Below, in pieces: positions 1 through 39,625 of a stretch of 39,625 nt of DNA. Under the pieces are notes generated by a model. It was not told where the DNA came from and ran no database searches. It worked only from the letters and a program-made list of their open reading frames with translations. Numbering within the stretch: the stretch's first letter is position 1; each line of letters starts with the position of its first letter. Source of the DNA: an uncultured bacterium. GTDB taxonomy: Bacteria > Patescibacteriota > Minisyncoccia > Phycocordibacterales > CAIRYW01. The DNA lies in NCBI GenBank assembly GCA_903882905.1, contig CAIRYW010000028.1, positions 1 to 39,625 on the forward strand, given 5' to 3'. Both the position numbers and the translations under genes were made by a program.

Positions 1-51
1 AACCTCGCCTTTTTTTATTTTTTGCATTTTACCAAAAACTTAAAACTACTC

Positions 52-285
52 CTACAACCCTAAAGCCTTCACAATTGTCGGTTTATCGTAGCCAACAATG
101 ATTTCTCCTCCGATATCAATTACAGGCACTCCCATTTGTCCGCTTTTATCTACCATTTCCTTTCTTCGCTCTAGATCGGAAGCAACATTATATTCTTCAA
201 ACGAAACTTTATTATCTGTAAAAAACTCCTTTGCCATTTTGCAGTATGTGCAAGTCGGCGTGCTGTATATAACTACTTTTTTCAT
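52..285 (-). CDS. Glutaredoxin-like thiol-disulfide protein
   Basis: A 77-residue protein of the usual size for a small glutaredoxin (NrdH/GrxC-like) of the thioredoxin fold. The redox motif CTYC is at residues 12-15, and a cis-proline segment (GVPVIDI) follows around residue 52, then a GYD turn typical of glutaredoxins. It probably reduces disulfides in the cytoplasm; the partner is not evident. A TTG codon precedes the chosen ATG, but the ATG at 285 gives the normal N-terminus (MKKVVIYST). No Shine-Dalgarno is visible. The 5' side carries a three-hairpin RNA motif at 348-452, so the gene may have a structured leader. Confidence 0.9.
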   Translation of the reverse strand: MKKVVIYSTPTCTYCKMAKEFFTDNKVSFEEYNVASDLERRKEMVDKSGQMGVPVIDIGGEIIVGYDKPTIVKALGL

Positions 286-347
286 CAATTTTTAAATTGG
301 AATCTTATCCAAAATGATTTTAATCTGATAATTTTCTTCTCCTTCCG

Positions 348-452
348 CTCCTTACAGGAGCTGTACACCTTTTCGAATTTTTATTTCGTTTTTACTCATA
401 AAAATTCTGAAAAGGTCTTGCGCTTGGGAACCCTTATCCCAAGCTCACCTCC
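348..452 (-). ncRNA. Three-hairpin RNA motif, copy 1 (family not recognised)
   Basis: Read on the minus strand this holds GAGGTGAG, a hairpin with 7-8 bp (GCTTGGGA pairing TCCCAAGC), the linker GCAAGACC, a long AU-rich hairpin closed by ACCTTTTC/GAAAAGGT, then GTAC and a short hairpin GCTCC-TGTAA-GGAGC. The same blocks recur in the same order at 22833-22920 although the helix sequences differ, which suggests a conserved structure. It lies between tRNA-Gly and the glutaredoxin gene, upstream of the latter. I do not recognise it as a known riboswitch or ribozyme. Strand is inferred from the flanking genes. Confidence 0.55.
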
Positions 453-525
453 GCCCGGCACTTTAATATTAATTAATTCTATTTTACCACCCAAAAGTTA
501 AGTAGACAAATTTATTATTATTTGT

Positions 526-595
526 GCGAGTAGTGAGAATCGAACTCACGCCCGATGCTTGGGAAGCACCAGTTCTACCACTAAACTATACTCGC
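526..595 (-). tRNA. tRNA-Gly (anticodon CCC)
   Basis: A 70-nt cloverleaf. The acceptor GCGAGTA pairs with TACTCGC, the D arm has AGTGGTA, the anticodon stem GGTGC/GCATC encloses loop TTCCCAA with anticodon CCC, and the T arm is GTGAG-TTCGATT-CTCAC. CCA is not encoded (the discriminator A is followed by CAAATA), so a CCA-adding enzyme is needed. It lies just downstream of the FtsB-like gene on the same strand. Confidence 0.95.
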
Positions 596-601
596 GAATT
601 T

Positions 602-976
602 TTAAAAAAACGATTTTATTTTATCAAGAATCTTTGAATAGACCGACTCGGTACTAGTTGAGGTAGTAGCATCTTCTGGTACAACCACAATCATTTCCTC
701 ACCTGGTTTAACTACTCCGTATTTTTGTCTAAGTTCTTCATCAACACCTGCATCAGTACTAAGTTTATTTATGTTTGTTGTAAGTTGATCCGCTTGCGCA
801 CTCAAGGATTGCAATTTTGCTCTTGAATCAGAGTCTAGATTAGCGCTCTCTTTTTCTTTTTGATAAATATTCCAAACACCTCTTGCAAGAAATAATAAAA
901 CAACAAAAAGAGCCATTACACTCCAAAGAGAATAGAGCTTTTCCTTTCTTTTTCTTTTGTCTTTGAACTCCCTCAT
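602..976 (-). CDS. FtsB/DivIC-like septum formation initiator
   Basis: A 124-residue bitopic membrane protein: a basic cytoplasmic start, one transmembrane helix around residues 17-34, then a coiled coil around 38-75 and a tail containing LRQKYGVVKPGEE. This is the arrangement of FtsB/DivIC divisome proteins, which join FtsL and FtsQ at the division septum. The KYGVVKPGE segment is common in CPR members of the family. A -10 box TATTAT at 984-989 with an upstream TGA lies 7 nt before the ATG, so the mRNA is probably leaderless. It is divergent from the 37-aa membrane peptide at 1007. Confidence 0.75.
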   Translation of the reverse strand: MREFKDKRKRKEKLYSLWSVMALFVVLLFLARGVWNIYQKEKESANLDSDSRAKLQSLSAQADQLTTNINKLSTDAGVDEELRQKYGVVKPGEEMIVVVPEDATTSTSTESVYSKILDKIKSFF

Positions 977-1006
977 GCTTATGATAATATCATTATACTA
1001 AAAATT
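977..1006. promoter_or_regulatory. Divergent promoter region of ftsB-like gene and small membrane ORF
   Basis: Thirty bases separate the two start codons. On the minus strand TGA-TATTAT (984-992) is 7 nt from the ATG at 976. On the plus strand TATACT (994-999) is 7 nt from the ATG at 1007. Both imply transcripts beginning at or next to the start codon. The stretch is also an imperfect palindrome centred near 987. No good -35 box is seen on either side. Confidence 0.45.
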
Positions 1007-1120
1007 ATGTTTTTATTCGGCAAAAAAACTCAAAAAAACTTAAGGGTAGTCACACTCGTCATTTCAGTAGTTATGATTCTTGGAATGCTTGCGTTGTACT
1101 TCCCTGCTTTGTGGAGATAG
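1007..1120 (+). CDS. Small single-pass membrane protein, 37 aa, unknown role
   Basis: The ORF MFLFGKKTQKNLRVVTLVIS... ends in LYFPALWR and has a basic N-terminus followed by one hydrophobic helix around residues 13-32. It is one of few plus-strand genes. Its -10 box TATACT lies 7 nt before the ATG, the spacing seen for other leaderless genes here, and it stops 6 bp before the lepA stop on the other strand. These points support a real gene. The function is unknown; the divergent FtsB-like neighbour hints at an envelope or division role, which is inference only. Confidence 0.55.
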   Translation: MFLFGKKTQKNLRVVTLVISVVMILGMLALYFPALWR

Positions 1121-1126
1121 CAAATT

Positions 1127-2935
1127 CTAATTAGAATCCCTCTTCATCATCTTAAGAAATACATCTTGAGGTATGTTTACAGTTCCTCTGTCTTTCATCT
1201 TTTTCTTTCCCTTTTTCTGCTTCTCTCTAAGCTTCATTTTTCTTGTAATATCGCCTCCATACATATGCTGAGTTACATCCTTTTTAAGGGCTGAAATGCT
1301 CCTAGAAGCGATTATACGGCCCATAGCCTTGGCTTGAATCTTGGTTGCAAACATTTGCCTTGGAAGCACTGCGTGCAGTTTATCCACCGCTTTATTTGCG
1401 TCCTCTTCTACCCTTCTTTTAGCAATTACAGAAGCAAAAGCGACAACAGGTTCATCAGCCACTAGAATATCCATTCTGCAAACATCCGCATCGCGAAGAC
1501 CTTCAAATTCATAAGAAAGAGAAGCAAAACCAGAAGAAACACTTTTAAGTTCATCAAAAAAATTTCTCATTAATTCTCTAAGTGGCATAGACAATGTCAT
1601 TGAATTTCTTCCATCTGTAAAAGTTTCTGAATCGTGGAGTTCAGCTTCGTGTTCATAAAATAATTGATAAACTGGTCCTGTATATTTTTCGGGAGCAATA
1701 ATTGTAACCTTAACCCACGGCTCGCGAATACTTTCTATCAAATGTTCATCAGGAAATAATGAAGGAGAATAAATAGTTTCTTTTTTCCCAGTTTTGAAAA
1801 CAATTTCATAAGTAATACTTGGTGTTGCGATAATCAAATTAAGATTAAATTCTCTTTTTAATCTTTCTGTAATAATTTCTAGATGTAAAAGACCCAAAAA
1901 ACCACATCTAAAACCACGTCCTAAAGAACCTGAGGACTCTTCTTCAAAAGTAAAAGCAGAATCAGAAAGTCTCAATTTTTTTAAAGCCAATTCCAAATTC
2001 TTAAAATCATCAGCATCACTTGGAAAAACAGAGGCCCAAACAACAGGTTTTGGTTCTACATATCCAGAAAGTCCTTCTGCAGGATTTTTTGTTGAAACAA
2101 TTGTATCTCCCACCGATGCGATGCCTGGTTGTTTGATTCCTGTAACAATGTATCCAATTTGCCCTTCAGTTAATTTTTCCACAGAAACTTCTTCAGGTGC
2201 AAAGATTCCGACTTCTAGCGCTTCAAACTGTTCCTTTGAAACTGAAAACATCAATTTGTCTCCTTTCTTTACTTCCCCAGACATTACTCGAATAAAAACA
2301 ATCACTCCTTTATGATTCGTAAATTGAAAATCAAAAACTAAAGCCTGAAGTTTTTTTGTGTCTTCCCCTATAAGTAAATTTTTTGGTGCTGGAATTTTTT
2401 CTATAATTTCTTCAAGTAATTTTTGAACCCCGACTCCTGTTTTTCCTGAGACTTCAATAATTTCGTCTTCATTTATTTTGAGAACATTCGAAATTTCAGA
2501 TTTTATATCTTCTATTCTAGCGATCGGTGAATCAATTTTTGTAACGACAGGAATTATTTTTAAATTTGTTTTTTTTGCAGCTTCAAGAACTGTCAGAGTT
2601 TGTGCTTGAATACCTTGTGTTGCATCAACAAGCAAAAGACATCCCTCTACAGCTTTTAGTGCGCGAGAAACTTCATATGAAAAATCTATGTGCCCTGGAG
2701 TATCGATTAAATTTAATAAATATTTTTCTGACTTGTGCTCAAAAAACATTCTAACTGGACGCATTTTTATGGTAATCCCCTTTTCACGTTCAAGTTCCAT
2801 ATTATCCAAAACCTGATCCATCATCTTTCGCTTTTCTATTGTATGGGTAATTTCAAGCATCCTATCGGCAAGAGTAGACTTTCCGTGGTCAATATGAGCA
2901 ATAATGCTGAAATTTCTTATGTATTTCGGATTCAT
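1127..2935 (-). CDS. lepA: Elongation factor 4 (LepA), ribosome back-translocating GTPase
   Basis: At 602 residues this is the full EF4 length. The P-loop AHIDHGKST is at 13-21, followed by a switch I RGITI-like segment (EKGITIKMR), DTPGH (G3), and TKID (G4). The C-terminal domain special to LepA is present, with MYGGDITRKMKLREKQKKGKKKMK near the end (shown as a family feature: GGDITRK and the basic tail). EF4 binds stalled or mistranslocated ribosomes and helps 30S assembly. The ATG overlaps the TGA of a 17-codon ORF upstream (2932-2985), so translational coupling is possible. Confidence 0.98.
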   Translation of the reverse strand: MNPKYIRNFSIIAHIDHGKSTLADRMLEITHTIEKRKMMDQVLDNMELEREKGITIKMRPVRMFFEHKSEKYLLNLIDTPGHIDFSYEVSRALKAVEGCLLLVDATQGIQAQTLTVLEAAKKTNLKIIPVVTKIDSPIARIEDIKSEISNVLKINEDEIIEVSGKTGVGVQKLLEEIIEKIPAPKNLLIGEDTKKLQALVFDFQFTNHKGVIVFIRVMSGEVKKGDKLMFSVSKEQFEALEVGIFAPEEVSVEKLTEGQIGYIVTGIKQPGIASVGDTIVSTKNPAEGLSGYVEPKPVVWASVFPSDADDFKNLELALKKLRLSDSAFTFEEESSGSLGRGFRCGFLGLLHLEIITERLKREFNLNLIIATPSITYEIVFKTGKKETIYSPSLFPDEHLIESIREPWVKVTIIAPEKYTGPVYQLFYEHEAELHDSETFTDGRNSMTLSMPLRELMRNFFDELKSVSSGFASLSYEFEGLRDADVCRMDILVADEPVVAFASVIAKRRVEEDANKAVDKLHAVLPRQMFATKIQAKAMGRIIASRSISALKKDVTQHMYGGDITRKMKLREKQKKGKKKMKDRGTVNIPQDVFLKMMKRDSN

Positions 2936-2993
2936 CCCGCACTGAAAAATGGCATTGATTTTTTGCTATCGCAACTTTTTGCCATTTAATTGA

Positions 2994-3083
2994 TTAAATT
3001 CTTTTTAATTCGACAAATCCCAAAATACTGCCATCCGCTGAAAAATCAAGATAGCAATGCAATTTTCTAGTGACGGGATTCAT
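2994..3083 (-). CDS. Possible 29-aa leader ORF upstream of lepA
   Basis: A tentative short ORF beginning MNPVTRKLHCYLDFSADG and ending FVELKRI. A TGC-TAATAT box lies 8 nt before its ATG, close to the spacing of other starts here. A second ORF of 17 codons (2932-2985, MAKSCDSKKSM...) follows after 8 bp and ends in an ATGA overlap with lepA. The composition looks protein-like, but both are too short to be sure. The 254-bp gap they occupy holds no other gene. Confidence 0.3.
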   Translation of the reverse strand: MNPVTRKLHCYLDFSADGSILGFVELKRI

Positions 3084-3131
3084 TGATGCTCATATTAGCA
3101 AAAAAACACCACCAGCACTATAGCAAAATTT

Positions 3132-3179
3132 GTTTAGGGCAGTCCTAAACACAACTTAGGGGTTGAACCCCTAAGTTGT
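3132..3179. repeat. Two adjacent palindromes downstream of murJ
   Basis: GTTTAGG-loop-CCTAAAC (3132-3150) is followed at once by a perfect 12-bp hairpin ACAACTTAGGGG / CCCCTAAGTTGT (3151-3179). No run of T follows on the minus strand, so this is not a standard intrinsic terminator. The core AACTTAGGG/CCCTAAGTT also occurs inside gnd (23616-23652), which marks it as a repeat family. Confidence 0.6.
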
Positions 3180-3189
3180 TCAATGTTAG

Positions 3190-4869
3190 TTAGACTAGTT
3201 CATCAAGGACAATATTCTTATCTTTCTCATCTTTCCAAATCTTTTTCTTTAGAGACAAGATCACTTGATCAAGTTCTTCGCTTTTCATCAATTTAAGTAC
3301 TAAAATTCCAGCAATGATTCCCACAATACCTGAGAAAAGTCCTTGCAAAAATATCCCGATGAAAGAGTCGAGATTTAAAAAATCATCAAAAATATTGAGG
3401 GATAAATAAGACATATAACCCATAATCACAGATGCTCCAATACTTTGAAAAGTAACTTTTTTTATATTTTTTGTGTAAGTTGGAAATTCTCGTTCAAATG
3501 CGACCCAATGAAGAATCATATTAAAAGTAATTCCTACTGAAAATGCCAAAGCAAGCATTACAACAATTGAACCGGGTACATCTTCAATACGAAGAAGCAT
3601 TTGGAAAAAATATGCAATCGTTGGAAAAGTGTTATACAAAAAAACAAATAAATAACCACAAGCAATAGTTACTACCATTGCAATAACATTTATTGAAAGT
3701 GGTTTCTTTGTTTTTCCTTCTGCATAAAAAGCTCGCACAAAAAGAAGAACTAAACTTTGTGGGATTATTGAAATAGAAAACAGTGCAAGTGCAGCTGCTG
3801 TTAGTCTTGTATCAGACCAAGTAAAATGCCCTGCACCAAGTACAGTTCGAACAATTTGGGCTCGCAGAACTATAAAGAGAACTACCGCGGGCATTGACCA
3901 AAAAATTATGTGTTTGGTGACTGAAATCATTCTTTCTAAAAAAACATCTTTTTTTCCTTGTACGTACAATCGAGAAAGTAATGGGAAAACTGCAGATGCA
4001 TACGAAACTCCAATAATTGAAAGTGGTCCTGATTCAAGGTTAAAAGAAAAATTAAAAATAGTAATCGCTCCGGATCCCAAAAGTGAAGCGATAGAAACTA
4101 AGGCAAAAGCAGAAATAGAACTAGTTGACAGTGTCACGGTTCTTGGAATTGAAAGTCCAATGACTCTTTTTACTGAAGGAAAATCTATTTTGAAAGTCAT
4201 TTTTGGAAAAGATTTTTTATCAACTATAAAAGGAACTTGAATAAATGCATGTAAAAATGCACCGATAGCAACACCAAAACCTAAACCATAAATTCCAAAA
4301 ATTGGGTAAAGAAAAATAATTCCAACAATGATTCCAACGTTATATAAAATTGGGCTTAATGCATAAAGAAAAAATCTGTTATGCATCTGAACAATCGAAG
4401 CAAAAAAATTTGAAAAACCCAAAAATAGCGGAGAAAGCAACATAATTCTAGAAAGTGTCACGAGCTTTGTTATTTCATCAGGAGTTAGCCCTGGGAAAAG
4501 TTTGGGTGACAAAATGGGCATTAAAAAATACGCGACCAAAGAGACTAAAATCATTATTATAAAAAACACGCTAAAAATCGCATCAATTAGTGATTTAGTA
4601 TCTTTTCCTTTTTCTTCAGCTTCTGTAAAAAAAGGAACTAAGATAGATATTGAAACTAAAGATGCAACAGTTACAAAAATTAAATCAGGAATTCTAAAAG
4701 ACGCGTAATAAATATCAAGTGTTGTTCCAGCCCCAAAAGTACCAGCGAGCATTCGATCACGAACTAAAGCTAAAAGCTGAGCAAGTAAGGCAAAAAAACC
4801 TAAAAGATATGCAATTCCATGAATACTAACAATCTCCTTGCTAAATATATTAAAAATTTTGTTAACCAT
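3190..4869 (-). CDS. murJ: Lipid II flippase MurJ (MviN family)
   Basis: A 559-residue polytopic protein with about 14 hydrophobic helices. The N-terminal stretch with LVRDRMLAGTFGAG and YYASFRIPD matches the conserved MurJ signature of the MOP exporter superfamily. It flips lipid II across the cytoplasmic membrane for peptidoglycan synthesis. The last ~40 residues are a charged cytoplasmic tail (MKSEELDQVILSLKKKIWK). A TATACT box lies 9 nt before the ATG. The gene follows the rnpB terminator and is probably transcribed alone; murI is about 1 kb upstream on the same strand. Confidence 0.95.
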   Translation of the reverse strand: MVNKIFNIFSKEIVSIHGIAYLLGFFALLAQLLALVRDRMLAGTFGAGTTLDIYYASFRIPDLIFVTVASLVSISILVPFFTEAEEKGKDTKSLIDAIFSVFFIIMILVSLVAYFLMPILSPKLFPGLTPDEITKLVTLSRIMLLSPLFLGFSNFFASIVQMHNRFFLYALSPILYNVGIIVGIIFLYPIFGIYGLGFGVAIGAFLHAFIQVPFIVDKKSFPKMTFKIDFPSVKRVIGLSIPRTVTLSTSSISAFALVSIASLLGSGAITIFNFSFNLESGPLSIIGVSYASAVFPLLSRLYVQGKKDVFLERMISVTKHIIFWSMPAVVLFIVLRAQIVRTVLGAGHFTWSDTRLTAAALALFSISIIPQSLVLLFVRAFYAEGKTKKPLSINVIAMVVTIACGYLFVFLYNTFPTIAYFFQMLLRIEDVPGSIVVMLALAFSVGITFNMILHWVAFEREFPTYTKNIKKVTFQSIGASVIMGYMSYLSLNIFDDFLNLDSFIGIFLQGLFSGIVGIIAGILVLKLMKSEELDQVILSLKKKIWKDEKDKNIVLDELV

Positions 4870-4895
4870 TTTTCAATTAGTATAACCGAAAAAAA

Positions 4896-4918
4896 ACAGA
4901 AGTGCGAAGCACTTCTGT
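4896..4918 (-). terminator. Intrinsic terminator of rnpB
   Basis: Perfect 10-bp stem ACAGAAGTGC / GCACTTCTGT with a 3-nt loop, followed on the minus strand by eight T. It lies directly after the RNase P RNA. On the plus strand it is also followed by T, so it can act in both directions. Confidence 0.85.
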
Positions 4919-4933
4919 TTTTTTGTGAAAATT

Positions 4934-5316
4934 GCGCCTATAAGCCGAGTTCTGTCTGACCACACCATTCATTGGTGGATGAGGCAATCATTTATCTGTC
5001 TATCCGATTACTCGGTAGATCAAGCGGTTCATCGAACATTTTGGCCATGGGACAAAGTGTTCGATACGACCTTGCACACAAGTAAGGATTTTGCCGTTTC
5101 ATCTCACAATTTCGTATGAGCAACTCCTTTGCAGGAGCCCATTGAATTTCTTCTTTGGCGTTTCTGTTCGCACCTCTTATTCGTTTTCAAACGATATAGA
5201 CGGGTGTTACCCGCTACCTTCCCCAGCACTTTATTTTTTAAAATTTAAAAAATAAAGTGCTGGGTATGTGCTCGGACTTTCCTCCCTAATTTACATTAGA
5301 GCGATTACCAGGCGCT
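4934..5316 (-). ncRNA. rnpB: RNase P RNA (type A-like)
   Basis: The catalytic RNA of RNase P, which trims tRNA 5' leaders. On the minus strand the 5' end GCGCCTGGTAATCGC and the 3' end TTATAGGCGC form P1. The universal core GAGGAAAGTCCG is present near 5273-5284, the ACAGAAA segment near 5160-5170, and a GGTAACACC hairpin follows. An extended -10 (TGT-TATAAT, 5323-5331) lies upstream and a terminator at 4896-4918. Unusual: a perfect 21-bp palindrome (5222-5264), mostly A/T, is inserted between the GAGGAAAGTCCG core and the GGTAACACC hairpin. Confidence 0.95.
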
Positions 5317-5322
5317 TTAGAT

Positions 5323-5331
5323 ATTATAACA
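5323..5331 (-). promoter_or_regulatory. Extended -10 promoter of rnpB
   Basis: TGT followed by TATAAT on the minus strand, with the predicted start about 7 nt downstream at the first bases of the RNA. The -35 region is weak, which fits an extended -10 promoter. It overlaps nothing but ends within 10 bp of the DUF192 stop codon. Confidence 0.7.
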
Positions 5332-5337
5332 CAAACT

Positions 5338-5814
5338 TTAGGAACTTTGAATAGTTTTGATTCCTTCGCAAGAAAAGATATCGCTTTCTTTTATATTTGT
5401 GGCTGAATTGATTGGAAGCTCAATAGCATACAAAGCGGGAAAATCTGGATAAAAAGCTTTTGGAAAAGATTCGGGATACATTGTGGCTTTGCCAACAACA
5501 CTGCAATTTTCATTAAGCCAAATAATATCTAAGGGAAATTTAGTATCTTTCATCCAAAATCCATATTTATCCAACTTGTTAAAAACAAAAATCATTCCGC
5601 CGTCTTCTGCTAGTGAATCTCTTTTTCCCAAACCCAATTCCCTACTCGCTTCGTTTGAAGCAATTTCAAGTGAAAAAACCTTACCTCCAATATTTTCAGA
5701 AATTATTTGTATTTTTAATTGATTGTCTTTTCTTATATTAAGGATAAAAAAAACAGCTAAAATTAAAAGTATAACTATTAAAATTATTGATGTAAGGTTT
5801 TTGTGAAATTTCAT
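5338..5814 (-). CDS. Membrane-anchored DUF192 (COG1430) protein
   Basis: A 158-residue protein with one N-terminal transmembrane helix (about residues 8-26) and an outward-facing DUF192 domain. Family hallmarks are the ASRELGLGKRDSL segment, GMIFVF and the GFWMKDTKFPLDIIWL core. The biochemical role of the family is not established. It starts 6 bp after the murI stop and is likely co-transcribed with it. Confidence 0.85.
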   Translation of the reverse strand: MKFHKNLTSIILIVILLILAVFFILNIRKDNQLKIQIISENIGGKVFSLEIASNEASRELGLGKRDSLAEDGGMIFVFNKLDKYGFWMKDTKFPLDIIWLNENCSVVGKATMYPESFPKAFYPDFPALYAIELPINSATNIKESDIFSCEGIKTIQSS

Positions 5815-5820
5815 TTTATT

Positions 5821-5847
5821 TTACTTGGAGGCTACGCCTCCAAGTAA
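5821..5847. repeat. Palindrome CTTGGAGGC/GCCTCCAAG at the murI 3' end
   Basis: A perfect 12-bp stem (TTACTTGGAGGC and its complement) with loop TAC. It encodes the last residues of MurI (LLGGVASK) and its stop codon. The central 21 bases, including the loop, are identical to the element at 35806-35832, so this is a mobile or otherwise recurrent palindrome rather than a native gene end. No T tract follows, so it is a poor terminator here. Confidence 0.75.
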
Positions 5848-6660
5848 ATTAGCTTTTTTAACTTCTATTTTTTTTCCAAAAAATTTACTGCCTAATTTTT
5901 CAAACCGAGTCGTTGTGTCTGTCGTAAAGAAAACCCTCTTTCCATTTTTGCTTATGTTTTTTTCAATTTCTAAGTGTCTTGCAAGATAACCTTCTAGTTT
6001 TTTTCCAATAACATCACTTTCACAAACAACCTGAACTTTATAAGGCATATTTTTTATAATTTTTTCTTTCAATATTCCATAATGTGTGCATCCCAATATA
6101 AGAGTATCAATATCCTTATTCCTAAAAAATTCTAAATAATCTTTAATGATAATTTCGGTAGAATCTTTGTCCTCCTGACCTTCTTCAACTATTGGTGCAA
6201 GAAGTGGACATGCTCTTTGGTATATTTTTATTTTAGGATCTATTTTATAAAACTCTCTTTCAAATGATTTTGAAAAAACTGTTGCCTCAGTAGCAATTAC
6301 TCCAATTTTTTTATTTTTGGTAACTAAAGCTGATTCCTCAGCGCCGGGAATAAGTACACCGAGCACTTTGAGGCCTGGATATTTTTTTGTAATATACTCC
6401 CGCTGAATTTTCCGTAAAGCGTCACTTGAGGCGCTATTACAAGCAATTATGATAAGTCCACAATTTTTCTGAAAAAGAAAATCTACAGCCTGTTTTGTAA
6501 ACTCAAGAATAGTCTCTTTTGTACGCGCACCATAGGGAGCGCGAGCGGTATCTCCTAAGTAAATATAGTCGTACTCCGGAAGAGTCTTTACAATTCCTTT
6601 TAGAATACTTAGTCCTCCGAAACCAGAATCAAAAACACCAATTGATTTATTTCTTTTCAT
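5821..6660 (-). CDS. murI: Glutamate racemase
   Basis: Converts L-glutamate to D-glutamate for peptidoglycan. At 279 residues it has the normal length. It shows the DSGFGGLS start (D11, S12), the first catalytic cysteine C74 in ACNSAS, and the second in LGCTHYG about residue 190, with YGAR at 43-46. Its ATG directly follows the TAA of the metallo-hydrolase gene, so the two are probably coupled. The C-terminus is supplied by a palindromic repeat (5821-5847). Confidence 0.97.
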   Translation of the reverse strand: MKRNKSIGVFDSGFGGLSILKGIVKTLPEYDYIYLGDTARAPYGARTKETILEFTKQAVDFLFQKNCGLIIIACNSASSDALRKIQREYITKKYPGLKVLGVLIPGAEESALVTKNKKIGVIATEATVFSKSFEREFYKIDPKIKIYQRACPLLAPIVEEGQEDKDSTEIIIKDYLEFFRNKDIDTLILGCTHYGILKEKIIKNMPYKVQVVCESDVIGKKLEGYLARHLEIEKNISKNGKRVFFTTDTTTRFEKLGSKFFGKKIEVKKANLLGGVASK

Positions 6661-7305
6661 TTAAAATTCTGTTTCAGTATTTATCTCAAGTGGAATAAAT
6701 TCTATTCCTTCATTTTTAAAAATTTGCGGTGCAACTCTCTTACTAAAACCTTGTCCTGATGGATTCAATCCACCATCGTGAACGGCGAAACATTTTTTTG
6801 GTTTAACAGTAAGCACGTAATCGATTGCTTCTGAAATCTTCATCCATGGACCTGCAAAAGGAACAGCTAAAATTTCAACTATTTTTTGAGGATTAAAAAA
6901 AGCGTCTCCTGGATAAAATAATTTTTCATCAATAAAATATCCAGTATTTTCGACAAGCCCCATTTCTTTATAAATTACTGCGTGATCTTTTCCAAAAGCT
7001 TCAAAATTTAAATCCTTAACTGAAAAATTATTTCCATCATCTACAATTTTTACATTTTTTATTCCCTCTTTCGCGAGTAAATTACATACAGAAGTATTTG
7101 TGATAATAACAACTTCTGGATTATTTTCTAGAATTTTTTTTACAGAAGGAACATGAAAATGATCCTGGTGTTCGTGAGTAATTAAAACTACATCAATGTC
7201 TTTTAAAGCGTCTTGAGCGGTAGTATATGAACCTGGATCAGTCAAAATTCTGACCCCCTTTTCTTCTATCAGCAAGCAACAATGTCCAAATTTGGTTATA
7301 AACAT
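6661..7305 (-). CDS. Metallo-beta-lactamase-fold hydrolase (UlaG-like)
   Basis: A 214-residue cytoplasmic protein with the metal-binding motif THEHQDH at 43-49 and DPG near 23, then later YPGDAFF and AVHDGG, which supply the other metal ligands. It resembles the UlaG/YtkL branch of the superfamily. The substrate cannot be read from the sequence. It lies between a hypothetical (2 bp away) and murI (0 bp) in a tight operon. Confidence 0.85.
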   Translation of the reverse strand: MFITKFGHCCLLIEEKGVRILTDPGSYTTAQDALKDIDVVLITHEHQDHFHVPSVKKILENNPEVVIITNTSVCNLLAKEGIKNVKIVDDGNNFSVKDLNFEAFGKDHAVIYKEMGLVENTGYFIDEKLFYPGDAFFNPQKIVEILAVPFAGPWMKISEAIDYVLTVKPKKCFAVHDGGLNPSGQGFSKRVAPQIFKNEGIEFIPLEINTETEF

Positions 7306-7307
7306 TT

Positions 7308-7688
7308 TTATTCAGCAATTATTTTTTCTAATTCGTGAACTAACCCAATTAATTCTACTCTTTCCTCTTCATTCACATCCTCAACTTCTTTAGATTCAAC
7401 TCTTTTAAAAATATTTGAAGAGAGGTGTTGGATTTTTTTTAAAACATCTTCTAATCTTTTTTTCTTTTCAACATTCTGCTCATCAATCATATCAACTAGA
7501 GTAAATATAATATGCATATTATTATTAAAGCTATCAATCCATTTTTGTCTTTGTCCTGTTTCAATCTCATCTGAAATAATACTTTCAATAGATTGCGCAA
7601 GTAATTTTATAGCTTCTTCATAATCGCCATCTTCTATGAAATTATTTACAGATTGTTTAATATTTTTATTTTTACCAAGTATTTCCAT
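7308..7688 (-). CDS. Hypothetical helical protein
   Basis: A 126-residue soluble, highly charged and predicted alpha-helical protein with no motif I recognise. An in-frame TTG at 7718 would overlap the upstream gene by 20 bp; the ATG at 7688 gives an 11-bp gap after the upstream stop and is preferred. It has no signal peptide or membrane segment. Its place between the flavodoxin-fold oxidoreductase and the metallo-hydrolase suggests co-expression only. Confidence 0.6.
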   Translation of the reverse strand: MEILGKNKNIKQSVNNFIEDGDYEEAIKLLAQSIESIISDEIETGQRQKWIDSFNNNMHIIFTLVDMIDEQNVEKKKRLEDVLKKIQHLSSNIFKRVESKEVEDVNEEERVELIGLVHELEKIIAE

Positions 7689-7698
7689 ATATTTTTTA

Positions 7699-8313
7699 TT
7701 ATTGAATAATATCAGCAACTTTATCTAGAATCCATAAGAAAATTGATTGATGTTTGGAATGTTTTTTGAGTTTCTCTAAAAATTTCGTGCGGGCGTTATC
7801 ATTTTTAAATTTTCTGTTTCTAATAATTGTAAATCCTGTGACTTCAATTCCACAAAACATCAAAATTCCTGCCACCCAAACCGTAAGATAAGGTATCGCC
7901 AAGATAAGATAAAGCCAAAACGGAGCATCGCATGTCACATAAACCCTTGCAGTTTTTCCTTTTAATAAACCGACTCTCTTCCCTTTAACATATTTGTAAG
8001 CAAATTTTGCAGTAATATTATTGTCAATGAAATTTTTCATTATGGCAGGCATTGAAAGCCACCAAATCGGATGCACAAAAATCAATTCGTTTGCTTCAGT
8101 AATTTTTTGCTGAATTATTTCTCTATTTTTGTCTGGAGGAACTTCTCTTATATTTTCGAATCTTAAATAATCTTGGGTAAAATTTGTTTTGTACAAATCA
8201 ATAATTTCAACTTCGTCTCCGGCTTCTTTTCGTTTTTCTAGAACCGCATTAGCGATTCCATGGGTAAAACCTTTGGAACTAGGATGTGCTGTAATTATTA
8301 ATGTTTTTGACAT
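7699..8313 (-). CDS. Flavodoxin-fold NAD(P)H oxidoreductase (NQO/MdaB-like)
   Basis: A 204-residue protein of the flavodoxin_2 family. The N-terminal TAHPSSKGFTHG is the FMN/FAD phosphate-binding segment, and VHPIWWLSMPAIMKNFID is the typical second flavin-contact stretch. Such enzymes reduce quinones or serve as ancillary subunits of K+ efflux systems; no Kef transporter is seen here. A TGT-TAAAAT box ends 9 nt before the ATG, so the leader is at most a few bases. First gene of the run to murI. Confidence 0.85.
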   Translation of the reverse strand: MSKTLIITAHPSSKGFTHGIANAVLEKRKEAGDEVEIIDLYKTNFTQDYLRFENIREVPPDKNREIIQQKITEANELIFVHPIWWLSMPAIMKNFIDNNITAKFAYKYVKGKRVGLLKGKTARVYVTCDAPFWLYLILAIPYLTVWVAGILMFCGIEVTGFTIIRNRKFKNDNARTKFLEKLKKHSKHQSIFLWILDKVADIIQ

Positions 8314-8383
8314 AGTTGTTACATTTTAACACAAAATAATAGGCTCCTTTTAAAGCTCTATTATTAATACATTTTCAATACTG

Positions 8384-8788
8384 CTAGACGTTTTCTGTAG
8401 TTACTCCATCAAATTCTTCCTCATTAGCTACAGCTTCTTCTTTTGTCACGCGCACAATACCATCCTTATGATGAGCGGGAGAATATATCGTATAAAGTTT
8501 TAAGGATTCAGTTTCTGAAACATTAATGACATTATGCTCGCTACCTGCAGGAACAACTACAGCATCTCCGTCTTTTACGTCATATTCATTTCCGTCAATT
8601 ACTACTTTTCCTACACCAGATTCAAATCTGAAAAACTGGTCGTTTTCTTCGTGTACTTCAAGACCAATATCTTGCTTTGGTAAAAGGCTCATAAGAACAA
8701 GTTGACTGTGTGGTCCTGTGTAAAGAACTTTTCTAAAATTTGTATTTTCAATTGTTAATTTTTCTATATTGTTTTTGAATCCTTTCAT
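8384..8788 (-). CDS. Cupin-domain protein
   Basis: A 134-residue single-domain cupin. Motif 1 runs from G42 through H46 and E48 to E56 and G58; motif 2 contains PAGSEHNVIN. This resembles the mannose-6-phosphate isomerase-like cupin group of CPR. It probably binds a divalent metal, and the substrate is unknown. It follows tspO by 24 bp on the same strand. A weak hairpin at about 8336-8366 may end the transcript. Confidence 0.85.
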   Translation of the reverse strand: MKGFKNNIEKLTIENTNFRKVLYTGPHSQLVLMSLLPKQDIGLEVHEENDQFFRFESGVGKVVIDGNEYDVKDGDAVVVPAGSEHNVINVSETESLKLYTIYSPAHHKDGIVRVTKEEAVANEEEFDGVTTENV

Positions 8789-8812
8789 TTTTTTATTTTT
8801 TATCTATTAAAA

Positions 8813-9211
8813 TTATCTATTTAAATAAGTTATTGTCAGTTGCAAAATCGTTGCAAAAGTAACCCAAAGCAAATATGGAATCTGTGCATAGGCTATCCAC
8901 TTGAAATGTGGATATATTGAAACTATAGCCCAAATGAGAGTTCCCAAAATCAGCAAAATATCTACCGCTGAAAGAAGATTATTTTTTAAACCAAATTGCA
9001 GGGATGTAAAAGAAAAATTAAAGATAAGATTGAGAATAAAAGGCAGAGCGATAACCCAGGAAATTTCTTTTGTAATTGCTTTATAAAATACTGTACCAAA
9101 ACTCAAAAAAATAATCGCGTAAAGAAAAGTCCACACAGGACCAAATAACCATGAAGGAGGTGACCATGTAGGTTTGATCAATGTCGAGTACCAATTGTAG
9201 GCTTTGTTCAT
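8813..9211 (-). CDS. tspO: TspO/MBR-family membrane protein
   Basis: About 132 residues with five hydrophobic helices. The N-terminal loop KPTWSPPSWLFGPVWTFLY is the hallmark of TspO (translocator protein/tryptophan-rich sensory protein), which binds porphyrins and other hydrophobic ligands. A TTG 21 bp upstream is rejected in favour of the ATG at 9211: TGT-TATACT at 9218-9226 lies 6 nt before this ATG, which implies a leaderless mRNA and would place the TTG inside the promoter. Confidence 0.9.
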   Translation of the reverse strand: MNKAYNWYSTLIKPTWSPPSWLFGPVWTFLYAIIFLSFGTVFYKAITKEISWVIALPFILNLIFNFSFTSLQFGLKNNLLSAVDILLILGTLIWAIVSIYPHFKWIAYAQIPYLLWVTFATILQLTITYLNR

Positions 9212-9217
9212 TAGTAC

Positions 9218-9226
9218 AGTATAACA
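9218..9226 (-). promoter_or_regulatory. Extended -10 of tspO, leaderless spacing
   Basis: TGT followed by TATACT, 6 nt before the ATG at 9211. It decides the start codon. Confidence 0.55.
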
Positions 9227-9356
9227 CCTCAAAAAAGGCTTGGCGGAGGTTCAACGGTTTGGACTTTTGTCCGCATTGCTCTGTAAGAGTGTTTGAAAAG
9301 TAAAATATTTTTAAACAACAAGAAAATTCAATCGAATGGTTTTGATAACTAAATAA

Positions 9357-11124
9357 TCATTTTTGATTGACCTGCGCTTTAAGCAAGACAATCAATTTGG
9401 TAATCAGAGAAACTAATTGTGTTTTTAGTGAAGCGATCAAAGTTTGGTTTTGATTTTCTGTGGTAGTTGAGAAGTTAACTAAAGGAAGAGTTGAAGAAGC
9501 TGTACTTGAAGCAAAAAGATAAGCATATTGTTTTTTTTAAGATATCTGCCTCTTTTTGTTTTCCCATTAGAATAAGACTTTTTATTTGACTTGTGATAGA
9601 ACTTCCCGAACTATGACTTGAAGCTTGGGTTGGTGTTGTGTTAGAAGAACTGTTTGGAATAGTAGTAGTTCCATCAACAAATCCTGTATTTGTACTCTTA
9701 TCATTAAAAGTTGCGTTGCCAGTGATATAACCACCATTATTGCTCGTACCTTTGAAAGTAGCATCTCCAAAAATCAAGTATTGATTACTGCTTGTATCGT
9801 TGAATATTACAGCTCCCTCCAATATGCCGTTAAGCACAGAACCATTGGTGAAATTCCAAGTGGTAATTGTTGCTCCTGTGGAATCCTTAACTATTGCACC
9901 CACCTCTCCTGTTCCGAAAAAGTTTGTATTACCACTTATTGTTACAACCCCTGAAGCAGCAGTGAACATATTGAAAGTTGCATCACCTGTAACAGATCCT
10001 TGACTTGTACTAGTATCATTAAAGACTGCGTTTCCATCTATATTTCCTACAAGTACAGAACCATTCGTTAAATTCCAAGTAGTAATAGTTGCTCCTGCGG
10101 AATCTTTGATTGTCCCATTAACCCATCCAGTTCCGAAAAAGTTTGTGTTTCCATTTACAGTGACTGTGCCAGCTGTAGCGGTGTACATATTGAACATTAC
10201 ATTACCTACAACATTACCTTGATTATTGCTAGTAGTATTAAAAATAGCATTTCCAGAAACTATACCTTGATTATTGCTGGCGTTGTTGAAAGTAGCATTT
10301 CCAGTGACAACACCATTTTCACCAATGTAACTTGTATCATTTAAAGTTGCGTTACCCTGCAAATTCCCAAGAAGCACAGAGCTATTTATTAGATTCCAAG
10401 TTGTAATAGTTGCACCAACAGAATCTTTGATTGTTCCTGTCACGTTTCCTGTTCCGTAGAAGTTTGTGTCACCACTTACTGTAACAATACCTGAAGATGC
10501 GGTGTAGTTATTAAAGATGGCGTTTCCTCCGACAGTTCCCTGATCTGAACTTGTGTTATTGAAATTAGCATTACCCCCTACAGTTCCTAAGTTAAAACTT
10601 GTATTGTTGAAAGTGGCATTTCCTGTGATAGTTCCCCCATTTGAACTTGTATTATTGAAAGTTGCATTTCCTTCAACAGAGCCATCATAACCGTTATAAC
10701 TAGAATCATTGAAAATTGCATTTCCTGAAATAGAGCCCATGTTATAAGCATTATTAGTGAAAGTAACAGTCCCGACTGATCCACTTCCGTTTCCATAGGA
10801 ACTGATATTTCCATTTATCACAGTGTTAGTTATTGAAAAACTAAATCCAGCACTGTTAGAAGAAATTGCATCAGCAACTATATCGCCTGAAATATTACTG
10901 CTACCGGTAATAATTACACCACTTGAAGTGATAGTAAAACAAGTTTCACCTATTGCACCAACGTCGTTAGTTAGATTGTAAGTGCCTTCTGCAGCCAAAG
11001 TACCACAAGTAGAAATGTCACCAGGAAGAAGAGTGTCAGCTTTAACATTTTGAGCAATAGAAAAAATAAAAAGAAAAGAAAATGTTAGAAGAATTATTTT
11101 TGTTTTATTATTTAATAAATTCAT
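9357..11124 (-). pseudogene. Exported beta-helix-like repeat protein, frameshifted near the C-terminus
   Basis: The intact part (9475-11124, 549 aa) has a signal peptide (about 1-29, ending VKA) and then Asn/Thr/Gly-rich repeats of 18-20 residues such as GNATFNNTSSNQGTVSG, likely a right-handed beta-helix or similar surface solenoid. A larger module is present three times, each with KDSxGATITTWN and GSVL. After an A8 run at 9531-9538 the frame ends in a short unrelated tail, while the +1 frame continues from QYAYLF through ENQNQTLIASLKTQLVSLIT and stops at 9357. That tail looks like a genuine CPR surface-protein C-terminus. The ATG overlaps the upstream stop (ATGA). Loss of one A restores the frame; sequencing error, mutation or slippage are all possible. 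Confidence 0.75.
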
Positions 11125-12065
11125 TTGTTAAACAATTTAAAGAAATTAATATTATGTAGCATTTGCCCAAAAATATATTTCACTGCATCAAAAGCACTGG
11201 CAGTTTGATTTGATAGATCTATTAGATATGACAAAGGTGGAGTTGTGGTAGAAGTAACGTCTGTGTCTGTAGACGTTGAAGAAGAATCTTCTGACGTAGT
11301 TGTTGTGGCTGTTGTTGATGACACGACATCAGTTGAGGTTGCAGTAGAAGTAGAAACTTCTGGTGTAGTTGTAGAGGTAGAAGTTGATGTTAACGTGGTT
11401 GCAGCCTCTTCGGTTGAGGTTGCAGTAGAGGTAGCTGTTGTTGTAGAAACTGAATCGGTAGAGCTAGCGGAAGATGTTGAATTAGAGTTCGTAGTGGTTG
11501 CTGTAGTAGAAGCAATTAAATCTGAAGTAGAAGTAGCTGTTGTTGCGCTAGACGTTGCTGTCGTTCGGGCTATTGATTCAGTTGAGGTGGCTGTTGAAGT
11601 TGCTACATTAATAACCCCTTTTGAACTTGTAGCAGAAAAAGAAATAATAGTTTGAGCATATAGATTACTACCACTAATTGTTCCTTTTGCAATAATCTTG
11701 TCTCCAACATTAATATCAGAAAGAAGAAGAGAAACTGGTTTATCACTACTGGTCTCAATTTGACTGATGTTGCTTAAATCCACATTAAAAAGATCAACTC
11801 CTTTGTGCTTAGAGCCATGAGAATCATCTAAAGAAAGAGAGTTATTTGAAATTGAAGTGACTATTCCATATATACCAATAGGAGTGTTATTTGATGTGGT
11901 TGTAACATTATCAGCGTGAGAGATTGTGAAAATAATACCTGAAGAAATAGCAATGACGACAAACAAGCTGAAAACCTCAAAATACCATGTTCTTTTTCGG
12001 GGTAGCACCTTCTCAACAAAGACTATGTTGGAAGGATTTTTTTTAAGATTCAGAATATTTTTCAT
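11121..12065 (-). CDS. Exported/membrane-anchored protein with DUF5666-like domain and Ser/Thr-rich stalk
   Basis: A 314-residue protein. A basic N-terminus is followed by a hydrophobic helix at about 30-50. Residues ~62-145 form a small beta-rich domain (GIYGIVTSISNNSLSL ... GDKIIAKGTISG) resembling DUF5666/OB-like domains. Residues ~150-275 are a low-complexity stretch of Thr, Ser and Ala (TSTATST repeats), probably an extended wall-spanning stalk. A short hydrophobic C-terminus ends FKLFNK. It is coupled to the next gene by an ATGA overlap, so the two probably form one surface unit. The reverse strand of the stalk gives a spurious Val/Glu-rich ORF. Confidence 0.65.
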   Translation of the reverse strand: MKNILNLKKNPSNIVFVEKVLPRKRTWYFEVFSLFVVIAISSGIIFTISHADNVTTTSNNTPIGIYGIVTSISNNSLSLDDSHGSKHKGVDLFNVDLSNISQIETSSDKPVSLLLSDINVGDKIIAKGTISGSNLYAQTIISFSATSSKGVINVATSTATSTESIARTTATSSATTATSTSDLIASTTATTTNSNSTSSASSTDSVSTTTATSTATSTEEAATTLTSTSTSTTTPEVSTSTATSTDVVSSTTATTTTSEDSSSTSTDTDVTSTTTPPLSYLIDLSNQTASAFDAVKYIFGQMLHNINFFKLFNK

Positions 12066-12085
12066 GTTTTAAATTATTGTTATCA

Positions 12086-13223
12086 TTATAAAGAAAGTGT
12101 CGTGTCATTATTAGGAATACTATTTAGTTCAGTAACTGTAATTCCGTCGCCTCTAACAGCACGCAAGTATCTTTTTTCCTGAGCTAATCCGAAACTATGT
12201 CTAAGCCAATCCAATTTCATAAATTGATAAAAGTCGTCATCCGGTGTAGAAACTGGAACACTATACTTCCAAAACCTTGTGGTTTCGGCAACATAAGAAT
12301 TAACTACTGCTCCAGGAAAAGAAAAAAGCTTTTTTATTTTGTCAGATTTTAAATCCATAGACGATGGTGGTAAAGGAACATTTTTATCACCCCCATCTTT
12401 TGTAACACCTTCGAATGTACCCACAATCAAGAGTTATCGTTGATCCTCTACAGGCGTATAATTCATTACTAGTTTTAGTAGAAATAACACCAACTACTCC
12501 ACCCGGAGGGTGGTCGTGTATTGAAGTTGCTGATACAACCCTTCCATATTTATTTACATCCTCTGAGATAGATGCCAACACAGAAGCATAAGCAACTGAA
12601 GTTCCTGTAGACTCTGAGGGATTATTTACATAATCCTTAGTCATACCATCAGCATATGTTGCTATTAGGTGTAAGGTTTCAAAATTATCATTTTTTGCTG
12701 CTTTTTGTAACGCATCCATATCATCTTTGAATACTGTGTTTGTGATAGTTAGGGTTCCAGCTAGCGAATCTCCCATGTAACCTGTTCCAATTAAAGCAAT
12801 ATCAATTTTTGTTCCTTTAGGAATTTTTATTTTCGAATCAACAGTATGAGCCACATAACAGTCGCCACCTGTTGGAGGTCTTGTGGGTGAATCAATAACT
12901 TCTCCATTAACCGATAAGTTACCTTGCACAGCAACACTAAAACTTAGAGTTACCGGATAATCAAATGGTCCAAAAAAAATGTGATAATATTTTTGATGAC
13001 ACTCATTACCATTTGGGTCCTCAACAAAATTAAAATAATTAAAATAATAAATTTTCTTACTTTCTTTATTCAAAGTTAACTGACTACTTATATCACTATC
13101 ATCAGCCAAAACTTTTTCGGGAGAAAGAAAGCTATCTTTACCTAAAAAACTAGACGGGAAATACAAACCAATTAAAAAAATCGACAATAGACCTCCAATT
13201 AATAATATCTTTTTTGATTTCAC
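12086..13223 (-). pseudogene. Exported protein of unknown function, split by a frameshift
   Basis: The 5' part (12387-13223, GTG start) has a signal sequence (about 1-40, ending VLADD) and a beta-rich domain with GGDCYVAHTVDSKIKIPKG. It contains SATSIHDHPPGG, whose HxHP recalls JAMM/JAB metalloproteases, but the rest of that motif does not fit well, so no function is claimed. The 3' part (12086-12430) is in the +1 frame and continues with GTFEGVTKDGGDKNVPLPP. Both frames are open only from about 12389 to 12435. The two parts read best as one ~380-residue protein. A G5 run near 12392 lies in that overlap. Alternatively the 3' ORF is a separate gene from a TTG, which seems less likely. Confidence 0.6.
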
Positions 13224-13387
13224 AATTATAATAATTGTATCATTTAAAAACTTCCTGTTAATAGTTAAAGTGAAGGCTTATAAAATATAAAAATCCTCTA
13301 ATAAATAGATTAATTTAATTTGTGTTACCTACAGAATCAAACTAGCTGTTGATGCATTATTACAACGCACCAACAGCTAACTGTCAA

Positions 13388-13477
13388 TGGCGGAGGGGAC
13401 GAGATTCGAACTCGTGATACCCTTTCGGATATACGTCCTTTCCAGGGACGCCCGTTCAACCGCTCCGGCACCCCTCC
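13388..13477 (-). tRNA. tRNA-Ser (anticodon GGA), CCA encoded
   Basis: A 90-nt class II tRNA. Acceptor GGAGGGG/CCCCTCC, discriminator G and an encoded CCA. The anticodon stem CGTCC/GGACG holds loop CTGGAAA with anticodon GGA. A long variable arm follows, then T arm ACGAG-TTCGAAT-CTCGT. Unlike tRNA-Gly in this window it carries its own CCA. Confidence 0.95.
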
Positions 13478-13507
13478 GTGCTTAATTATTTAATTTTTCC
13501 AAAGCAG

Positions 13508-13706
13508 GTCATAAATAATTTTTTGCTAAAAATTTTTTCGACCCCATCTCGCGCCGTCGCGCTCCGACTTTGAAATGCTACACTACTTCGCATTTCAACA
13601 CTAGACCGCTATGCCGTCACAAATAATTTTATGATGAAAATTTTCGCGACCCCGACTCGGCTCGACAGCCTCCGTCTCTTCAAACCTGCTTAAATCGGTT
13701 TGAAGC
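13508..13706. repeat. Two tandem copies of a ~95-nt structured repeat
   Basis: Unit A starts at 13508 and unit B at 13616. Each has an AT-rich imperfect hairpin beginning GTCAYAAATAATTTT and ending TCGACCCC or GCGACCCC, a GC-rich spacer with CTCCGWCT, and a second hairpin (TTGAAATGC/GCATTTCAA in A, CTTCAAACC/GGTTTGAAG in B). The stems differ in sequence but are conserved in position. The unit lies between tRNA-Ser and htpX in a 330-bp gene-free stretch. Its function is unknown. Confidence 0.6.
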
Positions 13707-13760
13707 CTCCATGGTTAGAGAATATTAACAAATAAAAGAAATGAATGCGAAAAAATAACC

Positions 13761-13799
13761 AGAGGACTGACCTTTTCGAAGATTTAAGGTCAGTCCTCT
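13761..13799 (-). terminator. Terminator downstream of htpX
   Basis: Perfect 14-bp stem AGAGGACTGACCTT and its complement with an 11-nt loop. On the minus strand it is followed by GGTTATTTTTT. It lies 11 bp after the htpX stop. Confidence 0.75.
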
Positions 13800-13809
13800 A
13801 AAACGAGAA

Positions 13810-14709
13810 TTAATTCTGCTCAAGTGCAGCAATTCTTTCTGAAATTGGCGGATGGGTAAGGAAAAGTTTTGCAATCCAACTAATCTTTTTTTCATTTGGA
13901 CCGAATGGATTTGAAATATATAGATGAGCAGTAGCTGTATTTGCTTTAAGCATTGGTGCATTGTACGCACCAATTTTCTCTAAAGCTGAAATAAGTCCTT
14001 CTGGATAACGAGTAAGTAAGGCTCCTGATGAATCAGCCAAAAGTTCTCGCTTACGCGAAATCGCCAACTGAATTAATGTTGCAATAATTGGTGTAAGAAT
14101 TGCTAAAACAATTCCAACAATGGCTAAAATATTTCCACCTTCCCTATCATTATCATTTCTTCTTCCTCCGCCAAACCACATACTTCTCATGAACATATTT
14201 GAAAGGAGAGAAACCATCCCAACCAAAACTACCACCATAGTTGAAAGCAAAATATCTCGATTTCCAATGTGAGAAAGTTCGTGAGCAATTACTCCTTCGA
14301 GTTCTGTCTTATTCATTATTTGAAGTAAACCGGAAGTAACTGCAACTGTTGCATGATTTTTATTTCTTCCTGTGGCAAAAGCGTTTGGTGCATTATCTGG
14401 AATGACATAAATTTTTGGCATAGGAAGTCCTGCTGTAATTGAAAGATTTTCAACTGCGTTATAAAGATCAAAATATTCCCCCCGACTAACTGGTTTTGCT
14501 CCAGCCACACTTAAAGCAATTTTATCTGAGAACCAATAACTAAAAATATTTGCAAAAATACTGAAAATAATAGCAAAATATAAAATACCTGAGCTTTGAT
14601 AGTAATAACTAAAAAATCCTCCAAGTGCTACAACTACAGCAAGAAAAAATACCATGAGCACCCATGTTTTTGCAATATTTTCTGTTTGATGTGTATAAAG
14701 TGTTGCCAT
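13810..14709 (-). CDS. htpX: HtpX-type membrane zinc metalloprotease (M48)
   Basis: A 299-residue membrane protease. Two N-terminal helices (about 13-35 and 41-60) precede the zinc motif HELSH at 143-147; two more hydrophobic helices follow (about 155-172 and 190-215), and the third ligand is the Glu in RKRELLADSSGA. HtpX degrades misfolded membrane proteins on the cytoplasmic side. A -10-like TAAACT (14716-14721) lies 6 nt before the ATG, so it may have its own leaderless transcript besides read-through from DUF2207. Confidence 0.96.
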   Translation of the reverse strand: MATLYTHQTENIAKTWVLMVFFLAVVVALGGFFSYYYQSSGILYFAIIFSIFANIFSYWFSDKIALSVAGAKPVSRGEYFDLYNAVENLSITAGLPMPKIYVIPDNAPNAFATGRNKNHATVAVTSGLLQIMNKTELEGVIAHELSHIGNRDILLSTMVVVLVGMVSLLSNMFMRSMWFGGGRRNDNDREGGNILAIVGIVLAILTPIIATLIQLAISRKRELLADSSGALLTRYPEGLISALEKIGAYNAPMLKANTATAHLYISNPFGPNEKKISWIAKLFLTHPPISERIAALEQN

Positions 14710-14745
14710 TTGAATAGTTTACAGTTTAAAGTTGATAGTAGATAG
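14710..14745 (-). repeat. Heptad tandem repeat upstream of htpX
   Basis: On the minus strand a 7-nt unit repeats about five times in the form CTATCTA, CTATCAA, CTTTAAA, CTGTAAA, CTATTCA before the htpX ATG. The same unit in the opposite orientation lies after rnc (35835-35866). It overlaps the TAAACT -10 box. Confidence 0.55.
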
Positions 14746-14761
14746 AGAAAGAAATTCTATT

Positions 14762-16750
14762 TTAACTTGCGCCTCCCCCTCCGCCACCACCCCCCCCTCC
14801 TCCACCGCCACCACCTCCAGCACCACCTCCCCCGCCAGACGCACCAAAAGACGAAGAAAAACTTGTCGCAAATGATGAAGAAAAACCTGAAGCAGAAAAA
14901 CCGCCACCTGATGATGCAAAGCTAGACGCACTAAATCCTCCATGCATACCTGTTGACCCGTACCAAGTCGGAGGAGTTGTCACTATTGATTCAAAAGCTT
15001 TTGCCCATTTTTTTTCTACTCCAAAAATAATTGCGTATGGTAAATATTTTTCAAATATTTCTGGTGTGAGATTTTGCATTCTGTATTTCTCTGCCGTCTC
15101 GAGATAAAGTTTAAAACCAAGCCATTCTTCTTTGAGAATCTGCCCATCTTTAGAAAGTCTAGGATTATATTTAATAAAAATAAAACTAGTTATAAATGAC
15201 CATAATAACGTTCCAAAAACAGCTAATAATTGAGGCATAAAATCTATTGTGCTATAAAAAATAAACAAAATTCCAAAAGAAACAAAAATTAAAAAGTAAA
15301 ATACATTAAAAATCTTTTGTTTTGCTATAGGTATTGAATAGGCGTGCGTTTTTGAGTCAGTCTCCTCACGAAGTTTATCAGCAAGATCTTTCATCTCTTG
15401 ATAAAGATCTGTATAGCCACCTCTTCTAGCTTTTTTTGTTGAAAACTCACCTTCAATATTTCCTAAAAGGTTTGTAATAAATTGTTTTTCAAAAGGTTCT
15501 AAACCTTGATCGTCTAAATAATTTTTAGGTGAAGTCAAAACATAATCCTTTTGAACAAATCCTCCTTTAAAAGCGCCGAGCACAACACGTCCAAAAATAA
15601 TAATTACAACAAACATGAATGTATAGAATTGAAAAGAATTTGAGAAAGTACTATCACTACTTAGACCATTCTGTGGGAAGAATATTGTACCGAAAGCAAA
15701 AACAGCTATAGCTAGAAAAAAAACTGAGAGAATTATTTTTGGTAAAGTGCCAGTAGTCCAATCCATAAAATTTTGTTTTTCTTCATCGATTTTTATATAA
15801 CCTCGCACAGCTAAATCAACCACAGTTGCAGGCCAAGATTTTTTTGTAATTCTTTCAGTAACTATTAATTCAGCCATCGCAGGACGAAGGTTTTCTGGAG
15901 GATCATATTCTGCAACTATATTTCCTCTACCTTGTTTTATCTTTTCGGTAAAAATCCAATAAATAAATAATGTAATGAAAGTCAGAATTATAACCAAAGC
16001 TGAAGAAATATCTCCCCAATGTAATGAATACCAATCACTCCAAAAAGAACTCTTAAGAATGACACCCTTTGGCCAACCTACAGCTACAGTAACAGCATCT
16101 TGGGGTGAAAAATCAGAACCATTAATTCGTACTGTCTTATCATCATATATAGTAATAAAATTAGTCTTATTTATCTCAGGTGCATAAAGAAAACCTGTAA
16201 TAGATTTCGAATCATAATTTCCCTCTGGTGGTAAAATAAGCCCTGTAATTTTTTTTACTGGGACATCAAATGCTGTAAAAAGATTCCAATAAATTTCATC
16301 GTGGTCATTATAGAAACCAATTCCCCCATGAACTTTATAGGAAATAATCCACCTATGAGTAGTATTAGACAAGTTGTAATACCATTCAATATTTAAAGCA
16401 TTATTTTGATTATAATCAGTAAAATATCCCCAACTTGCAGGATCTGTCTTTTCAAGTGCTCTTGGAGAATATTTTAAGACTTGCCCTGTTTCTCCATCTA
16501 TCACATTTACATCCGTAATTGCTCCAATATCTTTGTACGGGATTGAACGGTACCCTTTATTGTATTTACCAATATAATCAAATGTTTGATCCTCGGTAAC
16601 ATCAAAAGTTGAATCCTTATTTACCTGGATTTTATAATCAATTAAATCGTATTGATAAGAACGAACATTCTGAGCATTTACAGAATAACTAAGAGAAAAA
16701 AATATAGATAGTATTAAAAGTAATTTAAATTTTTTAAAAAAATTAATCAT
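14762..16750 (-). CDS. DUF2207 membrane protein with poly-glycine tail
   Basis: A 662-residue protein. A signal peptide (about 1-26, ending VNA) precedes an extracytoplasmic DUF2207 domain (about 28-240) of beta-rich character. Transmembrane helices are seen near 250-270, 338-358, 372-395 and a pair near 495-540. The C-terminus is Ser/Ala/Phe-rich (FSASSFASSGGG) and ends in a run of about 25 residues that is nearly all glycine. The family is poorly understood but commonly travels with LemA. Its start overlaps the NUDIX gene by 8 bp. The glycine run makes this part GC-rich and prone to sequencing error. Confidence 0.85.
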   Translation of the reverse strand: MINFFKKFKLLLILSIFFSLSYSVNAQNVRSYQYDLIDYKIQVNKDSTFDVTEDQTFDYIGKYNKGYRSIPYKDIGAITDVNVIDGETGQVLKYSPRALEKTDPASWGYFTDYNQNNALNIEWYYNLSNTTHRWIISYKVHGGIGFYNDHDEIYWNLFTAFDVPVKKITGLILPPEGNYDSKSITGFLYAPEINKTNFITIYDDKTVRINGSDFSPQDAVTVAVGWPKGVILKSSFWSDWYSLHWGDISSALVIILTFITLFIYWIFTEKIKQGRGNIVAEYDPPENLRPAMAELIVTERITKKSWPATVVDLAVRGYIKIDEEKQNFMDWTTGTLPKIILSVFFLAIAVFAFGTIFFPQNGLSSDSTFSNSFQFYTFMFVVIIIFGRVVLGAFKGGFVQKDYVLTSPKNYLDDQGLEPFEKQFITNLLGNIEGEFSTKKARRGGYTDLYQEMKDLADKLREETDSKTHAYSIPIAKQKIFNVFYFLIFVSFGILFIFYSTIDFMPQLLAVFGTLLWSFITSFIFIKYNPRLSKDGQILKEEWLGFKLYLETAEKYRMQNLTPEIFEKYLPYAIIFGVEKKWAKAFESIVTTPPTWYGSTGMHGGFSASSFASSGGGFSASGFSSSFATSFSSSFGASGGGGGAGGGGGGGGGGGGGGGGAS

Positions 16751-17237
16751 TTCTTTTCCTTAAAATTTTATCAACCATTTCGATTTCCCCAGGTATACCG
16801 TCAATTAAATTATAATTTTTTAATTCTTCTAAAGTAACCCAAGCCGTTTCAACTGCTTCTTCAGTTTTTACGATTTCGCCAGATGCATAGGGTGCAAAAT
16901 AAGTAAGTACTAATACTGCGATTCCATCTGGTCTTATAAAAGCAACGTCGAGGAGATATTCTGGTTTACCGATTTCCAATCCAACTTCTTCCCTGACTTC
17001 CCTTCGAAGAGCTTCTTCAATTACAAAATACCATTGTTTATGTTTTGGAGTTGAGGAAGGTAAATGGTCATAGTCATCCATCGAAAGTCCTCCACCAGGA
17101 ACATGCCAAAGACCAGGAAAAACTTTTAAAGTCTCACTCCTTTTTGCAAGTAAATATTTTATAGAATTATTCTCATCAATTTTATAAATAATTACAGTAG
17201 GAGCAACCCTATGTAGCTCTCGAGGAGGTACTGCCAT
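16743..17237 (-). CDS. NUDIX hydrolase
   Basis: A 164-residue protein with the NUDIX catalytic helix ALRREVREEVGLEIG, preceded by HVPGGGL. Between the GGG and the helix there is an insertion of about 20 residues (DDYDHLPSSTPKHKQ...) compared with a standard NUDIX box, seen in GDP-mannose hydrolase-like members. It probably cleaves a nucleoside diphosphate derivative. It sits between lemA (3 bp) and DUF2207 (8-bp overlap). Confidence 0.85.
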   Translation of the reverse strand: MAVPPRELHRVAPTVIIYKIDENNSIKYLLAKRSETLKVFPGLWHVPGGGLSMDDYDHLPSSTPKHKQWYFVIEEALRREVREEVGLEIGKPEYLLDVAFIRPDGIAVLVLTYFAPYASGEIVKTEEAVETAWVTLEELKNYNLIDGIPGEIEMVDKILRKRND

Positions 17238-17240
17238 AAG

Positions 17241-17798
17241 TTAGAATTTTACTTCAACAGGTTGCTGCGCAGCATCAGTGTCAGCAAGTTCAAATAGATC
17301 CATTTTTTTGAAACCAAATGAATTTGCAATAACGTTTCCAGGGAAAGATTCGATTGAAATATTTAGATCTCGAACATTACCGTTGTAAAATCTGCGAGCA
17401 GATTGAATTTTATTTTCTGTATCAGAAAGTTCACCTTGAAGCTGAAGAAAATTTTGATTCGCTTTTAAATCTGGATAAGCTTCGGCAATTGCAAAGACTG
17501 ATTTTAGAGCGCCTGCTAGATTATTTTCTGCCACAGCTTTATCAGCAAGTGAACCCGCACCCATAGCAGCACTTCTTGCTTCTGAGACTTTTTCAAAAGC
17601 AGTAGATTCATGAGTCGCATAACCTTTTACTGCATTTACCAAATTAGGAATAAGATCATAACGACGTTTGAGCTGAACTTCAATATCTGCCCAGGCTTCT
17701 TTTGTTCTATTTACCAAAGAAACTAGGTGGTTATATGAAAAAACAACCCACAAAATGATGAGAACAATTACAGCAACAATAATCATTGTTATTGACAT
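17241..17798 (-). CDS. lemA: LemA-family protein
   Basis: A 185-residue protein with an N-terminal membrane helix (about 3-22) and an outside or inside helical bundle with the conserved NRTKEAWADIEVQLKRRYDL and SARRFYNGNVRDLN segments. The family is widespread and its function unclear; it is typically found with DUF2207/YgcG proteins and HtpX, as here. A TGT-TATAAT box lies about 32 nt before the ATG, so this gene has a real leader, within which TTAAAAG repeats occur. Confidence 0.93.
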   Translation of the reverse strand: MSITMIIVAVIVLIILWVVFSYNHLVSLVNRTKEAWADIEVQLKRRYDLIPNLVNAVKGYATHESTAFEKVSEARSAAMGAGSLADKAVAENNLAGALKSVFAIAEAYPDLKANQNFLQLQGELSDTENKIQSARRFYNGNVRDLNISIESFPGNVIANSFGFKKMDLFELADTDAAQQPVEVKF

Positions 17799-17873
17799 AT
17801 TAGTTTTAGGATTAACTTTTAACTTTTAAATTATAACATAATTATTAAAGTTCTAAGTCTATAGAATTTGAAA

Positions 17874-17908
17874 AAACAAAGCCGTTCGCTTCGCGAACGG
17901 CTTTGTTT
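17874..17908 (-). terminator. Intrinsic terminator between two membrane-protein genes
   Basis: Stem AACAAAGCCGTTCGC with its complement, 3-nt loop, followed by T6 on the minus strand. It ends the transcript of 17932-18297 and separates it from lemA. The stem is also flanked by T on the plus side. Confidence 0.85.
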
Positions 17909-17931
17909 CATTTTTAATCAAAATTAAAATT

Positions 17932-18297
17932 CTACTGAGTCATTTTGTCTTCTAAAAGACCAATCAGTTTTACAGCATTTGTTTGAGAAATTTTGGCATC
18001 TTTACTTCCAACGAAACTCTTCCACTCTGCTGTGATGTTTGGATCTTTAAGTTGTATAAGATCACTTTCTAATTTTAGGCGATCATCGGATGAAGTTGTT
18101 CCTTGGATATTTAAAACTACGTTAAGATATTCCTTGAGCACCAAAGCTGCTTGGGCACGAACTGATGTACTATCCATATTTTGATTTTTTAACTGTTGTA
18201 ATTGCTTATTAACAGAAATATATTGTAATGAAAGATAAATGTTTCCTGCTAAAAGAATTAAAACTACAATGCCAGCAAAAATATTTTTTTTAAACAT
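17932..18297 (-). CDS. Small membrane-anchored protein, unknown function
   Basis: A 121-residue protein: one transmembrane helix at about 6-26, a short coiled coil (NKQLQQLKNQN), and a helical C-terminal part. I do not recognise the family. It has its own TGT-TATAAT promoter (18322-18330) about 24 nt before the ATG and its own terminator, so it is a single-gene unit. Confidence 0.65.
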   Translation of the reverse strand: MFKKNIFAGIVVLILLAGNIYLSLQYISVNKQLQQLKNQNMDSTSVRAQAALVLKEYLNVVLNIQGTTSSDDRLKLESDLIQLKDPNITAEWKSFVGSKDAKISQTNAVKLIGLLEDKMTQ

Positions 18298-18380
18298 ATG
18301 ATTTTTAATTAACTTGTAAATATTATAACAAAAAGACTTTACTCATTCAACTTAGAGACCCTTCGCTTCCCATTTGTAAT

Positions 18381-19352
18381 TTACCCAATTTTCCTTTTAA
18401 AATCCTCTACCATTGGCACATCATTTGATTCCGCACCATTGTTTGTGGCCATATAATAAGCAGTCCAATCAGCTAATAACAATGACCCAAAAACTCCTAA
18501 ACAAGAATTTCCTTTAAAATTTATTTCAATGCATTCAATGTTCTTATTTTCGTAAATCTCTTTTACAACTTGCATTCTTTTGATAATTTTTTGATTGTCG
18601 GTCTCATCAATTAAAAATATTGGAATAAATCTGTCCTCATAGATTTTTGTTTTTTCGTTCAAATCAAATCCTGTCATTTCGTTATGATTCATCTCAGGTA
18701 AGACGTTATAGAAAGCAGGAATTTTTCCAGTCTCATTAAATTTTATTTTCCAGTTATAAGCGATAGCCAAATTTTTGTTTGATGAATAAATAATCGGGGT
18801 TTTCCCTGAAATTTTTTCTGCTAATTTTTTCCCCTCAATTTCAAAAGTTGTTGGATTGATTTTTCCTTTTACATCATTAATTTCTTTGATTGCAATTTGA
18901 CTATTCACAAGATATGAAAACGCGATAAATGAAAAACCCAGAGCCGAGCGCGGTTGTATTCCAGTATTAGGAATTTCAATAAACGGTAGTTTTTTTTCTT
19001 TGGCAATTTCAATTAATTTTCCTCCTGCACTAATAACTGAAATATTTAATCCTTTCGCAATAGCTTCTTCTAAACCAACCAAAACTTCTTCTGTGTTTCC
19101 AGAATAAGAACTTGCAATTATTAAAGAATTCTCAAAAAAACTATCCTCTTTTTCAGGTATTCCGTAATCTCGATGAATATATAAATCTAATTTTGGATCA
19201 ATAATATTTAAAATGCCTGGAGCAAGATTTGAACCTCCCATACCTAAAACAACAATTTTATTAAAAGGTTTTAAATTTTCCTTATTAAAAATTTCTGGGA
19301 CATAATCAAACTGGCTTCCAAAATCTCTTATTGCTTTTTCCATGGGATTCAT
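18381..19352 (-). CDS. Bifunctional phosphoglucose/phosphomannose isomerase
   Basis: A 323-residue SIS-domain protein. The first SIS domain shows VVLGMGGSNLAPGI and the sugar-phosphate loop SSYSGNTEEVL; the C-terminal part has FNETGKIPAF and PEMNHNEM with the conserved catalytic Glu-His, as in the archaeal-type bifunctional enzymes (PF10432 C-terminal region). It interconverts glucose-6-P, fructose-6-P and mannose-6-P. It starts 9 bp after the cyclase stop. It is likely the hexose-phosphate hub for the glycogen and pentose phosphate genes downstream in the window. Confidence 0.9.
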   Translation of the reverse strand: MNPMEKAIRDFGSQFDYVPEIFNKENLKPFNKIVVLGMGGSNLAPGILNIIDPKLDLYIHRDYGIPEKEDSFFENSLIIASSYSGNTEEVLVGLEEAIAKGLNISVISAGGKLIEIAKEKKLPFIEIPNTGIQPRSALGFSFIAFSYLVNSQIAIKEINDVKGKINPTTFEIEGKKLAEKISGKTPIIYSSNKNLAIAYNWKIKFNETGKIPAFYNVLPEMNHNEMTGFDLNEKTKIYEDRFIPIFLIDETDNQKIIKRMQVVKEIYENKNIECIEINFKGNSCLGVFGSLLLADWTAYYMATNNGAESNDVPMVEDFKRKIG

Positions 19353-19361
19353 ATTTATAAT

Positions 19362-19997
19362 TTAAAATTTTATTAATAAAGCTCGTGTCGGCGCTCCTTC
19401 TACTCCTGAAATTTTTAACGGAGCACAAACCAAAAAATACTCACCTTCCTTTACCTCAGCCAAATTAATCGTCTCAAGAATTGGAATGTCTTTAGAAAGC
19501 AGAGATGTGTGAGCACGATTGTCTTTACTTCCCTTTTGTTTGACTGACCATGTATCAATACCGAATAACTTTATTCCTACCTCAGCTAAATAATCTGCTG
19601 CTTCTCCATCAAGGTACGCAAAATTATCTCTCCAAGTTACAAAGCCTTCTTTGGAGTTTCTGGTTTTTGCTAAAATTCTTTCCCCAGATTTTACATTTTT
19701 ATTTATCAAATCCTCTTTAGTAATTTTTTCTTCAAGCATACTAAAATCCAAAACTCTAGCGGGACCAACAAAAACATCCAAAGGCAGATCTTCAATTCTT
19801 TTTCCATCCTTAAGACAGTGCGAAGGTGAATCAATATGTGTACCCGAATGAGTCCCCATAGCGATCTCTGAAAGCTTGCTCGTAGTTTCGCTCCACTCCT
19901 TAAAAACCTCAACTTTTACTTTAGGATCTCCTGGATAAACCACTGTTTTAGAAGATAGCGGGATTGATATGTCTATTACTTCATTTTTAGCTTGCAT
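19362..19997 (-). CDS. Cyclase-family (kynurenine formamidase-like) hydrolase
   Basis: A 211-residue metal-dependent hydrolase with the family motif H-SGTHIDSPSH at 50-60 and a later FGIDTWS and GAPTRALLI. The family covers arylformamidases and related enzymes; the substrate here is unknown, and no tryptophan degradation genes are near. The ATG lies 6 nt from TGC-TAAAAT, so the mRNA is predicted leaderless. It is divergent from the HAD gene with only 17 bp between start codons. Confidence 0.85.
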   Translation of the reverse strand: MQAKNEVIDISIPLSSKTVVYPGDPKVKVEVFKEWSETTSKLSEIAMGTHSGTHIDSPSHCLKDGKRIEDLPLDVFVGPARVLDFSMLEEKITKEDLINKNVKSGERILAKTRNSKEGFVTWRDNFAYLDGEAADYLAEVGIKLFGIDTWSVKQKGSKDNRAHTSLLSKDIPILETINLAEVKEGEYFLVCAPLKISGVEGAPTRALLIKF

Positions 19998-20014
19998 TGT
20001 GTTATTTTAGCACA
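19998..20014. promoter_or_regulatory. 17-bp divergent promoter with overlapping -10 boxes
   Basis: Minus strand: TGC-TAAAAT (20004-20012), 6 nt from the cyclase ATG. Plus strand: TGT-TATTTT (20000-20008), 6 nt from the HAD ATG. The two hexamers share five base pairs, so only one polymerase can sit at a time. Both have the extended TGn. This fixes the HAD start at 20015 rather than the upstream in-frame codon at 19997. Confidence 0.6.
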
Positions 20015-20632
20015 ATGGCGACAATAATCTTCGACTTCGATCACACCTTGCTTCAGACATCTGAAATCACACTGCAAATTAGGAATATTTTTCTGAAAAA
20101 CGAGGTTCCAGAAAAAACTATTGATTCAATCCAAAAATCTCAAAGACAAAGAGACAATGATAATGTTGATCTTTTGGTACAAATTAGGGATGTCGAAAAA
20201 CTAGGTTACAAAATAAACAAAAATGATATAGATGACTTTTTTTCTCAGGAATTCAAACAATTACTTAATGGTCCTGTTATTGAAGTATTAGAAAAACTTT
20301 TAGAAAAAAAACATAAGTTATTTCTCTTCACAAAAGGTGTTGAATATTTTCAACGGTTTAAAATTCGCCAAGCTGGTCTTGAAAAATATTTCAAAGAAAA
20401 TATCTTTGTTTTTGACAACGATAAAACAGAGTCTCAAGTCAATATTTTTAACAATGGGAAAGTCTATTTTGTTAATGATCACGCTGATGAAATCGAAACA
20501 TTTATTAAAGTACACCCAACCGTAAAAGCAATTTATATAAAAGGACCAAAAACTTCCCACGACCGATTTATCAAACGAAAACATATCCCAACACTAGACG
20601 ACATATCTTTGCTACCCAAATATATAAAATAA
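20015..20632 (+). CDS. HAD-superfamily hydrolase
   Basis: About 205 residues with motif I DFDHT at residues 7-11 (nucleophile D7, acid D9), a helical cap, LFTKG as motif II, and a late VNDHADEIE replacing the usual GDxxxD motif IV. It is probably a small-molecule phosphatase with a C1 cap; the substrate is unknown. Translation from ATG 20015 is supported by the -10 box 6 nt upstream. It converges with the PfkB kinase gene. Confidence 0.8.
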   Translation: MATIIFDFDHTLLQTSEITLQIRNIFLKNEVPEKTIDSIQKSQRQRDNDNVDLLVQIRDVEKLGYKINKNDIDDFFSQEFKQLLNGPVIEVLEKLLEKKHKLFLFTKGVEYFQRFKIRQAGLEKYFKENIFVFDNDKTESQVNIFNNGKVYFVNDHADEIETFIKVHPTVKAIYIKGPKTSHDRFIKRKHIPTLDDISLLPKYIK

Positions 20633-20641
20633 TAAAAAATA

Positions 20642-20663
20642 CCGATCGCAACTAAGCAATCGG
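20642..20663 (-). terminator. Terminator of the PfkB kinase gene
   Basis: 8-bp stem CCGATTGC/GCGATCGG (one G-U) with loop TTAGTT that contains the kinase stop codon, followed by TATTTTTTATT on the minus strand. Confidence 0.7.
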
Positions 20664-21557
20664 CATGATAGTGGTTTTCTCAAGCAAGGCCTTCCTTGTG
20701 CGAAGTGCTGCGAAGTTTAGCATCTGCTTGCAAATTTTCACATCACTGAGAGCCTCATCCTGTTCGGACAAATAAGCTGTGAGCGCACCGGTGAATACAT
20801 CACCAGCACCGTCATCGCTTTCGCATTTAATTGGTTTGACCTCGAAATCTCCGAGGAAGCCGTTATGCGAAAACAAGCCGTTGCTCGTCCTATTTGTTAC
20901 CACAACAAGTTTGACTCCAAGTGCATGAATCTTTGCAAAGTCCAAGCCCTTATCCACAAGAGCCTTGTACTCGATCTGATTTACAACAACAACACTAACA
21001 TTGGAGAGCACCACTCGAAGACTTTCTACATCTGCGAGCAATTCCCTATGCAATGTTACAACTGCTGTTTTTTTGGCAGAAAGAGCCGCTTTTGCAAAAG
21101 GTATTTCGGCCGGGCGCACACTTGTGAGCAAGATGAGATCCGCCACATTGGCAGCAGGGATTATTCGTTCACACACTTTTTCAACATGGGCATCGATAAT
21201 CCTCCCTTTGAATCCCAAAATCTCGTGCTCTTGCGCCTCTCCCGAGCGATGCAAAACGAGACTATGGTGACACTCCTCGAGAACAGCGAGCTCTTCAACC
21301 TGAATCCCTGCCGGAAGTTTCTCCAGACACTGATCCAAGTAAAATCGTCCACTATCCCTTGTCCCTGACTTGCTCACGAGCAAGTTCAGATGGACAGAGG
21401 TGCCGCACCGACATATCTCACGCGAGGCATTTATGCTTGATCCTTCGAGAAAAAGAGCGCGTTTGATCACGCCAACCTTATTCCCAAGGGAACCGTCAAG
21501 GAACTGGTGTTGAGCGGAATTTCCGCTGAACCCAACAAAAATCTGTTTGTTGTTCAT
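20652..21557 (-). CDS. PfkB-family carbohydrate/nucleoside kinase, GC-rich
   Basis: About 301 residues of the ribokinase fold. The C-terminal DDGAGDVFTGAL is the PfkB signature 2 with its catalytic Asp; the N-terminal GFSGNSAQHQFLDGSLGNKVG replaces the common GG region. It phosphorylates a sugar or nucleoside not identifiable here. The gene is visibly richer in G and C than its neighbours (GCG, CTC, GAG and AAG codons), which suggests transfer. The ATG at 21557 is chosen: TTGACA (21587-21592), a 16-bp spacer and TAAAAT (21565-21570) put the promoter 7 nt before it, while the ATG at 21566 overlaps the -10. It is divergent from the TrmB-type regulator, its likely controller. Confidence 0.85.
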   Translation of the reverse strand: MNNKQIFVGFSGNSAQHQFLDGSLGNKVGVIKRALFLEGSSINASREICRCGTSVHLNLLVSKSGTRDSGRFYLDQCLEKLPAGIQVEELAVLEECHHSLVLHRSGEAQEHEILGFKGRIIDAHVEKVCERIIPAANVADLILLTSVRPAEIPFAKAALSAKKTAVVTLHRELLADVESLRVVLSNVSVVVVNQIEYKALVDKGLDFAKIHALGVKLVVVTNRTSNGLFSHNGFLGDFEVKPIKCESDDGAGDVFTGALTAYLSEQDEALSDVKICKQMLNFAALRTRKALLEKTTIMPIA

Positions 21558-21709
21558 TTGCGTCATTTTAGTACTTGATACTTTTTTGTCAACGATTTAT
21601 TTGACATTTTTTACATTTTTTTATGTCATAATGCATATAAAAATCATGTTTTTATGCATTTTGTCATCAATTTTATTGACAAATAAAATAAAAACCTTAA
21701 ACTATTGGT
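21558..21709. promoter_or_regulatory. Divergent promoters and palindromic operator between kinase and TrmB
   Basis: Kinase promoter (minus): TTGACA 21587-21592, 16 bp, TAAAAT 21565-21570. Regulator promoter (plus): TTGACA 21676-21681, 16 bp, TAAACT 21698-21703, 6 nt before the ATG. These are the only clear -35 boxes noticed in the window. Between them lies a near-palindrome (about 21622-21668): TGTCATAATGCAT and AAAAA, then TTTTT and ATGCATTTTGTCA. The placement suits an operator for the divergent regulator; binding is inference. Confidence 0.65.
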
Positions 21710-22462
21710 ATGGAAGATTTAAAATCATTCTTAAAAGATGCAGGACTTGATGAAAAGGAGACTTTAATATATTTATCCTTACTTCAAACTGGTCCAACAG
21801 CCATTAGAAAAATCGCCGAAATGAGTGGTATAAATCGCGGCACGACATACGAAGCCTTAAAGAAATTAAAAAATCTTGGGCTTGTCGCCTATTTCCATCA
21901 AGGTAAACATCAACATTTTGTAGCTGAAAATCCAAAAAATTTATTCAAGCTTATAACCAGAAAAAAAAATGAAGTTGAGAATTTAGAATCACAGCTTGAA
22001 GATTTTGCACCGGCATTAGAATCACTTTTTAATTCCGAAATGCAAAGACCAGTTGTAAAATTTTATGAGAACTATTCTGGTATAAGATCAATACTTGAGG
22101 ATGTTTTAGATAGAGCAGAAAATGAAAAAATGAAAGAGTACGAAGTCTATTCTTCGTCTGCTATTAGTCCATATCTATATCACAAAAATGCTTTCCCAAA
22201 CTTTACAGAGGAAAGAATAAAAAGAAAAATTTCTGTGCGAGCTATTGCTACAGGCCCCGGTGGCAAAATTCGAGGTAACGATGAAAGAAAGTGGCTTTCC
22301 AAAAAAGAAGGTTCCCCTACCTATACGCTCATATATTCAGGAAAAATTGCAATGATATCTCTCGGAAGAAATAAAATCCCGCACGGAGTGATTATAGAAG
22401 ACCAAGAAATATTCAAAACTCAAAAATTAATTTTTGATTCACTCTGGAAATTTTTAAAATAG
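21710..22462 (+). CDS. TrmB-family transcriptional regulator
   Basis: A 250-residue protein. An N-terminal winged helix-turn-helix (about 1-75) with GLDEKETLIYLSLLQTGPTA and SGINRGTTYEALKKL is typical of TrmB, followed by a coiled coil (about 78-100) and an effector-binding domain to the end. TrmB proteins control sugar uptake or use in archaea and many CPR. Being divergent from a sugar kinase, it probably regulates it and itself through the palindrome between them. The mRNA is predicted leaderless. Confidence 0.88.
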   Translation: MEDLKSFLKDAGLDEKETLIYLSLLQTGPTAIRKIAEMSGINRGTTYEALKKLKNLGLVAYFHQGKHQHFVAENPKNLFKLITRKKNEVENLESQLEDFAPALESLFNSEMQRPVVKFYENYSGIRSILEDVLDRAENEKMKEYEVYSSSAISPYLYHKNAFPNFTEERIKRKISVRAIATGPGGKIRGNDERKWLSKKEGSPTYTLIYSGKIAMISLGRNKIPHGVIIEDQEIFKTQKLIFDSLWKFLK

Positions 22463-22505
22463 ATAAACCCAAGGACCGACCTATAGGTGTTTATCCACAG
22501 TTAAA

Positions 22506-22790
22506 CTAGACTGATTCACTTTCTATTAGCTTAATAAAATCTTTAACCGATTCATCTGATTTAGTACTTAAATTAGTTAACCATTCATTGATACGATCAA
22601 TCTCATCTTCCAATCTATCTAGCTTACCTGAATCTTGAGCCCATTCTGGCTTTTCTTCTTCAGATACAATTAGCTCTTCTCGTTTTTTTAATAAATCAGT
22701 AAGCAATTGTTTATAATCAATCAATTCTTCCACTTTGTAAACAAAATCTGGACCTTTATTTGAAAAATCTGGACGTATAATATCAGTCAT
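22506..22790 (-). CDS. Hypothetical 94-aa coiled-coil protein
   Basis: A small acidic, helical protein with a long charged stretch (KREELIVSEEEKPEW ... DRLEDEIDRINEWL) that looks like a coiled coil. There is no signal peptide and no known motif. It lies downstream of gnd and of the second copy of the three-hairpin RNA motif, and converges with the TrmB gene. Confidence 0.55.
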   Translation of the reverse strand: MTDIIRPDFSNKGPDFVYKVEELIDYKQLLTDLLKKREELIVSEEEKPEWAQDSGKLDRLEDEIDRINEWLTNLSTKSDESVKDFIKLIESESV

Positions 22791-22832
22791 AAATTTAATT
22801 ATTGATTATTTTTTATAAAATTATTTTTCTTT

Positions 22833-22920
22833 CTCCTTACAGGAGCGGTACACCTTTTGGATTTTATTTCATAAAATCTCAAAAGGTCTTGCGAAGCTAC
22901 AAGTGTTCGCTTCTCACCTC
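22833..22920 (-). ncRNA. Three-hairpin RNA motif, copy 2
   Basis: Read on the minus strand it has GAGGTGAG, a hairpin closed by GAAGC/GCTTC, GCAAGACC, a hairpin closed by ACCTTTT/AAAAGGT, GTAC and the short hairpin CTCC-TGTAA-GGAG. All single-stranded blocks match copy 1 (348-452) while stem sequences differ with compensation. It overlaps the last codons and stop of gnd and precedes the 94-aa gene by about 40 bp. Confidence 0.55.
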
Positions 22921-23811
22921 ATGTCCTCCAAACATAGTTCTCATTGTTGATAATACTTTTCCAGTAAAACTTGGATTCCCTGTCGAGTTAATTCTAAATT
23001 CTAAAGAGTCTTCAATAACTCGTACCGGAACATTAAGTTCACGAGCAGTATTTACAGTCCATTCTCCTTCTCCACTGTGAGATACCTCGCCGGAAATTCC
23101 AACAAGCTCTTCTCCGAATTTTTCAAATCCATCATGTAGCCAGCCGACGAGGCGAGATTCCACAACACTTTTATTTTGATAAATTTCAGAAACTTCTTTT
23201 AAATTCAGATTAAATTCAGATTTTTTTAGAACTTCGAACCCTTCTCCAATTGCCTGCATCATTCCGTATTCTATTCCATTGTGAACCATTTTTACAAAAT
23301 GCCCCGCCCCGCTAATGCCGAAATATTTATACGCATTTGGAGCTGATGCTTTTTTAAAAATTTCTTCACATTTTTCAAATATTTCTTTTTTTCCTCCCAC
23401 CATTATACAAGCCCCGTTTCTTGCACCACTTGGTCCACCCGAAACTCCAGCATCCAAAAATTCAAATCCTAATCCTTCGGCTTCTTTGGCGCGCCTAATA
23501 CTTTCTTTATAAAAAGAATTTCCACCTTCTATGATAATGTCTCCTCTGTTTAAATTTTGATAAAGCTCTTTTAACACTTCATCTACTCCTTGATGACTGA
23601 CCATAATCCAAATAATGCGAGAACTTAGGGATGAAACCCCTAAGTTCTCGCACATTTCTTTGATTGAGTTTTTTACTTCAATTCCGGCCTCACGAGCTTT
23701 AATTTTTCCGTCTTCACTTCGATTAAAACCAACAATCTCAATTCCCTGCTCCTTTAGACGAAGTGCTTGATTCAAACCCATTTTTCCAAATCCTATGTAG
23801 CCAATTTTCAT
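22897..23811 (-). CDS. gnd: 6-phosphogluconate dehydrogenase, decarboxylating (short, YqeC/GndA type)
   Basis: A 304-residue enzyme making ribulose-5-P, CO2 and reduced nicotinamide cofactor. The nucleotide-binding GFGKMG is at 7-12, GGNSFYKESIRR and DAGVSGGPSGARNG form the substrate site, and KMVHNGIEYGMMQ has the catalytic Lys and the conserved His-Asn. It belongs to the short form. A perfect palindrome (23616-23652) lies in the coding sequence and encodes ENLGVSSLSS, apparently an in-frame insertion before the RIIWIMV strand. The 3' end overlaps an RNA motif. It partners zwf two genes upstream. Confidence 0.95.
   Translation of the reverse strand: MKIGYIGFGKMGLNQALRLKEQGIEIVGFNRSEDGKIKAREAGIEVKNSIKEMCENLGVSSLSSRIIWIMVSHQGVDEVLKELYQNLNRGDIIIEGGNSFYKESIRRAKEAEGLGFEFLDAGVSGGPSGARNGACIMVGGKKEIFEKCEEIFKKASAPNAYKYFGISGAGHFVKMVHNGIEYGMMQAIGEGFEVLKKSEFNLNLKEVSEIYQNKSVVESRLVGWLHDGFEKFGEELVGISGEVSHSGEGEWTVNTARELNVPVRVIEDSLEFRINSTGNPSFTGKVLSTMRTMFGGHEVRSEHL
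23616..23652. repeat. Palindrome inserted in frame in gnd
   Basis: Perfect 15-bp arms (TGCGAGAACTTAGGG and complement) with a 7-nt loop inside the gnd coding sequence. The core matches the intergenic palindrome at 3151-3179. It adds about 10 residues to a surface turn between two conserved strands, without breaking the frame. Confidence 0.7.
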
Positions 23812-23817
23812 ATTTTT

Positions 23818-24852
23818 TTATTCATTAATAATTTTAATTGCTTCTCTAGAATATTTATTAAAAATATCTTGCATTTTAGCTTCCAATTCTTCATCATCAA
23901 CCTTAAGTTCAGGTACAAGAAGTTTTCGTGAATTTTTTTCTTGAAATGCATTCAATTCATCTTTTAACTCACTCCAAAGAGTTGAAAGAAGTATTTCCTT
24001 TTTTCCAATACGCTGACCAGATTTTTCCTTTAAGAAGGATATCATTGCTGAAGCTAAAAACTGAACTTCAAGAAGCATTCTGTAATCTTGTACATCTTCA
24101 AAAGAAGGAGTTCTAATTTCCAGACGAAGTCCTGAATGCTCAGTTCTTTCATACTTTTCCAAAGGCTGAATGCGATAGCTTGGAAACCATTTTTTACCAC
24201 TAATTCTTCCCGAAGAAACAAATGACAATGAGACTAAATCTGATAAAAGAAGACTCTCTTGATATAATTCTGGATCATCTTTTAATTGTTCTGGTATTCC
24301 TAAATTAACATGCAGCGGAGCATATTCTTCCAAATACTTTACATCTTTTTCTGGAGGAAATTTTATGAGCTTTTCTAAATCATGAAGTATTCTAGCTTGA
24401 ACATCTGCACTATAAGAATAATCTGGTCTAAACTCAAAGACAGAGTAACTATCAGTACCTGAAGGTATACCAATTTCTATGCACATTCCAGCAAGATTAT
24501 ACGAAACTGATTTCTCTGGAACTTCGAGCTCGATACCAATTGTTGGTAAAATGCTCCTTTTTTTGTACGCATCTTTTTCTCTTACTGCCAAAGCTTTCAT
24601 TTTATCCAACTCTTTCTCAATATCCAGAACAGTAGCGTCTGGATTATTCAAGAAAAAACTTAAAAGATGAAGTTTTATAGCAGGTCTTGCGGTATTTGGT
24701 AAAGATTCAATAAAATCCTTGAGTCCGTCTAATTTTTCTTCTGCCGTTTCAAACCTATTATTATCTTCTATAAAAAGTGAACCTTTTGTGAAAGGTAAAT
24801 CTTCAAAATCTCTTGGGTTAGAAATATTTTGTTCATCAATAGTCTCAGGCAT
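23818..24852 (-). CDS. Unrecognised protein in the zwf-gnd operon
   Basis: A protein of 344 residues (ATG at 24852, one base after the zwf stop; an upstream in-frame start at 24879 would overlap zwf). Residues ~100-260 contain IGIELEVP, FEFRPDYSYS, APLHVNLGIPEQL and GLRLEIRTPS. Alternating Glu-rich strands and the HVN are faintly like amidoligase/glutamine-synthetase-fold ligases (GxExE, HxN), but this is a weak resemblance, not an assignment. The N-terminal ~95 residues are helical and charged. It is soluble, with 6 bp to gnd downstream. Confidence 0.6.
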   Translation of the reverse strand: MPETIDEQNISNPRDFEDLPFTKGSLFIEDNNRFETAEEKLDGLKDFIESLPNTARPAIKLHLLSFFLNNPDATVLDIEKELDKMKALAVREKDAYKKRSILPTIGIELEVPEKSVSYNLAGMCIEIGIPSGTDSYSVFEFRPDYSYSADVQARILHDLEKLIKFPPEKDVKYLEEYAPLHVNLGIPEQLKDDPELYQESLLLSDLVSLSFVSSGRISGKKWFPSYRIQPLEKYERTEHSGLRLEIRTPSFEDVQDYRMLLEVQFLASAMISFLKEKSGQRIGKKEILLSTLWSELKDELNAFQEKNSRKLLVPELKVDDEELEAKMQDIFNKYSREAIKIINE

Positions 24853-24853
24853 A

Positions 24854-26233
24854 TTATTTTTCCAAATTTCCTCTATCAATTCCTTTCTGATAGATTTTTA
24901 AATCATTTTTCTTCATATTTTTTTCAATTCCAGAAACAATTCTCCATGCTTCTTTCATCTCGCCTGTTGAAACGAAGAGTGTCTGATCTCCGGACAGTGC
25001 ATCTACAAAGAGTTTTTCGTAGGGATAGAAAAATGGCGAAACACCATCTTCTTTGTAATGAAATTGCATATATTGCTTTTCAATCTCAAAACCAAAACCT
25101 GGTTTTTTGGCAGAGAACTCAATTTCAATTTTTTCTTTAGGTTGAATTTCAAAAATAAGCTTATTTGGCGTTCCTAAAAACAGTTCATCTGGTGTATTTT
25201 CAAAGTAAGTTATTTCAATGAATGCTTCAGTTTTTGAAAACCCTTTTCCATGCTCGATTACAAAATTAACATCATTCCATCTATTATTATCAACTTTCAA
25301 ATTAGCTTTAAAATAAGTTTCTGTTTCTGAATTTTCAGAAACACCTACTTCATTTTTGTACCCATCATATTGAGCCCTAGTTGCTTCATCTTTAACTTTG
25401 ATAAGCTCCAAAACTTTTTCTCTTTCACTTCTGATACTTTCGGCACTAAATTCTTTTGGCATTTCCATAGCAATAAGAGAAAGAAGTGAAAGTAAATGAT
25501 TTTGTCCGACATCTTTTAGTGCTCCAACTTTGTCATAAAAAGAACCTCTTTCTTTTACAGAATTTTCTTCAAACATTTTTACAGAAATCGATCTTATGTG
25601 TTTACTGCACCAAAGTGCTTCAAATAAGGGATTAGCAAATCTAAATACTAAAAGATTTTGAATTGTCTCTTTGGCTAAATAATGATCAACTCTAAAAATC
25701 TGATTCTCCATAAATAAAGTTCCTAACAGTAGATCTAATTTCTCTGCTTCATCTGCATTTTCACCAAAAGGTTTTTCTACTAAAATCTTTATCCATCCTT
25801 CTTGTTGATCAAATCCTGGGGCACAAGGAATGGCAAGTCCAGAACCGGCGATCATCTCAAAAAGTTCTTGATACAAAGCTGGAAAAACTGCAAGATAAAA
25901 AAGTTTGTTTGAACATCTTTTTAATCTCTCATCTCTTTCTCCAAGCTTTATACTTAAATCGTTAAAAGTTTTTTTATCCTTGATATCTCCCGGTAGATAA
26001 AAAAACTTTGAGAAAAATTTTTCTTCTTGTTCACTGTATTTCTCCCTTTTTAAAACTTCTTTAATCCAATCTCTCCATTCATTATCTGTTAGAAGCTTTC
26101 TTGAAATACCAATAATCTCAGTATCCTGGGGTAAAATGCCTTTTTCATAAATATCAAAAAAAACTTTGGCTAGTTTTTTTTTAAACAAATCTCCGGTAGC
26201 TCCAAAAACTACAATTGTAAGAGGGTGTTGCAT
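24854..26233 (-). CDS. zwf: Glucose-6-phosphate 1-dehydrogenase
   Basis: A 459-residue enzyme, first step of the oxidative pentose phosphate pathway. The dinucleotide motif GATGDL is at 11-16, EKPFG at 153-157 and the catalytic RVDHYLAKE at 181-189 (the usual form is RIDHYLGKE, so Gly is replaced by Ala). A TATAAT box lies 12 nt before the ATG. It leads a run with the unknown protein and gnd. No 6-phosphogluconolactonase is in the window. Confidence 0.96.
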   Translation of the reverse strand: MQHPLTIVVFGATGDLFKKKLAKVFFDIYEKGILPQDTEIIGISRKLLTDNEWRDWIKEVLKREKYSEQEEKFFSKFFYLPGDIKDKKTFNDLSIKLGERDERLKRCSNKLFYLAVFPALYQELFEMIAGSGLAIPCAPGFDQQEGWIKILVEKPFGENADEAEKLDLLLGTLFMENQIFRVDHYLAKETIQNLLVFRFANPLFEALWCSKHIRSISVKMFEENSVKERGSFYDKVGALKDVGQNHLLSLLSLIAMEMPKEFSAESIRSEREKVLELIKVKDEATRAQYDGYKNEVGVSENSETETYFKANLKVDNNRWNDVNFVIEHGKGFSKTEAFIEITYFENTPDELFLGTPNKLIFEIQPKEKIEIEFSAKKPGFGFEIEKQYMQFHYKEDGVSPFFYPYEKLFVDALSGDQTLFVSTGEMKEAWRIVSGIEKNMKKNDLKIYQKGIDRGNLEK

Positions 26234-26255
26234 TTTGATTTTTGAATTATAAACC

Positions 26256-27308
26256 TTACGGATGAAAAAAGAAGGCTGTAGCTATAATTACGTAAGCAAC
26301 TAGCAATTGGATCCCTTCAAACCAATTACTTTCGCCATCTTCGATAATAGAATTGACCACAAACACTGAAAATACAAGAGCTACGAGCTCAAAGGTACTG
26401 AAAATCAGATTCATCGGTTGTGCAAAAAACAGACTAGTTATTACAAGAGCTGGAGCCACAAACATGGCAATTTGAGTAGCCGAACCAATTGAAACCTGAA
26501 GAGCTAAATCCATCTTATCTTTAACTGCAACAGTAATCGCAGAAACATGTTCTGCAGCATTGCCAATTATTGCTACAAAAATAACTCCAATGAAAAGTTC
26601 TGTCCAACCGAAAGCCAAAACAATTGGCTCAATTGATCCAACAAGAATTTCACTCATCACTGCCACAGCAATTGTTGCAACAAGTAAAATTAAAATACTT
26701 TTTGACTTACTCCACTTAGCCTCTACTTCTACTTCCGCAACATCTTGAGTATAAAGATGCTTGTGAGTATGAAGTGAAAAAAATAAACTTGCAATATAAG
26801 CAATTATCATAAAGATTGAAACAGCAACACTTAATTTTTCAACGACACCAGACGCTACACCTGGAGACGTTTGCAAAAAAATAGCTGGAATAACTAGGGC
26901 AACAACAGCAAGTAACAATGTTGACCCGCTTGCCTTTGCAGCAGTAATATTAAATTTCTGATTTTCTCTTTTTCTCCCTCCAAAAAAAATTGCCATTCCA
27001 AGTACTAGTAAAAGGTTTCCTAAAATAGAACCCGTAATTGACGCCTTAACAACTTCAATTAATCCTGCTTGCAGAGCAAGAATACCAATTATAAGTTCAG
27101 TTGCATTACCGAAAGTCGCGTTTAAAAAACCACCAACTGCAGGTCCTGTATATATTGTAAGTTCTTCTGTTGCCTCTCCAATATATTTTGCCAAAGGAAC
27201 AATTGCCAAAGCAGATAAAATAAAAAGAGTAAGAGCCGGTTGATTAAGCCAATCAGCTATTAATGTTACTGGTACAAAAATTAAAAGAGCGAGAAAGAAT
27301 TTATTCAT
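26256..27308 (-). CDS. Calcium/proton antiporter (CaX/ChaA family)
   Basis: A 350-residue protein with about 11 hydrophobic helices. The two alpha repeats are clear: GGFLNATFGNATELIIG in the first half and GNAAEHVSAITVAVKDKMD in the second, each with the acidic ion-binding Glu. An acidic/His-rich loop (THKHLYTQDVAEVEVEA) lies between the halves. It exports Ca2+ in exchange for protons across the cytoplasmic membrane. It is 10 bp downstream of the 129-aa protein. Confidence 0.93.
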   Translation of the reverse strand: MNKFFLALLIFVPVTLIADWLNQPALTLFILSALAIVPLAKYIGEATEELTIYTGPAVGGFLNATFGNATELIIGILALQAGLIEVVKASITGSILGNLLLVLGMAIFFGGRKRENQKFNITAAKASGSTLLLAVVALVIPAIFLQTSPGVASGVVEKLSVAVSIFMIIAYIASLFFSLHTHKHLYTQDVAEVEVEAKWSKSKSILILLVATIAVAVMSEILVGSIEPIVLAFGWTELFIGVIFVAIIGNAAEHVSAITVAVKDKMDLALQVSIGSATQIAMFVAPALVITSLFFAQPMNLIFSTFELVALVFSVFVVNSIIEDGESNWFEGIQLLVAYVIIATAFFFHP

Positions 27309-27318
27309 TAAATTTTAA

Positions 27319-27708
27319 TTAAAAATAGCTTGGATTTTGATAATGTAAATTATGGGCTGCACCATGAGCTCCAGTTTGAAGTGATCTAATTTCACCTTCC
27401 ATTCGAATTTTTTCTCGAGTTAATTCTTCCAACTGTCTCTCCTTTAATGCTATATCTGCTTTTCCGGAACTTGTGTTGAAACCTCTTCTGCCTGCCATAA
27501 GTATTTCCTGTCTTAATCTGTTTACTCTGCCTTCAATTGTTTGTTTTTGAAGTCGTTTATGCGAAAGTTCTTGGTTAATTCTATCTCCCTCACGTCTTTC
27601 AAGAGCTTCTTTTTGTCTTTTTGCCTCTTCTAACATCCTTCCTCTCTGATCGTTATAGAGACTGCCTCCTTGTTTATTTAAATTGCTTCCTAAATCACCT
27701 AAGCTCAT
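27319..27708 (-). CDS. Hypothetical coiled-coil protein
   Basis: A 129-residue soluble protein that is almost entirely charged helix (about 15-105: REGDRINQELSHKRLQKQ ... LKERQLEELTREKIRM), with a short Gly/His/Asn-rich end. There is no known motif. TGG-TAAAAT (27715-27723) lies 6 nt before the ATG, so the start is well supported and the mRNA predicted leaderless. It follows glgA by 18 bp. Confidence 0.65.
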   Translation of the reverse strand: MSLGDLGSNLNKQGGSLYNDQRGRMLEEAKRQKEALERREGDRINQELSHKRLQKQTIEGRVNRLRQEILMAGRRGFNTSSGKADIALKERQLEELTREKIRMEGEIRSLQTGAHGAAHNLHYQNPSYF

Positions 27709-27726
27709 GTAATTATTTTACCACCT

Positions 27727-29262
27727 TTAATCATGTAAAACACCCTTAGGCTTTGGATTCAAAATATTTGATTTAACTGATTGTTTTACTTTATTAAAAA
27801 GAATCATATATTCCCTTGCTGATCTGTCCCAAGAAAAATCTCTATTCATACCTGTTTTCTGTAATTTAATCCAAACTGGTTTATTTCTGAAATTTTCATA
27901 AGCACGCATCACTGAGATTAGCATTGAAAAAGAGTCAAATTTTGAAAAAACAAAACCATTACTTTCTTTATTATTAGGAGAGTAATCTACAACTGTATCA
28001 GCAAGTCCTCCAGTTTTTCTGACGATTGGCACAGATCCATAATGCATGGCTTCCATCTGAGTCAATCCTGAAGGCTCAAACTTTGAAGGAATGAGTACAC
28101 TGTCTACTCCAGCAAATGCCAAATGAGGAAGCTTTGGATCAAATCTAAAATTTACAGAAACTTTTTTTGGAAATTTTTCTGCAAGTTCATTAAAAAATTC
28201 CATGTATCTTTGATCCCCTTCACCCACAACCACAAGTGCAATATCTAATTCTCTTAAAAGAGATTTAAGTACAGGGTTTAAAAGATCAAATCCTTTTTGG
28301 GCAGACATTCTACTTAATATTCCAATGATAAAAGTATTATCTGTAATTTCAAGATTCAAATCTTCTGCTAGTTTTTTTCTATTCGCAACTCTTTTTTCTA
28401 AATCTTTTGCTGAAAATCTTGAAGCTAAAAGTTTATCATCATTGATTTCCCATACTTTATAATCAACACCATTTATGATTCCTGAAAGATTTTCTTTCCT
28501 CTCAATAAGTAACTCTCCAAGTCCTTCTCCATATTCTGGTGTCAATATTTCTTTGGCGTAAGTTGGCGAAACTGTATTAATTGCATCAGCATACATAATT
28601 CCCCTACGCATTCCATTAAGCTGAAGAAGTCGTGGATCTTCAAACGCTGGTATTGGAGATCGTCCGTCGTCCAAATCAATTTCATCTGCAAATCTATGTC
28701 TAAAATTTCCTTGGAAATAAAGATTGTGAATACAAAAAACACTCGAAACACCTTTAAACTTCTCCAACATTGAATAGTCTGATTTAAAATAATTTGGCAA
28801 AAAACCAGTATGCCAATCGTTCGTCATAATTATATCTGGCATCCAAGAACCAAAACGAAGAAACTCCAACACTCCTCTTGAAAAAAGAGCCCATCTTACT
28901 GGGTCATCTGCGTAGCCGTAAATATTTGCTCTACTTCCAAAGTACTCCTGATTATCCAAAAAATAAGTAGTGACTGCATCGTCTTTTTTTCCTTCTGCTT
29001 GCAACTTCCAAACATCGCAAAAAAAGAATTGATCTTTTTCTTTGTTACCTGTTGGAACTTCAAGACCTTTCGCCTCAAGTGTTAAGTTTAAATCTTTTCC
29101 TACATCTAAATATTTTGGAATCATCAACCTAACATCGTTTCCAAGCTTTGACAGTGCAACAGGTAAATCGTGCATCACCGATCCCATACCTCCAACTCTC
29201 GCATAAGGAGCAGCTTCTGTTGCCACAAAAAGTATTTTCATAGAGTCTTTCTTAAAAATCAT
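27727..29262 (-). CDS. glgA: Glycogen (starch) synthase, GT5
   Basis: A 511-residue GT-B enzyme that extends alpha-1,4-glucan from a nucleotide-glucose. It shows the N-terminal ATEAAPYARVGGMGSV (the usual KxGG is RVGG here), the NDWHTGFLP acceptor region, and the C-terminal PSKFEPSGLTQMEAM (E-x7-E nucleotide-sugar motif) with KTGGLADTV. The ATG at 29262 is favoured over the ATG at residue 8, because TGC-TACAAT (29269-29277) sits 6 nt before it. glgP lies just upstream, so synthesis and breakdown are adjacent. Confidence 0.95.
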   Translation of the reverse strand: MIFKKDSMKILFVATEAAPYARVGGMGSVMHDLPVALSKLGNDVRLMIPKYLDVGKDLNLTLEAKGLEVPTGNKEKDQFFFCDVWKLQAEGKKDDAVTTYFLDNQEYFGSRANIYGYADDPVRWALFSRGVLEFLRFGSWMPDIIMTNDWHTGFLPNYFKSDYSMLEKFKGVSSVFCIHNLYFQGNFRHRFADEIDLDDGRSPIPAFEDPRLLQLNGMRRGIMYADAINTVSPTYAKEILTPEYGEGLGELLIERKENLSGIINGVDYKVWEINDDKLLASRFSAKDLEKRVANRKKLAEDLNLEITDNTFIIGILSRMSAQKGFDLLNPVLKSLLRELDIALVVVGEGDQRYMEFFNELAEKFPKKVSVNFRFDPKLPHLAFAGVDSVLIPSKFEPSGLTQMEAMHYGSVPIVRKTGGLADTVVDYSPNNKESNGFVFSKFDSFSMLISVMRAYENFRNKPVWIKLQKTGMNRDFSWDRSAREYMILFNKVKQSVKSNILNPKPKGVLHD

Positions 29263-29314
29263 GTGATTATTGTAGCATAATTTAACCTCTAAATGGCGCT
29301 TTTATCGTTTAAAT

Positions 29315-31747
29315 TTAAGATTTTTTACTTGCATCTTTAGGAAAATATAATTTCGAAACATAATCTTCCAACATTCTTTTTGTTAAAAAATTTTTTTCAA
29401 TTTCCGAAATGGCAACTTTCATCTTTTCTATCCACAAAGTAGGAATGCCTTTTGGCCTATCGAAGAAAAGTGGAATTATTTCTTCCTTAAGAGTTTTATA
29501 CATCATGTCAACTAAATTTTCCTCAGGAAGAACCCAACCAATATTTTGGTGTTTTGCTTCAGCAACCCAACCTCCATTTGTAGTCAAATTTAAGACACCG
29601 TTTAAACAAGCTTTCATTCCACTAGTCCCGCAAGCCTCACGCTCTGGAACAGGTGTATTAAGCCAAATATCTGCCCCTTTTGACAAAGTTTCCGCCAATG
29701 TCATTGAATATCTAGGCAAATATATGATTTTCCCCTTAAAAAGTTCCCCTTGGAGTAACGAGGTCAATGTTGAAAGCATAGAAACTGCATGTTCGTCTGA
29801 AGTGTTTGCCTCTCCTGAAATAATAATTTGAACCGGCATAACAGGATTATTTAGAATCTCATAAAGTCTTTCTGGATCGCTAAAAATAATTTCAGGTCTC
29901 TTATATGGAGTAAATCTTTTAGCCCAAACTAGAGTAAGGGCATTTGGGACTAATTCTTGTCCAGTATTTCTTTTTATCATCAAAGCTAACTCTTCTTTAT
30001 GCTTCATGTGTTCTCTCCATAAAACTTCAGGTTTCAAAAGTGAAGCATCTTTGAGCACATTAGCTTGCCATCTATGAGCAGAAACCCCATTTGTGATTTC
30101 AAACAATTGGCTATGTTCGTGAAGTTTTTTTTCTGCAGATGCATGCATTTTACTTACCGCATTTGCACGTATTACATTCTTAACCAAAAATCTTGTGGCC
30201 GAAAAAACATTTTGGTCTGTCTGCGCTCCTAATGTAAAAAAATCGTCTAAATTTATTTTCATTTCCTTAAAATATGGGCCCAGAAAATTTTCTGCGTCAT
30301 TTTTACTTATGAAAAGTCCAGCATCTGGAAGTGGTGTATGTTTTGTAGCTACCACAAAAGGTTTAAAAGTTTCCAAGGTCTTAACGAAACCGCCAAACTT
30401 TGAAGAATTTTCAGCTGCAAGCGCCATCAGAGCAAAAGCAGTATGTCCTTCATTCAAATGATAAATCGAAGGATGAATATTAAGTGCTTTTATAAGCCTG
30501 AGACCTCCAATACCAAGTAAAATTTCTTGAGTTAATTTTTTTTCAAATTCTACTGGATATAACTCCTTAGTCATATTTATTTTTGTTTCATCATTTTCTG
30601 GAACAGAAAAATCAAGCAAAAAAAGTCTTGCGGTATTTTTTTTCAATTGCCACGCTCGGGCAAAATATATTCCCTCCTTCATTGGAACAGAAATTTTAAC
30701 CTCCTTTCCTTCTTTGTCTTTAATTAAGGTAAAGCCCGCAAAAAGTGGATCAACAACTGAAGTTAAAGGAGCGTTTGTGACTTTAAATCCTTCCGAATAC
30801 AAAAGCCCAATTGCAATAAAAGGTAAACCTCTTTCAGACGCTTCTTCAATTGTGTCTCCAGAAAGTACCCCAAGGCCTCCTGCATAAATTGGAAGATTGT
30901 CACTTATACCATATTCAGTCGCAAAATAAACCACAGGTCTTTCTACTAAATTTTCAAATTCCATTGAATCTGTCTCAATTCTGTATATACCCTCGCCCAA
31001 TAAATATTTTATATTTTTTTTCGTTTCTTCTGGATTTAAGACATTAATACCATCTACAACTTGTGCCGCCGCATAATCATTCCCACCAGGAAATATTGCG
31101 TCTCCCATAAAAAGAGCAGATTCTTTTGGCAATTTAAAATATTCGAGAATTTCGTTCATCGCAAGACCTTTATCGACGCCCTTAGGAGTAATATCAAGAG
31201 TCGTTGTACCTCCAATTTTGACTTCATAATTTAGCAATTTTTCTTGCAATAATTTTCTTATTGGCTCTCTTTTGGTTCGGTCAGGATCCCAGATTATTTT
31301 TTCACTAAGTTCCCAATCTGGATCATACATAGCCAAACTCATTTGACCTTCCTTATCGGCAATTTTTCCACGCTTATCAATAAAAAGTTGTTCATAGCCC
31401 GTTTCCTTAATTACTTCTAGACAAGCTTCTGTAATTTTTTTCTTCTCCTCTTCTGCCAATTCCTTTTTATATAAAGCCTTAAGCTCACCATTTTCAAATG
31501 TGTAAAAAGAAGTTCCGTTTGCTGGCAAAATAACAAGATTTGATAAATTTGGATCTTTTCCCAATGGTTCAAATAATTGCTTTTCAAATTGACTCAAAAG
31601 TCCACCCGAAATAACTCCGACTTTAAACTTCGAAATAAGTGAAGAAAAAAGCTTAATCATTTCCTCATCCATGCGAGTTCGGCTTTCTGTAAGTGTTCCG
31701 TCCAAATCAAAAGCGATTATTTTTTTATCTTTGTATTTTTCCTCCAT
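29315..31747 (-). CDS. glgP: HAD phosphatase - alpha-glucan phosphorylase fusion
   Basis: About 810 residues. Residues ~8-255 are a HAD domain (FDLDGTLTESRT nucleophile motif, SGGLLSQ, and FMGDAIFPGGND late motif) of the phosphomannomutase/Cof type. Residues ~265-810 are a short GT35 phosphorylase with YFATEYGISDNLPIYAGGLG, KHTPLPDAG, ISGEANTSDEH and the PLP-lysine motif EACGTSGMKACLNG (archaeal/Thermotoga-like form). It releases glucose-1-P from glycogen. The HAD part may process the product, which is inference. The ATG at 31747 is chosen over the upstream TTG; it lies at the foot of a 14-bp helix in the leader. Confidence 0.9.
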   Translation of the reverse strand: MEEKYKDKKIIAFDLDGTLTESRTRMDEEMIKLFSSLISKFKVGVISGGLLSQFEKQLFEPLGKDPNLSNLVILPANGTSFYTFENGELKALYKKELAEEEKKKITEACLEVIKETGYEQLFIDKRGKIADKEGQMSLAMYDPDWELSEKIIWDPDRTKREPIRKLLQEKLLNYEVKIGGTTTLDITPKGVDKGLAMNEILEYFKLPKESALFMGDAIFPGGNDYAAAQVVDGINVLNPEETKKNIKYLLGEGIYRIETDSMEFENLVERPVVYFATEYGISDNLPIYAGGLGVLSGDTIEEASERGLPFIAIGLLYSEGFKVTNAPLTSVVDPLFAGFTLIKDKEGKEVKISVPMKEGIYFARAWQLKKNTARLFLLDFSVPENDETKINMTKELYPVEFEKKLTQEILLGIGGLRLIKALNIHPSIYHLNEGHTAFALMALAAENSSKFGGFVKTLETFKPFVVATKHTPLPDAGLFISKNDAENFLGPYFKEMKINLDDFFTLGAQTDQNVFSATRFLVKNVIRANAVSKMHASAEKKLHEHSQLFEITNGVSAHRWQANVLKDASLLKPEVLWREHMKHKEELALMIKRNTGQELVPNALTLVWAKRFTPYKRPEIIFSDPERLYEILNNPVMPVQIIISGEANTSDEHAVSMLSTLTSLLQGELFKGKIIYLPRYSMTLAETLSKGADIWLNTPVPEREACGTSGMKACLNGVLNLTTNGGWVAEAKHQNIGWVLPEENLVDMMYKTLKEEIIPLFFDRPKGIPTLWIEKMKVAISEIEKNFLTKRMLEDYVSKLYFPKDASKKS

Positions 31748-31868
31748 CCCGTTAGAGACAGACAATGTTTACATTGTCGTCGTGCTTAGCTACTAAGTCT
31801 TTATATTTATTTTTACTACAATTTGTTATTTTATTCATTATATTTAACTAAAGGGTCTCTAACGGGAT
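31746..31868 (-). promoter_or_regulatory. Structured glgP leader with 14-bp clamp helix
   Basis: ATCCCGTTAGAGAC (5' arm 31855-31868 in RNA sense) pairs perfectly with GTCTCTAACGGGAT (31746-31759), whose last two bases are the A and T of the glgP ATG. Inside are hairpins GACAATG/CATTGTC (about 31771-31788) and CTTAG/CTAAG (about 31784-31797). The promoter TGT-TATAAT (31883-31891) would start the RNA a few bases before the 5' arm. The layout is that of a cis-regulatory RNA that hides the start region. Confidence 0.55.
31752..31838 (-). CDS. Possible 28-aa leader peptide of glgP
   Basis: The ORF MNKITNCSKNKYKDL... ends VNIVCL and stops 4 bp before the glgP ATG, with its last codons inside the 3' arm of the clamp helix. 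A ribosome on it would melt that arm. It has no Shine-Dalgarno. It could be chance. Confidence 0.3.
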   Translation of the reverse strand: MNKITNCSKNKYKDLVAKHDDNVNIVCL

Positions 31869-31882
31869 CCATAAGTCCAAAA

Positions 31883-31891
31883 ATTATAACA
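31883..31891 (-). promoter_or_regulatory. Extended -10 promoter of glgP
   Basis: TGT then TATAAT on the minus strand, about 15 bp before the clamp helix. No clear -35. Confidence 0.55.
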
Positions 31892-31904
31892 TAGTAGATA
31901 AACA

Positions 31905-31933
31905 AAAATCCGCTAGGATTTCTAGCGGATTTT
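31905..31933 (-). terminator. Terminator downstream of khpA
   Basis: 12-bp stem AAAATCCGCTAG/CTAGCGGATTTT with a 5-nt loop and T5 after it on the minus strand. It ends the rpsP-khpA unit just before the glgP promoter. Confidence 0.85.
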
Positions 31934-31958
31934 TAAACAAATTATACTTTTCTATCTA

Positions 31959-32303
31959 TTAGATTTTTAGATCATCCATTGCCTCGTCAACACTCTTCAA
32001 TTTTGATGGAGCTGTTGCAGACAAAACTGGAGCTCCTTCTCGTTCTCTCATTCCTCCTTCTGGTTCATTAATTTTTAGATTAACTCTTGCATTGTTTTTC
32101 ATACCAACGACTTTCAAAAGTGTTCTGATAGCTTTTGCAGTATTTCCTGCGCGACCGATAACCTTTCCCATATCGATAGGGTCGACTGTAAGTGTTAGTA
32201 GAACCCCCATTTCATCGACTGTTCTACCTATATTTACTGCATCTGGCTTTTCAACTAGTGCTTTAATAACAAATTCTAGAAATTCAACATCTCTTTCGTT
32301 CAT
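31959..32303 (-). CDS. khpA: KH-domain RNA-binding protein (KhpA-like)
   Basis: A 114-residue protein with one type II KH domain (about 1-80); the GxxG loop is GRAG in DMGKVIGRAGNTAKAIR. The C-terminal ~30 residues (REREGAPVLSATAPSKLK) form an extension not found in compact KhpA. KhpA binds RNA, often with KhpB, and affects cell division or translation. It lies downstream of rpsP, the usual position in many bacteria, but here separated by 460 bp of nested inverted repeats. Confidence 0.9.
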   Translation of the reverse strand: MNERDVEFLEFVIKALVEKPDAVNIGRTVDEMGVLLTLTVDPIDMGKVIGRAGNTAKAIRTLLKVVGMKNNARVNLKINEPEGGMREREGAPVLSATAPSKLKSVDEAMDDLKI

Positions 32304-32313
32304 ATAGTTCTGG

Positions 32314-32502
32314 AGAACCCATCTCGAAAATAATCGTTATAAGAAATTCTTAAAACAACACTTGAACATCCAAATTGAAAAATTTTGGTAAAAAATAAAG
32401 TTTCGTCAGTCGGCTTAATATAATTAAACCTTCCTCCTCATCCTTCATTTTTCCCTCAAAATTTTTCAATTTGTAAAGTTCATTATTTTCGAGATGGGTT
32501 CT
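32314..32502. repeat. Nested inverted-repeat element upstream of khpA
   Basis: Perfect 21-bp outer arms (32314-32334 and 32482-32502; AGAACCCATCTCGAAAATAA and complement) enclose perfect 17-bp inner arms (32371-32387 and 32457-32473) around an 69-nt core. An open frame on the minus strand reads through most of it (ELYKLKNFEGKMKDEEEG ...) and stops in the left inner flank. It could be a MITE-like element or a structured leader of khpA. Confidence 0.6.
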
Positions 32503-32634
32503 ATTTACTTATCTTTTAAAGAAAATCTTGCAGTTGTTCGACCGGGCAAATTATTATGACTTCCCCGTTTTTATCTGCTTCTGTAATTGTAGAAAAAAAA
32601 CAGAAAATAGTAAAGACATAAATAAGTCCCACAA

Positions 32635-32657
32635 ACTTGGCACCCCGGGTGCCAAGT
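32635..32657. repeat. Palindrome ACTTGGCACCC/GGGTGCCAAGT
   Basis: An 11-bp inverted repeat around a single central base, with the same CTTGG...CCAAG borders as the elements at 5821 and 35806. It overlaps the left end of the next inverted repeat by one base. Confidence 0.6.
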
Positions 32658-32764
32658 AAAATAAAAATAGTTATCGAAAAAGCCTCTGGAGGCGCGACTG
32701 GCGCCATAAGGAAAAATCCGCCAGTAGGCGGATTTTGTGCTTTTCGGTAACTATTTTTATTTTA
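32657..32764. repeat. Second inverted-repeat element at the rpsP 3' end
   Basis: 24-bp arms (32657-32680 and 32741-32764) pair with a single G-U. Inside are GCCTC-TG-GAGGC, the palindrome TGGCGCCA, and the terminator hairpin at 32713-32736. The right arm includes the rpsP stop codon. Confidence 0.65.
32713..32736 (-). terminator. Terminator-like hairpin downstream of rpsP
   Basis: 10-bp stem AAAATCCGCC/GGCGGATTTT with loop of 4, followed by TCC after T5 on the minus strand. It sits inside a larger inverted repeat and may end or attenuate rpsP transcription. Confidence 0.65.
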
Positions 32765-33145
32765 TTCAGTTTTTGCTTCTACTGGAGCTTCCTCAACTTT
32801 TGCTTCTGGAGCTGGTGTTTCTGCAACCGATGCTACAGGAGTTTCTACTACCGGTTCTTCTTTCTTTGCTACAGTTTTCTTAGGTAAAACGTTTATTTTT
32901 TTGCCTGTGATTATCTTATTCTCAATCAAAAGGTTGTGTGCTGTATCTGATGGTTTTGCACCTACTTTCATCCAATGAAGAATTCTATCCTTATTTAGCT
33001 TTGTATTTTTCTCAAGGCGAAAATCGTGATTTCCTAAAACCTCAAGGAATTTACCACTTTTTGTACTGTTCTTTGAGTCAGTCAAAACAAGCCTAAATGC
33101 CGGCTCGTGTTTTCTTCCTACTCTTTGTAATCTGATTTTTAACAT
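32762..33145 (-). CDS. rpsP: 30S ribosomal protein S16 with charged C-terminal extension
   Basis: 127 residues from the ATG at 33145. The S16 domain starts MLKIRLQRVGRKHEPAFRLVL, as in the family, which is why the upstream in-frame codon at 33163 is rejected. TGA-TAGTAT lies 8 nt before this ATG. After ~80 residues there is an Ala/Glu/Pro/Val-rich tail (EEPVVETPVASVAETPAP) beyond the usual S16 length. S16 is needed for 30S assembly. ffh, rimM, trmD and rplS, frequent partners, are not here. Confidence 0.95.
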   Translation of the reverse strand: MLKIRLQRVGRKHEPAFRLVLTDSKNSTKSGKFLEVLGNHDFRLEKNTKLNKDRILHWMKVGAKPSDTAHNLLIENKIITGKKINVLPKKTVAKKEEPVVETPVASVAETPAPEAKVEEAPVEAKTE

Positions 33146-33541
33146 GTTCGGAAATACTATCAAAACAAGTGTGTTTGGTCAACCCAGTCCATTTTTAAGT
33201 AATCAAGACCATTTTTCAGTGCTGGGTCAAATATAGATAAGGTTCAGCGGGCTCAATCGTAAGAGATTGGCCCGCTTTACTACCCCTTGTTATGTTGAAC
33301 CGCGCCTTATGTTGCGGATAGGATTTTCAGGGTTCCCTGTGTTGCTCTTTTGACGAGCCGCCTTGGCTTTTATTGTACGCGGATGTGTTTGTCCGCAACG
33401 GGCGGCGAATGATCGCCGGTGTGAAAGTATTTCACGTTATTTCCCCTCCTTTCTACGACAGTCGTCGTGTTCAGCAGAACGAATGAGCTGCTGCTGCAGA
33501 TTAATCTATCAAAAATGAAAAAAAAATCAATTGAATTTTAA
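33146..33541 (-). other. GC-rich hairpin-dense intergenic island upstream of rpsP
   Basis: About 400 bp without a family-assignable gene. Near rpsP a CCCAG/CTGGG stem (about 33183-33227) flanks two similar sequences CCATTTTTxA. From about 33240 to 33500 the DNA is clearly GC-richer than its surroundings and is a chain of hairpins: GGTTCA/TGAACC enclosing GCGGGC-AATC/GATT-GCCCGC, GCTC/GAGC, GCGGA/TCCGC, GGCGA/CGCC, GTGAAA/TTTCAC, ACGAC/GTCGT and CAGCAG/CTGCTG. It may be a leader or stand-alone RNA; it matches no RNA I know (not tmRNA, SRP or RNase P). Confidence 0.5.
33370..33435 (-). CDS. Possible 21-aa minigene with perfect Shine-Dalgarno
   Basis: GTG start, first residues (M)KYFHTGDHSPPVADK, TAA stop. 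AGAAAGGAGG, a 10-base match to the usual 16S rRNA 3' tail, lies 9 nt upstream. It is the only such site noticed in this window. Codons are GC-rich (CCG, CGC, GCG), unlike the neighbours. Product function unknown; possibly a leader peptide for rpsP. Confidence 0.4.
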   Translation of the reverse strand: MKYFHTGDHSPPVADKHIRVQ

Positions 33542-35767
33542 TTATTTAGCCACTTCGACAGCATCCGTAAACGAAATAGAAAGAAGTTTTGAGGTGGCAT
33601 CCTTACCCATAGTTACCCCATACAAAACTCCTGCTCGAGACATTGTTTCTCTATTGTGGGTAATAACAATAAGTTCTGAACTTTTTGAAAGTGATTCAAC
33701 CATATCTCCGTATTTGCGAGAATTAGCTTCATCAAGTGCTGCATCTGTTTCGTCCAAAATTACAAATGGTGGTGGATTGACTTGACTCATTGCAAAAAGA
33801 AGCGCAATAGAAGTAAGCGCTCTTTCTCCACCAGAAAGCATCATAAGACCTTTGATTTTTTTATGCGGCAAAGAAATTTCTATATCAATCCCCTCTTCAT
33901 ATTTTATTTCTTTCTCTTCTTCCAAATCAAAATCATCTTCCCCTCTTATTCTTTTTTCTTGCTTAATAATTTTTAATGAGGCTTTTCCTCCACCAAACAT
34001 AAGAGCAAAAAAATTCTGAAATTCATTATTTATTTTATCAATCCCAATTTTAAATTCCTCCGCTAATTTTTGTTCCAGTTCTTTTATCAAATCCATCAAA
34101 CCGACACTCGATTTAACAAGATCCTCAAGTTCACGAGCAAGAAATACATCTCTTTCTTCTGTCTCTGTATATTCCTTCAGAGTTTCATCTGCTCCAGCAA
34201 CTCCAGCTTCCTCGAGACGGATTTTAAGTCGTTCCATGTAGTTTCTTTTTTCATGTTGATCTTTTCGATCTATAGATGCGGAAATTCTTTGTGTTTCGTA
34301 TTTTACTGCTTCAATGCCTGCGATTCTTCCAATATCTCCTAAATCCATCTTAAATTGATCCTCATCTGAGCGAAGAGTTTCTTCTTTTTGAACTAGCCTA
34401 TCCAAAATACCATGAAGTTCATTTTGTCTTGCAACAACCTTAAAGACTTCTTTTTCTGCTTCTTTAGTATCGTCTTTATTTTTCTCCATTTCACTTCTCT
34501 TTTCTTCATATTCAGATACAAAAGATGTTTCTTCAGACTTTGCAGTATTAAGATTTTCTTGAAGTGATTTTTCTTTGGCTCTGAGCGTTTCAAGTTCACT
34601 TTGAAGTCTTTCGAGGGCTGGCGAATGTGAATTTTTATTTTTACCAATAAAGGCTGAAAAAATATTCAAAACTTTACTCAATGTTTCTTTAAAAATCTCA
34701 ATTGTTCCAACCGACTCTGCTTTTTGAATTTCTTCTCTTATCTCATCAGCTAAAATCTCAATTTCGGATACTGGTACAGGCTTACCGGAGTTTTCCAAAT
34801 TCTCTTTTTCGATTGAAATTGTTTTTAGAATATAAGAAATTTCTCCTTCGATACGTCCAAGTTCACGTACAATTTCGTCTTTATGTTTCCTCGATGAACC
34901 CAGTTTCTCTTCGAGTTCTAAAATCTTTGAAGATTCATCGGTTCCCTTTTGACTTTCTTCAATTATTAAACGCGCTTGTTTTAATTTTCCTTGAAGATCT
35001 TTTAATTCTTGTTCTGGTAAAAGCCTTTCTTTGTAAAGATTTTGTTTTTCAAAATTGATATGCGCTTCTTCTAATGCAAAATATTCTTTAGATTTCAAAA
35101 CAAGTTCTTCTCGGATTTGTTTTGATTTTTCTATTTTTTCAACTTGACGCTTTAAAAATTTTAGATGTGGAGCAATTTCTCGCCTAAGAGATTCAACCTG
35201 TTTAATATTTTCATCAGTCTTTTCAAGTTTTCTTTGGCTCTCTTCTTTTTTGTATTGATAAATTTTAATACCAAGTGCGTCCTCAATCATCTCTTTTCTT
35301 TCTTTTGGACTGGTGTGTAAAATTCTATCTGCCTCTCCTTGAGAAATTATATGATGTCCCGATGAGCCTATGTGAGCACCAGATAAAAGCTCAACAATAT
35401 CTTTCAATCTGACTTTGCTGCCATTTATCAAATATTCATTTACACCGTCTCGGTAAACCACTCTCTCAATAATCACTTCATCAAAATCAACATTAAATAA
35501 TCTCTTTTTATTATCAAAACAAAGTTTTACTGAGGCTCGGTTTGATCGGCCAGCATCGCTCGATCCGTTAAAAATTAGATCCTCACCTTTTTTACCTCGC
35601 ATACTTTTGATTGACTGCTCTCCAAGCACAAATCTAAAAGCTTCTGCGACGTTTGATTTTCCGCTTCCATTTGGACCTACGATAGAAGTAATTGGCGTAG
35701 TAAATTCAAGAGTGGTTTTTTTACCAAAAGATTTAAAACCGTTGAGTTCTAATGATTTTAAGTTCAT
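33542..35767 (-). CDS. smc: Short SMC-type chromosome segregation ATPase
   Basis: A 741-residue SMC protein; typical bacterial SMC is ~1150-1200. The N-terminal domain is canonical (GFKSFGKKTTLEF, Walker A GPNGSGKS at 31-38, Q-loop in HHIISQGEADRIL). Coiled coil runs about 165-330 and 395-590. The C-terminal domain has the signature LSGGERALTSIALLFAM, Walker B VILDETDAALD and the switch His in VITHNRE. Between the coils there is only ~60 residues (EIFKETLSKVLNIFSAFIG), too short for a normal hinge. A promoter-like TGG-TAATAT is 8 nt before the ATG. No ScpA/ScpB here. Confidence 0.92.
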   Translation of the reverse strand: MNLKSLELNGFKSFGKKTTLEFTTPITSIVGPNGSGKSNVAEAFRFVLGEQSIKSMRGKKGEDLIFNGSSDAGRSNRASVKLCFDNKKRLFNVDFDEVIIERVVYRDGVNEYLINGSKVRLKDIVELLSGAHIGSSGHHIISQGEADRILHTSPKERKEMIEDALGIKIYQYKKEESQRKLEKTDENIKQVESLRREIAPHLKFLKRQVEKIEKSKQIREELVLKSKEYFALEEAHINFEKQNLYKERLLPEQELKDLQGKLKQARLIIEESQKGTDESSKILELEEKLGSSRKHKDEIVRELGRIEGEISYILKTISIEKENLENSGKPVPVSEIEILADEIREEIQKAESVGTIEIFKETLSKVLNIFSAFIGKNKNSHSPALERLQSELETLRAKEKSLQENLNTAKSEETSFVSEYEEKRSEMEKNKDDTKEAEKEVFKVVARQNELHGILDRLVQKEETLRSDEDQFKMDLGDIGRIAGIEAVKYETQRISASIDRKDQHEKRNYMERLKIRLEEAGVAGADETLKEYTETEERDVFLARELEDLVKSSVGLMDLIKELEQKLAEEFKIGIDKINNEFQNFFALMFGGGKASLKIIKQEKRIRGEDDFDLEEEKEIKYEEGIDIEISLPHKKIKGLMMLSGGERALTSIALLFAMSQVNPPPFVILDETDAALDEANSRKYGDMVESLSKSSELIVITHNRETMSRAGVLYGVTMGKDATSKLLSISFTDAVEVAK

Positions 35768-35805
35768 TAGCTAAAATATTACCATTTTTTTGAGATTTTT
35801 GAAAA

Positions 35806-35832
35806 AAACTTGGAGGCTACGCCTCCAAGTTT
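35806..35832 (-). terminator. Terminator of rnc made of a CTTGGAGGC palindrome
   Basis: 12-bp stem AAACTTGGAGGC with complement and loop of 3, followed by T7 on the minus strand. The central 21 bases are identical to the palindrome at the murI end (5821-5847). Here it works as a convincing intrinsic terminator between rnc and smc. Confidence 0.8.
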
Positions 35833-35834
35833 TA

Positions 35835-35866
35835 CTATCCACTATCAACTGTAAACTTTTAACTAT
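35835..35866. repeat. Heptad tandem repeat after rnc
   Basis: Plus strand units CTATCCA, CTATCAA, CTGTAAA, CTTTTAA, CTATGCC. It begins directly after the rnc stop. It matches the heptads upstream of htpX in reverse orientation. Confidence 0.55.
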
Positions 35867-35868
35867 GC

Positions 35869-36555
35869 CTACCACCCTTTCTTTTCTAAACCATTCTTTG
35901 CCGCATCTGTTTCAGCCTCTTGTTTGCTTTTACCTTTTCCTTCGCCGATTAGGTCTTTTCCAACATAGAGACCAACAATAAATTCTTTGTCATGATCTGG
36001 ACCAATCTCCTTCAGAGTTTTATATGCTGGAGTAAGACCTGTCATTTCTTGAGCCTTTTCCTGAAAAGAACTTTTTGCATCCATAAAAAGTTTATTTTTT
36101 TCAACAAGACTCAGTTTTGGAAATAAAACATTTTCAATAAATTTATCTGCAACTTCATAACCTTGATCAAGGTAAATTGCTCCGACAACAGATTCAAAAG
36201 TATTGGCCATAATATATTGCCTTGCTCTTCCTGTGTCGCGAGCTTCACCACGTGAAAGTAAAAGATGATCTTCAAACCCAAGTTCACTTGAAACGGTTGC
36301 AAGCATTACAGAATTTACAAGAGCGCTACGGAGTGAAGTTAATTCACCTTCTGGTTTTTTGGGAAATTTATCATAAAGAAATCTAGTAACTGATAACTCT
36401 AAAACAGCATCGCCTAAGAATTCAAGTCTTTCATTATGTTCAAAAACCTTACCTTTATTTTCGTTTAAATATGAACGATGAGTAAGAGCCGTCTTAATAA
36501 GACTTTGATTTTTAAAGCTAAATCCGAGTTTTTTTTCTAATTTATTTAAATCCAT
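35869..36555 (-). CDS. rnc: Ribonuclease III
   Basis: A 228-residue enzyme that cuts double-stranded RNA, including rRNA precursors. The catalytic signature NERLEFLGD is at 41-49, the second acidic site in ESVVGAIYLDQG, and the C-terminal double-stranded RNA-binding domain (about 155-226) has DAKSSFQEKAQEM and GKGKSKQEAETDAAKNGL. Its start is 29 bp after the nusB-NUDIX stop. It forms a run with rpmF and nusB. Confidence 0.97.
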   Translation of the reverse strand: MDLNKLEKKLGFSFKNQSLIKTALTHRSYLNENKGKVFEHNERLEFLGDAVLELSVTRFLYDKFPKKPEGELTSLRSALVNSVMLATVSSELGFEDHLLLSRGEARDTGRARQYIMANTFESVVGAIYLDQGYEVADKFIENVLFPKLSLVEKNKLFMDAKSSFQEKAQEMTGLTPAYKTLKEIGPDHDKEFIVGLYVGKDLIGEGKGKSKQEAETDAAKNGLEKKGW

Positions 36556-36584
36556 AAACCTTATATTTAAAGGCTTTTTTATAC

Positions 36585-37493
36585 TTATTTCTTGGAAGCC
36601 AAGATATTCAGTGCCTTTGTCACAATCGGCAGAATATCATCATAAAAATTTAGGTCAAGTATTTCTGAGAGTCTAAACCATTTTGCATCATCCAATCCTC
36701 CAGAGTTTCCGAGTCTGAGTTCTCGATATTCAGCTTCTGCCATATAGTAAATTACTTGTTTTCTAACCTTACCTTCTATTGGATGGGTGGCAATATATTC
36801 ATTTTCTCCTAATTTATCAAAAACATTTTTTACATTTGCACCCATTTCTTCTAGAACTTTCCTTTTGACAGCATCCGTATCGCTCTCTCCCTCCACAGTA
36901 TGCCCTTTTGAAAGAGTCCACTTACCAAAAACATCATGCACTAATCCTAAATACAAAGAACTTCCATCTTTTGCATAAACCACAGCGCCTACAAGTTTTT
37001 CGATTGGCATTTCTTCGTAAGGAACTTCTAACATATTTTTCTTTTTTCTTTTTGATTCCTCATCTTTACCCGGTTCTCCAAGTTCTTTATAAACTGCACC
37101 TAGTACTCCGTTTATAAATTTTCCTGAAGTACCTCCTCCATAGGTTTTTGCAAGTTCAATTGCTTCATTAATTGCAACTTTTGCCGGCACCTGAGTTCGG
37201 TCTGAAAAAAGAAGTTCATAAAGACCGATACGTAAAACATTTCTATCAACATTTGCAATTTTATCTAAAGGCCAATCTGGCGCAGCTTTTTCAATAATTT
37301 TATCTAGTTCTTTTCTTTTACTTGCAACACCCACAGCAAGAGCTTTCATAAAATCATCATCACCTGCCCCCGAGGCAAATTCTTCAATATCCCTTGTCAT
37401 AATTTCGGGAATAGCGGAATTATTATTACCATTAAAATCCCACTCAAATAAAGTTTGGAGGACGATTGATCTTGAAAGGTGCCTGTTTGCCAT
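36585..37493 (-). CDS. nusB: NusB - NUDIX fusion protein
   Basis: A 302-residue protein. Residues ~1-140 are NusB (RHLSRSIVLQTLFEWDF, DRNVLRIGLYEL, PAKVAINEAIELAKTYGG, KFINGVLG), which binds boxA RNA with NusE for rRNA antitermination. Residues ~165-300 are a NUDIX domain with VGAVVYAKDG and the box GHTVEGESDTDAVKRKVLEE MG (written here in two parts). In that box the Glu following Arg is Lys, so one catalytic position of the consensus REUxEE is altered and activity is uncertain. A charged linker (GKDEESKRKKKN) joins the parts. Confidence 0.92.
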   Translation of the reverse strand: MANRHLSRSIVLQTLFEWDFNGNNNSAIPEIMTRDIEEFASGAGDDDFMKALAVGVASKRKELDKIIEKAAPDWPLDKIANVDRNVLRIGLYELLFSDRTQVPAKVAINEAIELAKTYGGGTSGKFINGVLGAVYKELGEPGKDEESKRKKKNMLEVPYEEMPIEKLVGAVVYAKDGSSLYLGLVHDVFGKWTLSKGHTVEGESDTDAVKRKVLEEMGANVKNVFDKLGENEYIATHPIEGKVRKQVIYYMAEAEYRELRLGNSGGLDDAKWFRLSEILDLNFYDDILPIVTKALNILASKK

Positions 37494-37496
37494 ATT

Positions 37497-37526
37497 AGCT
37501 GTTAGCTTTGAGCTGTTAGCTGTTGT
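37497..37526. repeat. Heptad repeat upstream of nusB
   Basis: Plus strand units TTAGCTG, TTAGCTT, TGAGCTG, TTAGCTG before the nusB start on the minus strand. Same period of 7 as the repeats at 14710 and 35835 with a different base sequence. Confidence 0.5.
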
Positions 37527-37560
37527 GAATAAAGAACATTATTTTATTAAAACTTTTGGT

Positions 37561-37782
37561 TTATTTTTTCGTTGTTTTTTTTACTTTTTCCGCCTTCTTC
37601 TCAGATTTTGTAACAACTTTTATTGCTGAAATTTCTTTGTAGAATCCACATTTAGCGCAGGCTCGGTGTTTTAACTTAGCACTTTTGCATTTTGGGCAAG
37701 CAGTTAAAGCTGGCGCCTTGAGAGCGTGGTGACTTCTTCTATTTCCGGTATGTGACCGGGTGCTTCGCATTCTTACTACCAT
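37561..37782 (-). CDS. rpmF: 50S ribosomal protein L32
   Basis: 73 residues. The start MVVRMRSTRSHTGNRRSHH and LKAPALTACPKCKSAKLKHR are typical of CPR L32. A zinc ribbon is present as CPKC and CAKC. The Lys-rich tail (SEKKAEKVKKTTKK) is longer than usual. TATAAT lies 9 nt before the ATG. It probably leads the run rpmF-nusB-rnc. Confidence 0.95.
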   Translation of the reverse strand: MVVRMRSTRSHTGNRRSHHALKAPALTACPKCKSAKLKHRACAKCGFYKEISAIKVVTKSEKKAEKVKKTTKK

Positions 37783-37822
37783 AATAAAGCTATTATACTG
37801 ATATAAATTAAATTATCAACCT

Positions 37823-37875
37823 AAAAACCAAAGACCGTCCTTGCATCTTCAAAAAGGACGGCCTTTGGTTTTTTT
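37823..37875 (-). terminator. Terminator of the AWSSNIGW surface protein
   Basis: Long stem AAACCAAAG-x-CCGTCCTT with its complement, about 18 bp with one mismatch, and a T5 tract on the minus strand. It is 4 bp after the stop of the 343-aa gene. T7 also follows on the plus side. Confidence 0.8.
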
Positions 37876-37878
37876 CTC

Positions 37879-38910
37879 CTAATTAACTTCTTTTGAAATT
37901 GGATTGATATAACAAGTAGCGTATTTTGGTGTTGAGCTAGATATTAGGATCGCTGGATTGTTGGTTGCCATTTCTCCACATACAAATTTATATGTAGTCT
38001 CATTTTGAACTCTAGAATCAGTTGTACTACTATTGTTATTTATAATAGTTGGATAAGTTGGATAAAATACTGAGGCTGAAGTGCCTCGATATATAGCACA
38101 ACTTGTACTTGCGTCAGGACTAGTTAGCGTCCAAGAGAGATTACAATTCCCTCCTGTAGTAGTCGTAGCACTATAGGCATTAACGGTGTTAGGAGAAATT
38201 GTGAAAGTGTTAACGGACATAGAGGATTTAAACGCACAACGGCCAGATGCAGGAAAGCAAGCATAACCAGTTTGACACAGAGTTGTTGCTCCAGTACAAC
38301 TATTTATCTCTCCTGTATTATCAGAATTACAACTGTACGTCGGATTAGCACAAAGATTATTTACAGTGACCTTGTTAAAATCAATCCAACCAACAACATC
38401 AGAACCCCAAGCATAACTATGAGAACCATCTAATTTAACTCCATAATTGCTGTTATCAACTGCTTTGCCCGATAAAGAAATCCAACCATCCCAACCACCT
38501 GTTCTACTTGTCATCAAACTACAATCTCCATTCGCTGTCCCAGCACAAGCTCTTGCCCAACCAGTCATCAATCCTGTCGAAGCATCATAGTGTGCATCTG
38601 CTGCAGTTGTACCAGATCCAGATACCACAGGAAAACCAGAAAGTCCCCCAAACTTTATCCAACCGATATTCGATGACCAAGCATAACCAGTAGTAGTTCC
38701 TGATGAATAAATTTGCACACCATTAACATTTTGCGTACTTGTTGCAAAAGAAATCCAACCAATATTAGATGACCAAGCATAACCAGAAAGATTTGCTGTA
38801 ACACTTTGAGCTTTTACAATATTTGAGTGGTGAAAAACAGTGAAAATTCCAAATGATGCAACTAAAATAAAAGTTATGGAAAATAATATTTTATATAGAT
38901 TTTTTTTCAT
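37879..38910 (-). CDS. Exported surface protein with AWSSNIGW repeats
   Basis: A 343-residue protein. Signal peptide about 1-35 (ends VKA). Residues ~40-185 hold repeats of the type SGYAWSSNIGWISF, in four forms (YAWSSNIGWISF, YAWSSNIGWIKF, GWDGWISLSG, YAWGSDVVGWIDF). This Trp-rich unit is frequent in CPR surface proteins. A Cys-rich segment (about 190-230, ANPTYSCNSDNTGE ... CFPASGRCAF) and a beta-sandwich-like domain follow. It is probably anchored outside the cell; ligand unknown. Followed by a clear terminator. Confidence 0.75.
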   Translation of the reverse strand: MKKNLYKILFSITFILVASFGIFTVFHHSNIVKAQSVTANLSGYAWSSNIGWISFATSTQNVNGVQIYSSGTTTGYAWSSNIGWIKFGGLSGFPVVSGSGTTAADAHYDASTGLMTGWARACAGTANGDCSLMTSRTGGWDGWISLSGKAVDNSNYGVKLDGSHSYAWGSDVVGWIDFNKVTVNNLCANPTYSCNSDNTGEINSCTGATTLCQTGYACFPASGRCAFKSSMSVNTFTISPNTVNAYSATTTTGGNCNLSWTLTSPDASTSCAIYRGTSASVFYPTYPTIINNNSSTTDSRVQNETTYKFVCGEMATNNPAILISSSTPKYATCYINPISKEVN

Positions 38911-38934
38911 AACTTTTTATAAATTTAATTTTTA

Positions 38935-39624
38935 TTATTGACCGCAAGTAGGAGAACTACAGAGGACAGTCCAATTATTAACCATAGTGCCGTCTGACTG
39001 ACACGTTAAAGCTGCACATTGTGATGATTGAGAAACAAAGGAGGTTTGCGTCTTGCACGCCGCACCTGATGAATAAGTTTTGGAGCCGTACGTACAAAGT
39101 GCAGAAGAAGGAAGATTCACACATGTTACAGTGCCATTTGATGCAATACTTTTTATTGCCTGATTTGTACCACAACTACCACTAACTCGCACTTGAACAG
39201 CAGCTGTATCTGCTGAAATAGTTCCAGTGGTTGTAATAGGAGAAGGACTAAGACTTATCCCTGTTCCAGCTGTTAAAGAAGATACAACATTCACACAAGT
39301 TGGTGTGCCATCAGCAGCAATACTTTTTATCGCTTGATTAGCAGCACAAGCTGTTGATACTCTTTTTTGTAGGACATTTGTATCAGCAGAAATACTTCCA
39401 GTAGTAGTAATTGGAGAAGGACTAAGAATTATTCCCGTTCCGGATGACAAAGATGTAACACCCGAGCTACCTCCTGTAGCAGCTTGCCAACTAGCATTAC
39501 CACTAGCATCTGAAGTTAAAACTTTTCCAGAACTTGCTCCAGGTACAATTGTGACATTTCCATAAAAAGTCGATGTTCCCCAGACATATAATCCAGTGGC
39601 TGCGGGATCATAGAGTGATGTATT
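38935..39624 (-). CDS. Partial tail-fibre-like exported repeat protein
   Basis: The frame is open to the window edge, so the N-terminus is missing; at least 229 residues are visible. It has GLYVWGTSTFYGN and GKVLTSDASGNASWQ, as found in fibre-like and surface CPR proteins. Then a ~55-residue unit occurs twice: GTGIILSPSPITTTGSISAD ... NQAIKSIAADGTPTC, and GTGISLSPSPITTTGTISAD ... NQAIKSIASNGTVTC. The last ~60 residues are Cys-rich and end in CSSPTCGQ. It stops 25 bp before the next gene and is likely in one operon with it. Confidence 0.7.
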   Translation of the reverse strand, partial: NTSLYDPAATGLYVWGTSTFYGNVTIVPGASSGKVLTSDASGNASWQAATGGSSGVTSLSSGTGIILSPSPITTTGSISADTNVLQKRVSTACAANQAIKSIAADGTPTCVNVVSSLTAGTGISLSPSPITTTGTISADTAAVQVRVSGSCGTNQAIKSIASNGTVTCVNLPSSALCTYGSKTYSSGAACKTQTSFVSQSSQCAALTCQSDGTMVNNWTVLCSSPTCGQ

Positions 39625-39625
39625 A

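Follow-up and report, generated by a model that had tools for sequence, protein, structure and literature searches.

Background

The short palindromic repeats known as REPs fall into GTAG- and CGTC-tagged classes, and no dedicated transposase is known for the CGTC class (PMC3733652). The 16S and 23S rRNA genes of CPR bacteria carry insertions of another kind, namely group I or group II introns or other inserts, many of them with homing endonuclease ORFs (PMC11270868). Here we describe another set of insertions. It was encountered in the window, the whole stretch of 39,625 nucleotides analysed here, in which an earlier note had pointed out a three-hairpin motif present twice and suggested a conserved RNA of no known class. 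We propose, with a probability of about 0.78, that the motif is the type A member of a family of non-coding, non-autonomous hairpin mobile elements, almost confined to one Patescibacteria order and mobilised in trans.

Two copies in the window

The two copies noted do occur, and both lie on the minus strand (447 to 348 and 22916 to 22833). They share the single-stranded blocks RRG/TGAG, GCAAGACC and GGTGTAC and a hairpin with a TGTAA loop, with different bases in the stems, as had been noticed. Their minimum free energies correspond to z-scores of -5.2 (copy 1) and -4.4 (copy 2) against dinucleotide shuffles. The element body is taken here as TGAG through the end of hairpin 3, and all coordinates of the two copies refer to the minus strand.

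Copy 1 (348-447) is recovered with 80.4 bits (E = 3.2e-17) by R1, a four-sequence covariance model that includes copy 2 and from which copy 1 was left out. It is inserted after AGG (450-448), with base 347 as the retained target base. Hairpin P1 (GCTTGGGA/TTCCCAAGC, 422-444) is seen in the fold and corresponds to the first covarying helix. It is followed by the conserved block GCAAGACC (414-421), the ACC of which opens P2, then by P2 itself (367-416), the conserved block GGTGTAC (363-369) and P3 (CTCC-TGTAA-GGAG, 348-360), P2 and P3 being supported by both the fold and the covariance model. About 75 nt separate copy 1 from a tRNA-Gly(CCC) gene (524-595, minus strand) upstream; the copy lies between this gene and the glutaredoxin gene correctly noted 3' of the motif, and is oriented as both. 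Such a position, downstream of a tRNA on the same strand, is the usual neighbourhood of the family. No empty site was identified for copy 1.

Copy 2 (22833-22916) scores 101.5 bits with R1, a model in which it is included. Its P1 (22893-22913) is supported by the fold and the covariance model; the block GCAAGACC occupies 22885-22892, the block GGTGTAC, which forms the 3' end of P2 and the junction, 22848-22854, and P3, again CTCC-TGTAA-GGAG, 22833-22845. As described earlier, the copy lies over the stop codon of gnd (6-phosphogluconate dehydrogenase, 22897-23811, minus strand), and it is oriented as that gene. The insertion point follows AGG (22919-22917) in the last gnd codons, and what is left of gnd, AAAGAAAAATAA, comes after the element. 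The window gnd protein now ends in FGGHEVRSEHL and a stop, whereas relatives end in FGGHDVTEK, FGGHDVKNK, FGGHEVHKK or similar. The arrangement CATGAGG/element/AAAGAAAAATAA fits the relatives' end (HEV-K-E-K and a stop) if TG is replaced by the element, and thus fits an interruption of the last gnd codons, and of the 3' end of the gene, by copy 2. The 94-aa gene downstream of copy 2 exhibits no Pfam match. A pattern search located a third near-identical copy elsewhere in the same genome (G000:C19:59088-59144).

The window also contains a divergent RNase P RNA of class A (4925-5318, minus strand; 79 bits, below the gathering score of 100), in which 5219-5267 form a long hairpin rich in AT.

Structure and covariation

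Type A elements are about 85-110 bases long, non-coding, and built of three hairpins in the layout RRG/TGA-P1-GCAAGACC-P2-GGTGTACAG-P3, where P3 carries the TGTAA loop and closes the element. The consensus of 132 type A copies starts with TGAG directly after RRG, and its conserved unpaired blocks are RRG-TGA, GCAAGA, G(T/G)AC(A/T)G and the TGTAA loop. In an alignment of 121 distinct sequences, fitted to the covariance model beforehand, standard pairs make up 95.6% of pair cells, double changes occur in 25 of the 26 pairs, and the covariation score is 0.626, versus at most 0.115 with slid partners. A free RNAalifold prediction from 76 Kaiserbacteria copies recovered P1, P2 and P3, with all 25 pairs covarying (25/25). 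None of the Rfam 15 covariance models matches the window motif at E<=5, or type A and its tRNA-bound relatives at E<=1.

Non-standard pairs in P1 are G-T in 36 cases and A-C in 5, an excess such as a functional RNA would exhibit, which counts against the mobile-element reading. A low G-T content was also considered as a sign of selection at the DNA level, and dropped: it is uninformative, since tRNA controls have a similar G-T content, and the ratio of G-T to A-C gives a mixed picture. The selected form may be RNA or single-stranded DNA.

Distribution and copy number

The genome of the window contains nine or ten copies (nine with R1). At E<=0.01, R1 finds copies in 35 of 60 relatives from nearly as many different families of the order, at 1 to 26 copies each. 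A second model, R2, was derived from 124 copies and detects the element in 21 of the 286 genomes of the class. Only nine genomes of the class outside the order are positive with R2, at one or two strong copies each (G078, G163, G160, G065, G095, G076, G147, G305 and G200; L272-L281); these may reflect horizontal transfer or mis-binned contigs. In a phylum-wide sample searched with strict filters, the positive genomes (9/380) all belong to the order of the window. Among 33 named genomes reached through loci, copies are found in three CPR genomes only, numbering 81 (Kaiserbacteria MFMT01), 57 (another MAG) and 15, and the other 30 have none. Covariance-model searches of CPR genomes, which the earlier note had proposed, thus yielded many further copies, and these covary.

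Exact-pattern scans gave 119 matches on genome contigs, nearly all due to chance, the three real ones being in these same named CPR genomes, JAIELQ01 (L066), Campbellbacteria PCTT01 (L088) and Kaiserbacteria MFMT01 (L092). The 12 matches on viral contigs lack the fold and are all due to chance. As far as these searches reach, the family appears almost wholly restricted to one Patescibacteria order, where it is patchy and of high copy number.

Insertion sites and target rule

Of the first 124 copies, about half have a tRNA within 400 bp, and most of these are downstream of the tRNA. The sequences interrupted are tRNAs (in both orientations), 5S rRNA, CGTC-type REP palindromes, gene ends and other copies of the element, some copies sitting inside P1 or P3 of another. 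When the flanks were fused, 63 of 131 type A copies proved to have a homologue in the sampled loci that runs across the junction without interruption. The commonest gap relative to the empty site is 3 nt (33/63), and the third gap base is identical to the base after P3 in 29 of 36 clean cases, so that two target bases are replaced. On the left side the target exhibits R at -3 (96%), R at -2 (89%) and G at -1 (92%). Examples, with the replaced bases between slashes, are a 5S rRNA (GATGGG/TA/CACCTG; L137), the D-arm of a tRNA-Asn (GTAGAG/CG/GTCGA; L171) and a tRNA-Ser (GGGG/GG/AAACTCC; L167). Many Kaiserbacteria copies split CGTC-type REPs (CGTCTTTGCGAG/element/..GCAATCCACG) or other element copies. 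Copies antisense to the tRNA sequence that they interrupt (L156, L197, L221) indicate that the orientation relative to the host gene is variable, and so speak for insertion into DNA.

The ends, TGAG at one side and P3 at the other, are not inverted repeats of each other, and there is no consistent target duplication, the empty sites in the tRNA, 5S and REP cases exhibiting a 2-nt replacement. The sampled loci contain neither an ORF between the element ends nor a long ORF-bearing version. The same element occurs at different sites, with empty sites identifiable for 63 of the 131 copies, the general mark of a transposable element. At the level of sequence, these data establish a fixed three-hairpin architecture kept by double compensatory changes, and a precise insertion into pre-existing sequences, after RRG, with two target bases replaced and in both orientations. 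Of the conserved RNA suggested earlier, the real, conserved and covarying three-hairpin structure stands; a functional RNA with a common gene context is not supported, the copies lying at unrelated places and interrupting tRNAs, 5S rRNA, REPs and one another.

Two further targeting rules were tried and rejected. Complementarity between left and right flanks (hairpin targeting) was barely above control. A right-flank guide, in which P3 pairs with the target, was dropped, as only the base after P3 is reliably derived from the target.

Several other repeats were observed at these loci. Kaiserbacteria MFMT01 (L285-L324) has a very high density of CGTC-type REP palindromes, and the element uses them as landing sites. 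At L162 (about 1379-1600), a tRNA-Ile copy is interrupted at the anticodon loop, at the variable loop (by the element) and at the T-loop, and an intact tRNA-Ile sits within the first of these interruptions. In genome G040 (L168, L165, L169, L170, L173), another repeat family has inverted ends (AGGTAAATACCCCG ... GGGGTTTAATACCT), and the element is repeatedly found at one fixed position within it.

Gene fragments beside intact genes

About a dozen type A copies follow the 5' fragment of a gene, an intact copy of which comes next within about 200 bp. The genes concerned are GH1 glucosidase, msrA, thymidylate-kinase-like, tRNA and 5S genes. We propose that a host- or element-borne enzyme, acting in trans, would recognise the folded single strand and mobilise the copies, and that insertions in essential genes would persist only where an intact gene copy is restored alongside; partial genes and tRNAs would for that reason be found beside whole ones.

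At L215 and L216, all differences between the fragment and the intact gene are synonymous, which points to a divergence of the two as functional alleles before they were joined. This counts against our preferred reading, because simple insertion gives no account of it. Restoration of the gene through recombination with incoming DNA is one possibility. Synonymous-only fragments were observed at L215:2996-3099, L216:9310-9414 and L066:5396-5488, and concern two GH1 genes and one thymidylate-kinase-like gene.

tRNA-bound relatives

A second arrangement, type B, consists of an intact tRNA, a spacer, often a hairpin, a complement to the tRNA T-arm, a core and a duplicated tRNA 3' end. The core is either type-A-like or of a second sort, GGAGC..GGGGTCGC..GTGACC. 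The duplicate begins at the T-loop and sometimes runs past the tRNA into the terminator (54 bp at L138, 58 bp at L145). We counted 56 type B units among 170 distinct tRNAs, in a sample biased towards the element. The complement scores 21.1 on average against its own tRNA and 13.0 against other tRNAs, its own being the best in 33 of 56. In genome G016, sampled by tRNA and not by element, the repeat score is reached by 13 of the 34 tRNA genes, in one or two cases via a neighbouring tRNA, and further tRNAs have the complement alone.

Type B would be a related family of elements that has specialised on the T-loop of tRNAs, and in which P1 would be the inverted complement of the abutting tRNA 3' half. 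A bolder reading, which we regard as possible but doubtful, is guided mobility: a folded RNA or single-stranded DNA, with P1 as an inverted copy of the target, would integrate at the T-loop of the tRNA and, by duplicating the tRNA end, leave the gene whole. Type A would then be a simplified, freely jumping form replacing two bases after RRG, and the guide would be rebuilt out of each new target.

Candidate mobilisers and alternative explanations

Among reverse transcriptase, Y1 transposase and GIY-YIG genes, we found none as the mobilising gene, their presence exhibiting no clean tracking of copy number. Reverse transcriptase (PF00078) is unrelated to the copies (p=0.6). Y1 transposase (PF01797) is weakly related (27/35 carriers versus 12/25 non-carriers, p=0.03), and was undetected in the copy-rich genomes G003 (near complete), G033 and G040. 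Extra GIY-YIG genes (PF01541) are moderately related (33/35 versus 16/25, p=0.005), and there are none in G006, though it has 10 copies. GIY-YIG nucleases of the I-TevI type leave 2-base overhangs, which would fit the loss of two bases. Five GIY-YIG ORFs have a copy on their own strand no more than about 210 bp away, but both kinds of gene gather at tRNAs. These single-domain ORFs are L166:4667-4900, L265:2844-3083, L268:2910-3146, L165:2646-2891 and L295:10797-11153, one of the five being about 8 nt from a tRNA-Leu.

Another gene was observed at these loci. HTH proteins that share a conserved C-terminal domain (LYWGEG...SNSDP) are mostly encoded directly upstream of a same-strand tRNA gene (L221:6102-6758, L316:4411-5791 and 2673-3308, L240:842-1501, L235:829-1491, L214:4201-4857, L088:1721-2314, L212:853-1563). 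They exhibit no Pfam family beyond HTH, and a protein model (pLDDT 92) gave no credible PDB match with Foldseek. This gene is a candidate tRNA-linked selfish gene.

The weak co-occurrence with Y1 genes bears on the best of the alternatives, that the copies are REP-type palindromes moved in trans by a RAYT/IS200-type Y1 transposase. In its favour are the size and copy number, the hairpin ends, the lack of terminal inverted repeats and the extragenic bias. We nevertheless consider it quite unlikely: the element has three hairpins, not one, and no GTAG or CGTC tag, no more than about two of the Y1 genes listed have a listed copy within 2 kb, and three copy-rich genomes have no detected Y1. We know of no RAYT that acts by 2-base replacement.

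The same covariation that defines the fold, together with the conserved unpaired blocks and the 36:5 bias in P1, would also be expected of a new class of functional non-coding RNA (a cis-regulator or sRNA), multi-copy by chance and with a fold kept for the host. Such a class is improbable given the lack of a common gene context, the interruption of tRNAs, 5S, REPs and its own copies in both orientations, and the patchy occurrence among relatives, from 0 to 81 copies.

Type B, with its intact tRNA, insert and displaced 3' fragment starting at the T-loop, has the classical pattern of tRNA-gene integration, and 56 such units occur among the 170 tRNAs sampled. The elements might in that case be ends or scars of larger tyrosine-recombinase integrative elements, with attL/attR-like tRNA fragments remaining after deletion of the cargo. 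This is very improbable, since the insert is a conserved structured sequence of about 150 nt instead of variable remnants, type A exhibits no attachment duplication in the tRNA, 5S and REP cases and targets any RRG, and no cargo-bearing version was seen in the sampled loci.

Least credible is a mini-intron, self- or protein-spliced in tRNA, rRNA or mRNA and removed at the RNA level: many sense-orientation insertions within tRNA and 5S sequence and the EBS/IBS-like target complement of type B would suit it, but a fused-flank ORF test gave zero convincing intron-like interior cases (the longest frames being two neighbouring genes, AI-2E-type transporter/metG at L209, or a gene end, clpC at L177), intact host-gene copies adjoin the tRNA, 5S and 5'-gene-fragment cases, antisense insertions exist, and with two target bases lost, excision would leave the host sequence unrestored.

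Comparison with known systems

No description of the trans-mobilised hairpin element proposed here was found in the open-licence literature, and the family is previously uncatalogued. Ultra-small Patescibacteria are regarded as streamlined, yet some of their genomes carry this short parasitic element about every 10 kb, even in tRNA and rRNA sequence. With its exact insertion rule and conserved fold, it offers a clean handle on the mechanism of mobility.

Like REPs (PMC3733652), the element is short, non-coding, hairpin-forming, present in dozens of copies, mostly extragenic and presumed to be mobilised in trans. A REP, however, is a single palindrome of 20-40 bp ending in GTAG or CGTC, whereas the element has 85-110 nt, three hairpins and single-strand blocks, inserts after RRG with replacement of 2 bases, and in Kaiserbacteria inserts into CGTC-like REPs. 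REPs of the GTAG class flank a RAYT (Y1) gene, while, among the listed coordinates, copies of the element are nearly never within 2 kb of a Y1 gene. With MITEs it shares its small size, high copy number and non-autonomous nature, but it lacks terminal inverted repeats and a consistent target-site duplication. It resembles the ends of IS200/IS605 and their palindromic derivatives in its subterminal hairpins, strand-specific structure and lack of terminal inverted repeats; it differs in that no transposase-bearing relative was found in the sampled loci, two target bases are lost and Y1 genes are not flanked by it, though it may still derive from such an IS. The RYYYAAC and GTTRRRY boxes that mark integron attC sites, which form cassette arrays with IntI, were not noticed in the consensus.

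The introns and other inserts in the rRNA genes of CPR bacteria (PMC11270868) likewise interrupt rRNA genes within this phylum, and stem-loops are often the site. The element, in contrast, exhibits no Rfam intron match and no ORF, sits in 5S, tRNA, REPs and gene ends, and leaves intact copies beside the RNA genes that it interrupts. Judged by these sequence features, it would be a short non-autonomous palindromic mobile element to which the tested defining features of REPs, MITEs and introns do not apply. Type B units share with tyrosine-integrase elements at tRNA genes the succession of intact tRNA, insert and displaced tRNA 3' fragment, but their insert, at only about 90-300 nt, lacks an integrase and includes an inverted complement of the target. 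These tRNA-bound relatives, each with a complement matched to its tRNA, are unlike any of the systems tested, and may bias both the evolution and the annotation of tRNA genes in this large phylum. If the complements are guides rebuilt at each insertion, they would represent a new mechanism.
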